Notes under the pieces: generated by a model
What the model was told of the DNA's origin: nothing
Database searches by the model: none
Seen by the model: only the letters and a program-made list of their open reading frames with translations
Shown: positions 1-64,000 of the stretch, in pieces
Layout of the letters: each line of letters opens with the position of its first letter
Numbering within the stretch: position 1 is the first letter of the stretch
Source: Maribacter algicola
GTDB taxonomy: Bacteria; Bacteroidota; Bacteroidia; Flavobacteriales; Flavobacteriaceae
Reading direction: 5' to 3'
NCBI RefSeq assembly: GCF_003933245.1
Contig: NZ_QUSX01000004.1
Coordinates: 62,001 to 126,000 of the forward strand
DNA length: 64,000 nt
Made by a program: the position numbers and the translations under genes

Positions 1-1
1 A

Positions 2-1345
<1,344 letters not shown>

Positions 1346-1361
1346 ACTGCGTATTTGGGCA

Positions 1362-1369
1362 TATATTTG
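1362..1369 (+). promoter_or_regulatory. Candidate promoter -7 box for yidC
   Basis: TATATTTG is an exact match to the Bacteroidota -7 consensus TAnnTTTG, 41 bp before the yidC ATG and just after the pyrG stop. No clear TTTG -33 box is seen at the right spacing, so it is a moderate candidate. Confidence 0.45.
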
Positions 1370-1410
1370 CTCCTTGAGAACCAAATAATTACCGCACATA
1401 TTATATTTAA

Positions 1411-3264
1411 ATGGAAGAGAAGAAATTAGATGTAAAGTCTATCATTGGGTTTGTCTTGATTTTTGGAATCTTGATTTTCATGTTCTATCAAAACAAACCT
1501 ACTCCAGAAGAACTTGAGGCTCAGAAAGCGAAACAGGAACAAATGGATGCTGCTGCGGCCGAGGAGTCATCTCCCGAGGATATTGTAATTGACGATACCC
1601 CTGCCGTAAACCTAAATGATTCTACCGCCGTTGCAGGCTACAAGAGTCAAATAGGTGCATTTGGATTTACCACGCCAAAAGGAGGAACCACGGTATTGGA
1701 GAATGATGTGCTTTATTTGGAGATAAGTAACAAAGGAGGCCATGTGGTAGAGGCAAAAATGAAAAATTTTGTCACCTATGATTCGGTTCCCGTTTATTTG
1801 GTTAAGGATGGCAATTCTGCCTATGCCATTGATTTTTCTACTACTGATAATAGGGTCTTAAATACCAAGGATTTATTCTTTGAACCCACATTGAGCAAAT
1901 CAGGAGATAACCAGGTCCTCTCCATGAAGGCCAAGACTGCCAATAACCAATTTTTGGAATATAGGTATGAGATGAAGCCAAATGAATATTTGGTAGATTT
2001 TTCGGTACGTACCCAAGGTTTGGACCGAATCCTGAACAGTAATAAACCTGTTACATTTGATTGGAGGATGAAGGGTATCAGACATTCCAAAAGTATCGAA
2101 TATGAAAACAGGTATACCCGTTTGACCTATAACCACGAAGATGGTAAATTAAGCAAACTTTCTGCTGGCGGCGACGATGAGGAAACGGAAGAGGACATTA
2201 AATGGATTTCCTACAGACAGCATTTTTTTAGCTCTATTCTGGGAACGGATGAACCTTTTAAAACAGGGGAGTTGAAATCCCAAGATTTGGTCAAGGAAGA
2301 GAGTAGGACCTTTGGTTTTACAAAGAACTATACGTCCATACTACCTTTGGAAATCAAGGGAGGGGAAATCTCAAAAAATATGTACCTCTACTATGGCCCA
2401 ACGGATTTGGAAGTACTCTCCAATTACAAAGATTTGAAGTTGGCGGATTCCATTCCTTTTGGTTGGGGAATTTTTGGATGGATAAACCGCTATGTGTTTA
2501 CCCCGTTTTATGGATTGTTGAGCACCTATTTTCCATACGGAATTGCTATTATCATCATGACCATCCTAGTGCGGTTGGCCATGTCTCCAGTGACCTATAA
2601 ATCCTATTTATCCCAGGCAAAGATGAAGGTATTAAAGCCGGAAATCAATGAATTGAACGAGAAGTACAAGGACAATGCCATGAAAAAGCAGCAAGAGACC
2701 ATGAAATTATATGGTAAGGCCGGGGTAAGTCCCATGAGCGGATGTGTCCCGGCATTTTTACAAATGCCCATTTTCTACGCCCTGTTCATGTTTTTCCCAA
2801 CATCCTTTGCACTAAGGCAAAAATCTTTTTTATGGGCGGATGATCTATCTTCATTTGATACTATTTACCAATTCCCGGAGGGTTTCTCCATTCCTTTTTA
2901 TGGTGATCATGTAAGCCTTTTCCCTATTTTGGCATCTATTGCTATATTCTTTTATATGATGATGACCACAGGTCAAAACATGCCCACCCAACCCGGAATG
3001 CCCAATATGAAGTTCATCATGTATTTAATGCCTTTTATGATGTTGTTCTTCTTTAACAACTATGCCAGTGGTCTTAGTTTATATTATTTCGTTTCTAACT
3101 TGATTACCATTGGAATCATGTTGGTCATCAAGAATTTTATATTGGACAATGATAAAATCCATGCCCAGATTCAGGAAAACAAAAAGAAACCTAAGAAAGA
3201 AAATAAGTTTCAGCGTAAAATGCGGGAAATGATGGAGCAGGCAGAAGCCCAGAAGAAGAAATAG
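1411..3264 (+). CDS. yidC: Membrane protein insertase YidC
   Basis: YidC inserts and folds inner-membrane proteins, alone or with SecYEG. The 617-residue length fits Gram-negative YidC: an N-terminal membrane helix (about residues 12-27), a long periplasmic P1 beta domain (about 80-340), then the conserved five-helix core starting near FGWINRYVFTPFYGLL, with the cytoplasmic coiled loop KMKVLKPEINELNEKY and the segment MSGCVPAFLQMPIFYALF. The C-terminus is lysine-rich (KKKPKKENKFQRK), as is common in the family and probably helps ribosome contact. A strong terminator follows 24 bp after the stop. The start ATG directly precedes the hydrophobic helix, so the start is secure. Confidence 0.97.
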   Translation: MEEKKLDVKSIIGFVLIFGILIFMFYQNKPTPEELEAQKAKQEQMDAAAAEESSPEDIVIDDTPAVNLNDSTAVAGYKSQIGAFGFTTPKGGTTVLENDVLYLEISNKGGHVVEAKMKNFVTYDSVPVYLVKDGNSAYAIDFSTTDNRVLNTKDLFFEPTLSKSGDNQVLSMKAKTANNQFLEYRYEMKPNEYLVDFSVRTQGLDRILNSNKPVTFDWRMKGIRHSKSIEYENRYTRLTYNHEDGKLSKLSAGGDDEETEEDIKWISYRQHFFSSILGTDEPFKTGELKSQDLVKEESRTFGFTKNYTSILPLEIKGGEISKNMYLYYGPTDLEVLSNYKDLKLADSIPFGWGIFGWINRYVFTPFYGLLSTYFPYGIAIIIMTILVRLAMSPVTYKSYLSQAKMKVLKPEINELNEKYKDNAMKKQQETMKLYGKAGVSPMSGCVPAFLQMPIFYALFMFFPTSFALRQKSFLWADDLSSFDTIYQFPEGFSIPFYGDHVSLFPILASIAIFFYMMMTTGQNMPTQPGMPNMKFIMYLMPFMMLFFFNNYASGLSLYYFVSNLITIGIMLVIKNFILDNDKIHAQIQENKKKPKKENKFQRKMREMMEQAEAQKKK

Positions 3265-3288
3265 ATTTCCATTAAATTGAATAAAATG

Positions 3289-3319
3289 AAAAGCCTCTAC
3301 TATTTTAGTAGAGGCTTTT
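3289..3319 (+). terminator. Rho-independent terminator of yidC
   Basis: A perfect 12-bp stem, AAAAGCCTCTAC with GTAGAGGCTTTT, around a 7-nt loop. It ends in a short T run and lies 24 bp downstream of the yidC stop. Confidence 0.9.
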
Positions 3320-3528
3320 GCCATTGATTAAGGTTTGGTTTGGTAAGATTTGGGGATGTAAATATGGCGTATTAGTTTTCTAAAAAAAAAAAAGGGTTGT
3401 CAAGTAGGGTTATTTGTATGCTAATGAATAATAAGCTGATGTTAAAAATGAACGGATTCTTTTATTTCGGTTCACATTGGATATTTATATCGGAATGCTA
3501 TCATATTTATAAACCCTATAAATTTAAA
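3320..3528. other. AT-rich spacer between yidC and the fasciclin gene
   Basis: Together with the flanking terminators this makes about 305 bp without a gene. It holds the convergent ends of two transcripts and a run of 12 A around 3384-3396. I see no reading frame, RNA gene or repeat in it. Confidence 0.6.
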
Positions 3529-3549
3529 AAAGCCGCATGAAGCGGCTTT
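3529..3549 (-). terminator. Rho-independent terminator of the fasciclin gene
   Basis: An 8-bp stem, AAAGCCGC with GCGGCTTT, around the loop ATGAA. Read on the minus strand it is followed by a T run and lies about 20 bp past the fasciclin stop. Confidence 0.85.
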
Positions 3550-3569
3550 ATAAACGTTGATAAATTGGT

Positions 3570-5438
3570 TTAATTACTGGTGTTTGGTATCATCACTTTA
3601 TTAATGGCATGAATGACACCATTGAAGGCTTGTACATCCACCGCAATGATTCCAATATCAGTATTGCCTGAACCATCGATTATTGTAACATTGTTTTCAG
3701 AATTAATACTAAAAGTTAGCGTGTCCCCCTCTAAAGTTGCAGGAGAAACCAATCCATCGCTCAAATCATTTGAAACAATATTTCCTCCTGAAATAACGTG
3801 ATGATTGAGAACAGCTGTTAAAACATCTCCACTTGGTACTTCTGATAGTGCGGCAAAAGCATCGTTCACTGGCGCGAAGACCGTGAAAGGAGCCGGTGCC
3901 TCACCAGAGGTACTTAATACAGATACAAAATCAGGTTGGCCTTCGCTGGTAAGTGCGCCTACCAACGAGCTAAAGTTGGGGTCGGCCGTTGCGAAAGTAA
4001 CTACGGTAGGTAAATCTATGACGGTATCCACGGCATGTATTATTCCGTTCGTCGCTACAATATCTGCTGCAGCAACTGTACTTGTACCATTTATCCGTAC
4101 ACCATCATCTACATTTATATACAGACTTAAGTTATCACCATCCGCATTGGTAGCTAAACTATTCACATACATATTGGTCAAGCTTCCGGAAGTTGCTGCT
4201 GTTCCTGAAATTACATGATTGGATAATATTGCATTTAAATCATTGCCATCTGGATTCATAAAGCTGCCAAATGCCGTATTTAAAGGTGCAAAAATAGTAT
4301 AATCTGTTTCAGAATCGGAAAGCAAGTCGGTAAAAGTTGTATTTTCATCTGTGGTAAGAGCTCCTACTAATGAAGATAGGTTTGGATTTGCTACTGCGTG
4401 GTCGACTATATTTGGTAGACCAATGACCGAATTTACAATATGCACTACACCATTAATCGCCTTGTTATCCGCAGAGGTTACCTCTGCAACCCCATTTATC
4501 TCAACACCACCTTCCGTATTTATGAAAAGGCTTAGGTTACTATCATTAGGCCCGGCTGTTGACAGTGAAGAAACATAACCTGTGGTAAGATCTGTAGATA
4601 AATTGGTGCCATTAACTACATGGTTTAATAACACTTGGGTAAGAACTTCAACAGGTACGTCGTCAAGACTGGCAAAATTGTTTGCGGTCAAGAAAGCTTC
4701 AAAAGCATCATTGGTAGGTGCAAAAACGGTAAAAGGACCTCCATCGGCCAATACAGCGGGTAAATCACCATTAGCGGTCAATAGCGCATCCACTAAAATG
4801 CTCAGGTTTGGTACCGAGATTGCTAAATCTGTAATGGAACTTAATAAAACGTCACTTAACGCGTCCAAAGCAGATTGGGGTATTAGAACCTTATCAATTA
4901 TATGCACGACACCATTTTCAGTTTGTATATCAGCAGTAGTAACTGATGCCATTTCACCAGCAGCGTCTGTAAAAGAAACACCTCCAACTAAACTTACGCT
5001 TAAGTTTTCACCTTGGACAGTAGTAATTGATTGACCTTCTTGAAGCTGATCGGAAGTAACTGCAACTCCTGAAACCACATGATACGTTAGTATAGTGGCC
5101 AATAAATCTTGTAATTGTTGGCTATTAAAATCATCAAGGGAATCAAATCCGTCCAATCGATTCAACAAGTCCGTAAAAGCTTCATTTGATGGTGCCAATA
5201 CCGTAAAATCAATGTCCTCGTTGCTCAAGGTGGTAATCAAATCATTATTGGAACTTTCGTCTGCTTTGGATAAGGCAGAAACCAATGAACTTAAGGAACT
5301 TGTTGCTTGTGCAGTTTCGACAATGTTGTCGTCTTCAATTATAATAGGACTTGGTTGATCGTCGTCACTACAAGAAAAGAAAAATGCCACCATCAAGAGC
5401 AAAATGGCAGGCTTCATAAATGTTTTAAAAGTTTTCAT
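3570..5438 (-). CDS. Four-domain fasciclin (FAS1) lipoprotein
   Basis: A secreted, lipid-anchored protein of 622 residues. The N-terminus is a lipoprotein signal with the lipobox FFFSC (Cys near residue 23) followed by the acidic stretch SDDD. Four FAS1 domains follow, at about residues 40-195, 196-345, 346-483 and 484-622; each shows the family pattern of an NLSxLVxAL opening, a central FTVFAPxNDAF (or TVLAPSNEAF, TIFAPLNTAF) and a closing NGVVHxxxxV. FAS1 domains are known in cell adhesion and matrix binding, so an adhesive or envelope role is likely, but no ligand can be read from the sequence. It is a single-gene unit with its own terminator, divergent from mnmA. Confidence 0.92.
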   Translation of the reverse strand: MKTFKTFMKPAILLLMVAFFFSCSDDDQPSPIIIEDDNIVETAQATSSLSSLVSALSKADESSNNDLITTLSNEDIDFTVLAPSNEAFTDLLNRLDGFDSLDDFNSQQLQDLLATILTYHVVSGVAVTSDQLQEGQSITTVQGENLSVSLVGGVSFTDAAGEMASVTTADIQTENGVVHIIDKVLIPQSALDALSDVLLSSITDLAISVPNLSILVDALLTANGDLPAVLADGGPFTVFAPTNDAFEAFLTANNFASLDDVPVEVLTQVLLNHVVNGTNLSTDLTTGYVSSLSTAGPNDSNLSLFINTEGGVEINGVAEVTSADNKAINGVVHIVNSVIGLPNIVDHAVANPNLSSLVGALTTDENTTFTDLLSDSETDYTIFAPLNTAFGSFMNPDGNDLNAILSNHVISGTAATSGSLTNMYVNSLATNADGDNLSLYINVDDGVRINGTSTVAAADIVATNGIIHAVDTVIDLPTVVTFATADPNFSSLVGALTSEGQPDFVSVLSTSGEAPAPFTVFAPVNDAFAALSEVPSGDVLTAVLNHHVISGGNIVSNDLSDGLVSPATLEGDTLTFSINSENNVTIIDGSGNTDIGIIAVDVQAFNGVIHAINKVMIPNTSN

Positions 5439-5748
5439 GTCAATTTTGTTTAATTATTTGACAAGAAAATTAAACAAAATATTATTGTTGAAATTAAAGA
5501 TTTGTTAATTTTGACTTGGTGATTAACTTGGTTTAGGTTGTTTTTTTGGTTTGAACGCACACAATTTGGGGTGTTTTTGGCTTCTTCTTTTCTGATTTAT
5601 CAATAAATTTTTTTATTAAACTTTAACATAAACCTTTGATTTAAAATCTTCTTATAGCATAGGTTTCAATATTTTTCAGCTTTCGGATAAACATTTTTAG
5701 ACATTTCAATATACTTCCCAGAATTATTATAATTGTAATCCGGTATTC
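5439..5748. other. Divergent intergenic region, fasciclin / mnmA
   Basis: About 345 bp of very AT-rich DNA separates the divergent fasciclin and mnmA starts. Besides the mnmA -7 box it holds a second plus-strand TAATTTTG at 5506-5513 with TTG 18 bp upstream, which is 270 bp before mnmA and could be chance or a small transcript. No convincing coding frame is present. Confidence 0.5.
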
Positions 5749-5756
5749 TAATTTTG
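5749..5756 (+). promoter_or_regulatory. Candidate promoter -7 box for mnmA
   Basis: TAATTTTG matches the Bacteroidota -7 consensus exactly, 27 bp before the ATG at 5784. This placement makes the in-frame TTG at 5754 upstream of the transcription start and supports the ATG. Confidence 0.55.
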
Positions 5757-5783
5757 TACTTTTGTTACGCCAAACAGGTCAGT

Positions 5784-6974
5784 ATGAAAAAAGTTGTAGT
5801 TGGACTTTCCGGGGGAGTAGATTCCAGCGTGGCAGCCTATCTTTTAAAGGAGCAAGGCTATGATGTCATTGGGCTTTTTATGAAAAATTGGCACGATGAT
5901 TCCGTAACCATCTCTGAGGAATGCCCGTGGTTAGAGGATAGCAATGATGCGCTCATTGTTGCTGAAAAACTGGGTATTCCTTTTCAAACTGTGGACCTGA
6001 GTGCACAGTACAAGGAAAGAATTGTGGACTATATGTTCCGTGAATATGAAATGGGACGCACGCCTAACCCTGATGTACTTTGCAATAGGGAAATCAAATT
6101 CGATGTTTTTCTCAAAATTGCCATGGAGTTAGGCGCGGATTATGTAGCTACGGGCCATTATTGCAGAAAAGGGACCCTTGTTAATCCCGATGGTACGGAA
6201 ACCTATCAGCTTTTGGCCGGCAAGGATAAAAACAAGGATCAGTCCTATTTTTTATGCCAACTTTCCCAAGAACAATTGTCAAGGACATTGTTTCCCATTG
6301 GTGAGTTAACCAAACCCGAAGTACGGCAAATTGCCGCAAAAATGGATTTGATTACGGCCGATAAAAAAGACTCGCAAGGTTTGTGTTTTATAGGAAAAGT
6401 TCGCCTTCCCGAATTTTTGCAGCAACAATTGAAACCCAAAAAAGGTAAAATTATAGAGGTTGCCTCAACAGAAAGTAAATATAATCAGGTTGTACCGCAC
6501 TTTGATGATAAGGTTTCCGAACTTGAGTTTTTTGCAAAAAAGCCCCAGTATACCCTTGCGGATGGTAACGTGGTAGGGGAGCACCAAGGGGCCCATTATT
6601 TTACCAAAGGTCAGCGTAAAGGACTACAAGTAGGGGGAACCAAAGAGCCGTTGTTCGTTATTGAAACCGATGTTGACGAGAATGTGATTTACACGGGACA
6701 AGGAAAATCGCACCCCGGACTTTACAGGAGAACTTTGTTCGTTCAGGAGTCGGAAATACATTGGGTCAGACCGGATTTACGCTTAAAAACCGAAGAAAAC
6801 TTATCCGTTAAGGCAAGGATCAGGTATCGCCAAGAACTTCAAAATGCCATTCTTTATAAAATTGAAAATGGATTGTACGTGGATTTTGAGGAAGAGCAAT
6901 CGGCCATAACGGAAGGACAATTTGTAGCTTGGTATCAGGATGACGAGCTTCTAGGTTCCGGGGTTATTTCATAA
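5784..6974 (+). CDS. mnmA: tRNA-specific 2-thiouridylase MnmA
   Basis: MnmA uses ATP and persulfide sulfur to thiolate U34 in the wobble position of tRNA Lys, Glu and Gln. I choose the ATG that gives [17 protein letters not shown], because the longer frame begins with a TTG inside the predicted promoter. The N-terminal PP-loop motif SGGVDSS is present, the catalytic Cys pair is seen in [12 protein letters not shown] and [10 protein letters not shown], and GHYCRK lies between. The C-terminal half is the tRNA-binding beta-barrel region ([11 protein letters not shown]). The length of 396 residues is usual. The next gene on the same strand begins 45 bp downstream and may be co-transcribed. Confidence 0.97.
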
Positions 6975-7019
6975 AGGTTATTGGGATTACCAAAGTCACA
7001 ACATCCAAAATTTGAATCA

Positions 7020-7964
7020 ATGCAGAATAGGATTACAGAATTATTCCGTGTGAAATACCCAATTATTCAGGCAGGAATGGTATGGGCCAGTGGCTGGAAA
7101 TTGGCATCGGCGGTTTCCAATGCCGGCGGATTGGGGCTAATTGGAGCAGGAAGTATGTATCCGGAAGTTTTAAGAGAGCATATTAGAAAATGTAAAAGGG
7201 TAACGAATAAGCCCTTTGGGGTCAATGTTCCTATGTTATATCCGGAGATTGACAAGATTTTCAAGATAATCGTAGAAGAAGGGGTTAAAATTGTTTTTAC
7301 TTCCGCCGGTAACCCAAAAACGTGGTCTTCCTACCTAAAGGATAATGGAATAACGGTGGTACATGTTGTAAGTAGTTTAAAATTTGCATTAAAGGCCCAA
7401 GAGGCCGGAGTCAATGCCATTGTTGCCGAAGGTTTTGAAGCGGGGGGTCACAACGGAAGGGATGAAACTACGACCTTCGTACTTATCCCCATGGTTAAGG
7501 AGAAAATCCATATACCGATTATTGCTGCTGGGGGAATTGCAACCGGAGCGGGGATGCTCGCTGCCATGGTTCTTGGTGCCGATGGCGTACAAATTGGAAG
7601 TAGGTTTGTAGCGAGTGAAGAAGCTTCCAGTCATTCAAGTTTTAAGGAAGAGGTTGTAAAGGCCAAGGAAGGGGACACCCAGTTGACCTTGAAGGAATTG
7701 ACTCCTGTGCGACTTTTAAAAAATAAATTTTACTTGGAAGTGCAAGCCGCCTACGATAGGGATGCCTCATTTGAAGAACTCAAAAGTCTTTTAGGCAGGG
7801 GCAGGGCCAAAAATGGAATGTTCGAAGGTGACTTGGAAGAAGGCGAACTAGAAATAGGTCAGGTTTCATCGATTATCCATGAAATAAAACCAGCTAAGCA
7901 AATTGTGGAGGAAATCATGTGTCAATACAGGGATTGTCTAACACTTTTTTGCACCGGGAAATAA
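7020..7964 (+). CDS. NAD(P)H-/FMN-dependent nitronate monooxygenase family protein
   Basis: A TIM-barrel FMN enzyme of the nitronate monooxygenase / 2-nitropropane dioxygenase-like family, which also includes FabK-type enoyl reductases. The ATG at 7020 gives MQNRITELFRVKYPIIQAGM, the normal family N-terminus; an upstream in-frame TTG at 6981 would add 13 unlikely residues. Seen motifs are GGLGLIGAG, the substrate-side segment EGFEAGGHNGRDETTTF with the conserved His, and the phosphate-binding PIIAAGGIATG followed by GADGVQIGSRF. The last dozen residues (CQYRDCLTLFCTGK) are Cys-rich and may be a strain-specific tail. The physiological substrate cannot be told from sequence; a detoxification or redox role is usual. 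Confidence 0.88.
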   Translation: MQNRITELFRVKYPIIQAGMVWASGWKLASAVSNAGGLGLIGAGSMYPEVLREHIRKCKRVTNKPFGVNVPMLYPEIDKIFKIIVEEGVKIVFTSAGNPKTWSSYLKDNGITVVHVVSSLKFALKAQEAGVNAIVAEGFEAGGHNGRDETTTFVLIPMVKEKIHIPIIAAGGIATGAGMLAAMVLGADGVQIGSRFVASEEASSHSSFKEEVVKAKEGDTQLTLKELTPVRLLKNKFYLEVQAAYDRDASFEELKSLLGRGRAKNGMFEGDLEEGELEIGQVSSIIHEIKPAKQIVEEIMCQYRDCLTLFCTGK

Positions 7965-7992
7965 TTTTCATTTTAGGAAATTGATAACTGGT

Positions 7993-8517
7993 TTAATTTT
8001 CTTCTTCCTTTGAAAATGTAAATGTAATTCTTGCACCGGTCAGTACACCGTTTACTTCCTGAACGTCCAGGGAAAGGGTATATGAAAATTGTGAATCATC
8101 CTCGTTAAAGGTGACATCATAAACATTTGAACCACAGGATACAACCAGCAAAAGCTCGTTTTGACTCAATTGCCAAGTCCCGGATGTTGTACTCTTTGTG
8201 CAGCCATCCGTTTGAGTACCGGTGTTATAAGTATATGTCCTATTCTGATTGAATGTGTAAAATGCATCTTTGGAACAATCGCTGGATTGGTTGTAAATAT
8301 CCGTGCTTGGATTGTCTTGGGAATCATTGCTAATATCCACCTCTGTGTCTGCCGTTATTGCGCTGATTTTCCAGGTACCTACAAGCGTCCCTTCCGTTTC
8401 CAACAAATCTCCAGTTAAAGGCGATGGACATGCTACGGGGTCCTCGTTTAGATTACAATTAACGAATAGCATGCATAGCATGGCAAATCCCAATTTCTTA
8501 ATAAAATGCGAGTTCAT
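7993..8517 (-). CDS. Lipocalin-like lipoprotein
   Basis: A 174-residue predicted lipoprotein with the signal MNSHFIKKLGFAMLCMLF and lipobox FVNC. The mature part contains the pattern LVGTWKIS, a mid segment YTFNQNRTYTYNTG, then TSGTWQLSQNELLL, which is the typical arrangement of lipocalin-like beta-barrel domains of Bacteroidota. Cys residues flank the domain (VACPSP, SDCSKD, DGCTKS, VSCGSN) and could form disulfides in the periplasm. No ligand is known for this group. It is convergent with the nitronate monooxygenase gene, 28 bp apart, without a clear terminator between them. Confidence 0.75.
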   Translation of the reverse strand: MNSHFIKKLGFAMLCMLFVNCNLNEDPVACPSPLTGDLLETEGTLVGTWKISAITADTEVDISNDSQDNPSTDIYNQSSDCSKDAFYTFNQNRTYTYNTGTQTDGCTKSTTSGTWQLSQNELLLVVSCGSNVYDVTFNEDDSQFSYTLSLDVQEVNGVLTGARITFTFSKEEEN

Positions 8518-8595
8518 AACCTTCTTTAATCAGAAGATGCGATTATAGTAAAAGGTTGCCTAAGATGTTTGACTTTTTAAATGAATCATATTTCT

Positions 8596-11500
8596 TTAAG
8601 CTCCTTTATCTTGTTGTTTCAAACTACCCAAGTACTCCATTAAATCCCTAAGTTCCCTTCTTGTAATCATTCTGCCCATGGGAGGCATGGCGGAAACCGA
8701 GTTCTCCCTCTTTTTTATTCTTCCTTTAGGAACGCGCATAGGTTCCGCTTCAGAAGTACGCAACAGCAGTTCTTTGCTGTTTTCTTCCAAAGGTACGCCG
8801 GAGACCATTTGTCCATCGGTTAGGGTGAGGTTTACGGTGCCATATCCTGGTGCCAATCTAGCACTGGGTTCAATAAGGGCTTCCAAAATTTGTTCACGCG
8901 TCAAAATATTCGCGATATTATCCAGCGGGGGACCTACCTCTCCTCCCGAGCCGTTTACTGCATGACAGCGCACACACTGGGCCGTTGGGTTACTATTAAA
9001 AACATCCCTTCCGTTCCATCTATTGCCTCCGTACAAAGTCTCTAAATATGAATCGGCCGTGTAGCCCGCGTCATTCAGCTTGTCCATTTTGGCGATTAAA
9101 ACAGAATCTTCGGTTGCCGCTACAGACTCCATTAAATCGAGGATGATATCTTGTCCCAACCTATTTTTACTCGCTTTGTCAATGAGGCTGTTCAAGATGG
9201 CATTGGTTTTATCCTTGGGTAGATCACCCAATACATTCAACATACTTTGTTGTTCCCTTGTGGACCCATTTTGAAATATGGGGTCGACCAAGGTTGGAAG
9301 TTTTTCTTTGGGAAGGTTTAATTGGGCCAATAAACCCACAGCCGCGGTTCTCACTTCCTCGTTGGCATCTTTCATGCCCAAGGACATGGCCACTTCCATT
9401 CTTCCGTAGTCCAGATTTCCCAAGGCCGATAAAACGGCGGCCCTAACTTCCGCATTTTTACTATTCCTGAAAATGTTGAAGAGTTTGTCATTATAGCTAT
9501 CGATACCTACGGCACTTAAAGCTTTTGACACTCCAATAAGGATTTCAGGATTTTTTTGCTCCAGAAAAACGGGGATTTCCTGCTCCAATCGGTTTTTTAA
9601 CTGACTGCTATCCCTGATGATTTCGCCCCTATACCTACCATCGACCCGGTCTAAAACAGAAGGTTTGTTCCATGTACTTAAGGCCGATAGCGCCTCGCCC
9701 CTTAAAACATTGGAAACGGTCTCTCTTTTTGCAAAATCAATCAGGTCCTGTAAGGCCTCATCACTTCCCACACGCAACGCCGCATTGATGGCCCTTCTCA
9801 ACAAGGGTTCAGATTTGTACTTTTCGTTTCTCAGTAGTGCAGCAAGATCCGGCAAGGCAGCTTCTATAGACCAATCATCGTTGATGGCCCTGGCCACTTC
9901 CGTAACAATATAGGTGTCCGGATCTGAAAGGAATACGCTTATTTCCGGACTCTGAAGTTTTCTCAGTACCAATACGGCCGCCAAACGGAGACTTCTATCT
10001 TCATGGCTTGCCAAAGCAACCATTGGCTCTACCTTGCCTATTCTGGAAAGGGCAAGAACCGCAGCATGCCTCAAATAGAGGTCTTGGTCATCATTGACGG
10101 CAAGCATTTGGATTAAAGGCTCTATGGCAGGTTCGTAGGCCAAACGTCCCAATGCCTGTGCCGCGTAAAATTTAACCCTATCGTTCTCATGTTTCAGCAA
10201 TGTTATTAATGTTTCCGATGCATCGGGGTACCGAACGTCGCCCAATACTTTGGCTACTTGGGCAATAATCTCGGAATCGCTATCCGATAACAATGGCACT
10301 AATGGTTCCGCTTTTTTTGGATTATCCGATGCAATTTGGCCAATACCCCAAATGGCATGTATCTTGGCGAACTGGTTTTCTTCTTCCACGATGGCCTTTT
10401 CCAAGGCCCGATATCCCCAAAATGTCCTATTTGCAAGTTCAAACTGGGCCTTTAACCTGATACGCATATCCTCATAACTTAATAACTTGATGAGGTTTTC
10501 AGTGTCATCATCTTTATAATTATGGGTCATCAGCTTTTGGGTCTCCAAACGTTGTTGTTCCAAATCGTTTTCCGTTTCCGTAACATCCAATTTCCAAACC
10601 CTACCAAAATCTTTGGACCCCCATCCATTGATCCAATCGGCCAGATACAAGGCTCCGTCAGGTCCAAAGGCGATACCAGTAGGCAAAACTCCTGTTAAAA
10701 TGGATTCGTCCGAACCCAGTTCAAAAGATGCCCCTTTCGGTTTTAGATCAAAGGACCAGATGTGGGACCTGCTGGGATCACCTACAAACTCCACCAAAAA
10801 GAATTTGTCCAACCATTTTTTTCCCAAGGCCGTTCCCGGGTTATAAAGCATTCCGGTGGGACCGTTGTGAAAATTTTGAATTGGTGGAATGATGTAAGCG
10901 GCTTGTCCTTCCCATCTTGGAACATATAATTTTTCGTCCATCCAAACATTGTATCCATTATTGTTCGGGTCAGTATACTTCCCATATTGCCAGTTGGCAC
11001 GCCAGCCAGCGTCAGACCCTTCTACAATATGCACCAAACGCTCGCTCTCGCCCTTGTGGTCCCCATCATTATCGGAGGAAATAATATTTCCGTAGGCATC
11101 AAACACAAATTCATGGGTATTTCGTAGTCCACGGGCAAAGACCTCAAAATTACTTCCATCTGGATTGCTACGTACGATGACCCCTTGATTGGGGTATTTA
11201 TGGTTGACCCCATCAACAGTAGTGATGTTCGCACCAATATCGCCTATGCCCCAATATATTTTACCATCGGGACCTTGGGTGGCCCCGGACATACCATGTC
11301 CACCAAAACCAATATGTACCGCAAAGCCGGTCGCTATACTTGTTTTTTCATCCAAGATTTTATCTCCATTGGTATCCTTCAGGCGATACATATCCGGTCC
11401 AATGCCCACAAAAACATCCTCGTCACGAACTAAAAGAGCCCCGGCAACATCATTGATTTCATCATTGAAGTCATTGAGAATCTGGGTAGATACGTCCGCG

Positions 11501-12000
11501 ATGCCATCACCGTCCGAATCTTCCAGCATCCAAACCTCGTCCTTTTGAACAGCCAAGTCCTGCCAATCATGAATAGAATCATTGTTCAGATCTGGAAACC
11601 ATTGATTCTCCTTACTTTTTTCCGGAGCAAAGGTCTCTCTAAGAAAGTCTCTTCTATCCTCAACGGATTGCAAACCAATGGAGGCTGTCATCCAATCGCG
11701 ATGTCCGCGGATATCAAATTCGGAATTTTTGTTCCTATTGGACCTAGTTATATATATTCTCCCCTCGTTATCGACATCCATTGCTATAGGATCGGGTGCC
11801 AAAGAATCGGTGGCCCATAGGCTTAACTTTAGTCCATCGGCTACAATAGCGGAGACCCCCGCTCGGGCGGATTCTACTTTTTTAGCTATAGCCGTACTGT
11901 CCTCATAAATCACCACAGGTGTCTCAACGGGGTTTTTGTCTTTACAGGAAATAATCAATAATAAGAATAGTAAAAGCAGGGAGTTAATTACGAATCGCAT
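8596..12000 (-). CDS. PVC-type haem-binding lipoprotein: beta-propeller, HEAT repeats, cytochrome c
   Basis: The start is the ATG giving MRFVINSLLLLFLLLIISCK, a lipoprotein signal with lipobox LIISC; a frame extended by 17 codons would spoil the signal. The mature protein has a six-bladed-propeller dehydrogenase-like part (about 40-480), with GFGGHGMSG, GLRNTHEFVFD and PTGIAFGPDGALYLADW, and Ca-binding-like acidic loops such as DSDGDGIADV and DTNGDKILDE. A long HEAT-repeat region follows (about 490-980), then one cytochrome c domain with the haem motif CVRCH, GGEVGPPL and a late Met-rich segment SAMPPMGRM for the second haem ligand. The architecture matches PVC-type haem CxxCH proteins. Known relatives sit with sugar-degradation genes; the propeller probably oxidises a sugar-like substrate and passes electrons to the haem. 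Confidence 0.9.
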   Translation of the reverse strand: MRFVINSLLLLFLLLIISCKDKNPVETPVVIYEDSTAIAKKVESARAGVSAIVADGLKLSLWATDSLAPDPIAMDVDNEGRIYITRSNRNKNSEFDIRGHRDWMTASIGLQSVEDRRDFLRETFAPEKSKENQWFPDLNNDSIHDWQDLAVQKDEVWMLEDSDGDGIADVSTQILNDFNDEINDVAGALLVRDEDVFVGIGPDMYRLKDTNGDKILDEKTSIATGFAVHIGFGGHGMSGATQGPDGKIYWGIGDIGANITTVDGVNHKYPNQGVIVRSNPDGSNFEVFARGLRNTHEFVFDAYGNIISSDNDGDHKGESERLVHIVEGSDAGWRANWQYGKYTDPNNNGYNVWMDEKLYVPRWEGQAAYIIPPIQNFHNGPTGMLYNPGTALGKKWLDKFFLVEFVGDPSRSHIWSFDLKPKGASFELGSDESILTGVLPTGIAFGPDGALYLADWINGWGSKDFGRVWKLDVTETENDLEQQRLETQKLMTHNYKDDDTENLIKLLSYEDMRIRLKAQFELANRTFWGYRALEKAIVEEENQFAKIHAIWGIGQIASDNPKKAEPLVPLLSDSDSEIIAQVAKVLGDVRYPDASETLITLLKHENDRVKFYAAQALGRLAYEPAIEPLIQMLAVNDDQDLYLRHAAVLALSRIGKVEPMVALASHEDRSLRLAAVLVLRKLQSPEISVFLSDPDTYIVTEVARAINDDWSIEAALPDLAALLRNEKYKSEPLLRRAINAALRVGSDEALQDLIDFAKRETVSNVLRGEALSALSTWNKPSVLDRVDGRYRGEIIRDSSQLKNRLEQEIPVFLEQKNPEILIGVSKALSAVGIDSYNDKLFNIFRNSKNAEVRAAVLSALGNLDYGRMEVAMSLGMKDANEEVRTAAVGLLAQLNLPKEKLPTLVDPIFQNGSTREQQSMLNVLGDLPKDKTNAILNSLIDKASKNRLGQDIILDLMESVAATEDSVLIAKMDKLNDAGYTADSYLETLYGGNRWNGRDVFNSNPTAQCVRCHAVNGSGGEVGPPLDNIANILTREQILEALIEPSARLAPGYGTVNLTLTDGQMVSGVPLEENSKELLLRTSEAEPMRVPKGRIKKRENSVSAMPPMGRMITRRELRDLMEYLGSLKQQDKGA

Positions 12001-12321
12001 GATATTCTTTACGGATTTAGAAGTCTTAAAAATAGTAATTATCAAATTCAAACTAACGGAAAAAGTATTTGGATTTATAAATTAGCCTAGGCTAAAATTT
12101 GAAATTTAAAATTTTAAGTACCGATTATTGCCTAAATACATGAATTTTCCCTAGTATCCATGTATACAATACGCGGCACATCGATTATATTTGAAACTAC
12201 ATTTACTATAATTTAATGAACCGCTTTATGAAACCCTTATCGAGGGATTTGTTACAGCAAGTTAAATACCCCTACAATTGGAAATGTTTAAAAATCAATT
12301 TATTAATTCAATTTTAAACGT
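12001..12321. other. Divergent intergenic region, PVC-type protein / DUF1080
   Basis: About 320 bp, AT-rich. It holds a perfect 14-bp palindrome at 12082-12095, listed separately, and a plus-strand TATATTTG at 12186-12193 that could be the -7 box of the DUF1080 gene with a leader of about 120 nt. No coding frame is supported. Confidence 0.5.
12082..12095. repeat. Perfect 14-bp palindrome, candidate operator
   Basis: TTAGCCTAGGCTAA is identical to its reverse complement. It lies 82 bp before the start of the PVC-type haem protein and about 226 bp before the DUF1080 gene. It lacks a loop and a T run, so it fits a dimeric regulator site better than a terminator. Confidence 0.45.
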
Positions 12322-13251
12322 ATGAAATCAAGAGTATTACTTTTCCAAATTCTTTTTAGTTGTTTTTTCATGGTCTGCGGCCAAGAAGGCCATCCATTGG
12401 AAGGTAGGTGGAACCTGACCATCTCGCAAGAAGGTACAGATTTGCCAAGTTGGTTGGAGGTCATGCATTCTGGGAATAATACACTAATTGGTAGGTTTAC
12501 CTATGCTTTTGGGAGCGCCAGACCAGTGGCCGAGGTCAAAAAATTTGGGGACATCTTTCAGTTTGATATCCCGCCCCAATGGGAGCCTGGAGCATCCAAT
12601 ATGGAATTTCAATTTAAAATGGTGGGTGAGGGCCTGGAAGGAACCATGGTCTATACCAATGGAAAGACATATACGTGGGTAGGGGAGAAGGCCCCTGAGC
12701 TGCCTTATTACGATGATTATAAATTAGGCAAAAAAATCGACCTCTTCAATGGAAAAAACCTGGATGGTTGGGAGATAAAGGATGGCAACCAATGGAAAGT
12801 TGTGGATGGTATCTTGACCAGCGACAAATCTGGGGTGAATTTAGTTTCCAAGGAAAAATTCAAGGATTTTAAGATGCATGTGGAATTTAGATATCCTGAA
12901 GGAAGTAATAGTGGACTATATTTAAGGGGACGTTATGAGGTACAAATTGCCGATAATATTGGATTACCACCAGCATCCATTTATTTTGGAGGCGTCTACG
13001 GTCTTTTGGCCCCTAATGAAAATGCGGCAATGAAGGCTGGGGAATGGCAATCTTTTGATATCACTTTGATAGGGAGAAGGGTAACCATTGTGGCCAATGG
13101 AAAAACCGTTATTGAAGGACAAAATATCCTAGGTATGACGGGTGGCGCTTTGGATAACCATGAAGCTGAACCTGGTCCCATCTTAATTCAAGGAGACCAT
13201 GGTCCCGTTGAATTTCGGGCTATCGAATTAACACCAATCAGCCAGAAATAA
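12322..13251 (+). CDS. Exported DUF1080 (3-keto-disaccharide hydrolase-like) protein
   Basis: A 309-residue secreted protein. The signal MKSRVLLFQILFSCFFMVCGQ could be read as signal peptidase I, or as a lipoprotein with VCG. Residues 25-130 form an unassigned beta-rich domain (RWNLTISQEG, LIGRFTYAFGSARPV). The C-terminal DUF1080 domain starts near IDLFNGKNLDGWEIKDGNQW and continues with FKMHVEFRYPEGSNSGLYLR and the end GPVEFRAIELTPI. DUF1080 proteins have a concanavalin-like beta sandwich, and some are hydrolases of 3-keto-glucosides. Its divergent neighbour is the PVC-type haem protein, which supports a shared sugar pathway. Actual activity here is inferred. Confidence 0.88.
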   Translation: MKSRVLLFQILFSCFFMVCGQEGHPLEGRWNLTISQEGTDLPSWLEVMHSGNNTLIGRFTYAFGSARPVAEVKKFGDIFQFDIPPQWEPGASNMEFQFKMVGEGLEGTMVYTNGKTYTWVGEKAPELPYYDDYKLGKKIDLFNGKNLDGWEIKDGNQWKVVDGILTSDKSGVNLVSKEKFKDFKMHVEFRYPEGSNSGLYLRGRYEVQIADNIGLPPASIYFGGVYGLLAPNENAAMKAGEWQSFDITLIGRRVTIVANGKTVIEGQNILGMTGGALDNHEAEPGPILIQGDHGPVEFRAIELTPISQK

Positions 13252-13282
13252 AAGAAGGCCTCCATTTCGGAGGCCTTCTTTT
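13251..13282. terminator. Bidirectional terminator between DUF1080 and DUF2007 genes
   Basis: A 13-bp perfect stem, AAAGAAGGCCTCC with GGAGGCCTTCTTT, and loop ATTTC, with A and T runs on the two sides. It overlaps the stop codons of both convergent genes and can serve both. Confidence 0.9.
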
Positions 13283-13514
13283 ATTCGTCCCAATTCAATT
13301 GGGAAATGATTGTTAAAGCTTGCGCTTCCTCGTCCTTATGGACAAAAATTTCCGAGATATGGGGCAAGGGGGTTCCAAAACCGGCTAATCTAGCCGATTC
13401 ACTTTCGCTTTTAACAATCGGACTTATATCGTTTTCCTTTAACAATTGCTCCACACAATCGCTTTGAGTGACATTTCCACCAAATACTTTAATATAATCC
13501 GATTTCATGTTCAT
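13281..13514 (-). CDS. Small DUF2007-like protein
   Basis: A 77-residue soluble protein, MNMKSDYIKVFGGNVTQSDC and so on, with the family pattern: a beta strand (YIKVFGG), a helix carrying VEQLLKENDI, then strand SPIVKSE and an HISEIFVHKDEEAQAL end. DUF2007 domains have a ferredoxin-like fold resembling the PII signal-transduction proteins; their role is mostly unknown. Either of two ATGs (13514 or 13508) could be used. It stands alone between a convergent DUF1080 gene and the downstream M28 peptidase gene on the same strand, 59 bp away, and may be the last gene of that transcript. Confidence 0.7.
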   Translation of the reverse strand: MNMKSDYIKVFGGNVTQSDCVEQLLKENDISPIVKSESESARLAGFGTPLPHISEIFVHKDEEAQALTIISQLNWDE

Positions 13515-13572
13515 TAAGAATTTAATATATTGATATTAGACCGATTTCGTCCAAAAACGAATAAACTAGCCA

Positions 13573-15768
13573 TTATTTTAAAGTACTGATAATTTCCTTC
13601 AGGTGTTCATTAAAGTTACTTAAAGTTTCGCTAAGCGCTTTTATTTGTTCCCTCGCCTCGGACCAATTCTTCTGTTCGATTGCTTCCCGAACACCCGGAA
13701 GGGTCTTGACACCGTATCCGGTATAGAAACCAGGTGCATAAATCTGATGTTTGAACCATGGTCTTCTGGGCAATCCTTTCTTTGACAAAAGTTTGTGCTC
13801 CGCATCCATCAACATCGCATTGAGCTTGTCCTTTTTAGCCTTTGGAAGACTACTCAAATCCAGTTTATTGTATGTATCAATGGAAGCTTTAAGTTCACCA
13901 ATTACATTTTGTAAAGGGGAAAAGTCCAGATAGGGAACGGGTTCCTTTCGTTCGGGGGCTTTTATATTTTCCCTGGGATCTAATGCCAATGAAAAAGCAT
14001 TTCTGTCTATCAGTTTATTATGTTTTTCAACAGACGAACGCATTTTTGAGGTTTCTTCCATGATTTCGTCCAAATAACCAGATACCGTTTTATGCCATTG
14101 TGTAAAATCCAACGGAATAATATCCGCATTGGCAAGTCGTAACGTGATTCTTCCTGCTGTATTTGCCAAGGCTACTCCATAGGCAAACTCGGGGTCTTTA
14201 AATCTTTTGTAGTGTGGATAGGTGTCGTAAATAGTGTGGTATTCGCCTCCTTCATTTTCTCCACCAAAACCTATATTCAGTGAAGCGATACCGGCATGTT
14301 GGATGAAGGGTGTATAATCGGACCCAGAACCTAGGGCATAGAGTTCAAAGGAATCGTCTCCTCCATTGACCATATTCCTTGCAATCCTTCTTTCTTTGAC
14401 GGAAACCTTTGTTTGTGGATCTTTAACGGCTCCTGCAACTTCACTAACCATAGCTTGCAAGGAATGCGATCCCCCAACCCCTAAAAAACCTCTTCCGTTC
14501 CCATCGGTATTGATATAGGCTACTACTTTTTCCTGAAGTTCTTTTTTATGATCTTCCACCCATTCCGTAGAACCTATGAGTCCCGGTTCTTCGGCATCCC
14601 AAGCGCAATAAACCAAAGTCCTTTTCGGTTTTTGTCCTTTTTTTGCCAATTCCCCTACGGCACGCGCCTCTTCCATTAGTGCTACCATACCACTTACAGG
14701 GTCATTGGCACCATGTACCCAAGCATCATGATGATTCCCACGTACGACCCATTGATCTGGAAATTCCGTTCCCTTCATGGTGGCAATGACATTGTGTGCC
14801 GGAACCAGTTTCCAGTCAAACTTCAGTTTCAAATGTACTTTGGCCTTTCCAGGCCCGATGTGGTAGGTGATGGGCAAACCACCACGCCAAGATTCCGGGG
14901 CAACGGGCCCGTCCAGAGCTTCCAATAAAGGTTGTGCGTCTTCATAGGAAATGGGCAACACCGGAATTTTAGTGATGGTAGGGGCCTCCTCCTTCGTTAG
15001 CCTTTTGGCATCTTTGGTAGCGCCATAACCCGGGGTCAGAACATCTCCCGGATACGTGGGCATGTCCATTACGGAACCACGCTGTACTCCTGTCTTATTT
15101 TTGAAGGCACCCTTTGGATATACATCCCCACGTCCATAGCCATCATCTTGTGGGTCCGAATAAATAATGCATCCTATAGCCCCGTTTTCAGCCGCCAATT
15201 TTGGTTTTATGCCCCGCCAGCTTCCTTGATATTTGGCAATTACGATTTTGCCCTTTACGCTAATTCCCAATTTTTCAAGCTCTTCATAATCTTTGGGAAT
15301 TCCATAATTCACGAATACGAGTTCTCCTTCAACGTCACCATCCGTTGAAAACGCATTGTAACTTGGTAACAGAGCATCACCTTGGTCAGTAAACGGGTCG
15401 CCCTCTACGGGTACTGCCGTAAGTTTTGCTTTGTAAGGGGTTGGACCGGTCAACTCCAACACTCTCTCAGTGGGATAAGGAAAAAGAATATGATAGGTCT
15501 CAATTTTGGCATCATATCCCCAAGACTTGAATTGATCCTGCATCCATTTGGCATTTTCCTCACCAAATTTAGTACCTACCCAATGGGGTTCGGCGGCCAT
15601 TTTCTGCATCCAATTGTCAATATTGGAGGAATTGAGTTTTTCTTCAAAGGCTTTTTCAATTGCCTGTTGTTCGGAGGCACTTTTTTCGGAAAAACCTAGC
15701 ATTGAATTTTGGGCACTGCCAAAGGAAAAAACCAACAATAAGCACGATAGGGTAATAGTATATTTCAT
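13573..15768 (-). CDS. Exported M28 family metallopeptidase, glutamate carboxypeptidase II-like
   Basis: A 731-residue secreted zinc peptidase. The signal peptide MKYTITLSCLLLVFSFGSAQ ends at an SAQ|N site. A PA insertion domain spans about residues 130-290 (GELVFVNYG, VKGKIVIAKY, GAIGCIIYSDP). The M28 catalytic core keeps its di-zinc ligands: His in NHHDAW (346-347), Asp in GANDPVSG (356), the Glu pair in WDAEEPGL (393-394), Asp in YINTDGNGRG and the late His in GGEYHTIYDTY. A C-terminal helical transferrin-receptor-like dimerisation domain completes it. Relatives remove C-terminal glutamate or act as dipeptidases, so periplasmic peptide degradation is the likely role. Confidence 0.93.
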   Translation of the reverse strand: MKYTITLSCLLLVFSFGSAQNSMLGFSEKSASEQQAIEKAFEEKLNSSNIDNWMQKMAAEPHWVGTKFGEENAKWMQDQFKSWGYDAKIETYHILFPYPTERVLELTGPTPYKAKLTAVPVEGDPFTDQGDALLPSYNAFSTDGDVEGELVFVNYGIPKDYEELEKLGISVKGKIVIAKYQGSWRGIKPKLAAENGAIGCIIYSDPQDDGYGRGDVYPKGAFKNKTGVQRGSVMDMPTYPGDVLTPGYGATKDAKRLTKEEAPTITKIPVLPISYEDAQPLLEALDGPVAPESWRGGLPITYHIGPGKAKVHLKLKFDWKLVPAHNVIATMKGTEFPDQWVVRGNHHDAWVHGANDPVSGMVALMEEARAVGELAKKGQKPKRTLVYCAWDAEEPGLIGSTEWVEDHKKELQEKVVAYINTDGNGRGFLGVGGSHSLQAMVSEVAGAVKDPQTKVSVKERRIARNMVNGGDDSFELYALGSGSDYTPFIQHAGIASLNIGFGGENEGGEYHTIYDTYPHYKRFKDPEFAYGVALANTAGRITLRLANADIIPLDFTQWHKTVSGYLDEIMEETSKMRSSVEKHNKLIDRNAFSLALDPRENIKAPERKEPVPYLDFSPLQNVIGELKASIDTYNKLDLSSLPKAKKDKLNAMLMDAEHKLLSKKGLPRRPWFKHQIYAPGFYTGYGVKTLPGVREAIEQKNWSEAREQIKALSETLSNFNEHLKEIISTLK

Positions 15769-15848
15769 AATAGTGTTAAATAGATGTTCCTTAAAAGTTA
15801 CCTAATAATTTTAGAATTTTCAACAGGGTTACAATGAAGAAAGGAACG

Positions 15849-16946
15849 CTACTCCAGATGTATCGTTTTTCCGGACTTGGAACTGTCGAGGGAGGCCTGT
15901 AATATCTCCATGGCGATCATGTTATTTTCCAAGGTATACGGACCATATTTCTCCAATACCAAACTTCCATTGATTACGGCAGCAAATACCGAAAAAGGGT
16001 CATCATAGGGAATAGGTCTGTCCTTAAAAAAAAGAGTTTCTTCCGTGTAGCTGCTGTAGCCTGTAGAAAGCCTAATTCGCAATTGATTGGCATTATCCGA
16101 ATATAGGGCACCCGTTTCCCCGTAGAGTTCCATATCCTTTCTTCCAATGGGCCAATTCCATGAGGGTTCCAAAATAGCCATGGCTGTATCATAGGTCAGA
16201 ATAATGGTGGCATCATCGTCTACATTTGGATTGTTTTCGGATTGGAGTTGTTGGGTAACGGCCGTGACGGAATTCGGCTTTTTACCTTTCATCAACCAAG
16301 TCATTAAATTCGCCCCATAGCAACCAAAATCCATAATGGCACCTCCACCGTTTAGCTCAGGGTGCGTCAACCATTCAAAAAACTCATTGGAAACCCCAAT
16401 TTTCTTGGGACCCTTATGGCCGTCCCTAATGATAGCTTTTCTAAGCCCGCCAATTGTACCTTCCTCTAAAAGGCTTTTTGCCTTAAAATTGGTTTCATAC
16501 CAAGACGTTTCATAGTTAGTCAACAAATGAATACCATGTTTTATGGCCAAGGCTTCCATTTTTTTGGCGTCCTCCAAGCTTATGGCCAAAGGTTTTTCTA
16601 CCATTACGTGAATCCCTTTTGGGGCACAGGCTTCCACTACGGACAGATGATCTTTTATGTTGCCGAAGGCCGCAACGGCATCCGGTTTTGTGGCTTTTAG
16701 CATTTCCTCCATACTATCAAAGACGATATCCATCGAGAAGCCGTACTGCTTTGACATTCTTTGAGCCAATTCCGTATTTTGCTCGAAGATGCCCACCATG
16801 TTGATATCTGATTGATGTTCCCTACCCAAAATCCATCCAACATGTCCGTGGGTCAGTCCTGCTATACCTAGTTTTAAGGGTTTTTCCTGGGCCAAAAGAG
16901 GAAAAATTGCTAATACCGAAATAGTAATTGAAAAAAGTAATTTCAT
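15849..16946 (-). CDS. Exported Gfo/Idh/MocA family oxidoreductase
   Basis: A 365-residue NAD(P)-dependent oxidoreductase of the glucose-fructose oxidoreductase family. It begins with an unmistakable Sec-type signal, MKLLFSITISVLAIFPLLAQ, and no twin arginine. The Rossmann domain follows (LKLGIAGLTHGHVGWIL), with the conserved EKP motif in GIHVMVEKPLA, and then the C-terminal alpha/beta domain (GGGAIMDFGCYGANLMTWL). A dinucleotide enzyme in the periplasm would need to carry its cofactor tightly bound, as in Zymomonas glucose-fructose oxidoreductase. It sits 14 bp after the histidine kinase gene on the same strand. Sugar or inositol-type substrates are likely; the exact one is unknown. Confidence 0.9.
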   Translation of the reverse strand: MKLLFSITISVLAIFPLLAQEKPLKLGIAGLTHGHVGWILGREHQSDINMVGIFEQNTELAQRMSKQYGFSMDIVFDSMEEMLKATKPDAVAAFGNIKDHLSVVEACAPKGIHVMVEKPLAISLEDAKKMEALAIKHGIHLLTNYETSWYETNFKAKSLLEEGTIGGLRKAIIRDGHKGPKKIGVSNEFFEWLTHPELNGGGAIMDFGCYGANLMTWLMKGKKPNSVTAVTQQLQSENNPNVDDDATIILTYDTAMAILEPSWNWPIGRKDMELYGETGALYSDNANQLRIRLSTGYSSYTEETLFFKDRPIPYDDPFSVFAAVINGSLVLEKYGPYTLENNMIAMEILQASLDSSKSGKTIHLE

Positions 16947-16960
16947 TTTGTAGGGTCGAT

Positions 16961-18460
16961 TTAGTTTATATTTTCATCAAGAGCAGCATATTCTATTGGA
17001 ATCTTTATAAAAAATGTGGTACCCTTATTAAGTTCTGATGTTATCCAAATTTGACCTGCGTGATGATCTACTATTTTTTTGCAGCCATATAATCCAAGTC
17101 CGGTTCCCTCATAATCATTTTGTGTGGGTATCCTTTGAAATGCGCCAAAAATATTTGACCGTTGGTTTTCAGGTATTCCAATACCATTGTCCGAAATTTT
17201 GAAGACGTAATAACCATTTGATTCTTCACAATCGATATGTATAAGGGGGGTTCTATTTTCAGGGACAAACTTCAAGGAATTGTCCAAAAGGTTTTGAAAT
17301 AACAGTCTAAATTCAATATCATAACAATTAATTATTGGCAGATTTCCAATAATTATCTGTGCTTCCAAACTTTTAATTCGCTCAGAAAAATCTTCAAGGA
17401 TATTGTTTAATAAATCAATAAGAGATACATCATTTTTAAATTTCGAACCTCCTATTTTGGCATGATCTAAAATGTTGTCAACCATGTTGGACATTCTGTA
17501 GGAACTTGTTTTGAGATAGTTTAAATAAGTGGAGATAATCTTATTATTGGAATTCTTTAAAATGGACTCCAATTCAGTAGCAATGCTGTTGATATTGTTT
17601 ATGGGGGCTTTTAAATCGTGTGTAACCAAATATGTAAATTCCTCCATCTGTTTAGTCTTGAGTGCCATTTCATCGTTTAATTTTTGCATTTCCCCATTTT
17701 GTGAGGATAGATAATTTTGAATTTTTAACAATTCATCAGTTGTGGTCTTTAAATATTTATTTTTTAATTCTAGGTCCTCTGTATAAAATCTGGTTTTTTT
17801 TTCGTCATACATGTAAAACGTTAAAGATAACCAACATAGACAGGCTACGAATACTATAATTTCATCAAAGGCCAAATTAATTGTACCCAATAAAGGCCCG
17901 TAAATATTTACGTAAATGGTAGGTACAATATACATTAACAAATCAAAACCTATAATAAACTTTCTTGTCTTGGGATGATCACGGAAAACAATGAAACTAA
18001 GAAAGGTTGAAGTTGCAATCCCCAATCCTTGGTTAAAATTTCCTCCTACCAACACAATTATTATCCCAAACATTAGAGGGGGTAAGGTAGTCATGTACAA
18101 AGAAGTTAAAAAAGGTTTTCCCAATCTATACAATACCAAACCAAGCGCGAAACCCAATGTTGCTAGAAATGTAATAATTTGCGCTGTACGCGAGTAAAAA
18201 AATAAAGTAACCAAAAATACAAGGAAAGAACCTATGGTGGAAATTACCGTAATGTAGCTGAAGATATCTTTGGTTGAAGATTCCTGAGTAAAATCACTCT
18301 TTACTTTTTGGAAAAATAATTGCAATTCTAAAGGTTGTTTTTGAAGATCTAAAAGGTACAAATTATCAGTTAAATTTAGATAAATATGGCCATAAGATTG
18401 TAGGCTTTTACCTAAAATTATTCCAAAGAGATTTCCTTTATTACCCTTCCTATTTTGCAA
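16961..18460 (-). CDS. Membrane sensor histidine kinase (non-ATG start)
   Basis: About 499 residues if the TTG directly after an in-frame stop is used. The first in-frame ATG is codon 123, inside the membrane domain, so a non-ATG start is needed. Five or six hydrophobic segments lie between about 67 and 217, followed by a coiled coil (225-275). The phosphoacceptor is His281 in THDLKAPINN. The ATPase domain has the N box LLFQNLLDNSLKF, DNGIGIP and GTGLGLYGCKKIV. No receiver domain or response-regulator gene is adjacent, so its partner is elsewhere. It starts 6 bp after the pirin stop and precedes the Gfo/Idh gene. The signal sensed is unknown. Confidence 0.88.
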   Translation of the reverse strand: MQNRKGNKGNLFGIILGKSLQSYGHIYLNLTDNLYLLDLQKQPLELQLFFQKVKSDFTQESSTKDIFSYITVISTIGSFLVFLVTLFFYSRTAQIITFLATLGFALGLVLYRLGKPFLTSLYMTTLPPLMFGIIIVLVGGNFNQGLGIATSTFLSFIVFRDHPKTRKFIIGFDLLMYIVPTIYVNIYGPLLGTINLAFDEIIVFVACLCWLSLTFYMYDEKKTRFYTEDLELKNKYLKTTTDELLKIQNYLSSQNGEMQKLNDEMALKTKQMEEFTYLVTHDLKAPINNINSIATELESILKNSNNKIISTYLNYLKTSSYRMSNMVDNILDHAKIGGSKFKNDVSLIDLLNNILEDFSERIKSLEAQIIIGNLPIINCYDIEFRLLFQNLLDNSLKFVPENRTPLIHIDCEESNGYYVFKISDNGIGIPENQRSNIFGAFQRIPTQNDYEGTGLGLYGCKKIVDHHAGQIWITSELNKGTTFFIKIPIEYAALDENIN

Positions 18461-18466
18461 TCATGC

Positions 18467-19180
18467 TCAAAAATTCATAGGTACTTCCATTATCAGGAAT
18501 TTGGCATTTTTGGTAGCGTTTAACTCAAATGAATCGGTGTCCCAAATCCCGAAACCGTCCCTGGCATTCAGTGTTGTGTCCTCGATATTCAATTCTCCTT
18601 CCAAAACAAAAACATAGGCCCCGTTTTCTTCGGATTTTAAAGAGTAGGATTCCGATTGCCCTTTTTCAAAATCGCCCATATGGAACCAAGCGTTTTGATG
18701 GATCCATACGCCTTGGTCTTTTGGATTTGGAGAGAGTATCTGATAAAGCTTATTCTTCACTTTTAAATCGGATAGCGAAATTTGGTCATGTCTCGGTTCC
18801 ACGTTTTCTTTATTCGGAATAATCCAAATCTGAAGGAATTTGACCACCGAATCCATATTGTTATTAAATTCACTGTGTTCCACGCCGGTTCCTGCACTCA
18901 TTACCTGAATATCACCTTCCTTGATGACCGTGAAATTGCCCATGTTGTCCATATGCTTTAAATCGCCTTCCAGGGGTATGGAGATAATTTCCATATTGCT
19001 ATGGGGATGCTTTCCAAATCCACGTCCCGCAGCAACGTTATCGTCATTTAAGACCCTTAATGCCCCAAAATTCATTCGGTTTGGGTCGTAATAATTGGCA
19101 AAACTGAAGCTGTGAAATGAATTCAGCCAACCGTGATTCGCATGCCCCCTGCTATCCGCTTTATGTAGTATCGTTTTCAT
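18467..19180 (-). CDS. Pirin family protein (YhhW-like bicupin)
   Basis: A 237-residue cytosolic bicupin. The N-terminal cupin keeps the metal site of pirins in GFGKHPHSNMEIISIPLEG and GTGVEHSEFNNN (three His and one Glu). The N-terminus (DSRGHANHGWLNSFHSFSFA) is diagnostic of the YhhW/pirin group. The second cupin (about 150-237) lacks the metal residues, as usual. E. coli YhhW has quercetinase activity; the physiological substrate in flavobacteria is not known, and a redox-sensing role has been proposed for pirins. It is the first gene of a probable three-gene unit with the histidine kinase and the Gfo/Idh oxidoreductase. Confidence 0.92.
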   Translation of the reverse strand: MKTILHKADSRGHANHGWLNSFHSFSFANYYDPNRMNFGALRVLNDDNVAAGRGFGKHPHSNMEIISIPLEGDLKHMDNMGNFTVIKEGDIQVMSAGTGVEHSEFNNNMDSVVKFLQIWIIPNKENVEPRHDQISLSDLKVKNKLYQILSPNPKDQGVWIHQNAWFHMGDFEKGQSESYSLKSEENGAYVFVLEGELNIEDTTLNARDGFGIWDTDSFELNATKNAKFLIMEVPMNF

Positions 19181-19507
19181 CTGTTAATTTTTATTGTTTT
19201 TCATAGTTTAGATGTAATTCGGCATCCCGATAACTATCGGTACATCTCTGTTTGTATCCAAACTTTTTATAGTTCAATTCATATATAATCGTATTCAGGT
19301 TAGTCGTGAAATTACCCATTTTTTTACAAAGTATTTTACTGGCTATAGTTGGCAGAAAATCGACTTTTCATGTATTAGGTCAAAAAATTGATTTTTTAGG
19401 TAGGGTAAGCAAAAAACGTATTGTTTCCTTAGATAAAGATTTCTTTACTCATAAAATTTAATAGCAACTATTTCGTTGATGAACGTATATAAAACTAGAG
19501 TAAAACC
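19181..19507. other. Intergenic region with a REP-like palindrome
   Basis: About 327 bp between the divergent pirin gene and the 155-aa gene. It holds the inverted repeat at 19211-19246, listed separately. The rest is AT-rich and shows no clear promoter box, reading frame or RNA. Confidence 0.5.
19211..19246. repeat. Nested inverted repeat, REP-like
   Basis: The inner hairpin CCGATA-AC-TATCGG (19227-19240) is enclosed by outer arms GATGTA (19211-19216) and TACATC (19241-19246), with a 10-nt bulge on the left. Palindromes of the form CCCGATAnnTATCGGG are, as I recall, dispersed in many flavobacterial genomes; only one copy is evident in this window. Confidence 0.5.
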
Positions 19508-19975
19508 ATGCACATCAGGATATTTCTCTTAATTATTGCTTTTAATTTAACATTATCCTATTCCCAAGATTTTAACAATGCGGCAAAACATGTGGGTGCC
19601 GGAGTGGTCATTGGTGGAGTAGGTGGCTATGCCGCCCATAAAATATTTCCTGGTCAACGGGGCTGGACCTGGGCAGGTGCCGTTGGGTCGAGTTTGGCCG
19701 CCGGTCTTGCCAAGGAAACGTATGACAAGTCCAATTCCGGTTTATGGCAAACAGATGATGTGTTGTATACCACACTGGGTGGGGTAATATCCGGACTGGC
19801 TTTGGAACTTTTGTTTAAAAATACATATCGTAGAAATGGTCGCTCAGGGAAGGGATGTGGTTGTCTTGTTGCTGACGGTTCAAACAATGCGACCCCTATT
19901 TTTATACCTGTTGTTTCGGAAAAAAGCTCGAGAGATATTCAATCCCAAATTCAAGTATCCTTCTTTTTGGAATAA
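19508..19975 (+). CDS. Exported small glycine-rich protein, unknown function
   Basis: A 155-residue protein with a clear signal peptide, MHIRIFLLIIAFNLTLSYSQ. The mature part has two Gly/Ala-rich, moderately hydrophobic segments (VGAGVVIGGVGGYAAHKIF and TWAGAVGSSLAAGLAKETYD), then DDVLYTTLGGVISGLALELLF, and ends in a basic and Cys-containing tail (NGRSGKGCGC). The pattern of a hydrophobic stretch ending in KExYD recalls the YfiM/DUF2279 group of small envelope proteins, but I would not assign it. It is convergent with the DUF58 gene, with only 3 bp between the stops. Function is unknown. Confidence 0.65.
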   Translation: MHIRIFLLIIAFNLTLSYSQDFNNAAKHVGAGVVIGGVGGYAAHKIFPGQRGWTWAGAVGSSLAAGLAKETYDKSNSGLWQTDDVLYTTLGGVISGLALELLFKNTYRRNGRSGKGCGCLVADGSNNATPIFIPVVSEKSSRDIQSQIQVSFFLE

Positions 19976-19978
19976 GTT

Positions 19979-21310
19979 TTATAATATTCCCCGCGCCTTG
20001 ATTTCTAGATATTTGTTAATGGCCTTTATGGTCAGTTCTTCGGGTTTGGTCAAAATGGTCTGTATACCATACTTTTCCAGTTCCTTTTGCATCAATTTTT
20101 TATCCAGGGAGAACTTTTCGGCAATGGTTTTATGGTAAATCGCCTGCATATCCTCGGCATCGGTATGGATGAGTTTTTCCAATTCGGAGTTTTCAAAGAA
20201 GATGACCACTAGCACATGTTTTTTGGCCATGGCCAAAAGGTAGGGTAGTTGTCTCTTTAGGGCTGAAATATGTTCGAAATTGGTATATAGCAACAGAAGG
20301 CTTCGGTGGGTTATTTTTCGTTTTACGTGTCCGTAAAGCAATCCAAAATCGGAATCCGTAAAAGCGGTGCCAATGTTGTACAGTTTTTCCAGTATGGTGT
20401 TGAGGTGGGTAATCTTTTGAACAGCCGTTACATAGGTTTCAATATTTTTTGAAAACGCGATTAACCCGGTTTTATCATTCCGTTTGAGGGTCACGTTGGA
20501 AAAGGCCAAGCAGCTATTAATGGCATAATCCAACAGTTTCAATTCGTTAAATGGCATTTTCATCACCCTTCCCGTATCAATGATGGAATAGATAGGTTGC
20601 GATTTTTCGTCCTGGTACTGGTTTACCATCAATTGATGCTGTTTCGCCGTTGCTTTCCAATTTAAGGTTCGTATGTCGTCACCTTGTACGTATTCCTTGA
20701 TTTGTTCAAACTCCTGGGTATGGCCAATTCTCCGAATTTTTTTGAGGCCAATGGTTGTTAGCCTTTTGCTGATGGCCAAAAAATCATATTGCTGCATCTG
20801 TATGATGGAGGGATACACGGGAACCATCTGATCTTTTTGAAAACTGTATTTTCTTTTGATGATACGCAGCGGCGATGATGCAAATACAATCAGGTTTCCA
20901 AATACATATTCTCCACGGTCTACAGGGCGAACCTCATAATCGAACTGTTTTTTTTCACCCTTGATGAGCGACGTTTTAAAGTCGAAATCCCGCTTTTGAA
21001 ACTGAATGGGCAATTCGTCAATAATGGAAATATAGGTCCGGAATCCATACTTGGTTTCAAACGTGATTTTTATTGGATTTATGTCGCTATTGGAGAGCTT
21101 TTTGGGAAGCTTTCTTTCGGCAATTATATTTTGGCCTGATGCATAGAGCAGAAAAATATCAAAAAGAAACAGACCGATAAGCAGTAGCGTCAAAAGCCAT
21201 GCGATGGGGTAGAGTGGTTTGACCCAATAGGAAAGGACAAAACAACCCGAAAGGACCGCTATGTACCTAAAAAAGATATTATTAATGTAAAACGACCTTA
21301 TAAAGTTCAT
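19979..21310 (-). CDS. DUF58 domain membrane protein
   Basis: A 443-residue protein with two N-terminal membrane helices (about residues 12-55: YIAVLSGCFVLSYWVKPL, IAWLLTLLLIGLFLFDIFLLY). The DUF58 core follows; its best marker is the motif FEQIKEYVQGDDIRTLNWKA near residue 205. The remainder resembles a von Willebrand A-like fold (YSIIDTGRVM, LDYAINSCLAFSNVTLKRND). DUF58 proteins are near-constant partners of MoxR ATPases and are thought to be their targets. It is the last gene of a six-gene operon; its start codon directly follows the MoxR stop with no gap. Envelope-associated action is inferred. Confidence 0.93.
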   Translation of the reverse strand: MNFIRSFYINNIFFRYIAVLSGCFVLSYWVKPLYPIAWLLTLLLIGLFLFDIFLLYASGQNIIAERKLPKKLSNSDINPIKITFETKYGFRTYISIIDELPIQFQKRDFDFKTSLIKGEKKQFDYEVRPVDRGEYVFGNLIVFASSPLRIIKRKYSFQKDQMVPVYPSIIQMQQYDFLAISKRLTTIGLKKIRRIGHTQEFEQIKEYVQGDDIRTLNWKATAKQHQLMVNQYQDEKSQPIYSIIDTGRVMKMPFNELKLLDYAINSCLAFSNVTLKRNDKTGLIAFSKNIETYVTAVQKITHLNTILEKLYNIGTAFTDSDFGLLYGHVKRKITHRSLLLLYTNFEHISALKRQLPYLLAMAKKHVLVVIFFENSELEKLIHTDAEDMQAIYHKTIAEKFSLDKKLMQKELEKYGIQTILTKPEELTIKAINKYLEIKARGIL

Positions 21311-22309
21311 TTATCTTGGTATTTCTACACTTTCCATGATCATTTGTACGACATTCTCAGTGGACATGCCTTCCATTTCCCGTTCCGGGGTTAGGATGAC
21401 TCTATGGTTCAAAACTGGAACCATGGCTTTCTTTACATCCTCTGGGGTCACAAAATCCCTACCGTTGATCGCCGCGAATGCCTTTGCACTATTCAGGGCC
21501 GCAATGGATGCTCTAGGCGAACCGCCCAAATACAGATGTGGATGGTTTCTTGTTTTGGCCACGACTTCGGCAATATATTTGAAAATCTTTTCCTCCACCA
21601 CTACTTCATGAATCTGTCCCTTGAAAATCGCCAATTGTTTTGGGTCGAGAATATCCTTAATCAAAGTTTGTGGTTGCGACCCTTTACGTTCGTGATGGGT
21701 TTTTAGGATCAAAACTTCCTCATCCGTCTGCGGGTATGATATTTTTATTTTAAAAAGGAAACGGTCCAATTGTGCTTCGGGTAGGGCATAGGTGCCTTCC
21801 TGTTCAATGGGATTTTGGGTGGCTAACACCATGAAGGGTGCGGTCATGGGATACGTAGTGCCGTCCATGGTCACCTGCCGCTCCTCCATAGTCTCGAACA
21901 TGGCCGCTTGGGTCTTTGCAGGCGCCCTGTTTATTTCGTCGATCAAGATGATATTCGAAAATATCGGACCTTTTTTAAATTCAAAGTCGGTAGTTTTTGC
22001 ATTGAATACGGATGTCCCCAAGATATCACTGGGCATGAGGTCTGGGGTGAATTGGATCCGACTGAAATCGGTTTTCAAAGTCTTGGCAAAGAGCTTTGCC
22101 GTGATAGTCTTAGCCACGCCTGGAACCCCCTCGATAAGCACATGCCCATCTACGAGGAGCGACACTATTAAAAGCTCAATAAAATTTTCTTGACCTACGA
22201 TTACTTTGGAGAGTTCCTGTTTGATGTCGGCTACAGCCTTTTGCAGCTCGGCCAAGGGAATCCGACTGTCAAAACCAAGTTCGTTCTTTTGTTCCTCGTT
22301 ATTTTCCAT
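21311..22309 (-). CDS. MoxR family AAA+ ATPase
   Basis: A 332-residue cytoplasmic AAA+ ATPase that works as a chaperone for assembling or activating membrane or VWA-domain partners. Walker A is the MoxR variant GVPGVAKT, Walker B is IILIDEINRAPAKTQAA, sensor 1 lies in FMVLATQNPIEQEGTYALPE with the adjoining DRF, and the sensor 2 region is GGSPRASIAAL. It overlaps the upstream DUF4350 gene by 11 bp and abuts the downstream DUF58 gene, indicating translational coupling. Its target in this operon is probably the DUF58 protein or the SpoIIM/DUF4129 membrane assembly (inference). Confidence 0.96.
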   Translation of the reverse strand: MENNEEQKNELGFDSRIPLAELQKAVADIKQELSKVIVGQENFIELLIVSLLVDGHVLIEGVPGVAKTITAKLFAKTLKTDFSRIQFTPDLMPSDILGTSVFNAKTTDFEFKKGPIFSNIILIDEINRAPAKTQAAMFETMEERQVTMDGTTYPMTAPFMVLATQNPIEQEGTYALPEAQLDRFLFKIKISYPQTDEEVLILKTHHERKGSQPQTLIKDILDPKQLAIFKGQIHEVVVEEKIFKYIAEVVAKTRNHPHLYLGGSPRASIAALNSAKAFAAINGRDFVTPEDVKKAMVPVLNHRVILTPEREMEGMSTENVVQMIMESVEIPR

Positions 22310-23519
22310 CGTTATTGGATTTAAATTTCTGAATCAGATTATTTAGTTGTTTGAGTTGATGTTCTGATACTTGGTCGCTCGACCTAAGCTCGTCCATCAG
22401 CTTAAAAAGTGATTTGGTTTCCTCAAGGGAGTTTCCACTTCGGGCCGATACATTCTTGTAAAATTCCTCCTCTTTGGTAACGTTTCCAAGATAGTACCGA
22501 CTCCTGATATCATGGAGGAAATAATTGATTTTATGCTCCGCTATGGATTTTCTATCCCCTTTTTCAAAATACATGTCCGAAATGGTTCGGGTAAAGGCGA
22601 GCGTCTGGTTTTGAAGCGGTTTCACAACGGGTATGGGGCGTTGCTTTCTTTTCCCCTCAAAAATTATGTAAACTAGCCCTCCAATAAGTACGAGATAATA
22701 GGCCCATTTCAATTCTTTGGTGTTGAGAAATATATACATGGGCGAGGTGTAGAAGGACTTTCCACTTTTGTAGTAGTTGTCCATATAAATATGCTCCGCT
22801 TGCCCAAAATAGGAAACTAAACCGGCCGTGTACTCCCTGTTGTCTTCCTCCAAAATAAAGTAATTGGTAAAGGCCTTGGGAAAGGTGGATAGTATGATTT
22901 CCCCCTTACCAAACGGACTTTTTATGGCCGTTACATCCTTGGATTTTTTATCATTTCCTTCCTCGAGTAGTTCCACGGTGGCCAATGCGACCGACTTAAT
23001 TGTATCAAGTGCTTCAAAGACGGTCACAAAGCTTTCCTTTTTATAAGGATATGATTTACCACTTTTCAATTTGGGATTTACCAATCGATGTTCCTGATTC
23101 TGGGTTACCTCAAAACCTGCATATCGGGTTCCGAGTTCAAATCCTAAGGTATCCCTGAGGGTTTCCTCAAAACCTTCGGAAGCAATGAAAAGGGTATTGC
23201 CTTCGGCTGTCCATTCCAACAACCGGTTCAGCTCGGCTTCCTCAAAAAATACGCCATTGTTCACAAATGCATAGATGCCTTTTTTGGATTGGATATCAGC
23301 CAAGAACTCAAAAGGGGGGATATGGACCTGTTGTACTTTTTCTTTAAAAAGTAGGTTTTCCAGCAAATCATTTATAACAAAAGTACCGTACGGAATTTTG
23401 TGGGTACTCACATAAGACTCGAACCAATTAATAGACTTTGGTTTGTTGTATTGTAAAAGCAACAACCCGGCAATCAGGATTATAGCGGTTACTATGTAGG
23501 AAATCCCTTTTTTACGCAT
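22299..23519 (-). CDS. DUF4350 domain membrane protein
   Basis: A 406-residue protein with an N-terminal membrane anchor (ISYIVTAIILIAGLLLLQ). The DUF4350 domain (about 35-215) resembles a GATase-like sandwich: PYGTFVINDLLENLL, GIYAFVNNGVFF, NTLFIASEG and GKGEIILSTFPKAFTNY. A second membrane helix (WAYYLVLIGGLVYIIFEG, about 270-288) leads to a cytoplasmic C-terminal region (ISDMYFEKGDRKSIAEHKIN). The start overlaps the upstream DUF4129 gene by 8 bp. The domain is regularly found next to MoxR/DUF58/DUF4129 genes, but no biochemical role is established. Confidence 0.88.
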   Translation of the reverse strand: MRKKGISYIVTAIILIAGLLLLQYNKPKSINWFESYVSTHKIPYGTFVINDLLENLLFKEKVQQVHIPPFEFLADIQSKKGIYAFVNNGVFFEEAELNRLLEWTAEGNTLFIASEGFEETLRDTLGFELGTRYAGFEVTQNQEHRLVNPKLKSGKSYPYKKESFVTVFEALDTIKSVALATVELLEEGNDKKSKDVTAIKSPFGKGEIILSTFPKAFTNYFILEEDNREYTAGLVSYFGQAEHIYMDNYYKSGKSFYTSPMYIFLNTKELKWAYYLVLIGGLVYIIFEGKRKQRPIPVVKPLQNQTLAFTRTISDMYFEKGDRKSIAEHKINYFLHDIRSRYYLGNVTKEEEFYKNVSARSGNSLEETKSLFKLMDELRSSDQVSEHQLKQLNNLIQKFKSNNDGK

Positions 23520-24249
23520 TGGTCACTTTCTGTTTTAAAGCAATAAAGAAGTTGGACACATTTTGGTATTTGGGTTCGTCCAGCGGAAAATCCCCGTACC
23601 AGATGTAGTTGTAATAAAGGGTCGAGGTTTTAAAGGCATCCTTTAGCCCTGTTTCCTTAATTTCGGATAGGTAGTCCTCGTTCGTTTTCTGCAATTCCCA
23701 TTGAATGATTTCCTTATCGGTCATCAAACGTAATATCAATAAATAATAATAGCGGATGGCAAGTCTATAATTCTTATCGGCTAATGCTTTTTCTATCAAA
23801 GACTCTATATTTTCGTTCTTGATGATTTGCTCCTCTTCGGACAGATGCACCAAAGACTTATTGTTTTTAGTATGCATCAAGGAACGGGCATGCACGTTCA
23901 GGAAAAACTTTATCAGGATAAAAATCAGGATTCCCAAAAGGAGATACGGGAGAATTTGAAGAAAGGCATTGAATGCGCCTGAGGCCTTTTCAATGCCGAA
24001 AATCCACTCGAACAACCTCATGAATATCCTACCTAACCAATTCTTAAAAGAAATCCACCAATCCGGAGCGGTTTTTTCCACGACTTCATAGTCGAACTTT
24101 GGGTCATTCCTAAAAGTATCCAGATCGGCATCTTCTATGACTACCGGATTTATTTCTGATGTATCATATTTAACGACCAAAGAATCCTGCTGGGCCAATA
24201 GAAAATCGGTCAGAAATAAAAATAGTACCAATAGGACCCGTTTTGGCAT
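23512..24249 (-). CDS. DUF4129 domain membrane protein
   Basis: A 245-residue protein with signal peptide MPKRVLLVLFLFLTDFLLAQ, a periplasmic part of about 60 residues, an amphipathic Trp-rich stretch (DWWISFKNWLGRIFMRLFEW), one membrane helix (LPYLLLGILIFILIKFFLNV) and a cytoplasmic C-terminal DUF4129 domain (NYRLAIRYYYLLILRLMTDK, TNEDYLSEI, YYNYIWYGDFP). DUF4129 is typically C-terminal in transglutaminase-like or MoxR-operon proteins. Here the transglutaminase domain is absent. It lies third in the operon, 1 bp from the upstream membrane gene and overlapping the downstream DUF4350 gene. Confidence 0.88.
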   Translation of the reverse strand: MPKRVLLVLFLFLTDFLLAQQDSLVVKYDTSEINPVVIEDADLDTFRNDPKFDYEVVEKTAPDWWISFKNWLGRIFMRLFEWIFGIEKASGAFNAFLQILPYLLLGILIFILIKFFLNVHARSLMHTKNNKSLVHLSEEEQIIKNENIESLIEKALADKNYRLAIRYYYLLILRLMTDKEIIQWELQKTNEDYLSEIKETGLKDAFKTSTLYYNYIWYGDFPLDEPKYQNVSNFFIALKQKVTNA

Positions 24250-24250
24250 A

Positions 24251-25132
24251 TTATTCTTCGGCTGTTTTTCCTAAATTTTCTATTTGTTCAAAGGTTCCGG
24301 TGAAATTCTTTTTTTCGTTGAGGTTGAAGTAAATAAGGGCCAAAGAAATGATGCTGATTAGGTTCAACAAAAATTGGGCTACGGTACCAATAATATTGAA
24401 TAGTATGTACAAGGGGTCCGTTGTCATTTCAAAAACATTTTCGGCATCCACTTCTCCAGAAAGAATGCCCATTTTTGCCCATTGGTACACTACGGCGGGT
24501 AATGAAAAGGCCAAGGCCGCTATATAAAGTATAATCCCGATGACGAAGATTGTGGCAAAGGATATCCACCATTCGTCCTTTACCAACTTAAAACTGTAGC
24601 TATACGAGTCCGATGCACCCATTTTATCAAAGACCATAATACTGAATGACAGTGCCAAAGGAACGTAAAGATAAATCCCTGGTATAATACAAAGCATAAT
24701 CCCTACTATTATGGAAAGGCCAACCATGATGCCCAATCCTATAAAACTCCAAAAGCTTCCGTAAACCTCTTTTCGTATGGTATTGAAATCCGTGGTGCCC
24801 TGACCATTGGAATAGGATTTTATGTAGTGCAGTACCGTAGATTGTGACATGGTGTACAGCACAATAATCGATAGGACATATACAAGCCCAACCACGAAAA
24901 TGGTGGCAATGCTTGCCGCGCCGCTTTCATTTTGAAGCATAAAAGTGAAACCATTCCCAATAAAATATAGGTAGGCTACTAGGGCAACGATCATCGCAGC
25001 AAGGAAGGGGCCTACAATTTTGAAAAAAGTACTGAAAAAGGGTTTGAACTCGGCCCTTAGAAAAGCAAAGGTGTCCGAGATAATTTCCCCAAGATCCCGC
25101 TGCTTTTTGAACTCAATGTAATTTGGTTTCAT
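24251..25132 (-). CDS. Polytopic membrane protein of the SpoIIM-MoxR operon
   Basis: A 293-residue membrane protein with about six hydrophobic segments (around residues 33-58, 75-97, 128-160, 190-215, 240-275). The short N-terminal cytoplasmic segment IEFKKQRDLGEIISDTFAFL matches the start of the DUF975/glycerophosphodiesterase membrane-domain-like proteins of Bacteroidota. Gly-rich helix GLGIMVGLSIIVGIMLCIIP and the acidic tail (GTFEQIENLGKTAEE) are the only other marks. It overlaps the SpoIIM gene by 20 bp, so translation is probably coupled. No function can be assigned beyond membership in this operon. Confidence 0.75.
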   Translation of the reverse strand: MKPNYIEFKKQRDLGEIISDTFAFLRAEFKPFFSTFFKIVGPFLAAMIVALVAYLYFIGNGFTFMLQNESGAASIATIFVVGLVYVLSIIVLYTMSQSTVLHYIKSYSNGQGTTDFNTIRKEVYGSFWSFIGLGIMVGLSIIVGIMLCIIPGIYLYVPLALSFSIMVFDKMGASDSYSYSFKLVKDEWWISFATIFVIGIILYIAALAFSLPAVVYQWAKMGILSGEVDAENVFEMTTDPLYILFNIIGTVAQFLLNLISIISLALIYFNLNEKKNFTGTFEQIENLGKTAEE

Positions 25133-26090
25133 TTAATCTTAATCTTTTATGGATTTGGTATGGATATATAACGTAGTAAAAAAGAATTAGTGCAAGCGAC
25201 CCTAAAATTATCAAAATAGCAAGCCAGTCCGGCATTTCAGTGTGCCTGGTCACAAAACCTTCCAGGAATCCGGCAACCACAAAAAAGGGTATGGTACTTA
25301 CCATGATCTTTAGTCCGTTCTTAACACCTCTTTTAAAGGATTCCAATCGAGTGTAGGTACCCGGAAACAACATGCCGTTGGCCAGGACGAGACCGGCGCA
25401 ACCAGCGATTATTATGACCGATATCTCAATGGTGCCGTGGATCCAAATGGTACGCACTGACTCCCACAGCAATCCTTTTTCGTAGAAAAAATATTGAAAG
25501 CTGCCGAGCATGATTCCATTCTGCAACATTACCATGAGGGTTCCCACGCCGAGCATGATGCCGTACACAAAGGCCATCAAGGCCACCCTTATGTTGTTGA
25601 TGGTGATTCCCAGGAACATATTGAACTCCCCCATTTGCTTGTAAACCGCCATGGGGTCGCCCTTTTCGATGTTTTCAAGGGTCATGTTCACATAGGCATC
25701 TCCCAATATGGATCGGACAAAATCCCCTTCATTGGCGGCCGAATAGGCACCTACGAACGAAAAAAAAACAAATACCAGAAAAGCGATCAAAAGTTCTCGA
25801 TGATGCTTTTTGAACATCAAGGGAAATTCAGTTTTCCAAAAGGTGATGATACGGCTTTTGGACTCCCTTTTTGTCTTGTATATTTTTTGATGTGCCTGTG
25901 AGGCGAGGGAATTGAGATAAAACTCGGTATTGCTATTTGGATAGAAGGTTTTGGCGTAGCTCAGATGGTCCGTAACCTCTATGTATAAATCAGACAATAC
26001 ATTTGGGTCCAGATTCGTTTTGTTAGCCAATGCGCTTTCAAAAGTTGACCATTTGTCCTTATTTTGCTTTACAAAGGCGGCTTCGCGCAT
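25113..26090 (-). CDS. SpoIIM (stage II sporulation protein M) family membrane protein
   Basis: First gene of a six-gene operon. The 325-residue protein has an N-terminal cytoplasmic helical region (MREAAFVKQNKDKWSTFESA, with DLYIEVTDHLSYAKTFYP), then about five membrane helices. The SpoIIM signature lies in the middle: NMFLGITINNIRVALMAFVYG, then GTLMVMLQNGIMLGSF and a conserved IWIHGTIEISVIIIAGCAGL with the polar HGTxE motif. In Firmicutes SpoIIM works with SpoIID/SpoIIP in septal peptidoglycan degradation; a flavobacterium does not sporulate, and here the protein is associated with RDD and MoxR genes. The start is 33 bp from the divergent RDD gene. Confidence 0.9.
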   Translation of the reverse strand: MREAAFVKQNKDKWSTFESALANKTNLDPNVLSDLYIEVTDHLSYAKTFYPNSNTEFYLNSLASQAHQKIYKTKRESKSRIITFWKTEFPLMFKKHHRELLIAFLVFVFFSFVGAYSAANEGDFVRSILGDAYVNMTLENIEKGDPMAVYKQMGEFNMFLGITINNIRVALMAFVYGIMLGVGTLMVMLQNGIMLGSFQYFFYEKGLLWESVRTIWIHGTIEISVIIIAGCAGLVLANGMLFPGTYTRLESFKRGVKNGLKIMVSTIPFFVVAGFLEGFVTRHTEMPDWLAILIILGSLALILFYYVIYPYQIHKRLRLNETKLH

Positions 26091-26123
26091 TAACTACTCG
26101 GTTTATACCAAAGAAACAAAAGA

Positions 26124-26840
26124 ATGGAACAATTTCAAATAGAAACTGCTCAAAATATAAGCATTGCCCAAAATACCGCGCATCTTGGGGACCGCATTTT
26201 GGCCTATATTATTGACACCCTGATTATCGTTATTTACTACGTTCTTATGTTTTGGTTGCTACTGGCATTGGATGTGGAACCGGGCGATTCCTGGGCCATT
26301 TACTTGCTCATGAGCCTTCCCGCCTTCCTATATTATTTTTTGATGGAGACTTTTATGGATGGGAAGACCATTGGTAAGCATTTTATGGGTATACGGGTGG
26401 TCAAACTGGATGGAACCAAACCCGGGTTTTCCAGTTATTTTATTAGATGGATTCTACGGATGTTGGACATTACCTTGACCTCTGGAGGTATTGCCGTTTT
26501 TACGATTTTAATTCGCGGTAAGGGACAACGAGTGGGGGACATTGCAGCGGGAACTACCGTAATTAGCGAAAAGCGAAAGGTGTTCTTGAAGGATACGCTT
26601 TTACGGGACTTACCTTCTGGTTACACCCCAAAATTTCCTCAGGTTACGGTCTTTAAGGACAGCGAGATGCAGACCATCAAAAACTTGTACGATAACGCCC
26701 GAAGAAATGGAAACCACAAGGTAATTTTATCCCTGAACAACCGCATAAAAAAGGTAACAGAGATTTCCAGTGATTTACAGCCCATGGAATTTGTGGATAT
26801 CGTTATCAAGGATTACAGTTATTATACGCAGCAACTTTAG
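26124..26840 (+). CDS. RDD family membrane protein
   Basis: A 238-residue protein with the RDD core in residues 18-150: LGDRILAYIIDTLIIVIYYV carries the Arg-Asp pair on helix 1, two further membrane helices follow (SWAIYLLMSLPAFLYYFLME; DITLTSGGIAVFTILI), and the conserved DGKTIGKHFMGIRVVKLDG and KGQRVGDIAAGTTVI close the domain. A soluble C-terminal tail of about 80 residues follows (EMQTIKNLYDNARRNGNHKV). Some RDD proteins take part in ion transport, others are accessory. It is divergent from SpoIIM (33 bp) and 3 bp before the TRIC-type gene, so it links the two groups. Confidence 0.92.
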   Translation: MEQFQIETAQNISIAQNTAHLGDRILAYIIDTLIIVIYYVLMFWLLLALDVEPGDSWAIYLLMSLPAFLYYFLMETFMDGKTIGKHFMGIRVVKLDGTKPGFSSYFIRWILRMLDITLTSGGIAVFTILIRGKGQRVGDIAAGTTVISEKRKVFLKDTLLRDLPSGYTPKFPQVTVFKDSEMQTIKNLYDNARRNGNHKVILSLNNRIKKVTEISSDLQPMEFVDIVIKDYSYYTQQL

Positions 26841-26843
26841 TAT

Positions 26844-27449
26844 ATGCTCTACTCCCTTATCGACATTCTAGGAACCATTGCCTTTGCCATTTCGGGAGTA
26901 CTGGTGGCCATGGATAAACGCTTGGATGTCTTTGGTGTCTTTATCATCGCCTTTGTGACCGCTGTTGGTGGCGGTACCTTGAGGGATGTGCTGATAGGTA
27001 ACACACCGGTTGGCTGGATGACCCAGCCCAACTATACCATCATCATCATCATAACGGTTATTTTTTCGATTCTTTTTGCCGGAAGGCTGAAGCACTTTAG
27101 AAAATCCCTATTCCTTTTTGATACAATTGGTATAGGCCTTTATACAATGGTTGGGATACAAAAGGGCTTGGACGCCGGTTTATTGCCTATTATGTGCATC
27201 GCTTTGGGTACCATGACCGCCTGTTTTGGAGGGGTTATTAGGGATATCTTGTGCAATGAAATTCCGGTTATTTTTAGAAAGGAAATTTATGCGACCGTTT
27301 GTATTCTTGGTGGTGGTATCTATTTTTTAATGCTCCAGTTTCCCGTGAATCCAGATATTCCCTACATCACGGGAATTATCTGCATCATAGTTTTACGCCT
27401 TTTGGCAGTGAAATTTAAGATAGCCTTGCCCAGTATTTACAATAAGTGA
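26844..27449 (+). CDS. Trimeric intracellular cation (TRIC) channel family protein
   Basis: A 201-residue inner-membrane protein of the UPF0126/YicG family. Seven membrane helices are arranged as two repeats; the first is marked by LIDILGTIAFAISGVLVAMD with GGGTLRDVLIG, the second by LFLFDTIGIGLYTMVGIQKG with GGVIRDILCNEIP. Structures of bacterial homologues show homotrimeric cation channels. The start ATG lies 3 bp after the RDD stop, so the two are co-transcribed. The transported ion in bacteria is probably potassium or a monovalent cation. Confidence 0.92.
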   Translation: MLYSLIDILGTIAFAISGVLVAMDKRLDVFGVFIIAFVTAVGGGTLRDVLIGNTPVGWMTQPNYTIIIIITVIFSILFAGRLKHFRKSLFLFDTIGIGLYTMVGIQKGLDAGLLPIMCIALGTMTACFGGVIRDILCNEIPVIFRKEIYATVCILGGGIYFLMLQFPVNPDIPYITGIICIIVLRLLAVKFKIALPSIYNK

Positions 27450-27452
27450 GAC

Positions 27453-28169
27453 TTATTCGATGACCTCCGCTTTGGTGATATAAATATTCTGTTGTGGCCA
27501 ATCACCCTTACCAACGGGTTGGGCATTGATTTTATCCACTACCTCCATCCCTTCGATTACTTTGCCAAAAGGTGTAAAATCTCCATCCAGATGGTAAGAC
27601 CCAGGATCTGTTACTACAATAAAAAACTCATATGGGGAAGCGAGTTTGTGGGGATTGTCCGTTTCGCTGCTGGGCATGGAGACGGTGCCCCTGTGATGGC
27701 TGTATCCTTTTTTTGTATCCGGTGGAAGTAGGTACCTACCAATGTCCCATCGTTTATCGGCCGTTCGTTTATCATCGGAACTACCTCCCTGTATAATGAA
27801 ATCCTTAACTACTCTGTGGAATTGGGTATAGTCAAAATATCCTTTTCTGGTCAGATAAATAAAATTGGCCTTGTGGTAAGGAACATCGTCATAGAGTTGA
27901 ATGACAAAACTTCCAAATTTCGTCGTCATTTTTACCTTATTAGCTTTAAGGTCTTTTTGATAGTCGAAGAAAAAATCGATGGCGTTCTCTTCCGTGAGTT
28001 CAAAGGTATCTTCTTCCACCTCCTTGGTTTCTTGGGTTGCCATAGCAGAAGAATCCACTTCTTTTATTTCGATTCTAAAAGGGGTTTCAGATTTTTGAGG
28101 CTTATCTTTACAACTGATGAATTGAACCGTAAGGAATATGAAAAAATAGTAGAAAGTCTTTATACGCAT
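27453..28169 (-). CDS. Peptidyl-prolyl isomerase (cyclophilin) lipoprotein
   Basis: Cyclophilins catalyse proline cis-trans isomerisation; this one is exported. The ATG giving MRIKTFYYFFIFLTVQFISC is chosen, a lipoprotein signal with lipobox QFISC; a TTG three codons earlier is less likely. After an acidic linker (about 25-75), the cyclophilin domain shows FGSFVIQLYDDVPYHKANF, QFHRVVKDFIIQGGS with the catalytic Arg and Gln, and GTVSMPSS. It sits end to end with the TRIC gene, 3 bp apart and convergent. Its ATG overlaps that of the divergent Nudix gene by two bases, so each promoter must lie within the other gene. Confidence 0.93.
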   Translation of the reverse strand: MRIKTFYYFFIFLTVQFISCKDKPQKSETPFRIEIKEVDSSAMATQETKEVEEDTFELTEENAIDFFFDYQKDLKANKVKMTTKFGSFVIQLYDDVPYHKANFIYLTRKGYFDYTQFHRVVKDFIIQGGSSDDKRTADKRWDIGRYLLPPDTKKGYSHHRGTVSMPSSETDNPHKLASPYEFFIVVTDPGSYHLDGDFTPFGKVIEGMEVVDKINAQPVGKGDWPQQNIYITKAEVIE

Positions 28170-28809
28170 GGATTTCAACTTTTTTGAGCAACGGATTTCA
28201 AAAATAAAGGATTTACCACTTCCAGGCGAAATTTCGCATTATAAAATGGCCCCAGAGTTTAGGATAAGGGAGTTGATGGAAGGTAGGATGGTTAGGGATA
28301 ATCCTCGCAAGGCCGCGGTGATGGCCCTTTTTTATCCAGGAAATGAAAATAGGACCCAACTTTTGTGTATTTTACGGAAAACATATGAAGGGGTACATTC
28401 CAATCAGGTCGCATTCCCAGGGGGTAAGGCGGAAAAGGAAGATGGAAACTTAAGGATTACCGCCCTTAGGGAAACCTATGAGGAGGTTGGGGTGAACCCC
28501 AAGGATGTGGAAATCGTAAGGACTATTTCAGAAGTGTATATTCCTCCAAGTAATTTTGAGGTCCAACCTTTTATCGGTCTGTATAAAAAACCAAAACCGT
28601 TCAAGATTCAGGAATCCGAAGTAGCCTCACTTTTGGAAATTTCCCTGACGGATTTTTTAGAGGATATCAACCTAACCACAAAAAAAATGAGTACCTCGTA
28701 CGCCAATGAAATTGAAGTACCGGCCTTTAAATTAAACGATTATATTATATGGGGTGCCACTGCAATGATGTTGAGCGAGATTAAAGATCTTTTGAAGCAG
28801 GTGTTATAA
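28168..28809 (+). CDS. CoA pyrophosphatase-type Nudix hydrolase
   Basis: A 213-residue hydrolase of the NudL/UPF0035 group, which cleaves CoA and its thioesters to 3',5'-ADP and phosphopantetheine. The CoA-specific motif is in NQVAFPGGKAEKEDGN and the Nudix box continues as RITALRETYEEVGV. The start MDFNFFEQRISKIK matches the usual N-terminus of flavobacterial homologues, and the next ATG (MAPEFRIREL) is already inside the conserved part. The gene is followed at 24 bp by a PlsC-type acyltransferase, a possible metabolic link through acyl-CoA. Its start codon overlaps that of the divergent cyclophilin. Confidence 0.93.
   Translation: MDFNFFEQRISKIKDLPLPGEISHYKMAPEFRIRELMEGRMVRDNPRKAAVMALFYPGNENRTQLLCILRKTYEGVHSNQVAFPGGKAEKEDGNLRITALRETYEEVGVNPKDVEIVRTISEVYIPPSNFEVQPFIGLYKKPKPFKIQESEVASLLEISLTDFLEDINLTTKKMSTSYANEIEVPAFKLNDYIIWGATAMMLSEIKDLLKQVL
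28199..28206 (-). promoter_or_regulatory. Candidate promoter -7 box for cyclophilin, inside the Nudix gene
   Basis: Read on the minus strand it is TATTTTTG, an exact TAnnTTTG match, with TTCG 20 bp upstream in place of TTTG. It lies 30 bp before the cyclophilin ATG and inside codons 11-13 of the divergent Nudix gene. Confidence 0.5.
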
Positions 28810-28833
28810 GTAGTATTTAGTATTTTAGCGACT

Positions 28834-29643
28834 ATGGGATTGTTTAAGAAAAACCCTTTTGGGCATAACCTTTATCTAAAAAAATGGTTGATACGGATAT
28901 TAGGTCTCATGTCCCATCAAAGGTATAAGCGATTTAATAAGTTGGAGATAGAGGGTTCGGAGATTATTCGTAACCTTCCCGATGCCAATGTTCTTTTTGT
29001 AAGCAACCACCAGACCTATTTTGCTGATGTGGTGGCCATGTTCCATGTTTTTAACGCTAGCTTAAGCGGTAGGGAGGATTCGATTAAGAATGTAGGCTAT
29101 ATTTGGCAGCCAAAGCTCAATATGTATTACATCGCCGCAGCGGAAACCATGAAAAAAAGTCTACTGACGAAGATTCTGGCCTATGCTGGTTCTATCAGCG
29201 TGGAAAGAACTTGGAGGTCTGAGGGCAAAGAAGTGAACAGACAGGTAAAAATGAGCGATATTTCCAATATTGGTATTGCGCTTAGGGACGGTTGGGTAAT
29301 TACCTTTCCCCAAGGAACCACCACTCCTTGGAAACCCCTTAGAAAAGGTACGGCCCACATCATAAAAAAATACAAGCCCATAGTGGTTCCCGTGGTTATC
29401 GATGGTTTTAGACGCTCCTTTGATAAAAAGGGGCTAAGGGTCAAAAAGAAAGGGATTTTACAATCCATGGTCATCAAAGAACCGTTGGAAATCGATTATG
29501 ACAACGAGTCGACGGAATCCATCATAGAGAAATTGGAATATGCCATTGAACAGCATCCTTCCTTTCTAAAGGTCATTTCAAAAGAAGAACTTTTGGCGTA
29601 CGAGGAAGAGAACAAACAAAGGCGTTGGCGAAAGACCGATTAA
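28834..29643 (+). CDS. PlsC-like lysophospholipid acyltransferase
   Basis: A 269-residue membrane-associated acyltransferase that probably acylates lysophosphatidic acid or a related lipid. Block I reads SNHQTYFADVVAM: the catalytic His and the Asp are separated by five residues instead of the canonical four (HX4D). Block III reads FPQGTTTPWKP in place of the usual FPEGTRS. A positive N-terminus with a hydrophobic stretch (LKKWLIRILGLM) may anchor it. Either this is a divergent branch common in Bacteroidota or the substrate differs. The gene overlaps the tail of the convergent membrane-protein gene by 4 bp. Confidence 0.85.
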   Translation: MGLFKKNPFGHNLYLKKWLIRILGLMSHQRYKRFNKLEIEGSEIIRNLPDANVLFVSNHQTYFADVVAMFHVFNASLSGREDSIKNVGYIWQPKLNMYYIAAAETMKKSLLTKILAYAGSISVERTWRSEGKEVNRQVKMSDISNIGIALRDGWVITFPQGTTTPWKPLRKGTAHIIKKYKPIVVPVVIDGFRRSFDKKGLRVKKKGILQSMVIKEPLEIDYDNESTESIIEKLEYAIEQHPSFLKVISKEELLAYEEENKQRRWRKTD

Positions 29644-30290
29644 ATTTCCAGTTGTTTTAGTTCACTATAGTTTTTATTCAGTTTTCTTAACAATAGACCG
29701 TAGAGAAGAAAATAGACACCACCCATAAACAACGTAAGGACAACCCCAAAAATTCCAACAGAAACCATGAGGGTAAGTTTTAACTTGTCTGGGGAAATGT
29801 TTTCAAGGTTATTTTTTAAATCTGGAAATGCACTTAGAACATTATCGCTTAAAGCGATACCTAGGACCATAATCAATACATTTACCAGTACCATCGAAAG
29901 GGAAAAGATAACATAATGTTTTACCGTTCTTCTGGTCCTAATGATCTTTCGCATTAGATTTTTGGAGCTATCCAATACTGAAATTTCCCTAAATCTCCTG
30001 TAGAATTGGAAAATGAAATAGAAAATAACGGCATAGGTTACCGCGGATGCCCAAAATAAGTATTTAGATACTCCAATCTTCTTATAAACTTCCATTCCAT
30101 CTTGCATGGATGGTAAAAGATATAGTAAATGGGGCAGGGCAAACTCCAAAATACTGATAATCATTATCCATTTGACAATGGACGAGGATTTCTTCCAAAT
30201 CATTTTGTGAATATCCTCATATGACAGTTTGGGAAGATTTACCTCTTTTTTCTGCCAGTCCCTTTTTAATAAGTCCAATTCATCCGTCAT
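29640..30290 (-). CDS. Four-helix membrane protein, putative anti-sigma partner
   Basis: A 216-residue protein with a cytoplasmic N-terminus (MTDELDLLKRDWQKKEVNLP) of about 40 residues and four hydrophobic helices (near 40-62, 77-97, 125-148, 172-200). No named domain is recognised. It starts 3 bp after the ECF sigma factor stop on the same strand, which is the usual place of an anti-sigma factor, and the short N-terminal helical region could bind sigma. It lacks the zinc motif of ZAS-type anti-sigma factors. The role is an inference from position only. Confidence 0.65.
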   Translation of the reverse strand: MTDELDLLKRDWQKKEVNLPKLSYEDIHKMIWKKSSSIVKWIMIISILEFALPHLLYLLPSMQDGMEVYKKIGVSKYLFWASAVTYAVIFYFIFQFYRRFREISVLDSSKNLMRKIIRTRRTVKHYVIFSLSMVLVNVLIMVLGIALSDNVLSAFPDLKNNLENISPDKLKLTLMVSVGIFGVVLTLFMGGVYFLLYGLLLRKLNKNYSELKQLEI

Positions 30291-30293
30291 AAA

Positions 30294-30788
30294 CTAAGGG
30301 TTCAAAATAGTTCTTAACTTTGTTTTGATACGGTTCATCTTTACACGGGCATTTACCTCTGTAATACCCAATGTTTCTGCGATTTCCGTATAATTTTTAT
30401 CTTCCAAATACATAAATACCAACGCTTTGTCAATATCGCCCAATTGCCGTACGGCCTTGTACATTAATTTTAATTGTTGCTCTTCCGTTTCATCATATTC
30501 ATCGGCCTTTATTTTAAAAATGACCGACTCATAATCCTCCGTATCAATTCTTCTTTTGGATTTTCTATAGAGAGTAATCGCAGTATTAAGTGCTACCCTG
30601 TACATCCAAGTGCTGAACTTGGCTTCTCCCCTAAACTTGGGGTAGGCCTTCCATAATTGAATAGTTATTTCTTGAAACAGGTCATTGTGAGATTCCTTGT
30701 CATTTGTATACAACGTACATACTTTGTGGACAATATTTTGATTGTCCTGCAGCTCTGTCACAAAACTATGTTCCAGTTCTTTATCCAC
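30294..30788 (-). CDS. ECF RNA polymerase sigma factor (GTG start)
   Basis: A 164-residue ECF (group 4) sigma factor. Region 2 is visible as NDLFQEITIQLWKAYPKFRG, then AKFSTWMYRVALNTAITLYR; region 4 ends the protein with YLEDKNYTEIAETLGITEVN, an -35-recognition helix-turn-helix. The only start compatible with the family N-terminus is GTG (MDKELEHSFVTEL), with no in-frame ATG upstream before the frame becomes AT-rich non-coding. It is followed by a membrane protein gene 3 bp away, probably its regulator. Its regulon is unknown. Confidence 0.9.
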   Translation of the reverse strand: MDKELEHSFVTELQDNQNIVHKVCTLYTNDKESHNDLFQEITIQLWKAYPKFRGEAKFSTWMYRVALNTAITLYRKSKRRIDTEDYESVIFKIKADEYDETEEQQLKLMYKAVRQLGDIDKALVFMYLEDKNYTEIAETLGITEVNARVKMNRIKTKLRTILNP

Positions 30789-30861
30789 TAATGGTTGGTT
30801 GTTGTTGTGGTATTAGTAGTCGATAAATGAGAAATGTTACAAACAATATCCAAATAAATAA

Positions 30862-30891
30862 AAAGTGCACAGTAGATTACCTGTGCACTTT
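30862..30891 (-). terminator. Terminator of the M20 amidohydrolase gene
   Basis: An 11-bp perfect stem, AAAGTGCACAG with CTGTGCACTTT, and an 8-nt loop. On the minus strand it is followed by a T-rich tail and lies 17 bp after the amidohydrolase stop. Confidence 0.85.
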
Positions 30892-30908
30892 CTATGATTA
30901 GGGGCATA

Positions 30909-32336
30909 TTAATTCCTATAATCCAAGGCAGGCTCCCGATTTCCCAAAAGCGGAATGTATTTGAAGTCGGCTCCCCGTTTTTCTAAGAATTCGGCCTTGG
31001 CGGCCTCCACCAATTTTTTATCGGAAAAAATATCTATGGCTGTTAAGGTCAGGGTCTTTGCGGCGACCATCATGCCTTTCTTACCAATGGAAGTACCTCC
31101 CGCCGCTACGGCCTGCCAACTATGCGCCGGTGTACCTGGCACCCACGTGGCGGCGCTCATTCCTACGGTTGGCACAGTAAAGCTTACATCGCCCACATCG
31201 GTGGAACCTCCCGGTTTTGCTTCGGTTTTGTAAGGTTGAATGTTTTGGGCAACACTTATATCGGCCTGATTCTTACCCATGGATTTCGCTATTTTATCAG
31301 CAAATTCCTTCTCTTCAGGTGTATAATCAAAACCTCCGACTTCGGTTAGATTGTCGAACATCACTTTCTGTAGGGTAAGGTTGGGTAATAGTTCATGGGT
31401 ACCTCCGATCATCTCGTAATCAACGGTAGTCCCCGTTCCCATCGCGGCCCCTTCGGCAGCTTTCACGATCCTATCAAAAATATCGATGACCACATCCCTT
31501 TTCGCATGGCGTGCATAATAATAGACTTCGGCAAAATCTGGAACCACATTGGGCGCCTTACCACCGGAGGTTATAACATAATGAATTCTTGCATCAGATG
31601 GAACATGTTCCCGCATCATATTGACCATCATGTTCATGGCCTCCACACCGTCCAAGGCGGAACGCCCCTGTTCGGGCGCGGCAGCTGCATGGGCAGAAAA
31701 TCCATGGAAACGAAACTTTGCCGATTTATTTGCGAGTGCAGCACCCGCATTTGATGCATTTTGGGCACCTGGATGCCAATGCAGTGCAATATCCACATCG
31801 TTAAAAAGTCCGGCCCTTACCATATACACTTTTCCCGATCCGCCCTCTTCCGCTGGTGTTCCATAAAACCGAATAGTCCCTTGTTTATTGTTGGCCACCA
31901 TCCAATCCTTGGTAGCTATGGCTGCCGCAGTAGAAGCTGTACCAAATAGGTGGTGCCCACATGCATGACCGGCAGCACCTCCAGCCGATTTTTTCTCGGC
32001 CACCGCCTCCTGTGAAAGTCCCGGAAGCGCGTCGTATTCGCCCATTATGGCCACTACCGGACTTCCGCTGCCATACTCGGCAATAAAGGCCGTTGGAATG
32101 CCCGCTACGCCCGTTTCAATAGTGAATCCGGCTTCTTCCAACGTTTTTTGTAATAACGCGGAGCTTTTTACTTCCTGATACCCCATCTCGGCCAGGTTCC
32201 AAATTTCCTGCGAGATTTCCCCGTAGGATTCACTTTTTTGGTCCAAGGACTTTAGAACATCTTTTTTTGTTTTTTGAGCGCTCAAAGAAAGTACAGAGGT
32301 ACATAGAACTAAGAGCATTGAGATTGATTTTCGCAT
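30909..32336 (-). CDS. Exported M20 family amidohydrolase, AbgB-like
   Basis: A 475-residue secreted metallo-amidohydrolase. Signal peptide MRKSISMLLVLCTSVLSLSAQ. The M20 catalytic domain shows metal ligands in GEYDALPGL, GHACGHHLFG and EEGGSGKVYM, then HWHPGAQNASNAG. A lid/dimerisation domain is inserted (KFRFHGFSAHAAAAPEQGRS), and the late His lies in HSWQAVAAG. AbgB and relatives split p-aminobenzoyl-glutamate or N-acyl amino acids. With a signal peptide the enzyme works outside the cytoplasm, which differs from E. coli AbgB. It is a single-gene unit with its own terminator. Confidence 0.92.
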   Translation of the reverse strand: MRKSISMLLVLCTSVLSLSAQKTKKDVLKSLDQKSESYGEISQEIWNLAEMGYQEVKSSALLQKTLEEAGFTIETGVAGIPTAFIAEYGSGSPVVAIMGEYDALPGLSQEAVAEKKSAGGAAGHACGHHLFGTASTAAAIATKDWMVANNKQGTIRFYGTPAEEGGSGKVYMVRAGLFNDVDIALHWHPGAQNASNAGAALANKSAKFRFHGFSAHAAAAPEQGRSALDGVEAMNMMVNMMREHVPSDARIHYVITSGGKAPNVVPDFAEVYYYARHAKRDVVIDIFDRIVKAAEGAAMGTGTTVDYEMIGGTHELLPNLTLQKVMFDNLTEVGGFDYTPEEKEFADKIAKSMGKNQADISVAQNIQPYKTEAKPGGSTDVGDVSFTVPTVGMSAATWVPGTPAHSWQAVAAGGTSIGKKGMMVAAKTLTLTAIDIFSDKKLVEAAKAEFLEKRGADFKYIPLLGNREPALDYRN

Positions 32337-32390
32337 GCTAGGGTTATTTATTTGAATTAGTCCTTAAAATTACTAAAAACGCGATATTCT

Positions 32391-32421
32391 TTTCGAATGG
32401 AATCCTGTTTGTTTAATTTTG
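32391..32421 (+). promoter_or_regulatory. Promoter of the type II NADH dehydrogenase gene
   Basis: TTTC at 32391-32394, 19 bp, then TAATTTTG at 32414-32421, close to the Bacteroidota consensus TTTG-N19-TAnnTTTG. An ATG at 32397 falls between the two boxes, so translation must start at the ATG at 32439. Confidence 0.65.
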
Positions 32422-32438
32422 GAACTTACTTTTATACT

Positions 32439-33731
32439 ATGAACATACCTCGTTCCAATAATCCTAGAATTGTAATCATTGGAGGGGGCTTTGGAGGAAT
32501 TGCCTTGGCTCAAAAACTACGGAAACAAGAAGTACAGGTGGTACTCTTGGACAAGAACAATTATCATACGTTTCAGCCCTTGCTTTATCAAGTATCCACG
32601 GGCGGATTGGAACCGGATTCCATAGCCTATCCCTTAAGAAAGGTATTGATTGGTTATGATAATTTCTTTTTTAGACTTGCCGAGGTTACCGAAATACTTC
32701 CTGAAAAGCAACTTCTAAAAACCTCCATTGGAGAGATATCATACGATTATTTAGTGGTCGCTACGGGTTCTGAGACCAATTTCTTTGGCAATACGGAATT
32801 GGAACAGCACGCCATGGCTATGAAATCCATACCGCAGTCCTTGAACCTAAGAAGCCTCATTCTGGAGAATTTTGAACAGGCACTATTAACGGATGAATAC
32901 CACGAACGTGATGCGCTTATGAATTTTGTAATCGTTGGGGGAGGACCTACGGGAGTAGAACTGGCTGGTGCCTTGGCCGAAATAAAAAAAGGAATTCTTC
33001 CCAAGGATTACCCTGATTTGGATACTAGAAGAGCACAGATAAACTTGATTCAAGGAGGAGACCGAATATTAGATGCTATGAGCGAAAAGGCCTCTGAGAA
33101 GGCGGAGCAATTTTTGGAAGATCTTGGCGTACAGGTTTGGAAAAATGTGAGGGTAACCGGTTATGACGGAAAAACCGTGCGGACCAAAACAGATTTAGTC
33201 TTTGAGACAGCCACCTTAATTTGGGCGGCCGGGGTGAAAGGAGCCACGATTAAGGGTCTGGATGCCAAGGAGCTGATTGCTGGTGGCAATCGATTGTCTG
33301 TCAATGAATTCAATCAGGTAATTGGATACCCGAATATTTTTGCCATAGGCGACATTGCATGTATGCAAAGTGAAGAGGCACCTAGGGGGCATCCTATGAT
33401 GGCGCAACCGGCCATTCAACAGGGCAGAAAACTGGGTGAAAATTTGGTCCGACTCATAAACGGCAAGTCGCTTGAACCTTTTGTATATAAGGATAAAGGC
33501 AGCATGGCCACAGTGGGTAGGAATAAGGCCGTATGTGATTTAAAGCATATTCGGTTTCAAGGTGTTTTTGCTTGGTTTGTTTGGATGTTCGTGCATCTAT
33601 TTTTCCTTATAGGCTTTAGAAACAGGGTTGTGGTATTTATTAACTGGGTGTATAATTATATCCGTTTTGATCGGGAGGCACGTCTGATTATCAGACCTTT
33701 TAAAAGGAATTACGACCAGTTTAGGGATTGA
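32439..33731 (+). CDS. Type II NADH dehydrogenase (NDH-2)
   Basis: A 430-residue single-subunit NADH:quinone oxidoreductase that feeds electrons to menaquinone without pumping protons. The start MNIPRSNNPRIVIIGGG is set by the promoter just upstream. Two Rossmann motifs are seen: GGGFGGIALAQKL for FAD and GGGPTGVELAGALAE for NADH. Also present are NNYHTFQPLLYQVSTGGL near the flavin, a second FAD-binding FAIGDIACMQ, and a C-terminal hydrophobic amphipathic region (FAWFVWMFVHLFFLIGFRNR) that anchors the enzyme to the inner membrane. Family and function are clear; Ndh is a possible symbol but I leave it blank because several paralogues occur in flavobacteria. Confidence 0.93.
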   Translation: MNIPRSNNPRIVIIGGGFGGIALAQKLRKQEVQVVLLDKNNYHTFQPLLYQVSTGGLEPDSIAYPLRKVLIGYDNFFFRLAEVTEILPEKQLLKTSIGEISYDYLVVATGSETNFFGNTELEQHAMAMKSIPQSLNLRSLILENFEQALLTDEYHERDALMNFVIVGGGPTGVELAGALAEIKKGILPKDYPDLDTRRAQINLIQGGDRILDAMSEKASEKAEQFLEDLGVQVWKNVRVTGYDGKTVRTKTDLVFETATLIWAAGVKGATIKGLDAKELIAGGNRLSVNEFNQVIGYPNIFAIGDIACMQSEEAPRGHPMMAQPAIQQGRKLGENLVRLINGKSLEPFVYKDKGSMATVGRNKAVCDLKHIRFQGVFAWFVWMFVHLFFLIGFRNRVVVFINWVYNYIRFDREARLIIRPFKRNYDQFRD

Positions 33732-33816
33732 TTTTCAATAAGCTACGTTAAATATTTCCTAAGTCGGAAGACTTTAAATGGTTTTTTCTTTTCCTTTAGG
33801 GAAAAGACCTATTTCT

Positions 33817-34335
33817 ATGAAGTTATATCTCTTTTTTGTGTTTTTTATCTTTCAAACGCTTGGTTTTTCACAAACAAATGGATTTGGGAAAGAACCTAGA
33901 CCAAATGAAGGCTTACAACTGGAATCATTTGGGTATCCTATTTTCTTTGGAGGGGAACAACACAGTTCCTTTCATTTGAAATATCCCATTACAAATACCA
34001 TAAGGGCAGAGCTAAATACTTTTTATGATACCTATATTTTATCTGACCGTATTAGAACCGATATTCAGTTCAAAAAATATTGGGATGATAATTGGTATTT
34101 GTTTTCTGGTATGGAATCAGAATTTAGCTTTAACAAATATCCAGGAGTAGAATCCAAGAAACAGGCTCGTCCACGGATTGGTGTTATTTCCGGTTTAGGA
34201 TATGAAGTCAATAAAAACTTTACTATGGAGGCTCAAAGTAATTTCCAGATAAATAACGCCCCAATTGGAGCCTATGGAGAACATTTGATACCCATGCCAC
34301 AAGTATATACGCTTAAGGGAAAGATTAAATTTTGA
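33817..34335 (+). CDS. Exported protein, beta-barrel-like, unknown function
   Basis: A 172-residue protein from the ATG giving MKLYLFFVFFIFQTLGFSQ, a clear signal peptide; the longer frame from 33778 would place the signal 13 residues inside. The mature part alternates polar and hydrophobic residues in strands (SSFHLKYPITNTIRAELN, TDIQFKKYWDDNWYLFSGM, YEVNKNFTMEAQSNFQIN) and ends in Phe, suggesting a small outer-membrane beta barrel. Its stop and the xerD stop are adjacent with no spacer. No named family is recognised. Confidence 0.65.
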   Translation: MKLYLFFVFFIFQTLGFSQTNGFGKEPRPNEGLQLESFGYPIFFGGEQHSSFHLKYPITNTIRAELNTFYDTYILSDRIRTDIQFKKYWDDNWYLFSGMESEFSFNKYPGVESKKQARPRIGVISGLGYEVNKNFTMEAQSNFQINNAPIGAYGEHLIPMPQVYTLKGKIKF

Positions 34336-35232
34336 TTATTTTCTTGGATGGAATTTATTTAGAACTTCCGCCAAATGCGTTCTATCAACGTGCATGTATA
34401 CCTCCGTTGTCGTAATGCTCTCATGTCCCAGCATTTGTTGGATCGCCCTAAGATCGGCACCATTTTCCAATAAATGGGTGGCAAAGGAATGTCGAAAGGT
34501 ATGTGGACTGATATTTTTGTGCAGCCCTATTTTTTCGGCAAGATTTTTAACTATGGTAAATACCATGGCCCTTGTCAATTGCCTGCCCCTTCTGTTCAGG
34601 AAAAGGGTATCTTCAAAACCTTTTTGAATATTTAGGTGGATTCGTACTTCCTTTCTGTAGATATTGATATATTTTTTGTTGATGTCGCTGATTGGAACAA
34701 ATCGTTGTTTGTCTCCTTTACCTGTCACCTTGATAAAATCCTCCTCAAAAAATAGGTCGGATATTTTTAAACCGATAAGTTCCGATACGCGAAGGCCACA
34801 ACCGTATAAGGTTTCTAGCATGGCCCGGTTTCGTTCGCCTTCGGGTTTGCTCAAATCGATATTTTCTATGAGATTATTAATTTCCGCTTCGGAAAGGGTG
34901 TCCGGCAATTTTCTGCCTATTTTGGGAGATTCTATCAGATCCAAGGGGTTGTCCTGCCTATAATCCTCGAAGACCATATAATTGAAAAAACTTTTAAGAC
35001 CGGATATGATGCGTGCCTGTGAACGAGGATTTAGCACCTTGGCTACCTCGTATATGAACTGTTGCAGGATATCTTTTGAAATGGTTGTTGGGGATTCCTT
35101 AATTTGATAATCCGAAAGGAAAGCAATAAGTTTCTCCACGTCCATTATGTAATTTTTAATGGAATTATGGGCTAAGCCACGTTCCAATTTTAGATAATTA
35201 CCATAATCAATTAGAGCATTTTTCCATTCCAT
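34336..35232 (-). CDS. xerD: Site-specific tyrosine recombinase, XerD type
   Basis: A 298-residue tyrosine recombinase that, with its XerC-type partner, resolves chromosome dimers at dif sites. The N-terminal SAM-like DNA-binding domain (YLKLERGLAHNSIKNYIMDV) is followed by the catalytic domain with Arg in YGCGLRVSEL, Lys in VTGKGDKQRFV, HTFRHSFATHLL (His-x-x-Arg), GHESITTTEVYMHV with the late His and the Tyr nucleophile. Typical XerD length, and a lone chromosomal gene, speak against an integron or phage integrase. A minus-strand TATCTTTG lies only 5 bp before the ATG, so the transcript may be nearly leaderless. Confidence 0.92.
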   Translation of the reverse strand: MEWKNALIDYGNYLKLERGLAHNSIKNYIMDVEKLIAFLSDYQIKESPTTISKDILQQFIYEVAKVLNPRSQARIISGLKSFFNYMVFEDYRQDNPLDLIESPKIGRKLPDTLSEAEINNLIENIDLSKPEGERNRAMLETLYGCGLRVSELIGLKISDLFFEEDFIKVTGKGDKQRFVPISDINKKYINIYRKEVRIHLNIQKGFEDTLFLNRRGRQLTRAMVFTIVKNLAEKIGLHKNISPHTFRHSFATHLLENGADLRAIQQMLGHESITTTEVYMHVDRTHLAEVLNKFHPRK

Positions 35233-35573
35233 ATTTCAAAGATAGGATTTAGGCAGTTCTTTTTTAGTACTCTGGAACTTAGGCCTAACGCTGACCCTTT
35301 AAAAATAAACTTTGAATGTTGTTTTGAGGACAAGTTCAATATCTTTAAAATTTCAATAACGCTAACTTTTATATTAATGAGAAAATAGTACTTAATTAAA
35401 TTTTCCTCCAATCAGTTAAGCCCTATACTAATCAAAGAATTGTTCCCTCGAGTTAAAATTATTATCCTAATGCCTAAGGCAACTTAAGTTATTTTATATA
35501 CGATATTATAAACGTATGATCTAGGTAAACAAAGATTAATATATTTGATAAAGCAACCTTTAAATTAATAAAC
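35233..35573. other. Divergent intergenic region, xerD / beta-barrel gene
   Basis: About 340 bp of AT-rich DNA. It holds the minus-strand xerD box TATCTTTG at 35237-35244 and the plus-strand TATATTTG at 35540-35547 that precedes the next gene by 27 bp. A frame of 66 codons on the minus strand has no family features and is not called. Confidence 0.5.
35540..35547 (+). promoter_or_regulatory. Candidate promoter -7 box for the PorT-like gene
   Basis: TATATTTG, an exact TAnnTTTG match, 27 bp before the ATG at 35574. The -33 box is not clear. Confidence 0.5.
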
Positions 35574-36134
35574 ATGAAAAAAATAGTTTTTTTGGTGTCC
35601 TTCTTCCTAATGGGATACTACACGGTGACTGCACAGGAAATTACAAGATTTGGAGCAAAAGCAGGATTTAATCTTTCCACGCTGGGAGGGGACGCTCTGT
35701 ATAGTTTTGACCCAAAAGCTGGTTTTCACTTAGGAGGTGTTTTGGAAATTCCGTTCAGTGATAACATAATCATTCAGCCGGAAGCACTTATTTCCCTTCA
35801 AGGAAGCGGCGGTTTTTTTCAGGACGATTTGAATTTTTGGTATTTGAACATTCCAGTAATGGCCAAGTATAATGTATTTGATGAACTATACATAGAAGCA
35901 GGTCCTTATCTTGGTTTATTGTTGTCAAATAATTTAGACGGAAACACTTTTGTGGGTGGTCAGACCTTTGACGAAACTAACGGACTTGACCTAGGTCTGG
36001 GAATTGGTGCGGGGTATCGTTTGGATGAAAATTTCTATTTCCAAGCTAGATATTCAGCTGGATTGATAAATGCCATAGAAGACCTCAAAACCAAAAACAG
36101 GGTATTTGCGCTTTCCGTAGTATATTTTCTATAA
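35574..36134 (+). CDS. PorT-like outer-membrane beta-barrel protein
   Basis: A 186-residue protein with signal peptide MKKIVFLVSFFLMGYYTVTAQ. The body is a series of amphipathic strands: RFGAKAGFNLSTLGG, KAGFHLGGVLEIPFSDNI, IQPEALISLQGSGG, LNIPVMAKYNVFDELYIEAG, GLDLGLGIGAGYRLDENFYF, and a final strand NRVFALSVVYFL ending in a hydrophobic residue. This is the usual PorT/OmpW-like barrel family of Bacteroidota. The exact role is unknown; such small barrels are common in the outer membrane. A strong terminator follows 20 bp after the stop. Confidence 0.85.
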   Translation: MKKIVFLVSFFLMGYYTVTAQEITRFGAKAGFNLSTLGGDALYSFDPKAGFHLGGVLEIPFSDNIIIQPEALISLQGSGGFFQDDLNFWYLNIPVMAKYNVFDELYIEAGPYLGLLLSNNLDGNTFVGGQTFDETNGLDLGLGIGAGYRLDENFYFQARYSAGLINAIEDLKTKNRVFALSVVYFL

Positions 36135-36153
36135 TAAGAAAAATTATCTTATC

Positions 36154-36185
36154 AAAGGCGAAGGAGTTCCTTCGCCTTTTTTGTA
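36154..36185 (+). terminator. Rho-independent terminator of the PorT-like gene
   Basis: A 12-bp stem, AAAGGCGAAGGA with TCCTTCGCCTTT, with a minimal GT loop, followed by a T run, 20 bp after the stop. Confidence 0.88.
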
Positions 36186-36334
36186 CTCGTTTAAATGACC
36201 CTTTTTGGGAAACTACCGGACCCAAAACCCTCACTATTCTCTTTTTTACCACCATTATTTTACACGTCACAACTTAAAATTAGTCAATTGTTAAAATCAG
36301 GTTAAGTTTAAGGCTTAATCAACAAACAAGAATA

Positions 36335-36853
36335 ATGAAAGCTTTAGTAACAATTTTGTTTTTATTGGGAATAGGATACTATGGTACAGCCCAGTATGTG
36401 GACCGGACAAACTTTAGGGCTGGTCTGGTTGGAGGTGTTGTGGTAGGTAACTTTTCGGAAGCCTATAGCCTAAATCTAGGTTTGGATATTTATCACCACT
36501 GGGGTGTTTCCAAGGAAATAGATTTGGGTCTTACTACGGGCTTTATGAATGCCTTTGGAGAAAAAAGGTCAGATTCTGTTGGAGGAACTTCAACTCAAAA
36601 TGAATTCAGTAATTATCAAATAATTCCTATTGGAGGATCGGCACGGATTTACCCCACTTCAGGATTTAAATTTGGCGCGGATGCAGGCTATGCCATCGGG
36701 ATAAATGAAGGTAACAAAGGTGGATTTTATTATAGACCGTCCATAGGTATCGACTTGAGCGGAGGATCTTCGGAATTGAATGTTTCCTATCTGGCCGTTA
36801 CTGAAGACGTAACTTTTGGTACGGTACTTTTAGGGTATTTGTTCCTGTTTTAG
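36335..36853 (+). CDS. Exported beta-barrel-like protein, unknown function
   Basis: A 172-residue protein with signal peptide MKALVTILFLLGIGYYGTAQ. The mature part consists of Gly-rich amphipathic strands (FRAGLVGGVVVGNFSEAYSL, HWGVSKEIDLGLTTGFMNA, FKFGADAGYAIGINEGNKGG, VTFGTVLLGYLFLF) and ends in Phe, the common sign for the outer-membrane insertion machinery. It resembles the preceding gene in layout and may be a distant paralogue, but residue identity is low by eye. Its own terminator follows. Confidence 0.75.
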   Translation: MKALVTILFLLGIGYYGTAQYVDRTNFRAGLVGGVVVGNFSEAYSLNLGLDIYHHWGVSKEIDLGLTTGFMNAFGEKRSDSVGGTSTQNEFSNYQIIPIGGSARIYPTSGFKFGADAGYAIGINEGNKGGFYYRPSIGIDLSGGSSELNVSYLAVTEDVTFGTVLLGYLFLF

Positions 36854-36879
36854 AAGATTTCGAGAGAATTATTTCATAT

Positions 36880-36908
36880 GTGGTATTCCTTGAATACCAC
36901 TTTTTTTT
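36880..36908 (+). terminator. Rho-independent terminator
   Basis: An 8-bp stem, GTGGTATT with AATACCAC, loop CCTTG, followed by eight T, 27 bp after the stop of the barrel-like gene. Confidence 0.9.
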
Positions 36909-36935
36909 GTTCAAATAATTAGTACTTTTAACTTC

Positions 36936-37349
36936 ATGAAGCTTATAATAATCAATGGCCCTAATCTCAACCTATTGGGAAAAAGGGAACCTGAAGTTTA
37001 CGGTCACAAAACCTTTGAAGATTACTTTTCTGAACTGCAATTTCGTTTTAAGGATGTGGAATTGGAGTATTTCCAATCCAATATTGAAGGTGAGCTGATT
37101 ACCAAGTTGCAGCAAGTAGGTTTTCAGTACGATGGTATCGTATTAAATGCCGCGGCCTATACACATACGTCGGTTGGATTGGGCGATGCCGTAAAGGCAA
37201 TAAATACACCTGTTGTTGAGGTGCATATTTCCAACACGTACAATCGGGAGGATTATCGGCATGTTTCCTACATTTCCCCTGGGGCAAAAGGGGTGATTTT
37301 AGGTTTTGGGCTACAGAGTTACGACTTGGCTATCCGCAGTTTTTTATAA
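36936..37349 (+). CDS. aroQ: Type II 3-dehydroquinate dehydratase
   Basis: Third step of the shikimate pathway, dehydration of 3-dehydroquinate. The 137-residue length is typical of the dodecameric type II enzyme. All signature segments are present: GPNLNLLGKREPEVYG with the catalytic Arg and the lid Tyr, QSNIEGELI, NAAAYTHTSVGLGDA with the substrate-contacting Asn and His, and VEVHISNTYNRE. It stands between two genes of unrelated function, downstream of a terminator, and seems to be transcribed alone or with the following PQQ-type gene, 64 bp away. Confidence 0.97.
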   Translation: MKLIIINGPNLNLLGKREPEVYGHKTFEDYFSELQFRFKDVELEYFQSNIEGELITKLQQVGFQYDGIVLNAAAYTHTSVGLGDAVKAINTPVVEVHISNTYNREDYRHVSYISPGAKGVILGFGLQSYDLAIRSFL

Positions 37350-37413
37350 AATGAAATTATTCAGATAGATCTAAGGACCCTTTGTTTTTCGTAGATACAT
37401 AAAATTTTATGCT

Positions 37414-38589
37414 ATGAAAAAATCGTTTTCTATTTTGACCCTTGTTTTTATTTTCATTTTCTCGTCCTGTAGTAATTCCGATGATATAAATCTTAAACCA
37501 ATTGAGGATGAAAGCGTTACGATAGTAAATACCTTTCCCAATCTTTCCTTTTCAAGGCCCTTAGATCTGCAAAGCCCCAATGATGGTACCAATAGGATTT
37601 TTGTGGTTGAACAACGAGGGACCATAAAGGTATTCGAGAACGATACTGAAGTCACAGAATCAAGAACGTTTTTTGATATGAGCGGAAACATTGCCAGTTC
37701 AGACGAACTCGGGTTATTGGGCCTGGCCTTTCACCCAAATTTTGAATCGAACGGTTACTTCTACGTTTGCTATACTCCCTCAAGCGATTTGAGTGTAGTT
37801 TCCCGTTTTAAAACAATGGATAACGACCCTAATATGGCAGATCCAAGCAGTGAGACGCTGTTGTTGCAAATTCCCCAGCCTTATACCAACCATAATGGAG
37901 GTCAGCTTGGATTTGGACCCGATGGTTATCTATACATAGCATCCGGTGACGGAGGATCAGGGGGCGACCCTGATGGAAACGCACAGAATTTAGGAAACCT
38001 TTTGGGAGCAATCTTGCGCATTGATGTTGACAATACGGGTAATGGTCTTAATTATGCCATTCCTAACGACAATCCATTTGTGGATACTGAAAATGCCAGA
38101 CCTGAAATCTATGCCTATGGCCTTAGAAATCCATGGCGCTTTTCCTTTGATGTACGGAACGGGAATTTATGGACAGGTGATGTGGGTCAAGGCGAAAAGG
38201 AGGAAATCAATATTATAGAATCTGGAGGAAACTATGGCTGGAACATCTTGGAGGGAACTTCGTGCTATAACGCAATGGATTGCGATGACTCTGGTACAAT
38301 TACCCCTGTTTTTGAATATGATCACAGCAATAATGATAGGTCCGTAACTGGAGGATACGTGTATAGGGGAAGCCTAAACCCCTCCTTGGTTGGGTATTAT
38401 ATTTATGGGGACTTCATATCCGGCAGGATATGGGCCTTGGACAATGTATCCGGCTCCATGGCATCCAATAAATTATTGTTCGAAACTAGTTTGCCTATAG
38501 CTTCCTTTGGAACGGACCAAGAAAACGAACTTTATATCTGTAGTTTCGATGGTAATATTTACAAGATAGTAGAACAAAGTCTACCGTAG
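37414..38589 (+). CDS. PQQ-dependent sugar dehydrogenase-like lipoprotein
   Basis: A 391-residue exported six-bladed propeller. The N-terminus is a lipoprotein signal with lipobox FSSC, MKKSFSILTLVFIFIFSSC. The soluble aldose sugar dehydrogenase family marks are DELGLLGLAFHPNFESNGYF, NHNGGQLGFGPDGYLYIASG with the catalytic His, GDGGSGGDPDGNAQNLGNLL, YGLRNPWRFSFD, GDVGQGEKEEIN and GGNYGWNILEG. Known relatives oxidise aldose sugars with PQQ. Cofactor is inferred, because some family members in Bacteroidota may use other electron acceptors. Its tail overlaps the convergent DUF3817 gene by 9 bp. Confidence 0.92.
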   Translation: MKKSFSILTLVFIFIFSSCSNSDDINLKPIEDESVTIVNTFPNLSFSRPLDLQSPNDGTNRIFVVEQRGTIKVFENDTEVTESRTFFDMSGNIASSDELGLLGLAFHPNFESNGYFYVCYTPSSDLSVVSRFKTMDNDPNMADPSSETLLLQIPQPYTNHNGGQLGFGPDGYLYIASGDGGSGGDPDGNAQNLGNLLGAILRIDVDNTGNGLNYAIPNDNPFVDTENARPEIYAYGLRNPWRFSFDVRNGNLWTGDVGQGEKEEINIIESGGNYGWNILEGTSCYNAMDCDDSGTITPVFEYDHSNNDRSVTGGYVYRGSLNPSLVGYYIYGDFISGRIWALDNVSGSMASNKLLFETSLPIASFGTDQENELYICSFDGNIYKIVEQSLP

Positions 38590-38853
38590 ATATTTTTCCT
38601 CTACATAAAAAGTTGCAAATGGAAGCAAGGAGGCAATTCCAAAAATTGCCAAGCGTTTAAATCCCCATTTTTTGTTGTAGCAAACAATGATGGACAATAA
38701 AATAAAAGCTATAAACAAAAAGCCATGGGCATACCCCACCCATTTGTTGGGCTCGGGAATTTCCGCCCAATACTTCAGGGGCATGGTCACTCCAAATAAG
38801 GCCAAATAGGATATTCCTTCTAAAATGGCAGTGATTCTAAAGGCTTTGAGCAT
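38581..38853 (-). CDS. DUF3817 family small membrane protein
   Basis: A 90-residue protein with three membrane helices: LKAFRITAILEGISYLALFG, VGYAHGFLFIAFILLSIIVC and RLAIFGIASLLPFATFYVEE. The family pattern is the opening EGxSYLxL with MPLKYWAEIPEPNKWVGYAHG and the ending FATFYVEEK. DUF3817 proteins are small integral membrane proteins of unknown role. It overlaps the 3' end of the sugar dehydrogenase by 9 bp and stands alone on the minus strand. Confidence 0.88.
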   Translation of the reverse strand: MLKAFRITAILEGISYLALFGVTMPLKYWAEIPEPNKWVGYAHGFLFIAFILLSIIVCYNKKWGFKRLAIFGIASLLPFATFYVEEKYLR

Positions 38854-38875
38854 ATCAAAGTGGAATTAAGGAAAA

Positions 38876-38897
38876 GCGAAGTGCCTTGGCACTTCGC
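38876..38897 (-). terminator. Terminator of lpdA
   Basis: A 10-bp perfect stem, GCGAAGTGCC with GGCACTTCGC, and a 2-nt loop (a 4-nt loop after opening one pair), followed on the minus strand by a T-rich tail, 13 bp after the lpdA stop. Confidence 0.85.
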
Positions 38898-38909
38898 CTA
38901 AACAATATT

Positions 38910-40301
38910 TTATAAGTGAATTACCTCACCATAGGCATCCGCTACGGCTTCCATGACCGCTTCGCTCATGGTAGGGTGGGGATGTACGGCCTTTAAGACT
39001 TCATGACCGGTTGTTTCTAGCTTTCTTGCTACAACGGCTTCGGCAATCATATCAGTAACACCGGCACCTATCATGTGGCAACCTAGCCACTCACCATATT
39101 TTGCATCAAAAATCACTTTTACAAATCCGTCGGAGGCTCCTGATGCCTTTGCTTTTCCGCTAGCGGAGAAAGGAAACTTTCCAACCTTGATATCAAAACC
39201 TTTCTCCTTGGCCTGTTTTTCGGTAAGTCCCACGGAAGCAATTTCTGGAGAGCAATAGGTGCATCCGGGGATGTTTCCATAATCCAAGGGTTCCACATGC
39301 ATTCCTGCAATCTTTTCAACACAAAGAATACCTTCTGCCGATGCCACATGGGCCAAAGCTTGTCCTGGTGTTACGTCTCCAATCGCGTAATACCCTGGAA
39401 TATTGGTTTGGTAATAATCGTTCACCATAATCTTGTCCCTATCCGTAGCAATTCCAACGGCCTCCAATCCAATATTTTCGATGTTTGTTTTTATGCCGAC
39501 AGCTGACAATACTATATCCGCTTCCAAAACCTCTTCACCTTTGGCCGTTTTAACGGTCGCTTTTACGCCATTTCCTGAAGTATCCACAGCGGTTACTTCT
39601 GCAGAAGTCATGATTTTTACCCCCGCCTTTTTAAAGCTTCGTTCCAATTGCTTAGATACATCCTCGTCCTCAACGGGAACGATGTTGGGCAAATATTCCA
39701 CAACAGTTACCTCCGTACCCATGGAATTATAGAAATAGGCAAATTCGATGCCTATGGCCCCACTACCTACAACGATCATTTTCTTGGGTTGCTCGGCGAG
39801 GGTCATGGCTTCCCTATATCCAATTATTTTCTTCCCATCCTGAGGCAAACTGGGTAATTCCCTGCTTCTTGCACCAGTAGCGATAACAATATGTTCCGCG
39901 CTATATTCGGTTTCTTTGCCATCCTCGGATTTTACAGAGACCTTTTTCCCTGGTTTCAACGTACCAAAACCGTTGATAACCTCTATTTTATTCTTCTTCA
40001 TCAAGAATTGGACCCCTTTGCTCATCCCATCGGCAACACCTCTACTTCTTTTGATAACGGCGTCAAAATCCTTATCCACACCTTCAGCTTTAAGACCGTA
40101 ATCACCAGCGTGCTGTAGGTATTCGAATACTTGAGCCGATTTAAGTAATGCCTTTGTTGGTATACAGCCCCAATTTAGACAGACACCACCTAAATTTTCC
40201 TTTTCAATAATGGCGGTCTTAAAACCTAGCTGGGAAGCTCTAATAGCGGTAACGTAGCCACCGGGCCCACTACCCAAAACAATGACATCAAAAGTGCTCA
40301 T
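38910..40301 (-). CDS. lpdA: Dihydrolipoyl dehydrogenase (E3)
   Basis: E3 flavoprotein that reoxidises lipoamide in the pyruvate, 2-oxoglutarate, branched-chain or glycine cleavage complexes. The ATG giving MSTFDVIVLGSGPGGYV is chosen, because a TTG 12 codons upstream lies inside the promoter box at 40335-40342. The FAD motif GSGPGG, the redox-active disulfide GGVCLNWGCIPTKAL, the NAD motif VVGSGAIGIEFAYF, the second FAD motif YYAIGDVTPGQALAHVA and the C-terminal HPHPTMSE (catalytic His with Glu) are all present. No E1 or E2 gene is nearby, so it is probably a stand-alone E3 shared among complexes. Confidence 0.96.
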   Translation of the reverse strand: MSTFDVIVLGSGPGGYVTAIRASQLGFKTAIIEKENLGGVCLNWGCIPTKALLKSAQVFEYLQHAGDYGLKAEGVDKDFDAVIKRSRGVADGMSKGVQFLMKKNKIEVINGFGTLKPGKKVSVKSEDGKETEYSAEHIVIATGARSRELPSLPQDGKKIIGYREAMTLAEQPKKMIVVGSGAIGIEFAYFYNSMGTEVTVVEYLPNIVPVEDEDVSKQLERSFKKAGVKIMTSAEVTAVDTSGNGVKATVKTAKGEEVLEADIVLSAVGIKTNIENIGLEAVGIATDRDKIMVNDYYQTNIPGYYAIGDVTPGQALAHVASAEGILCVEKIAGMHVEPLDYGNIPGCTYCSPEIASVGLTEKQAKEKGFDIKVGKFPFSASGKAKASGASDGFVKVIFDAKYGEWLGCHMIGAGVTDMIAEAVVARKLETTGHEVLKAVHPHPTMSEAVMEAVADAYGEVIHL

Positions 40302-40588
40302 ATAAATTTCTTTTTGAGGTTGAAAATTGAGGTGCAAAAATACAAAACCAAATCGGAATTCTGCCTTTGATGGGAAATAAAGAAAATATAGCAGCCTACT
40401 TAATCATGGTGAGGCCATTGAAGTATTTTGCAATTTTATATTGTCCTTAAGATGAAAACAAAAAGTCCATATCTCCACTTAACAAAACTTTAGGCCCCTA
40501 TTTATAATATTTAGGAATACTTTTAATTAATTAATAATGAGACTTTTGTATGGTTCTCTTTAATCAGTTATAGAGTATTCTACAGATT
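40302..40588. other. Spacer upstream of lpdA, downstream of msrB
   Basis: About 287 bp, AT-rich. It contains the lpdA promoter box and otherwise no reading frame or hairpin of note. Confidence 0.45.
40335..40342 (-). promoter_or_regulatory. Promoter -7 box of lpdA
   Basis: On the minus strand it reads TATTTTTG, exact to TAnnTTTG, 34 bp before the ATG. It rules out the upstream in-frame TTG that lies within it. The -33 box is unclear. Confidence 0.55.
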
Positions 40589-41083
40589 TTAATCCTCGAC
40601 GAAATTTAACGCGACGCCATTAATGCAATGTCTTAGACCCGTTGGGGCAGGGCCGTCCTCAAAAACATGGCCCAAGTGCCCACCACAGGTGGCGCAGTGT
40701 TCCTCGGTTCGTTTGTAACCAATCTTGTAATCCACATCGTACCCCACGTTTCCTTCAATCTCTTGATAAAAACTGGGCCATCCGGTACCGGAATCAAATT
40801 TGGTATCGCTTTTAAAAAGCGGGGTACCGCATCCAGCACACACGTAGGTTCCTTTTTTCTTATTGTCCAAGAGTTCACTGGTAAAAGGATTCTCCGTTGC
40901 GGCCTTCCTCAAGACATAAAACTCGGCATCCGTCAATTCCGCTTTCCATTCCGTCTCCGTTTTTTCAACCTTGAAGCTTTTGCTCTGTTTCTGGCCTTCA
41001 TTTTTGACCATATCTTTTTCCTGTGAGACGCCTTTGCAACCGGTTAAAAGTGTCAAAACTATAAGTACTGCAGAGATTTTCAT
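40589..41083 (-). CDS. msrB: Exported peptide-methionine (R)-S-oxide reductase (MsrB lipoprotein)
   Basis: Reduces the R epimer of methionine sulfoxide in oxidised proteins. The start ATG giving MKISAVLIVLTLLTGC is the one that yields a lipoprotein signal (lipobox LLTGC), so 15 upstream residues are dropped. After a short linker, the MsrB domain shows AELTDAEFYVLRKAATENPF, the zinc pairs CAGCGTPLF and HCATCGGHLGHVFED, FDSGTGWPSFYQEI and the catalytic Cys in LRHCINGVALNF. Length of the domain is normal. The lipidated form indicates repair of periplasmic or outer-membrane proteins rather than cytoplasmic ones. It is a single gene, without an msrA beside it. Confidence 0.93.
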   Translation of the reverse strand: MKISAVLIVLTLLTGCKGVSQEKDMVKNEGQKQSKSFKVEKTETEWKAELTDAEFYVLRKAATENPFTSELLDNKKKGTYVCAGCGTPLFKSDTKFDSGTGWPSFYQEIEGNVGYDVDYKIGYKRTEEHCATCGGHLGHVFEDGPAPTGLRHCINGVALNFVED

Positions 41084-41186
41084 GAGTGTTTTTTTTAATG
41101 TGTCGATAATTTTTCTGTAACCTTTCAAAGTTAACTTAGATACGTAGAACTTTTAGTTAAGGTTTTCTAAAGAATAACCATGGAAA

Positions 41187-41216
41187 AAACCCCCGAATTA
41201 TCGGAGGTTTACACTC
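41187..41216 (-). terminator. Terminator of the collagen-like lipoprotein gene
   Basis: A 10-bp stem with one mismatch, AAACCCCCGA with TCGGAGGTTT, loop ATTA. On the minus strand it is followed by TTTTTT and lies about 25 bp after the stop. Confidence 0.75.
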
Positions 41217-41233
41217 ATTTTTTTAAGTTTTTA

Positions 41234-41797
41234 TTATAAATCGACTTTTTGCACATCCTTTTCAGTGACTCCAAGTCTGCTCATGACCGAGTTTATATTG
41301 GAAACATCCAATTTTCCACTTTGTGCGGCCTCGGCAGGCAATACGGCTATTCTAAAAACTTGGTTGTCCGTATCCCCTGGTAGTAGGGTGGCCAAGTCAA
41401 AGTCGGCCTCCAAGAAAATACTCACGTCAAAAAACGTATAATCATAATTATACTGAAGTAGGCCTTGGTCGATGATTCTGGTTTGCGGCATCAACCTCCA
41501 AATATCAACTGGGTCCCCATTTCCATCCTCTGTTTGGTCCCATAATAGGTATACCAATACGACATCGGTCTCAAAAACCTCAATGGATTGTGGAAATTCA
41601 TAAAATATGGAATAATCATTTCCCGCATCAAACGTACCTTGTATATCAACCACCTTCCCTAAAATGTTTATCCCGTCTTGGCCATCGATACCATCACGCC
41701 CGTCCAAACCATCAAAACCCGGAGGCCCCTGAGGTCCTTCGCAGGCCATAAAAAAGAATGCCAAAAATGTACTGAGTAGAATCGTTGTTTTTTTCAT
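41234..41797 (-). CDS. Lipoprotein with short collagen-like segment
   Basis: A 187-residue protein from the ATG that gives MKKTTILLSTFLAFFFMAC, a lipoprotein signal with lipobox FFMAC. Right after the Cys comes a run of Gly-x-y triplets, GPQGPPGFDGLDGRDGIDGQ, then a beta-rich domain of about 140 residues (GKVVDIQGTFDAGND, YFPQSIEVFETDVVLVYLLW-like, IWRLMPQTRIID). Such Gly-x-y leads after a lipidated Cys are frequent in Bacteroidota and probably form a rigid spacer or a trimeric stalk. The C-terminal part has no name that I recognise; a role in the envelope is inferred. Confidence 0.75.
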   Translation of the reverse strand: MKKTTILLSTFLAFFFMACEGPQGPPGFDGLDGRDGIDGQDGINILGKVVDIQGTFDAGNDYSIFYEFPQSIEVFETDVVLVYLLWDQTEDGNGDPVDIWRLMPQTRIIDQGLLQYNYDYTFFDVSIFLEADFDLATLLPGDTDNQVFRIAVLPAEAAQSGKLDVSNINSVMSRLGVTEKDVQKVDL

Positions 41798-42041
41798 GAT
41801 ATTTAATTTTTTGGGTTCACCATTATTAATTTTATCCAAGTTATTCAAAAAGCGTTCCAATTTTAGTATTTTAGGAAATATATGCTGCGGATAATAAATC
41901 GGTTTACATTAAAACCGAGAATAGGTCCATAAACGTATAAAAAAGGAACTAAATTTTGATTTTGAAGCGGGCTTCGGAACATATAAATCCCTAATATCGC
42001 TTAAAGTTGATTAGATTTACAGGCAAACCAAACGTGAAATT

Positions 42042-43940
42042 ATGTCCAAAGTAATACCTCATTCGCTGTTTACAGATTTTGATATCGACCTTTTTAAAGG
42101 AGGCAAACACTATCGTTTACATGATAAATTGGGGTCCCATATTATAGAAGTTGACGGTATAAAAGGTACCTATTTTGCCGTTTGGGCCCCGTCCGCCAAA
42201 TCCGTATCCGTTGTTGGCGATTTTAATTATTGGAATGCCGATGAACACAAATTGAACGTTCGCTGGGATTCCAGTGGCATTTGGGAAGGTTTTATCCCCA
42301 ATGTCCAAAAAGGAGCCATTTATAAGTATAAAATCCAATCCCATAATAATGATATTTGGACGGAGAAGGCAGATCCCTTTGCCAGATTGTGCGAACATCC
42401 GCCCAAAACGGCCTCCATCGTTTGGTCAGCCGATTACAAGTGGAAGGATTCAGCCTGGATGGGCTACAGAAAAGATAAAAACGGCTTGGACAGGCCCTAT
42501 TCCGTCTATGAAGTCCATATGGGCTCTTGGAAAAGGGACGCGGGCAATAATGTGCTCAGCTATAAGGAGTTGGCCAAAGAGCTGGTTTCCTATGTAAAGG
42601 AAATGGGATATACGCATGTGGAGTTTATGCCCGTGATGGAATATCCATACGACCCTTCCTGGGGATATCAATTGACCGGATATTTTGCGCCAACCTCCAG
42701 GTTTGGTACGCCCGAAGAGTTCAAATTTTTGGTAGATACATTTCATCAAAATGATATTGGGGTTATTTTGGATTGGGTGCCATCCCATTTCCCGGAAGAT
42801 GCCCATGGATTGGGTTATTTTGATGGTTCCCACCTCTATGAACATCCTGACAGAAGAAAGGGATACCACCCAGATTGGAAGAGTTTGATTTTTAATTATG
42901 GACGGAATGAAGTGCGGGCCTTCTTGATAAGCAATGCGCTTTTTTGGCTCGATCAATTTCATGTGGATGGCTTACGGGTGGATGCCGTTGCCTCTATGTT
43001 ATACTTGGATTATTCTAGGGAGGATGGCGAATGGGAACCCAATATGTATGGAAATAACGAGAATTTGGAGGCCATGTCGTTCATTAGGGAGCTCAATCAA
43101 GAGGTACAGGCTAGTTTTCAAGGTGCGGTTCAAACCATTGCAGAAGAGTCCACTGCATTTTCTGGGGTATCAAGACCCGTGGAATACGGAGGTCTTGGTT
43201 TTGGGATGAAATGGATGATGGGCTGGATGCACGATACCCTGGAATACTTTAAGAAAGAACCCATCTACAGAAAGCATCATCAGAACGACCTTACATTTAG
43301 TATGACCTATGCCTTCACGGAGAATTTCATGCTGCCATTTTCCCATGACGAGGTAGTTTATGGTAAGCAGTCCTTGGTGTATCGTATGCCAGGGGATGAA
43401 TGGCAACGATTCGCCAATTTGAGATTGTTATTCGGCTATATGTTCACGCATCCAGGAACCAAATTGATGTTCATGGGAGGAGAATTTGGCCAGACGGCGG
43501 AATGGAACTTTCAGAATAGCTTGGATTGGCATTTGCTACAATATGAATCACATGCAGGTGTACAGCAATTTGTGAAAGATTTAAATTCACTTTATAAAAA
43601 TTCACCTGCCTTGTATGAAAAGCAATTCAGTCCTGAAGGTTTTCAATGGATAGACTATGGGGATCATGAAAATTCCGTACTTACATACATCAGAAAGGGC
43701 CATGATGCGGAGAACGATCTCGTCATAGCCTGTAATTTTACCCCTGTAGTAAGGGAAAATTATAGGATTGGCATGCCTAAAAAAGGAAAGTTGAAAGAGG
43801 TATTGAACAGTGACGCTGCTAAATATGGAGGAACGGACAGAGTGAATGCCAATATAAAGACCGCCAACAAGCCATGGCATGGGCAAAAAAAATCGGTAGA
43901 GATTACAATTCCCCCCTTGGGTATCGTTATAATGAAATAA
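42042..43940 (+). CDS. glgB: 1,4-alpha-glucan branching enzyme GlgB
   Basis: GH13 enzyme that makes alpha-1,6 branches in glycogen. The 632-residue chain carries a CBM48 domain (YFAVWAPSAKSVSVVGDFNY, about residues 45-130) and the GH13 barrel: DWVPSHFPEDAHGL, the nucleophile Asp in VDGLRVDAVASMLYLDYSR, the acid/base Glu in TIAEESTAF and the transition-state Asp in FSHDEVVYG. It lacks the long N1 domain of larger GlgB forms. The next gene on the same strand, 101 bp on, is a GH31 alpha-glucosidase, suggesting storage and turnover of alpha-glucan are encoded together; no glgA or glgC is in this window. Confidence 0.96.
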   Translation: MSKVIPHSLFTDFDIDLFKGGKHYRLHDKLGSHIIEVDGIKGTYFAVWAPSAKSVSVVGDFNYWNADEHKLNVRWDSSGIWEGFIPNVQKGAIYKYKIQSHNNDIWTEKADPFARLCEHPPKTASIVWSADYKWKDSAWMGYRKDKNGLDRPYSVYEVHMGSWKRDAGNNVLSYKELAKELVSYVKEMGYTHVEFMPVMEYPYDPSWGYQLTGYFAPTSRFGTPEEFKFLVDTFHQNDIGVILDWVPSHFPEDAHGLGYFDGSHLYEHPDRRKGYHPDWKSLIFNYGRNEVRAFLISNALFWLDQFHVDGLRVDAVASMLYLDYSREDGEWEPNMYGNNENLEAMSFIRELNQEVQASFQGAVQTIAEESTAFSGVSRPVEYGGLGFGMKWMMGWMHDTLEYFKKEPIYRKHHQNDLTFSMTYAFTENFMLPFSHDEVVYGKQSLVYRMPGDEWQRFANLRLLFGYMFTHPGTKLMFMGGEFGQTAEWNFQNSLDWHLLQYESHAGVQQFVKDLNSLYKNSPALYEKQFSPEGFQWIDYGDHENSVLTYIRKGHDAENDLVIACNFTPVVRENYRIGMPKKGKLKEVLNSDAAKYGGTDRVNANIKTANKPWHGQKKSVEITIPPLGIVIMK

Positions 43941-44041
43941 CATTCATTATTGCTTCGGTCTTTATAGCCTATTTTTAAAATAATGTTTTTTAAGTTATAC
44001 GATATTGTTCTTCTTTTGCGGATATCAATAACCAAGATGAT

Positions 44042-46441
44042 ATGATTACAAATACGGAGTTGGAATATAAAGGAAATTTGTATCCCAATCACATTGTCGC
44101 ATTTAAACAGGACAATGATAAACTTTATTTTACCACGGAAAATGGGGTAATTCTTCAAGTGACCATTTTGCGAGGAAGTGTGCTCAGGTTCAGATATGCC
44201 ACGAACCATGTCTTTGAGCCCGATTTTTCCTATGCCATAGATGAAGAGGCTTCACTGGGCTACAGTATTCTGGAAGTAACCGAATCCGAAACGGAATATC
44301 TTGTTAAGACTGCCAGATTGCAGCTTTTGGTGGACAAGATGTCCCTACGTACCCAGATTTCTGATTTGGAGGGAAACATAATCAACGAAGACGAAGCGGG
44401 TTTTCATTGGGAGGAAAATTATGAATATGGCGGCAACACGGTAAAAATGAGTAAAATGACCCCTACCGGTGAAAGTTACTACGGTATGGGCGATAAATCT
44501 GCCCACAGCAATTTAAAGGGAAAACGTGTTGAGAACTGGGTGACGGACTCCTACGCTTATGGGAAGGACCAAGATCCACTTTATAAGGCCATTCCCTTTT
44601 ATATTGGATTGAACAGGGGAAAGGCCTATGGTATTTTTTTCGACAATAGTTTTAAGACCCATTTTGATTTTGCATACGAGAAAAGGACTATTACCAGTTT
44701 TTGGGCGGATGGTGGCGAGATGGACTATTATTTTTTCTATGGCCCTGATATGGCAACCGTGGTATCTGCTTACTCCAATTTAACGGGAACTCCAGATCTG
44801 CCACCCCTTTGGGCCCTTGGTTTTCACCAGTCTAAATGGAGTTACTACCCAGAAAGTAATGTAAGGGAAATTACCCAACAATTTAGGGAGCACAAAATCC
44901 CATGTGATGCCATCTACCTGGATATCGATTATATGGATGGTTTCCGATGTTTTACGTGGGACAGGAACCATTTTCCGGACCCAAAAAGAATGATATCGGA
45001 ATTGGAGAAAGACGGTTTCAAGACCGTGGTAATGATCGACCCGGGCATCAAGATCGATCGCGATTACTGGGTATACCAAGAGGCTCTGGAGAACGATTAT
45101 TTCTGTAAGCGGGGAGATGGCCCTTTGATGCATGGGAAGGTGTGGCCCGGGGAATGTAATTTTCCAGATTTTACGAATCCCGAGGTACGTGAATGGTGGG
45201 CGGAACTGTATAAGGAATTTATGTCGGACATTGGGGTACACGCTGTTTGGAACGATATGAACGAGCCCGCGGTGATGGAAGTTCCCAGCAAGACGGCTCC
45301 TTTAGATACCAGACATAATTACGATGGCCATCCCTGTACTCATAGAAAGGCACATAATGTTTATGGTATGCAAATGGTTAGGGCAACCTATGAGGGCGTC
45401 AAAAAATATGTATACCCAAAAAGACCTTTCGTAATTACAAGGGCTGCGTTTGCAGGTACCCAAAGATATTCATCTACATGGACAGGGGATAATGTTGCCA
45501 CATGGGAACACTTGTGGATTGCCAATGTACAGGTGCAGCGCATGTGTATGAGCGGCTATTCTTTTGTTGGTTCTGACATAGGAGGCTTTGCGGAGCAACC
45601 CAATGGAGAACTTTTTGCAAGATGGGTTCAACTGGGCGTATTCCATCCATTTTGTAGGGTGCACTCCAGTGGAGATCACGGAGATCAGGAGCCTTGGTCC
45701 TTTGGGGCGGATATAACGGATATCGTTCGAAAATTCGTGGAAATTCGGTATCAGTTATTACCATACCTATATACCATGTTCCATAAGTATAGTAAGGAAC
45801 ATGTGCCTATGTTGAAACCATTGGTATATTATGACCAAGAAGACACCCAGACCCATTTCAGAACGGACGAGTTCATTTTTGGAAATCAAATGTTGGTATG
45901 TCCCATTCAAGAACCAAATGCCCATGGAAGGAGAATGTACTTTCCAAAAGGAAACTGGTATGATTTTTGGAACCAGGAATTTTTGAGCGGTGGCAAGGAG
46001 CGTTGGGTAACCGCTGAGTTGGACAAAATACCCATATATGTAAAAGAGGGGGCCGTTATACCAAAATATCCGGTTCAGCAATATGTAGGTCAAATAAAGA
46101 TAACAGAGTTGATATTGGATACCTATTTCAAGATCGGGATAGAAACCTCTGAGGTATACGAGGACGCTCAGGATGGCTATGACTATAAAAAGGGCAGGTA
46201 TTCGTTGCGAAACTTTAAATTGACCGGTAAGGAAAAGTCTTTGACCATCCAGCAATTCAAGGATGGTAGTTTTGTGACCAGTTATGAAAAACTGAAATTC
46301 AATTTTTACGGATTGCCTTTTAAAATAGGAAAGGTTCAGGTGGACAATGAGGAAGTGGATTTGAATTCCATACAGTTCACTAGAGATAATTCAATGTTGA
46401 TAGACAAAAACTTTACCCTTTTGCATCTAACCCCAAAATAA
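44042..46441 (+). CDS. Alpha-glucosidase, glycoside hydrolase family 31
   Basis: A 799-residue GH31 enzyme without a signal peptide, hence probably cytoplasmic. An N-terminal beta domain (about 1-245) precedes the barrel; the catalytic nucleophile Asp is in VWNDMNEPAVME, the acid/base Asp in STWTGDNVATWEHL, and the substrate pocket segments are LGFHQSKWSYYPES, CDAIYLDIDYMDGF and SGYSFVGSDIGGFA. C-terminal beta domains complete it, as in maltase-type enzymes. Substrate is most likely maltose or malto-oligosaccharides released from glycogen or starch, in line with the glgB neighbour. Confidence 0.95.
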   Translation: MITNTELEYKGNLYPNHIVAFKQDNDKLYFTTENGVILQVTILRGSVLRFRYATNHVFEPDFSYAIDEEASLGYSILEVTESETEYLVKTARLQLLVDKMSLRTQISDLEGNIINEDEAGFHWEENYEYGGNTVKMSKMTPTGESYYGMGDKSAHSNLKGKRVENWVTDSYAYGKDQDPLYKAIPFYIGLNRGKAYGIFFDNSFKTHFDFAYEKRTITSFWADGGEMDYYFFYGPDMATVVSAYSNLTGTPDLPPLWALGFHQSKWSYYPESNVREITQQFREHKIPCDAIYLDIDYMDGFRCFTWDRNHFPDPKRMISELEKDGFKTVVMIDPGIKIDRDYWVYQEALENDYFCKRGDGPLMHGKVWPGECNFPDFTNPEVREWWAELYKEFMSDIGVHAVWNDMNEPAVMEVPSKTAPLDTRHNYDGHPCTHRKAHNVYGMQMVRATYEGVKKYVYPKRPFVITRAAFAGTQRYSSTWTGDNVATWEHLWIANVQVQRMCMSGYSFVGSDIGGFAEQPNGELFARWVQLGVFHPFCRVHSSGDHGDQEPWSFGADITDIVRKFVEIRYQLLPYLYTMFHKYSKEHVPMLKPLVYYDQEDTQTHFRTDEFIFGNQMLVCPIQEPNAHGRRMYFPKGNWYDFWNQEFLSGGKERWVTAELDKIPIYVKEGAVIPKYPVQQYVGQIKITELILDTYFKIGIETSEVYEDAQDGYDYKKGRYSLRNFKLTGKEKSLTIQQFKDGSFVTSYEKLKFNFYGLPFKIGKVQVDNEEVDLNSIQFTRDNSMLIDKNFTLLHLTPK

Positions 46442-46449
46442 TATTTTTG
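46420..46449 (+). promoter_or_regulatory. Promoter of the M48 protease gene
   Basis: TTTG at 46420-46423, an 18-bp spacer, then TATTTTTG at 46442-46449. The -33 box is inside the end of the GH31 gene and the -7 box starts directly after its stop. The best fit to the Bacteroidota consensus in the window. Confidence 0.7.
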
Positions 46450-46482
46450 TAATTTTCGAAAACACTGAAAAACACTAATACC

Positions 46483-47292
46483 ATGAAAAGAATAGTTTTG
46501 ATAATTACCCTGTTTTTGGCGGTTTCCGCTTGTAAGGTAAATCCATTTACAGGTCAAAAAACATTGAATTTTTATCCTAACAGTCAAATTTTTCCAATGG
46601 CCTTTGCCCAATATGATCAATTTTTGGGCGAAAATAATGTCGTTAAGGGAACCACGGAGGCACATATGATAACTAGGGTAGGACAAAGAATTTCATCGGC
46701 TGCGGAGCGTTGGCTTTCCGCTAACGGACACCCCGGCTATTTGAATGACTATAAGTGGGAATACAATTTGGTAAAGGACGAAACGGTAAACGCATGGTGT
46801 ATGCCTGGAGGTAAAATAGTTTTCTACACCGGTATATTGCCCATTTGCAACGGGGAGACCGGTGTAGCCGTGGTCATGGGTCATGAGGTTGCCCATGCCT
46901 TGGCCGATCATGGTGCCCAAAGGATGAGCGCCGGTACTTTACAGCAGTTGGGAGCGGTTGCCGGTAACATTGCCATACAGGATCCCCAGAAAAGGAATAT
47001 GTTCAATCAGGCCTATGGTATAGGCTCACAACTTGGGGCTATGTTGCCCTTTAGCCGCAGCCATGAAACGGAGGCCGATCGCATTGGTTTGCAAATAATG
47101 GCCATCGCGGGTTACAACCCTTATGAAGCTGCAGAGCTTTGGAAACGAATGAAGGCTCAGAGTGGGGGGCAGGCACCACCTGAATTTATGAGTACCCACC
47201 CATCCAATGATACCAGGATAAATAACTTAACGGCTTGGGCACCGGAAGCCGCAGCAGAGGCCGCTAAATTTGGAGTGACCAGTTTTAAATAA
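46483..47292 (+). CDS. M48 family metallopeptidase lipoprotein
   Basis: A 269-residue zinc protease of the M48B (Oma1/YcaL/LoiP-like) group. The signal MKRIVLIITLFLAVSAC has lipobox VSAC. The zinc site is HEVAHALADHGAQRMS with both His and the catalytic Glu, followed later by RSHETEADRIGLQIM (third ligand Glu). The active domain also shows NAWCMPGGKIVFYTGILP. E. coli homologues degrade misassembled outer-membrane proteins together with BepA; a similar envelope quality-control role is likely. It has its own promoter and terminator. Confidence 0.94.
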   Translation: MKRIVLIITLFLAVSACKVNPFTGQKTLNFYPNSQIFPMAFAQYDQFLGENNVVKGTTEAHMITRVGQRISSAAERWLSANGHPGYLNDYKWEYNLVKDETVNAWCMPGGKIVFYTGILPICNGETGVAVVMGHEVAHALADHGAQRMSAGTLQQLGAVAGNIAIQDPQKRNMFNQAYGIGSQLGAMLPFSRSHETEADRIGLQIMAIAGYNPYEAAELWKRMKAQSGGQAPPEFMSTHPSNDTRINNLTAWAPEAAAEAAKFGVTSFK

Positions 47293-47316
47293 TACATGCA
47301 TTTTTATTGTATATTC

Positions 47317-47345
47317 AGGCCGTTCTAGGGAACGGCCTTTATTTT
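47317..47345 (+). terminator. Rho-independent terminator of the M48 gene
   Basis: A 9-bp perfect stem, AGGCCGTTC with GAACGGCCT, loop TAGG, and a T-rich tail, 24 bp after the stop. It ends just before the TTG start of the MFS gene. Confidence 0.88.
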
Positions 47346-47353
47346 ACCCAATA

Positions 47354-48685
47354 TTGAAAACACTGGTTTTAAAAGGAAGTAAAAAACTATTGAACGCTTG
47401 GGCGTTCTATGACTGGGCCAATTCCGTCTATAGTTTGGTGATTTCTTCAGCCGTTTTCCCTATTTTTTACGGAGCACTTTTTCGCGTTGCGGAAATTGAA
47501 AAGGTAAACGTTTTTGGGGTTGAAATCGCAAGGGCCCCGCTGATTAGCTACACGACGTCCCTCGCTTTTGTGTTTATCGCGATCATTACCCCCTTGATTT
47601 CTGGAATTGCGGATTATTTAGGGAACAAGAAAATCTTCATGCAATTCTTTTGTTATTTGGGTGGCTTATCCTGCATTGGTCTAAGTTGGTTTTCACTTGA
47701 AAATATTTATTTCGGACTGCTTTGTTACTTTTTTGGACTTGTTGGGTTTTGGGTAAGTTTTGCCATCAATAATTCGTATTTGCCAGATGTGGCCTATCCA
47801 GAACAGCAGGACGCCGTTAGTGCAAAAGGGTTTTCCTTAGGATATATAGGCAGTGTTTTGTTGTTATTGGTGAATTTGGCCATGGTCATGAAACCGGAAG
47901 TTTTTGGGATTACCACGGATGCCGCTGGTGTGGCCGAAATCAAGGCAATGAAATACTCGTTTGTTTCCGTTGGCATTTGGTGGATAGTCTTTGCACAGTA
48001 TAGTTTTTACTACCTCCCCAAGGGGAACAAGCGCGAAGGAGAACGGACCAATGTTATTTTGAACGGTTTTAGGGAGTTAAAAAGTGTATGGCACCAGTTA
48101 GGAAACCAGACTCGGTTAAAGCGATATCTAGGGGCATTCTTTGTATACAGTATGGCCGTGCAGACCGTAATGTTGATCGCTACTTATTTTGGGGAGGAAG
48201 AAATAGGTTGGGGCTCTGATACCGAACGAACTACAGGCTTGATCGTAAGTATCCTGGTCATTCAAATTGTGGCCATATTTGGGGCTTCCGTTACCGCTTG
48301 GGCCTCAAAGAATTTTGGAAATATAAAAACGCTTATCGTGGTAAACGCACTTTGGGTCGTCATATGTGTATATGCGTATTTTTTGATTACACCGATGGAT
48401 TTCTATATAGCCGCCGGATGTGTTGGATTGGTGATGGGCGGCATTCAGGCCCTGTCACGTTCCACCTATTCCAAGTTCATCCCCGAGACTAAGGATACCA
48501 CCTCTTTTTTTAGTTTCTATGATGTTGCCGAAAAAATAGGAATTATCATAGGTACCTTTTTGTATGGTTTTATTGCACAGTTTACGGGTAGTATGCGAAA
48601 TGCAATTATTTTTTTAGGTGTTTTTTTCCTCGTTGGTATGTTGTTGCTTACACGGGTCAAGCAACTAAAAAGACCCCTTGAATAA
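47354..48685 (+). CDS. MFS transporter, UMF1 (Atg22-like) family (TTG start)
   Basis: A 443-residue polytopic transporter with 12 hydrophobic segments. The N-terminal family signature AWAFYDWANSVYSLVISSAV is followed by INNSYLPDVAYPEQQDAVSA and GGIQALSRSTYSKFIPETKD, the typical marks of the UMF1 group, whose best-known eukaryotic relative Atg22 exports amino acids from the vacuole. Only a TTG (giving MKTLVLKGSKKLLN) can start the frame, as no ATG is in frame before the signature. A terminator hairpin of the M48 gene lies only 9 bp upstream of this start. The substrate is unknown. Confidence 0.88.
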   Translation: MKTLVLKGSKKLLNAWAFYDWANSVYSLVISSAVFPIFYGALFRVAEIEKVNVFGVEIARAPLISYTTSLAFVFIAIITPLISGIADYLGNKKIFMQFFCYLGGLSCIGLSWFSLENIYFGLLCYFFGLVGFWVSFAINNSYLPDVAYPEQQDAVSAKGFSLGYIGSVLLLLVNLAMVMKPEVFGITTDAAGVAEIKAMKYSFVSVGIWWIVFAQYSFYYLPKGNKREGERTNVILNGFRELKSVWHQLGNQTRLKRYLGAFFVYSMAVQTVMLIATYFGEEEIGWGSDTERTTGLIVSILVIQIVAIFGASVTAWASKNFGNIKTLIVVNALWVVICVYAYFLITPMDFYIAAGCVGLVMGGIQALSRSTYSKFIPETKDTTSFFSFYDVAEKIGIIIGTFLYGFIAQFTGSMRNAIIFLGVFFLVGMLLLTRVKQLKRPLE

Positions 48686-48694
48686 GAGGCCTTT
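48669..48694. terminator. Weak convergent terminator hairpin
   Basis: AAAGACCCCTT and AAGAGGCCTTT pair with two mismatches around the loop GAAT. It spans the MFS stop codon and lies 30 bp before the convergent DUF2807 stop. Imperfect, so low confidence. Confidence 0.4.
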
Positions 48695-48724
48695 CTACAG
48701 TTGTTGATTGTTCGCAGTTTGATT

Positions 48725-49450
48725 TTATCCTTTGGAAATATCTCCGGAACCGGAGGTTTTGGTGTCTATCTTTTCAGGATTTCCTCTGTAGGTAATATCC
48801 CCGGAACCTGAAACCCTCGCTTTTAGCATTTTATTGGCGGTCACCTTAATGTCCGCCGAGCCGGATACTGTTGCATCCACATTATCGGCTTCCATGTCAA
48901 AGGCCTTAATATCCCCACTCCCGGAAATGGTAGCGTCAAAATCCCGGGTACTGCCACTTAACGTAATATCTCCGGACCCGGACATACTGGCACTTACCGT
49001 ATTTGTATCCACATCCAAGGTAATGTCGCCGGATCCGGACATAGCCGTTTCCAAATTGTCTGTTTTTATCGTGGTCTTACCCTCAATATCTCCCGAACCG
49101 GATAGTGCAATGGCATCCACGCTTTCAACGGGAACGGTTATCGTGATACCATTTTTCCAAGAGGAAGGTTTTAAGTTGACCCCTTTTTCCGTCTTGATTT
49201 CCAATTTTCCATTTTTTACTTCGGTAATAATGTATTCTAATAGATTCGATTCCCCTGTAAGTGTCAATTGACCTTCTTTGCCATCTACCAAATGTACATC
49301 GAACCAACCCGATACACCAATGGCATCGTAGTCGCTTGTGCTTCTGTTTATGGTAACCTCGTCCCCATTACCATTTATTTTTTTGCCCCATTGTGCAGAG
49401 CAGGAAACTGTCATGGCCAAAACAATGGCTAGTGTTGTGATTTTTTTCAT
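48725..49450 (-). CDS. DUF2807 (head GIN domain) exported beta-repeat protein
   Basis: A 241-residue protein with an N-terminal signal, MKKITTLAIVLAMTVSCSAQ, that contains a lipobox-like SC. The mature part carries the DUF2807 pattern, in which the motif SGSGDI recurs every 20-22 residues: six SGSGDI copies and one SGSADI between about residues 110 and 241. This spacing suggests a right-handed beta-helix with one turn per repeat. The function of DUF2807 proteins is unknown. It is the last gene of a four-gene unit with a sigma factor, a membrane protein and a DUF4097 protein, 45 bp after the latter. Confidence 0.9.
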   Translation of the reverse strand: MKKITTLAIVLAMTVSCSAQWGKKINGNGDEVTINRSTSDYDAIGVSGWFDVHLVDGKEGQLTLTGESNLLEYIITEVKNGKLEIKTEKGVNLKPSSWKNGITITVPVESVDAIALSGSGDIEGKTTIKTDNLETAMSGSGDITLDVDTNTVSASMSGSGDITLSGSTRDFDATISGSGDIKAFDMEADNVDATVSGSADIKVTANKMLKARVSGSGDITYRGNPEKIDTKTSGSGDISKG

Positions 49451-49495
49451 TTTTAATTGATTTTGAGCTGAACATCGTTCAGCTTTTGATTGATA

Positions 49496-50590
49496 TTAAT
49501 TTTTGATAAAACTGATGCTTCCGTAGTCACTGTTCAAGGTAACCATATTTCCACTTGCTTGGCTTCCATAGTAGCCTTTATAGTGCTTGGAGGTCGACTT
49601 TTCCTCACTGATATTGATAACAAAATCATCTTTTCCGCTCACGCCCGCATAACTGGTGGTGATATCGAAGTCGAAGTGGTAGTTGGCGTCATAACCTATT
49701 TTAACCCCCGTGTAATCTGACCTGATATTGACATTGCCTGCATCTTGGGCCAGTTCCTCGATCCGTATGGAGCCATAGTCAGATGAAATATCAACATTCC
49801 CATGGATACTTCCCAATTTTATGGTAATGTAGTCACCATTTCCCTGTACATTTTTTGCATCCCCAACTTCCATTTTTCCATAATCACTGCCGTAATCCAA
49901 GTTTTCCATCTGGTCTATTTTGACATTTGTATAATCGGCATTGACTTTTAGGTTTCCCGCTTTTTCAATGGTGAAGCCTGAATAATCAGCTTTGATCTCA
50001 CCGCTGTTTATGAATCCTATGGTGGAGTTTGAGGTGTAATCAAAATTCAATTGATTGTTTCTGCCCCTAAGTTCCCCAATTTCCAGCCTTCCATAATCAC
50101 AACTAATCTTTGCATGGCCGTCTATTCTGTCCAATATTATGGATCCGTAGTCATTGTCAAGATTTATGCTGTTTTTGACGGGAAGTTTAATGGTATAGTT
50201 GATTTGCATGTTCACATTGTTGCTTCTGCCCCAATTCCAGCCCCAGCCACTTTTGTTGTCGTTAAATTTCGTTTCTGCGGATACAATAGAGCTACTGGCG
50301 TCAAAATTCACTGAAATTTCATCCAGTTTTTGCTGTACTTTCTCCTCATTGTTGCCATTGGTCTTAATATGGACCTCGATCATGATCCTATTTTCGTTCC
50401 ATGAAGTAATGTTCAAATTACCATAGCTGTTATCTACCTTCAAAAGTGCATCGGGATTTACGTTGAACTCTTTTTTAATGGTCTTTTCCTTGGTGTACTT
50501 ACCGTTTAGTTTTCCGCCATTATCGGCCAATAGTATCGCCGGAAAAAGGAAGATTAGCAATAGGCTATATTTAAATAGTAATGTTTTCAT
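49496..50590 (-). CDS. DUF4097 exported beta-repeat protein
   Basis: A 364-residue protein with signal peptide MKTLLFKYSLLLIFLFPAIL. The body is a long series of beta turns with a recurring DYG or DYT motif (NDYGSIILDRI, SCDYGRLEIG, NADYTNVKI, GSDYGKMEVG, SSDYGSIRIEEL, RSDYTGVKIG, NSDYGSISFIKN), again spaced by about 20 residues and indicating a beta-helix. DUF4097 is regularly found in sigma-controlled operons of Bacteroidota, with unknown function. It lies between the putative anti-sigma gene and the DUF2807 gene, all on the minus strand. Confidence 0.9.
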   Translation of the reverse strand: MKTLLFKYSLLLIFLFPAILLADNGGKLNGKYTKEKTIKKEFNVNPDALLKVDNSYGNLNITSWNENRIMIEVHIKTNGNNEEKVQQKLDEISVNFDASSSIVSAETKFNDNKSGWGWNWGRSNNVNMQINYTIKLPVKNSINLDNDYGSIILDRIDGHAKISCDYGRLEIGELRGRNNQLNFDYTSNSTIGFINSGEIKADYSGFTIEKAGNLKVNADYTNVKIDQMENLDYGSDYGKMEVGDAKNVQGNGDYITIKLGSIHGNVDISSDYGSIRIEELAQDAGNVNIRSDYTGVKIGYDANYHFDFDITTSYAGVSGKDDFVINISEEKSTSKHYKGYYGSQASGNMVTLNSDYGSISFIKN

Positions 50591-50653
50591 TTGTATGTTT
50601 TTTATTGTTTTTAATGGACAAAAGCAATGAACCGTTTATTGGTCTTTGATAGA

Positions 50654-51220
50654 TCAAAGAATATTTTGGTTCATTTCGTCATCGTAATTTTTTATATTTT
50701 TTATAGTTTCGATTTGGTTTAAAACGTCGTTCAGCAAGTCGATCCTTGTCTGGAAATTGGTAATCATGGCACTTAGTATTAATTTGCTGTTACCCCCGTT
50801 TAACAACTCATTTTCCAACATTTTATAGTCCTGTTCCAGTTTTTTAAGCTGGTCCAAGGTGTCTGAAATTATTTTTCTTGTTTCAGGGGTTTCCTCAGCT
50901 TCCAACTCCTTTATTTGCTGCTCGATGAGACTTGCAAAGTAAAACTGGGTATTGGCCGCTTCGGGCGAGATTTCAGCTACTTGCTCCTCCAAACTGGGAT
51001 TGGAATCCATCGCGCCATACGCCAATGCAACCAAAAGCGCCATGGAAGCCGCTATGGACAAAGGTTTCCACCAAATGAAGTGAGTTTTGGACAATGAAAC
51101 GGTTTGATTGGCCTTGTTCAGTTTGGCCAAAAAACGTTCTTGGTGCCCCAATGCTGGTTCTTCCGTATCAAAACGGCCTTGAAGTGTTTTGAACAAATTC
51201 TCTAGATTATCTTTTTCCAT
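50654..51220 (-). CDS. Putative anti-sigma factor, single-pass membrane protein
   Basis: A 188-residue protein with a cytoplasmic N-terminus of about 45 residues (ENLFKTLQGRFDTEEPALGH, FLAKLNKAN), one membrane helix (WKPLSIAASMALLVALAYGA) and a periplasmic helical part rich in Glu and Lys (EQQIKELEAEETPETRKIIS) that probably forms a coiled coil. Its start shares one base with the stop of the upstream sigma factor (TGATG), so translation is coupled. This arrangement is that of an anti-sigma factor; the sequence has no named domain. Stimulus is unknown. Confidence 0.72.
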   Translation of the reverse strand: MEKDNLENLFKTLQGRFDTEEPALGHQERFLAKLNKANQTVSLSKTHFIWWKPLSIAASMALLVALAYGAMDSNPSLEEQVAEISPEAANTQFYFASLIEQQIKELEAEETPETRKIISDTLDQLKKLEQDYKMLENELLNGGNSKLILSAMITNFQTRIDLLNDVLNQIETIKNIKNYDDEMNQNIL

Positions 51221-51774
51221 CAGTTCTCAATTAATAATTCTTTTCTAAGACTTTCCTTTGCCCTGGAAATGGTGGTCCTACAATTGGCATAGCTCATATT
51301 CATTATGGAACTAATTTCCTCGTAGTCGTAACCCTCGATCAAATGTAAGGTCAAAGAAATTCTGTAATTGTCTTTTAAGCGTTTCATGGTTTCCATTACT
51401 TTTTGAGCCTTTTGTTCAGCAAACACATGATCCGAAGCAATTCCGTCATTATCTTCGACCTTGTACATTAAATCGTCCAGCGCAACTTCATTCTTTTTCC
51501 GTTGCTTTTTGTAATGGTAAATACTGTTGTTCACTACAATTCTCCTAAGCCATGCGCCAAAAGTAACCTCGCCCCTAAAAGTATCCAGTTTCGTAAACGC
51601 GTTCAAAAACGACTCCTGCATAATGTCTTCGGCCTCTGCACTATGTTTTACAATTCGCAAAGCAGTGTTGTACATAGCTTTGTAATACCGATTGTAAACT
51701 TCCATTTGTGCACTTTGTTTACCTTCCTTGCACGATTGCAATAAATCATCAATATGTACCTTACTTTGGCTCAA
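51220..51774 (-). CDS. ECF RNA polymerase sigma factor (TTG start)
   Basis: A 184-residue sigma factor. Region 2 is YYKAMYNTALRIVKHSAEAE with DIMQESFLNAFTKLDTF, followed by TFGAWLRRIVVNNSIYHYKK; region 4 is HLIEGYDYEEISSIMNMSYA with NCRTTISRAKESLRK. The frame opens with TTG (MSQSKVHIDDL); the next upstream in-frame codons run to a stop with no ATG. It is the head of a four-gene operon with an anti-sigma candidate and two beta-repeat proteins, so it probably drives its own operon in response to an envelope signal (inference). Confidence 0.92.
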   Translation of the reverse strand: MSQSKVHIDDLLQSCKEGKQSAQMEVYNRYYKAMYNTALRIVKHSAEAEDIMQESFLNAFTKLDTFRGEVTFGAWLRRIVVNNSIYHYKKQRKKNEVALDDLMYKVEDNDGIASDHVFAEQKAQKVMETMKRLKDNYRISLTLHLIEGYDYEEISSIMNMSYANCRTTISRAKESLRKELLIEN

Positions 51775-51866
51775 AAAGTGATTGGTTTGTCTAAGAGATG
51801 ACTCAATTTACCTATTGTTACAGTTTTGACCGAAAAGTTTTTCTAAATTGAATTTTTGTTACAAAC

Positions 51867-51874
51867 TAAATTTG
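51867..51874 (+). promoter_or_regulatory. Candidate promoter -7 box for the acetyltransferase gene
   Basis: TAAATTTG, an exact TAnnTTTG match, 22 bp before the ATG at 51896. A partial TTG lies 16 bp upstream. Confidence 0.5.
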
Positions 51875-51895
51875 GACTAACAATAAATTTACGCG

Positions 51896-52471
51896 ATGAC
51901 AGAAAGGGAAAAAATGCTCCAGGGAAAGGTCTATAATTCCAGGGATCCTGAACTTTTGGAGAGGTATTTTCGTGCAAGAAGTCTAGTCAAGAAGTTCAAC
52001 GATTTGGATGCTGACCTAGTGTTGGAACGCCAGGAAATCCTATCTCAACTTTTTGAGCATATAGGAAAAGGGGTGTGGATAGAGTCTCCTTTCTATTGTG
52101 ATTATGGGAATAATATTTCGATTGGAGAGGGCACCTTCGTGAATATGAACTGCACCTTTTTGGACAATAACAAGATTAGCATTGGAAAAAATGTGCTCAT
52201 AGCACCTTACGTTCAGATTTATACGGCTTCCCATCCTTTAAGGGCCTCTGAGAGGATATTGGTAAATAATAATGACGGTGCGCCCTATATAACTAAAAGT
52301 TTGCCCGTAACAATTGGCGATAATGTCTGGATCGGCGGCAACGCTGTTATTTGTCCCGGGGTTATCGTAGGTGAAAATGTTACTATTGGGGCAGGAAGTG
52401 TCGTCACCAAGAACATACCGGATAATACGCTTGCCTTTGGCAATCCGTGCAGGGTCATAAGAGAACTTTAG
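51896..52471 (+). CDS. Sugar O-acetyltransferase (maltose/galactoside acetyltransferase type)
   Basis: A 191-residue left-handed beta-helix (LbH) acetyltransferase. The N-terminal Mac-type helical segment [20 protein letters not shown] is followed by hexapeptide repeats ([74 protein letters not shown]). The catalytic His is in QIYTASHPL. It transfers acetyl from acetyl-CoA to a sugar hydroxyl; the exact acceptor is not fixed by sequence. It is divergent from the sigma factor operon by about 120 bp. Confidence 0.93.
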
Positions 52472-52666
52472 TATTTGTATTCTTTGTTTTATAGTAACCA
52501 AAAAATACAAGATCGGTTACTATATAAATGGCACAGGAATTGAAATGGATAGGGCGTAGAAAGACAATTAAAACGACATAAACCCTGTAAGCATGGTCTA
52601 TCAAGGGTTTTTGAATTTTGAACGATAAAAAAAGTGCACGCTGTTTAATGACAGAATGACCGATAT

Positions 52667-55123
52667 ATGAGTATGGAAGATTCTAAATTTTCAAATTTTG
52701 ACAATATGTCTTTACAGGGCATCGATCAGGATTCCGAGTTAATTCCGTTGCTTACCGCAGAGGACGAGGAGCAAATGAATAGTGAGGAATTGCCCGAAAC
52801 CTTACCTATTCTACCCCTTAGGAATACGGTTTTGTTTCCCGGTGTCGTAATTCCAATTACCGCCGGAAGGGACAAGTCCATCCAATTGATAAAGGATGCC
52901 AATAACGGTAGTAAAGTGATAGGGGTGGTGTCCCAAAAGGATGAGGAAACGGAAAACCCTGATATCAAGGATATCAATACGTTGGGTACGGTTGCCCGTA
53001 TTTTACGGGTATTGCAGATGCCCGATGGGAATACAACCGTAATTATCCAAGGAAAAAAACGTTTTGAGATTGCCGAAGTATTGACCAAAAAGCCATATAT
53101 CACGGCAACTGTGCGTGAAACCGAGGAAATTAGGCCGGATAAGGGGAGCAGTGAATTTTTGGCGATCATCGATTCCATTAAGGATTTGGCCTTGAGAATC
53201 ATTAGGGACAATCCAAATATTCCTAGTGAAGCTTCTTTCGCCATCAAAAATATACAGAGCGATTCCTTTTTGATAAACTTTGTTTCCTCCAACCTCAATT
53301 TACCAGTAAAGGAGAAACAGGAATTATTGGAAATTGGGAGCTTGCAGGACAGGGCCTTGGCCACCTTAAAATATATGAACATCGAGCTCCAGAAATTGGA
53401 GTTGAAAAATGATATTCAGTCCAAGGTGCGCAGCGATTTGGACCAGCAACAGCGTGAATATTTTCTCCATCAACAGATGAAGACCATCCAAGAGGAACTT
53501 GGCGGGGTTTCCTATGATGAGGAATTGGAGGAAATGCGCGAGCGTGCGAAAAAGAAAAAGTGGGGTAAAAAAGTAAAGGAGCATTTTGAAAAGGAACTTG
53601 CCAAAATGCAGCGAATGAACCCGCAAGTGGCGGAATATTCCATTCAAAGAAACTATCTGGACCTGCTGTTGGATTTGCCATGGAACGAATATTCCAAGGA
53701 CAAGTTCGACTTAAAACGAGCGGAACGTATTCTTAATAGAGACCATTATGGACTGGAGGACGTAAAAAGAAGGATTATCGAGTATCTGGCAGTTTTAAAA
53801 CTGAGAAATGATATGAAATCCCCCATTTTATGTCTATACGGACCTCCCGGTGTGGGTAAAACCTCTTTGGGAAAGTCCATAGCTGAGGCCTTGGGCAGAA
53901 AATATGTACGTATGTCATTGGGAGGTTTAAGGGACGAGGCGGAAATTCGTGGTCATAGAAAGACCTATATAGGTGCCATGCCTGGCCGGATAGTTCAGAG
54001 TCTAAAAAAAGCCGGAACTTCCAATCCAGTATTTATATTGGATGAAATTGACAAATTGTCCAATAGTCATCAGGGTGATCCCTCTTCAGCAATGCTCGAG
54101 GTTTTGGATCCTGAACAGAACAACGATTTTTATGATAACTTCCTGGAAATGGGCTATGATCTATCCAAGGTGATGTTCGTGGCTACAGCGAACAACCTGG
54201 GTAATATACAGCCCGCTTTAAGGGATCGAATGGAAATTATCAATGTTAGCGGTTATACCATAGAGGAAAAGGTGGAAATAGCAAAAAGACATTTGCTGCC
54301 CAAACAATTGGAGGAGCATGGTTTGAACTCGACCCACTTGAAAATTGGAAAACCCCAGTTGGAAAAAATTGTTGAAGGTTATACCAGGGAATCCGGTGTG
54401 CGCTCTTTGGAGAAGCAAATCGCAAAAATGGTTCGCTATGCCGCAAAATCCATTGCCACGGAAGAAGAATACAATGTGAAGATTAGCAATGCGGATGTGG
54501 AAGAAGTTTTGGGTGCGCCAAAAATGGAACGCAGCAAATATGAGAACAATGAAGTGGCCGGTGTGGTTACCGGTTTGGCCTGGACCAGTGTTGGTGGAGA
54601 TATCCTCTTTATAGAATCCATATTGTCACAAGGAAAGGGCAATTTAAGTATTACGGGTAATCTAGGTAAGGTGATGAAGGAATCGGCCACCATTGCCATG
54701 GAATATATTAAATCCAATGCCCAAAGGTTTGGTATAGACCCCTCTATTTTTGAGAAGTATAACGTACATATTCATGTGCCGGAAGGTGCCACTCCAAAGG
54801 ACGGCCCCAGTGCGGGTATCACCATGTTGACTTCCTTGGTCTCCCTTTTTACACAAAAAAGGATTAAGAAGAGTTTGGCCATGACCGGGGAGATTACACT
54901 GCGAGGTAAAGTGTTACCGGTAGGTGGAATCAAAGAAAAAATTCTTGCGGCAAAAAGGGCGCGTATAAAGGAAATAATTCTTTGTGCCGATAATGAAAGG
55001 GATGTCAAAGAAATCAAGGAATCCTATCTAAAGGGACTGAAATTTCACTACGTGACAGAGATGTCCGAAGTAATCGATATTGCAATTACGAATCAAAAAG
55101 TAAAGGACGCCAAAAAGCTGTAG
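52667..55123 (+). CDS. lon: ATP-dependent Lon protease
   Basis: Cytoplasmic AAA+ protease that degrades misfolded and regulatory proteins. The 818-residue chain has the N-terminal LON domain ([20 protein letters not shown]), a coiled region, and the AAA+ module with Walker [15 protein letters not shown], Walker [15 protein letters not shown] and arginine-finger side [18 protein letters not shown]. The protease domain holds the catalytic Ser in [16 protein letters not shown] and the Lys in [13 protein letters not shown]. Two ATGs (52667 and 52673) are possible. The cmk gene starts 26 bp downstream, so both are probably co-transcribed. Confidence 0.98.
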
Positions 55124-55149
55124 CGGGTTTTTTCTACTATATTTATAAA

Positions 55150-55845
55150 ATGAATAAGATTACCATAGCTATAGATGGATTTTCTTCAACGGGTAAAAGC
55201 ACCTTGGCGAAACAGCTGGCCAAAAAACTGGAATACGTGTATGTAGATACAGGGGCCATGTATAGGGCCGTAACCTTGTACGCCATGCAAAACGGCTTTG
55301 TGAATGAGGGCCATGTTGACACGAAAGGACTGCTAAATGATTTGGACAAGATTCAATTAAAATTCGTGTTCAATTCGGATATGGGCTTTGCTGAAATGTT
55401 TTTAAACGGTAAGAATGTGGAAAGGGAAATCCGCACCTTGGATGTTTCCAAAAATGTAAGTCAAGTTGCCGAAATTAAGGAAGTGAGGTCAAAATTGGTT
55501 TCCCTGCAGCAGGATATGGGTAAGGACAAGGGGGTGGTCATGGACGGTAGGGATATTGGGACCGTTGTTTTTCCCAATGCGGAACTCAAAATATTCATGA
55601 CTGCCAGTCCGGAAAAAAGGGCGGTAAGGCGTTACAAGGAACTGTTGGATAGGGGCGAGGTTGTAAAGTATGAGGATATTCTGGAAAACGTTCAAAAAAG
55701 GGACTATATAGATTCCCATAGGGAAAACTCCCCCCTAACCAAGGCAAAGAATGCTATAGAGTTTGATAATAGCGATATGGGGCTAGAACAGCAATTTGAG
55801 CGTATCTATGAACATACGCTTAGGGTCATTGAAAAAAATAAATAA
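55150..55845 (+). CDS. cmk: Cytidylate kinase
   Basis: Phosphorylates CMP and dCMP with ATP. The 231-residue protein begins MNKITIAIDGFSSTGKST, a P-loop with the family variant GFSSTGKST, then DTGAMYRAVTLYAMQNGF, the NMP-binding insert, and the conserved MDGRDIGTVVFPNAELKIF. The end holds RDYIDSHRENSPLTKAKNAI with nucleotide-contact residues. It follows lon by 26 bp and ends at a strong bidirectional terminator. Position next to rpsA, with one convergent gene between, recalls the cmk-rpsA linkage found in many bacteria. Confidence 0.97.
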   Translation: MNKITIAIDGFSSTGKSTLAKQLAKKLEYVYVDTGAMYRAVTLYAMQNGFVNEGHVDTKGLLNDLDKIQLKFVFNSDMGFAEMFLNGKNVEREIRTLDVSKNVSQVAEIKEVRSKLVSLQQDMGKDKGVVMDGRDIGTVVFPNAELKIFMTASPEKRAVRRYKELLDRGEVVKYEDILENVQKRDYIDSHRENSPLTKAKNAIEFDNSDMGLEQQFERIYEHTLRVIEKNK

Positions 55846-55877
55846 AAAAACCGTCGGATTTTCCGACGGTTTTTTTC
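55844..55877. terminator. Bidirectional terminator, cmk / LysM gene
   Basis: An 8-bp GC-rich stem, CCGTCGGA with TCCGACGG, loop TTT, with a 7-nt A run on the left and an 8-nt T run on the right. It can end both convergent genes. Confidence 0.93.
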
Positions 55878-55892
55878 TTCAAGGATACATCC

Positions 55893-56273
55893 TTATAAAT
55901 TTGGGATAACCAATACCTGATCTGGATGTATTAGGTCCGGATTTTTCAAAATACCGGTATTGGCTTCGAAAATTTGCTTGTATTTCATGGGGTCCCCGTA
56001 GTAATGTTTAGCGATTTTACTAAGAGATTCTCCGCTTTTTACAGTATGCCTATGATAAACTGAATCGTCCTCAACGGTAATGTTCGCTTTTATATCGGAA
56101 GGACTTTCTCCACCTATTTCCTTGATTTTGTCCCAAATAATGTTTTTCTCATATTGGGTATTTGCCATTCCTTTTACCTTTAGGATATCACCTTCAACGG
56201 TTACATTTCCATCTTTGATACCAAGTTGTTCACCTAGGTCCAAAACGGGTTGATACTTTGCCTTTACGCTCAT
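55893..56273 (-). CDS. BON-like and LysM domain protein (Kbp/YgaU type)
   Basis: A 126-residue protein without signal peptide. The first part (KDGNVTVEGDILKVKGMANT, about 18-65) is a BON-like domain; the C-terminal LysM domain is HTVKSGESLSKIAKHYYGDP, then KYKQIFEANTGILKNPDLIH and PDQVLVIPNL. This arrangement and length match YgaU/Kbp of E. coli, a cytoplasmic potassium-binding protein, and a matching function is a good hypothesis. It is a single gene convergent with cmk and divergent from rpsA. Confidence 0.88.
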   Translation of the reverse strand: MSVKAKYQPVLDLGEQLGIKDGNVTVEGDILKVKGMANTQYEKNIIWDKIKEIGGESPSDIKANITVEDDSVYHRHTVKSGESLSKIAKHYYGDPMKYKQIFEANTGILKNPDLIHPDQVLVIPNL

Positions 56274-56370
56274 AATTTAATTCAATTTAACGGTTAATAT
56301 TTATGCAGTGAAGGTAAGGATTATTGTGTAAAACCCTCCCATATTCAAAAAATTCTATTCCCGGTGGATT

Positions 56371-56385
56371 TGTTGAACTTCAACA
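56371..56385. repeat. Perfect inverted repeat next to the rpsA promoter
   Basis: TGTTGAA-C-TTCAACA, 7-bp arms around one base, ends 3 bp before the -33 box of the rpsA promoter. It could be an operator; it is too short and lacks a T run to be a terminator. Confidence 0.45.
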
Positions 56386-56386
56386 T

Positions 56387-56418
56387 ATTGTGTGATAAGG
56401 AATTTAATTGTATTTTTG
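56387..56418 (+). promoter_or_regulatory. Promoter of rpsA
   Basis: ATTG at 56387-56390, a 20-bp spacer, and TATTTTTG at 56411-56418, close to the Bacteroidota consensus. It predicts a leader of about 115 nt before the ATG at 56540, which carries two tiny reading frames (56485-56499 and 56514-56531). Confidence 0.6.
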
Positions 56419-56539
56419 CACTCCTTTTTTCAGCAAGTGAATCAAGATAGAAAAAAGACTAAAAATAGATAAATAATAACTTTCATGACCATTGCTTAAA
56501 TCTTGATTGGGTTATGAAATACAAATTTTAAATCAGCAA

Positions 56540-58384
56540 ATGGCTGAAGAAAAAACAACAGCGGAAGTAGAAGAAACTACAGAAGCTACTACACAAGAAG
56601 CTGCACAGGAAACCCCTAAGCAGGACCCACAGGAGTTTTTGGAAAATTTCAACTGGGAAAAGTACGAGCAAGGAATCGAACGAGTAGATGATTCCAAGCT
56701 AAAGGAATTTGAAGAATTGGTTGCCGAAAATTTCGTGGATACTGCCGATGAGGAAGTAGTGGAAGGAACGGTAGTGTATTTGACAGATAGAGAGGCAATT
56801 ATCGATATCAATGCCAAGTCTGAAGGCGTAATCTCCTTGAACGAGTTTCGTTACAACCCTAATTTAAAGGTTGGTGACAAGGTTGAGGTGTTGATCGATA
56901 TCCGTGAGGACAAAAGCGGACAGTTAGTTTTGTCTCACAGAAAGGCACGTACCATCAAAGCTTGGGATAGGGTAAATGCAGCTCATGACAAGGAAGAAAT
57001 CGTATCCGGTTTTGTTAAGTGCAGAACTAAAGGAGGTATGATTGTGGATGTATTCGGTATTGAGGCGTTCTTGCCAGGTTCACAAATAGACGTGAAGCCT
57101 ATCAGGGACTACGATCAATACGTAAACAAAACAATGGAATTCAAAGTTGTTAAAATCAACCACGAGTTCAAAAACGTTGTTGTTTCGCACAAAGCACTTA
57201 TTGAAGCGGACATCGAGGAACAGAAAAAAGAAATCATCAGCCAGTTAGAGAAAGGACAGGTATTGGAAGGCGTTGTTAAGAACATTACTTCCTACGGTGT
57301 CTTTATCGACCTTGGTGGTGTTGACGGACTTGTTCATATTACGGACCTTTCTTGGAGTAGGATCAACCACCCGAACGAGGTTGTTGAACTTGACCAGAAA
57401 TTGAACGTTGTTATTCTTGATTTTGATGAGAATAAATCCAGAATCCAACTAGGTCTTAAGCAATTGGAAAAACATCCTTGGGAGGCCCTAAGTGATGAAA
57501 TTAAGGTTGGCGATAAGGTTAAAGGTAAAGTGGTTGTTATTGCAGACTACGGCGCCTTTATAGAAGTTGTTGAAGGTGTTGAAGGTTTGATCCACGTTTC
57601 TGAAATGTCTTGGTCCACACACTTACGTTCCGCTCAGGATTTCGTAAAAGTTGGGGATGAGGTTGAGGCAGTTGTATTGACATTGGATAGGGAGGATCGT
57701 AAGATGTCCCTTGGTATCAAGCAATTGACGCCAGACCCTTGGACAGATATCACTTCTAAATATCCGGTAGGTTCCAGACATAAAGGTATCGTTCGTAATT
57801 TTACCAACTTTGGCGTTTTTGTTGAGTTGGAAGAAGGTATCGACGGTCTTATCTATATTTCCGATTTATCTTGGACCAAGAAAATCAAACATCCATCTGA
57901 GTTCACCAACGTAGGTGATACCTTAGAGGTAGAGGTGTTGGAATTGGATGTGGAAGGACGTAAGTTGAGTTTGGGTCACAAACAGACCACTGAAAATCCA
58001 TGGGATAAATATGAGGAGGAGTTCGCTGTTGGAACCGTCCACAAAGCAACTATCGCCGATGTAGTGGACAAAGGTGCTACCATAGACTTTAATGAGGATA
58101 TCACCGCCTTTATTCCACAGCGTCACCTTGAAAAGGAAGATGGTAAAAAACTAGGACGAGGCGATGAGGCTGAATTCAAGATCATTGAGTTCAATAAGGA
58201 CTTCAAGCGAGTTGTAGCTAGTCATACCGCTATCTTCAGGGAAGAGGAACAACGCAATGTAAAAGCGGCAGCACAAAGACAGGCTGTTGCGGCAGATGAG
58301 GCAAAACCGACCCTTGGGGATGCCAACGATGCCTTGCAAGCGTTAAAGGATAAAATGGAAGCGGATTCCAAAAAGAAGAAGTAA
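56540..58384 (+). CDS. rpsA: 30S ribosomal protein S1
   Basis: S1 binds mRNA on the small ribosomal subunit. The ATG giving MAEEKTTAEVEETTEA is chosen; a longer frame from a TTG at 56507 has no support. After an acidic, Thr-rich N-terminus of about 60 residues, six S1 repeats can be traced, for example EEVVEGTVVYLTDREAIIDI, KGQVLEGVVKNITSYGVFID, VGDKVKGKVVVIADYGAFIE and VGSRHKGIVRNFTNFGVFVE. The end is a Lys-rich tail. The acidic N-terminal extension is typical of Bacteroidota S1. A terminator follows 27 bp after the stop. Confidence 0.97.
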   Translation: MAEEKTTAEVEETTEATTQEAAQETPKQDPQEFLENFNWEKYEQGIERVDDSKLKEFEELVAENFVDTADEEVVEGTVVYLTDREAIIDINAKSEGVISLNEFRYNPNLKVGDKVEVLIDIREDKSGQLVLSHRKARTIKAWDRVNAAHDKEEIVSGFVKCRTKGGMIVDVFGIEAFLPGSQIDVKPIRDYDQYVNKTMEFKVVKINHEFKNVVVSHKALIEADIEEQKKEIISQLEKGQVLEGVVKNITSYGVFIDLGGVDGLVHITDLSWSRINHPNEVVELDQKLNVVILDFDENKSRIQLGLKQLEKHPWEALSDEIKVGDKVKGKVVVIADYGAFIEVVEGVEGLIHVSEMSWSTHLRSAQDFVKVGDEVEAVVLTLDREDRKMSLGIKQLTPDPWTDITSKYPVGSRHKGIVRNFTNFGVFVELEEGIDGLIYISDLSWTKKIKHPSEFTNVGDTLEVEVLELDVEGRKLSLGHKQTTENPWDKYEEEFAVGTVHKATIADVVDKGATIDFNEDITAFIPQRHLEKEDGKKLGRGDEAEFKIIEFNKDFKRVVASHTAIFREEEQRNVKAAAQRQAVAADEAKPTLGDANDALQALKDKMEADSKKKK

Positions 58385-58411
58385 CTATTTTCTTTAGAAT
58401 TTAAACTTTAT

Positions 58412-58443
58412 AAAACCTTGACCATTTGGTCAAGGTTTTTTTT
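58412..58443 (+). terminator. Rho-independent terminator of rpsA
   Basis: A 12-bp perfect stem, AAAACCTTGACC with GGTCAAGGTTTT, loop ATTT, followed by more T. It lies 27 bp after the stop and could also serve the convergent plug protein. Confidence 0.92.
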
Positions 58444-58491
58444 CACTCTCTTTTTTAGGTTAGCTAAATCTGTTACTTAAATAGGTTTTGG

Positions 58492-61026
58492 TTACTCATT
58501 GACCACCTCAATATCATAAAGTCCAGCCATGGGCCTTCCATCCTCTGTAATGCCTTCCACCCTTACCTGGAACATTCCGGTTTTGTCCCCTGTAAAGAAG
58601 TCCACACTGGATAGTCCTGCATTACTAAAGGTCAAATCAGGGTTCCAAAACAGTGTTGTACGATAATCAGGTTTTCTTGGGTCCCCTTCGTAATAGTCAG
58701 GGACATAGAATTCCCTCGTTTTATTAAAGCCAGGGACCATAAACGATACCACACCAGGGTATTGTTCCTGTGCGACTAACTCTTCATAGGATTTGTTCGT
58801 GTAAATGCCAATGACCCCGTTTGCTCCTCTGGATCCAAAAAAGGCGAGATCAGGCCCTTTGACCACATCTATAAATTCTATTTCTATTGCCCTTAATTGT
58901 TGAAGAAAGTCCACAGTTGAGGTAGTACCATTTACCAGAATCAAGGGATCTCCACCTGCGAAAATGGTATTCCTAGTACCCATTATTCTTATTTGTTGCA
59001 TTGGATAAGAACCAGTTACATAAACTCCCGCAACTCTATTCAATAAATCTATGGCACTCATTGCTTCGTTCCCTAGTACATCTTCCCTGAAAAGCCGACT
59101 TGAAAATGGACCTGTGGTCATTCTGGCTGTAGGATTCGAATTGGTCGCCATTTGGTGTCTGGTCAACCTTTTGTCCTTATCGGTGACCGTTACCTCTTCC
59201 AATTGGGTCACACCGACCGGGTCGTACATATAGTCCGTAACCTTTCTTTGGTATTCTTCCTTGGCGTATTCCCTTAATAGTTGAATCGTGTTTTGGGCCT
59301 GTTGCCCCTTTGTGGTTGTGGCCACCCTTGGCCATTGTTCCTCTAGGGCAATGGAAAAATTACTTTTTTTCGAGTCCCATTTAGCAAGGGAATCATGTGC
59401 CTCTACTGTGGCCTCCAGGCTATCCGTAAAATAAAAGGGCCCAAAGGAGAATTGGCCTTTCTCAGTTGTTTTTTGCTTTGAATTGATCAGATCAACCCCG
59501 TACAAATTCAGGGTAACGGATGTCTCCTTTGGCCTATTCGGCAGATTGAACTTAGTGGTCTTTCCCCGTACCATGATACCTTTTTCCGGGGAAATTTTTG
59601 GCAACCGCGCCAAACTGTCCGAAAGCATGTCCTTCCAAACGAACCTTCGCCAACCCCGGGTAAGCATCAAGGCGTCCAACAAAAACTTACGGTGCTTGGA
59701 ACCGTCCTCGAAGAAAAATTCGGGATCGGCTATCCTTCCCCCTAGATCCGAATTGAGGAGCAGCCAACTTTTAAATGAGTTGGCATGGCTTTGGTCAATG
59801 CCATTTTTGGAAACGACACCCACGGAGAAATCCCCTTTCAACGGGCTGCCGTCGGCATCGGTCAGTACCACGGCGAGATTCACCTTTTCCCTTTTCCCAT
59901 AGACTTTGGCCGGAGCGGAGAAAGCCATTTGAGCATCGTTTTTTGGATCGTCTATAAATACCAAACGTTCCGCCAGCGGTTCCCCATTGGATGCAAACAA
60001 GGTAAAGTGCGCCACGCCATCTTTCAACTCACTCGTAAAAATCTTTGTGGCATAGGACGATTTATCCGAAGGCTCCCCGATTCTCTTGAAAATGAGATCG
60101 CCGCGCAGATGGCCTACCAAAAGAGTACCTTCCAAAGTACGGTCAGGGCTACTGGCCACTTGGACCAAGATGTGGTCCTCCCTGTTTTGGAGATTTAATA
60201 GATACCCGGAGGAAACCGACTCAGGCAATGGGTAGGCATATTCCTTGCAATCCACGGTAAAATTGGCGCGGTATTTTCTGCCTTCCCTTGGGATGAACCG
60301 AACCCTTCCCAAACCGAATTCATGGGACTCAAAGCTTGTTACTATTTCATCTTCGGAACTTATGATGTCACCTTTCAGGGCAACACCGTTTCCGTTATCG
60401 TCCAAAACCTCGATACCAATAGTTCCTGGAAGTTCTGAGACCAAATCGCCTCCCTCGGGATAAAACTTGATTTTTGGGATTCCGGAAACGGATTGAGGCG
60501 TAGTGGCCCCAAATCCTTCTAAGGACCTATATGGCATTGAGCCGTCCAAACTTGATCCTTGCTCCAGTTTTTGAACCAAAATGGGAATCCTTTTTTGGTA
60601 TATCAAAGGTTCCTCCTCATTGAGCATATATTTAGTGTAGGTTCGTAAGGTGTAGGTTCCCTGGGGGATTTTCTCGTCTATTTGAATATCCCCTGCAACG
60701 CTCTTGTCATTCGCGAACAACTTTCGCTGGGCCACAACACTATCACGGTCATTTACCAGGTCAACGTAGATAACCTTGCTTTTACTTGAAACGTCGTGTG
60801 TTATCCCATCAAGAAGATAGGTCTTGAACCATATGGTATCGCCATTGGTGTAAACGTCCTTGTCCGTATGGAGGTAGGTTTTTTCCGGGGCTCGATTCTG
60901 CCTATAGTCAACGAGCCTGGTCTTTATTTTTTCCAGCAAAACATACTCTTGGGAAAGTTCCGAATAGGACTGGACCAAAAAAATGGTTAGGAGGCCTAAA
61001 ACAATCGAAGGGACAATTTTTTTCAT
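58492..61026 (-). CDS. Exported MG2-like and TonB-plug protein without a barrel
   Basis: An 844-residue secreted protein from the ATG giving MKKIVPSIVLGLLTIFLVQS, a signal peptide; a 29-residue longer frame is not supported. Near the N-terminus is a macroglobulin MG2-like domain (YLHTDKDVYTNGDTIWFKTY), followed by further beta domains (about 190-560). Residues 650-760 form a TonB-dependent receptor plug (AIDLLNRVAGVYVTG, GDPLILVNGTTSTVDFLQQL, IEFIDVVKGPDLAFFGSRGA, NGVIGIYT). No 22-stranded barrel follows: only about 90 residues remain. Such proteins are frequent in Bacteroidota, often near SusC-like systems, but the role is unclear. It is a lone gene here. Confidence 0.87.
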   Translation of the reverse strand: MKKIVPSIVLGLLTIFLVQSYSELSQEYVLLEKIKTRLVDYRQNRAPEKTYLHTDKDVYTNGDTIWFKTYLLDGITHDVSSKSKVIYVDLVNDRDSVVAQRKLFANDKSVAGDIQIDEKIPQGTYTLRTYTKYMLNEEEPLIYQKRIPILVQKLEQGSSLDGSMPYRSLEGFGATTPQSVSGIPKIKFYPEGGDLVSELPGTIGIEVLDDNGNGVALKGDIISSEDEIVTSFESHEFGLGRVRFIPREGRKYRANFTVDCKEYAYPLPESVSSGYLLNLQNREDHILVQVASSPDRTLEGTLLVGHLRGDLIFKRIGEPSDKSSYATKIFTSELKDGVAHFTLFASNGEPLAERLVFIDDPKNDAQMAFSAPAKVYGKREKVNLAVVLTDADGSPLKGDFSVGVVSKNGIDQSHANSFKSWLLLNSDLGGRIADPEFFFEDGSKHRKFLLDALMLTRGWRRFVWKDMLSDSLARLPKISPEKGIMVRGKTTKFNLPNRPKETSVTLNLYGVDLINSKQKTTEKGQFSFGPFYFTDSLEATVEAHDSLAKWDSKKSNFSIALEEQWPRVATTTKGQQAQNTIQLLREYAKEEYQRKVTDYMYDPVGVTQLEEVTVTDKDKRLTRHQMATNSNPTARMTTGPFSSRLFREDVLGNEAMSAIDLLNRVAGVYVTGSYPMQQIRIMGTRNTIFAGGDPLILVNGTTSTVDFLQQLRAIEIEFIDVVKGPDLAFFGSRGANGVIGIYTNKSYEELVAQEQYPGVVSFMVPGFNKTREFYVPDYYEGDPRKPDYRTTLFWNPDLTFSNAGLSSVDFFTGDKTGMFQVRVEGITEDGRPMAGLYDIEVVNE

Positions 61027-61384
61027 AATGCTTGAATTTGTTGTTTTTAATCGATCAAGCCTTGCTGCCCGATGATGTAGTTTTGCTAAAAAACCTTTGG
61101 GGGTCATCATCAATGGCCATGGCCTATTTCATAGTATTGGATGAGATTGACGATTAACAAATTATAAATTTATAGGATGTTTTATTTGCATTTTAACAAG
61201 ATTTTTACTAAAAATATCAACTTTCTTATTTCCAACAGGCAGAAAGATTGATTGCCATTTTCATTTCACATAATCATTATCAAATTCAGGGTTTAGTATT
61301 TTTAGTTTCGCTTTTCTAGCTTAAAATGGGTCACCACGGAAAATTGAACAAAAATTGTTGTCTGACTATTTGAAGTTTATTCCC
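61027..61384. other. Divergent intergenic region, plug protein / pyrR
   Basis: About 390 bp up to the pyrR start. AT-rich, with the pyrR promoter at its right end. No attenuator-like hairpin with a T run, coding frame or RNA gene is visible. Confidence 0.5.
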
Positions 61385-61392
61385 TATTTTTG
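61361..61392 (+). promoter_or_regulatory. Candidate promoter of the pyrR operon
   Basis: TCTG at 61361-61364, 20 bp, then TATTTTTG at 61385-61392, an exact -7 match. The predicted leader to the ATG at 61420 is only about 20 nt, too short for a PyrR-dependent attenuator. Confidence 0.55.
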
Positions 61393-61419
61393 TCGAGTTC
61401 AAAGCACGACTTACGAACT

Positions 61420-61959
61420 ATGGGTCAAAAAGTCTTACTCTCTTCCAAGGAAATAAATATCATCCTACATCGTTTGGCCTGTCAACTGCTTGAAAATCAC
61501 GAAGATTTTAAGGATACGGTACTCATTGGGATACAACCCAGGGGAATTTATGTTGCTGAAAGACTGGTTAAAATTCTATTGGAAGAGTATAAGGTGAAGC
61601 ACATAGATTTAGGTTTTTTGGATATTACCTTTTATCGAGACGATTTTAGGAGGGGCGAAAAAACCTTGGAGGCGACCAAGACGAAAATCAATTTTTTGGT
61701 AGAGGATAAAAAAGTGGTTCTAATTGATGATGTGCTGTATACTGGCCGTAGTATCAATGCAGCGTTAACGGCCCTGCAATCCTTTGGAAGACCTAGGGAA
61801 GTTGAGCTCTTGACCCTAATTGATAGAAGGTTCAGCAGACATCTTCCCATACAGCCAAATTATAGGGGAAGACAGGTGGATGCCATAGACAACGAGAAGG
61901 TAAAAGTGATGTGGGAAGAAAATGACGGGGAGGATATAATTTATTTGATAAATAGGTAA
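61420..61959 (+). CDS. pyrR: PyrR-type bifunctional regulator / uracil phosphoribosyltransferase
   Basis: A 179-residue type I phosphoribosyltransferase. The ATG giving MGQKVLLSSKEINIILHRLA is used because a TTG 10 codons upstream falls in the promoter. Present are LIGIQPRGIYVAERLV, DITFYRDDFRR and the PRPP-binding loop VVLIDDVLYTGRSINAAL; the end (VEVELLTLIDRRFSRHLPIQ-like) matches PyrR. In Firmicutes PyrR binds mRNA of the pyr operon and causes attenuation, and it also makes UMP from uracil. In this operon pyrB follows 5 bp downstream. Because the leader is short, regulation by attenuation at this site is doubtful. Confidence 0.95.
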   Translation: MGQKVLLSSKEINIILHRLACQLLENHEDFKDTVLIGIQPRGIYVAERLVKILLEEYKVKHIDLGFLDITFYRDDFRRGEKTLEATKTKINFLVEDKKVVLIDDVLYTGRSINAALTALQSFGRPREVELLTLIDRRFSRHLPIQPNYRGRQVDAIDNEKVKVMWEENDGEDIIYLINR

Positions 61960-61964
61960 TACAA

Positions 61965-62894
61965 ATGAGCGAACTGAGTGTAAATCACTTGTTGGGAATC
62001 AAATATTTGAAAGAATCGGATATTCAGCTCATTTTTGAAACAGCGGATCATTTTAAGGAGGTAATCAATCGGTCCATCAAAAAAGTTCCTTCACTTAGGG
62101 ACATTACCATCGCCAATATTTTTTTTGAAAACAGCACCCGTACAAAGCTGTCCTTTGAACTGGCGGAAAAGCGACTTTCTGCCGATGTGCTCAACTTTTC
62201 AGCAAGTCAGTCCTCCGTTAAAAAGGGAGAAACCCTTATCGATACAGTAAACAATATTTTATCCATGAAAGTGGATATGGTAGTGATGAGGCATCCCAAT
62301 CCCGGAGCAGGTATCTTTTTGGCCAAACATGTGAAGGCATCGATCATCAACGCTGGTGACGGTGCTCATGAGCATCCTACCCAGGCCTTGTTGGATTCCT
62401 TTTCTATTCGGGAGAAATTAGGGGATGTAGCAGGTAAAAACGTAGTTATCGTAGGAGATATTCTGCATTCAAGGGTTGCACTTTCCAATATTTTTGCGTT
62501 GAAACTTCAAGGGGCAAACGTGAAAGTTTGCGGTCCAAAAACATTGATTCCCAAGTATGTGGAATCCTTAGGAGTAGGAGTGGAGATGGATTTGAAAAAG
62601 GCGTTGGAATGGTGCGATGTAGCCAATATGTTGCGTATACAAAACGAACGTTTAGATATTAGCTATTTCCCAACTACAAGGGAGTACACCCAGCAGTTTG
62701 GGGTGAATAAAAGACTCTTGGATAGTTTGGACAAGGAAATCGTTATCATGCATCCCGGTCCCATCAATCGTGGCGTGGAAATAACAAGTGATGTGGCAGA
62801 TTCCAAACAGTCCATTATACTCAATCAGGTAGAAAATGGTGTTGCCGTTCGTATGGCGGTAATTTATTTGTTAGCTTCAAAAATTAAACAATAG
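61965..62894 (+). CDS. pyrB: Aspartate carbamoyltransferase catalytic subunit
   Basis: Condenses carbamoyl phosphate and aspartate in the second step of pyrimidine synthesis. The 309-residue chain has the carbamoyl phosphate motif FFENSTRTKLSFELAEKRL, then the 80s-loop region SASQSSVKKGETLIDT, MVVMRHPNPGAG, HEHPTQALLDSF and the C-terminal HPGPINRGVEI. No regulatory subunit pyrI follows, so it acts as the unregulated trimer or in another complex. It is 5 bp after pyrR and 5 bp before the 110-residue gene, clearly an operon. Confidence 0.97.
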   Translation: MSELSVNHLLGIKYLKESDIQLIFETADHFKEVINRSIKKVPSLRDITIANIFFENSTRTKLSFELAEKRLSADVLNFSASQSSVKKGETLIDTVNNILSMKVDMVVMRHPNPGAGIFLAKHVKASIINAGDGAHEHPTQALLDSFSIREKLGDVAGKNVVIVGDILHSRVALSNIFALKLQGANVKVCGPKTLIPKYVESLGVGVEMDLKKALEWCDVANMLRIQNERLDISYFPTTREYTQQFGVNKRLLDSLDKEIVIMHPGPINRGVEITSDVADSKQSIILNQVENGVAVRMAVIYLLASKIKQ

Positions 62895-62899
62895 CACTT

Positions 62900-63232
62900 A
62901 TGATTTTTGATAAGGACGGAACTACGACCATAATAGACCAGGAAAAAAAATCACTTTCCATCTTCTTAAAAAATTTGGAAGAGAAGTACACGGAAGTCAA
63001 GAATGACAACTTAATAATCAACCTGTTCACTTTTGATAAATTGACATCGGGGGATGTATTGGAGTTTTTGGAAATGTCCAATAAGCACCGAAAATCAGGA
63101 AAATCCTTCGTAATCGTTACGGATAAGGTTTCTTATGATGAGGTCCCCGATGAAATAATTGTCGCCCCTACCTTGCAAGAGGCGAAGGATATTATTGAAA
63201 TGGAGGAAATTGAAAGGGATTTGGAGCTTTGA
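62900..63232 (+). CDS. Small conserved protein between pyrB and rnz, STAS-like
   Basis: A 110-residue soluble acidic protein. It shows alternating strand and helix (TTTIIDQEKKSLSIFLKNLE, NDNLIINLFTFDKL, GDVLEFLEMSNKHRKSGKSF, VIVTDKVSYDEVP, APTLQEAKDIIEMEEIERDL), a pattern compatible with a STAS-like fold, although no catalytic or phosphorylatable Ser is certain. The position between pyrB and ribonuclease Z is, as far as I recall, kept in flavobacteria. Its stop overlaps the rnz start (TTGA), so translation of the two is coupled. It has no assigned function. Confidence 0.75.
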   Translation: MIFDKDGTTTIIDQEKKSLSIFLKNLEEKYTEVKNDNLIINLFTFDKLTSGDVLEFLEMSNKHRKSGKSFVIVTDKVSYDEVPDEIIVAPTLQEAKDIIEMEEIERDLEL

Positions 63233-64000
63233 AATTGACCATATTAGGTTGTTATGCCGCTACGCCAAGAACATTGACCAACCCAACCTCACAGGTATTG
63301 GAGATCAAGAACCACATGTTTCTAATAGATTGTGGTGAAGGCACCCAGGTTCAGCTTCGCAGACACGGAATCAAGTTTTCAAGAATCAATCACATATTTA
63401 TTTCCCACTTGCATGGAGACCATTTCTTTGGACTTCCGGGTTTGATTTCTACGTTCCGGTTATTGGGAAGGGAAAAGGAACTCAATATTTATGGCCCCAA
63501 AGGAATAAAGGAAGCCATTACCTTGTTGTTAAAACTTGGGGATTCCTGGACCAACTATCCCTTGCATTTTCATGAATTGACCTCAGTCGATAGTGAGGTT
63601 ATTTTTGAGGATGCAAAAGTAACCGTACAAACAATACCCTTAGATCATAGGGTCTATACCAATGGATTTTTATTCAGGGAAAAAGAGAGGGAACGTACCT
63701 TGAACATTGAGGCCGTTCGGTTTTATGAAATCGACAAGGCATATTTCAACATCATTAAAAAGGGAAAGGATATTGTCACCGAAATGGGTGAGATCATTCC
63801 CAACAAGGAATTGACATTCGATCCACCCAAACCAACTTCCTATGCCTTCTGTAGCGATACGGCCTATAATCCTCATCTTGTTCCGTTAATAAAGGGTGTA
63901 GATTGTTTATACCATGAGGCTACTTTTTTGGAATCGGAAACAGATTTGGCAAAAAAAACAAAGCATAGTACGGCCAAACAAGCAGCAAAAATAGCAAAGG
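63229..64000 (+). CDS. rnz: Ribonuclease Z, 5' part (TTG start, runs off window)
   Basis: Metallo-beta-lactamase-fold endonuclease that matures the 3' end of tRNAs. About 257 codons are in the window and the frame is still open at the end; a full-length enzyme has about 300. The start is TTG, giving MKLTILGCYAATPRTLTNPT; the TTG overlaps the stop of the preceding gene, and no ATG is near. The zinc motif HLHGDHFFGLPG is present, together with IDCGEGTQVQLRRHGI, IPLDHRVYTNGF with another His and FCSDTAYNPHLV with the metal-bridging Asp. The last 3' His lies beyond the window or near its end (KKTKHSTAKQAA). Confidence 0.95.
   Translation, partial: MKLTILGCYAATPRTLTNPTSQVLEIKNHMFLIDCGEGTQVQLRRHGIKFSRINHIFISHLHGDHFFGLPGLISTFRLLGREKELNIYGPKGIKEAITLLLKLGDSWTNYPLHFHELTSVDSEVIFEDAKVTVQTIPLDHRVYTNGFLFREKERERTLNIEAVRFYEIDKAYFNIIKKGKDIVTEMGEIIPNKELTFDPPKPTSYAFCSDTAYNPHLVPLIKGVDCLYHEATFLESETDLAKKTKHSTAKQAAKIAK

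Follow-up and report, generated by a model that had tools for sequence, protein, structure and literature searches.

Six genes on the minus strand of Maribacter algicola, together with a divergent RDD gene, form a conserved module that recurs in several bacterial phyla. We think it rather likely that their products make up one inner-membrane assembly, in which a ring of the AAA+ ATPase MoxR acts, by way of a membrane-anchored and probably metal-free DUF58 protein, on a core of SpoIIM, RDD and a 293-aa membrane protein. SpoIIM, RDD, DUF4129, DUF4350 and DUF58 are widespread annotations that have no settled role outside sporulation; as a co-inherited set, kept in the sampled genomes even when scattered, these orphan annotations become one testable machine. 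The genes lie in a window of 64,000 nucleotides (the whole stretch of DNA that was analysed), where the operon runs in the order SpoIIM, 293-aa protein, DUF4129, DUF4350, MoxR and DUF58, with RDD and a TRIC-type gene on the other strand:

25113-26090, minus strand: SpoIIM-family membrane protein, 325 aa, about 5 hydrophobic segments (PF01944, 5e-39, 134.4 bits against a cut-off of 26.9; hydropathy)
24251-25132, minus strand: 293-aa polytopic membrane protein, 6 hydrophobic segments, distantly YciC/UPF0259/GPDPase_memb-like (sub-threshold profile matches; hydropathy)
23512-24249, minus strand: DUF4129 protein, hydrophobic segments N-terminal and at about 99-117, DUF4129 domain C-terminal (PF13559 below cut-off; our own profile; hydropathy)
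22299-23519, minus strand: DUF4350 protein, hydrophobic segments at about 5-23 and 269-287 with the domain between them, C-terminal tail (PF14258, 5e-20; hydropathy)
21311-22309, minus strand: MoxR AAA+ ATPase, 332 aa, Walker A GVPGVAKT, Walker B ILIDE (PF07726, AAA_3, 3.3e-64; alignment; clade)
19979-21310, minus strand: DUF58 protein, 443 aa, two N-terminal hydrophobic segments and a vWA-like domain (PF01882, 2e-16; motif IDTGRVM replacing DxSxS)
26124-26840, plus strand: RDD membrane protein, divergent from SpoIIM (PF06271, 2e-22, 80.3 bits against a cut-off of 24.1)
26844-27449, plus strand: TRIC-type (Gly_transporter) membrane protein, a neighbour only (PF03458, 5e-49, 164.5 bits against a cut-off of 23.5)

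From SpoIIM to DUF58 the successive junctions are an overlap of 20 bp, a gap of 1, overlaps of 8 and 11, and 0, and 33 bp separate SpoIIM from RDD; the layout described in the first-pass annotation (six overlapping or abutting minus-strand genes, with RDD and TRIC leaving divergently) is confirmed in its coordinates, overlaps and gap. The overlaps suggest that the six genes are translationally coupled. The Bacteroidota -7 motif has the consensus TAnnTTTG, for which the single match near the divergent gap (at 25998) is uninformative, and Rfam gave no match at gathering score within the window. In a Pfam scan covering ten window proteins, SpoIIM, AAA_3, DUF58, DUF4350, RDD and Gly_transporter all scored above their cut-offs. 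DUF4129 (PF13559) reached 21.5 bits, below its cut-off of 24.8, and a Nocardia relative scored 44.7 bits, above it; the 293-aa protein gave sub-threshold matches only (Pfam GPDPase_memb and UPF0259; NCBIfam YciC at 3.9e-7, below cut-off). A sequence search for relatives of solved structure gave no match for DUF4350 and, for SpoIIM (two, E 0.6-0.7) and DUF58 (one, E 0.065), matches that were set aside.

Fifty SpoIIM loci of other Bacteroidota were compared: 48 contain three or more of the remaining five operon genes, and 36 carry all six together with RDD. RDD itself is found at 43 of these loci, in 41 of them divergent; DUF4129, sought with its own profile, is present at 48, and the 293-aa protein was not found at six. 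Because the gene order recurs both in Bacteroidota and in other phyla, the block is conserved beyond chance. Some of its members are also joined in single open frames: RDD with SpoIIM at three loci (L105, L156 and L166), and SpoIIM with the 293-aa protein cleanly in L086 and with overlapping matches in L057, while in a haloarchaeon (L167) a weak 293-aa/DUF7847-like part is joined to SpoIIM. The invariant columns of 36 aligned SpoIIM sequences include N166, N191, H218, E222 and E277. The operon had been proposed as one unit with SpoIIM as an integral component; the first proposal is borne out by the conserved order, the gene fusions and co-inheritance that extends to non-adjacent parts, and SpoIIM proves to be a standing part of the module. 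TRIC, which had been included in the set, occurs at 6/50 loci, all within the window's own family (where 7 of 9 module-bearing genomes have it, the window counted), and was rejected as a core member. When the other genes around SpoIIM at 90 loci were clustered, most of the 25 largest clusters proved to be limited to one lineage. A DUF805 gene sits inside the operon of Rhizobium and Paracoccus, and a DUF805-like protein was seen at four loci among the clusters of other genes around the module.

The module has its own forms of MoxR and DUF58. The window MoxR has the AAA_3 core, Walker A GVPGVAKT and, in the alignment, DEINRAP, and the best split of the MoxR tree gathers 93 module members with three others (support 0.992); in the DUF58 tree, 83 module members are separated from 32 others (support 0.998). 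The window DUF58 reads IDTGRVM at the DxSxS site and TNF at the second metal Asp site, and lacks a canonical MIDAS (DxSxS plus the second metal Asp). Canonical DxSxS survives in one of 82 module DUF58s, most of which have D-x-G-R instead, and the third motif position keeps its Ser in 12. Across the module the first metal Asp is nearly always kept, one or both MIDAS serines are lost, and 80% of members have Asn in place of the second metal Asp; the loop residue is Arg, sometimes Gln, His or Lys, and in a separate comparison the fourth motif residue was Gln in 4 of 20 module members. DxSxS is present in 32 of 33 non-module DUF58s if L088, the one such row with D-x-G-R, is counted as non-module; L088 was dropped from the second-Asp comparison and classed as module in the tree, and we treat it as module because a 1374-aa HTH-headed open reading frame occupies the place from RDD to DUF4350 and because its MoxR shares 85% identity with the MoxR of the Pseudomonas module L094. 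Degeneracy of DxSxS is not special in itself, since other DUF58s have lost the motif in different ways (7 of 22 in one comparison; in another all nine readable members of ten). Two further MoxR-DUF58 pairs lie elsewhere in the window genome, and their DUF58s keep DxSxS.

Judged from these residues, the module DUF58 is probably metal-free, and the altered site amounts to a residue-level prediction of a metal-independent grip as well as a signature that separates the module DUF58 from the Bat type. The Bat/MRP operons of aerotolerance (MoxR-DUF58-VWA-TPR) resemble the module in having MoxR beside DUF58 and in occurring in Bacteroidota, and a Bat-type operon has been linked to stress in R. anatipestifer (PMC11834572). 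By contrast, the module DUF58 is longer, has two N-terminal hydrophobic segments, falls in a separate clade and is without DxSxS; the second VWA and TPR genes of the Bat/MRP set are absent among the ten window proteins scanned, in which MoxR and DUF58 are its only members present. Some vWA proteins of conflict systems are likewise without the metal aspartates (PMC7159879, section 8), and the passages on them there make no mention of the D-x-G-R form.

We propose that SpoIIM, RDD and the 293-aa protein would form the membrane core, as their fusions and conservation suggest. DUF4350 and DUF4129 would be one- or two-pass subunits carrying their tails to the cytosolic side, judging by a hydropathy scan that is crude (it marks a segment even in MoxR, a soluble protein, and no more than two in RDD). 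Homology between the two tails was rejected at the sensitivity used (profile comparison probability 0.5%). The MoxR ring would act on the assembly via DUF58, itself anchored by its two N-terminal hydrophobic segments. Given the lost MIDAS serines and the mostly lost second Asp, DUF58 probably needs no Mg2+ to hold its partner, and it may stay in the assembly for good instead of shuttling under the control of a metal. ATP hydrolysis would serve to put the core together, open it or remodel it. The expectation that MoxR works with a DUF58/VWA-type partner stands as regards a likely motor/adaptor pair, but has to accommodate a degenerate vWA metal motif.

The pairing of an AAA+ MoxR with a vWA co-chaperone is shared with RavA-ViaA, CoxD-CoxE and the MoxR-vWA ternary conflict systems, and an unlikely but still serious alternative is that MoxR and DUF58 serve here as an assembly chaperone only, loading or activating a SpoIIM-RDD-293aa channel or transporter and then leaving, as RavA-ViaA and CoxD-CoxE do for their clients; on this view the module would be a transporter that brings its own assembly factor. 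This would agree with the general model of MoxR-vWA action as capture, assembly and release (PMC7159879, section 8; the main text of that paper contains neither SpoIIM nor RDD), and in some genomes (G023 and G123) MoxR and DUF58 are encoded away from the other parts, as a separable helper might be. However, the hydrophobic segments and degenerate metal motif of DUF58 suit a subunit that stays in place better than an adaptor that cycles, and DUF58 is retained in all 50 sampled genomes with a full SpoIIM.

Parts of the neighbourhood have been described before. Makarova, Galperin and Koonin (2015; PMC5898192) reported that in several bacteria SpoIIM neighbours a vWA protein and an AAA ATPase of COG0714, and that in archaea DUF4350 lies next to MoxR and vWA; these loci match the module in both combinations, although they are two separate observations, and RDD, DUF4129 and a protein of the 293-aa type are unnamed in sections 3.2 and 3.3 of that paper. 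For the arCOG01314 (DUF4350) loci the same authors proposed a role in secretion, and for relatives of SpoIIM one in membrane remodelling; they also reported similarity between DUF4350 and GldG. A secretion or membrane-remodelling system, with DUF4350 as extracytoplasmic binding part and SpoIIM, RDD and the 293-aa protein as conduit, would follow these proposals, and a Catenovulum DUF4350 has a weak ABC_transp_aux match (18.2 bits against a cut-off of 34.7). We find this reading doubtful: the archaeal loci carry S-layer/Ig proteins, whereas S-layer, Ig-like and secreted vWA partners are all absent from the ten window proteins scanned, and inspection by eye of the 25 clusters of other genes revealed no obvious cargo. 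In another phylum, the mycobacterial cluster Rv3689-Rv3695 has the same families (a membrane protein, DUF4350, MoxR, DUF58, SpoIIM and RDD at Rv3689 and Rv3691-Rv3695; PMC8191103, Table 4), but its gene numbering points to a different arrangement and no function is given there; the M. chelonae fold changes of that source were not used as co-expression evidence, because large values could reflect deletion. No tie to this cluster could be established for a MoxR-DUF58 pair in an M. smegmatis SigF table (PMC4694148), nor any tie to the module for DUF4350 in a B. fragilis resistance survey (PMC12707147) or for the DUF4350 protein GSU0208 of Geobacter under cobalt (PMC7726332). The whole seven-gene system was not found as one set in searches of an open-licence library, and to that extent the claim that it is undescribed holds, though parts of the neighbourhood appear in PMC5898192.

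Beyond the favoured assembly we offer, tentatively and with less confidence, a wider reading: that the module is a machine of the inner membrane, built of seven proteins and driven by an AAA+ ATPase, which is shared across phyla and has not been described before. Its vWA adaptor may have given up the metal in favour of a fixed residue, basic or polar, and so couple MoxR permanently to the core. If so, the SpoIIM of spore-formers would be a specialised offshoot of a general envelope system gated by MoxR. The B. subtilis SpoIIM, which works with SpoIID and SpoIIP in the DMP engulfment complex, belongs to the same Pfam family (PF01944); SpoIID and SpoIIP are not among the ten window proteins scanned, operon genes included, and the module occurs in groups that, to our knowledge, are not known for spores. 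By analogy with B. subtilis SpoIIM, our guess at a cellular role is envelope maintenance (peptidoglycan or membrane remodelling), a weak one because the SpoIIM family name is the sole pointer to the envelope. Nothing in the results points to the ion or osmotic stress suggested in the first-pass annotation.

That the parts belong together is also seen at the level of whole genomes. Among 148 Bacteroidota genomes, 50 have both a full SpoIIM and a module-type DUF58, 97 have neither, and one (G058) has a 46-bit SpoIIM fragment alone, these counts covering SpoIIM and module-type DUF58, with Fisher p values that are uncorrected for shared ancestry. A second sample, of 150 genomes around a Pseudomonas, gave 19 with both, one with DUF58 only and 130 with neither. 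SpoIIM has a single match in the window genome, and named Maribacter and Zobellia species encode this SpoIIM. DUF4350 is not exclusive to the module, since its Pfam profile matches 73 of the 148 genomes and exceeds its cut-off in five without a full SpoIIM. It is highly improbable that separate membrane housekeeping genes without joint function are merely linked, and inherited or lost as a block: linkage does explain part of the co-occurrence, because most loci are linked (in the second sample SpoIIM and DUF58 share a contig, within about 5.4 kb, in 19 of 19 genomes), but nine of the 50 module-bearing Bacteroidota genomes keep both with DUF58 on another contig (which in draft assemblies means non-adjacent genes, at a distance not given thereby), the set is at three places in G017 (as are module parts in G023), 10 of 33 Bacteroidota families include genomes with and without it, the G058 fragment being the sole mismatch, and members are fused. 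In G107 a hisA-like gene follows MoxR and a hisH-like gene precedes DUF58, as judged by eye, possibly through misassembly.

The module formed by SpoIIM, a 293-aa membrane protein, DUF4129, DUF4350, MoxR, DUF58 and a divergent RDD gene is a MoxR-vWA system in variant form, MoxR-vWA systems themselves being already known. Passages of Makarova et al. 2015 (PMC5898192) place bacterial SpoIIM with vWA and COG0714 ATPase proteins and propose secretion or remodelling roles; a single table in PMC8191103 holds mycobacterial counterparts of six module families, and an excerpt of a 2025 review (PMC12067865) states that it is not known what the DUF58 protein next to MoxR1 does. We place the module as a variant because the literature searched did not yield the whole set treated as one system, nor, in the portions of text it offered, any mention of the altered metal site of module DUF58s.

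The window lies on contig 4 of a Flavobacteriaceae genome (G000) that is Maribacter-like, in that SpoIIMs close to its own carry the name Maribacter. In the window, gene calls bear out the first-pass annotation's six packed minus-strand genes and divergent RDD-TRIC pair, with the same gaps. SpoIIM, AAA_3/MoxR, DUF58, DUF4350, RDD and the TRIC-type family all score above Pfam cut-offs, DUF4129 scores slightly below its own, and the 293-aa protein gives weak matches to the GPDPase_memb, UPF0259 and YciC models and to no others in Pfam and NCBIfam. A simple hydropathy scan, crude enough to flag one segment in MoxR too, finds six segments in the 293-aa protein, five in SpoIIM, two each in DUF4350 and DUF4129, and two N-terminal ones in DUF58. 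With only 33 bp (window 26091-26123) between the divergent starts of SpoIIM and RDD, their promoters probably extend into coding sequence; near this gap, at window 25998, is one TAnnTTTG-like match. The window's genome has four MoxRs above the AAA_3 cut-off, one of which (G000:C5:29225-29614) has no DUF58 match on its own contig.

Gene order was examined in an evenly drawn sample of 148 Bacteroidota genomes, the window's included, where SpoIIM was matched in 53 (51 over the cut-off). Leaving out the window's own, the over-cut-off matches gave 50 loci, among them a 46-bit SpoIIM fragment in genome G058, and the window's proteins seeded the profiles used to search the ORFs of these loci. The operon partners recurred at 48 (DUF4129), 48 (DUF4350), 46 (MoxR), 44 (the 293-aa protein) and 40 (DUF58) loci, with at least three of SpoIIM's five partners at all loci except L060 and L080 (48/50). 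RDD was found at 43 loci, divergent in 41 of them. Adjacent genes overlapped or lay within 10 bp in 38/44 cases for SpoIIM and the 293-aa protein, 39/44 for the latter and DUF4129, 47/48 for DUF4129 and DUF4350, 32/46 for DUF4350 and MoxR, and 21/40 for MoxR and DUF58. The co-occurrence of eight families across Bacteroidota holds for the six operon genes and RDD, all present at 36 of the 50 loci, but not for TRIC, which was found at six, every one from the window's own family. TRIC, a cyclophilin-type peptidyl-prolyl isomerase and a gene that is Nudix-like by eye (window 26844-28809) adjoin the module again in several Flavobacteriaceae. In one Bacteroidota family, f21 (L039, L045, L047 and 12 other loci), heme A synthesis-like genes adjoin it, and most of these loci also have a glycosyltransferase-like gene, judged by eye from sequence starts.

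The set is also inherited together when its parts lie apart. Profile A4, built from 36 module DUF58s, split the 148 genomes cleanly, with near full-length matches of at least 379 bits in 50 and a next best score, among the matches listed, of 144 bits. They coincide one for one with the genomes that carry a full SpoIIM, and the G058 fragment is the sole mismatch (Fisher p 6e-39, in a test that ignores shared ancestry), and 10 of 33 families mix set-bearing and set-free genomes. DUF4350 is less exclusive by its Pfam model, matching in 73/148 genomes, 47 over the cut-off (42 among the 50 module-bearing genomes and 5 outside). In nine genomes (G107, G023, G126, G034, G131, G013, G017, G096 and G123), DUF58 and SpoIIM are on different contigs, which in draft assemblies means non-adjacent genes at a distance not given by this. 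No module genes were found near DUF58 at seven of these nine loci; G123 retains a MoxR-DUF58 pair there, and the only trace of the module nearby in G023 is a MoxR-like ORF, weak and more distant. The MoxR of G023 nearest to the window's (57% identical) shares a contig with DUF58 at a distance of ~124 kb, a different contig holds the SpoIIM group, and G017 has SpoIIM, DUF4129-DUF4350-MoxR and DUF58 in three places. The separation in G107, where the break falls between genes that are his-type by eye, might be a misassembly. The module set is kept where operon linkage gives no explanation.

A second sample comprised 150 genomes from the phylum of a module-bearing Pseudomonas (Pseudomonadota), itself one of the positives. 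SpoIIM was matched in 25 (19 over the cut-off) and module-type DUF58 strongly in 20 (at least 244 bits; next best 102), the two together in 19. The remaining DUF58-positive genome, G232, matches DUF4129 and carries MoxR in two frames, and SpoIIM was not detectable in it. In all 19, SpoIIM and DUF58 lie on one contig within ~5.4 kb, so that this sample supports their pairing and not its independence from linkage.

Module DUF58s are set apart by their metal site. Across the loci fetched from Bacteroidota and other phyla, the canonical vWA motif (DxSxS) is present in 32 of 33 DUF58s lying away from module genes, the exception belonging to a broken-up Pseudomonas module (L088), and fits 1 of the 82 beside them. 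The fourth motif position of the 82 is Arg in 80 and His or Lys in two, the third Gly in 70 and Ser in 12; with L088 omitted, 88% of non-module sequences carry Asp at the second metal aspartate position, where 80% of module sequences carry Asn. Three of the window genome's four other DUF58s have DxSxS (the fourth did not align), and D-x-G-R is found in all nine separated Bacteroidota DUF58s. In 17 genomes of other groups (30 of 65 DUF58 places), the motif reads D-x-G-R in nine and D-x-S-R in two of 11 DUF58s, eight of them near SpoIIM and three more at module loci; the 22 other rows have DxSxS in 15 (two as DxSRS) and other divergence in 7, with D-x-G-R in none. The second sample's module DUF58s have D-x-G-R (16/20) or D-x-G-Q (4/20), forms seen in none of its 10 other DUF58 loci, and DxSxS is in none of the nine readable others. 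Module DUF58s are thus not alone in having lost the metal motif, and it is D-x-G-R or D-x-G-Q that serves as the module's sequence signature. All 83 module members (L088 counted in) separate from 32 others in the DUF58 tree (support 0.998), and the signature therefore reflects one old change retained across phyla rather than many independent ones; the best split of the MoxR tree groups 93 module members with 3 others (support 0.992).

Passages of PMC7159879 describe MoxR-vWA pairs as capturing a client peptide via the vWA site and transmitting an ATP-driven change. Because the module's vWA protein, DUF58, appears membrane-anchored and its metal site is degenerate, it would hold its partner by a metal-independent, possibly permanent grip. 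SpoIIM, RDD and the 293-aa protein would form a membrane core, with DUF4129 and DUF4350 as connecting subunits, and invariant polar residues in SpoIIM hint at a functional membrane site. Our best guess at the role, envelope remodelling, draws on B. subtilis SpoIIM by analogy and on Makarova et al. 2015.

The module extends to other phyla. Among the best 80 of 587 matches in a MoxR scan of genome contigs, SpoIIM is near MoxR in 33 and at least one of SpoIIM, the 293-aa protein, DUF4129 and DUF4350 in 41; the SpoIIM-bearing loci of these 80 include Pseudomonas, Eikenella, Myxococcales, Akkermansia, Fibrobacteres and Gemmatimonadetes records. Nocardia and Nonomuraea have all seven families by the window-started profiles, the Nocardia DUF4350 being a weak partial match inside the DUF4129 frame, and Catenovulum has RDD, SpoIIM, a DUF4129-type protein, DUF4350, MoxR and DUF58. 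Rhizobium and Paracoccus plasmid records carry DUF805, two hypothetical genes, MoxR, DUF58, SpoIIM and RDD; the Rhizobium pair of hypotheticals, when scanned, matched DUF4129 (below cut-off) and DUF4350 (above). Small DUF805-like membrane proteins near the module (L081:3530-4629, L096, L099 and L100, from one alpha- and one betaproteobacterium and two flavobacteria) may replace or supplement the 293-aa protein. Single open frames join RDD to SpoIIM at L105, L156 and L166, and SpoIIM to the 293-aa protein at L086 (cleanly) and L057 (with overlapping matches). On a plasmid of the haloarchaeon Natribaculum, SpoIIM (L167:7861-9387) has a weak 293-aa/DUF7847-like part attached, and MoxR and DUF58 were not detected in the 18 kb fetched. 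At the L088 locus, from Pseudomonas sp. Gutcm_11s, the place that RDD, SpoIIM, DUF4129 and DUF4350 have in a related Pseudomonas is taken by an ORF of 1374 aa (L088:3148-7272) that carries a helix-turn-helix at its N terminus, and MoxR and DUF58 are retained.
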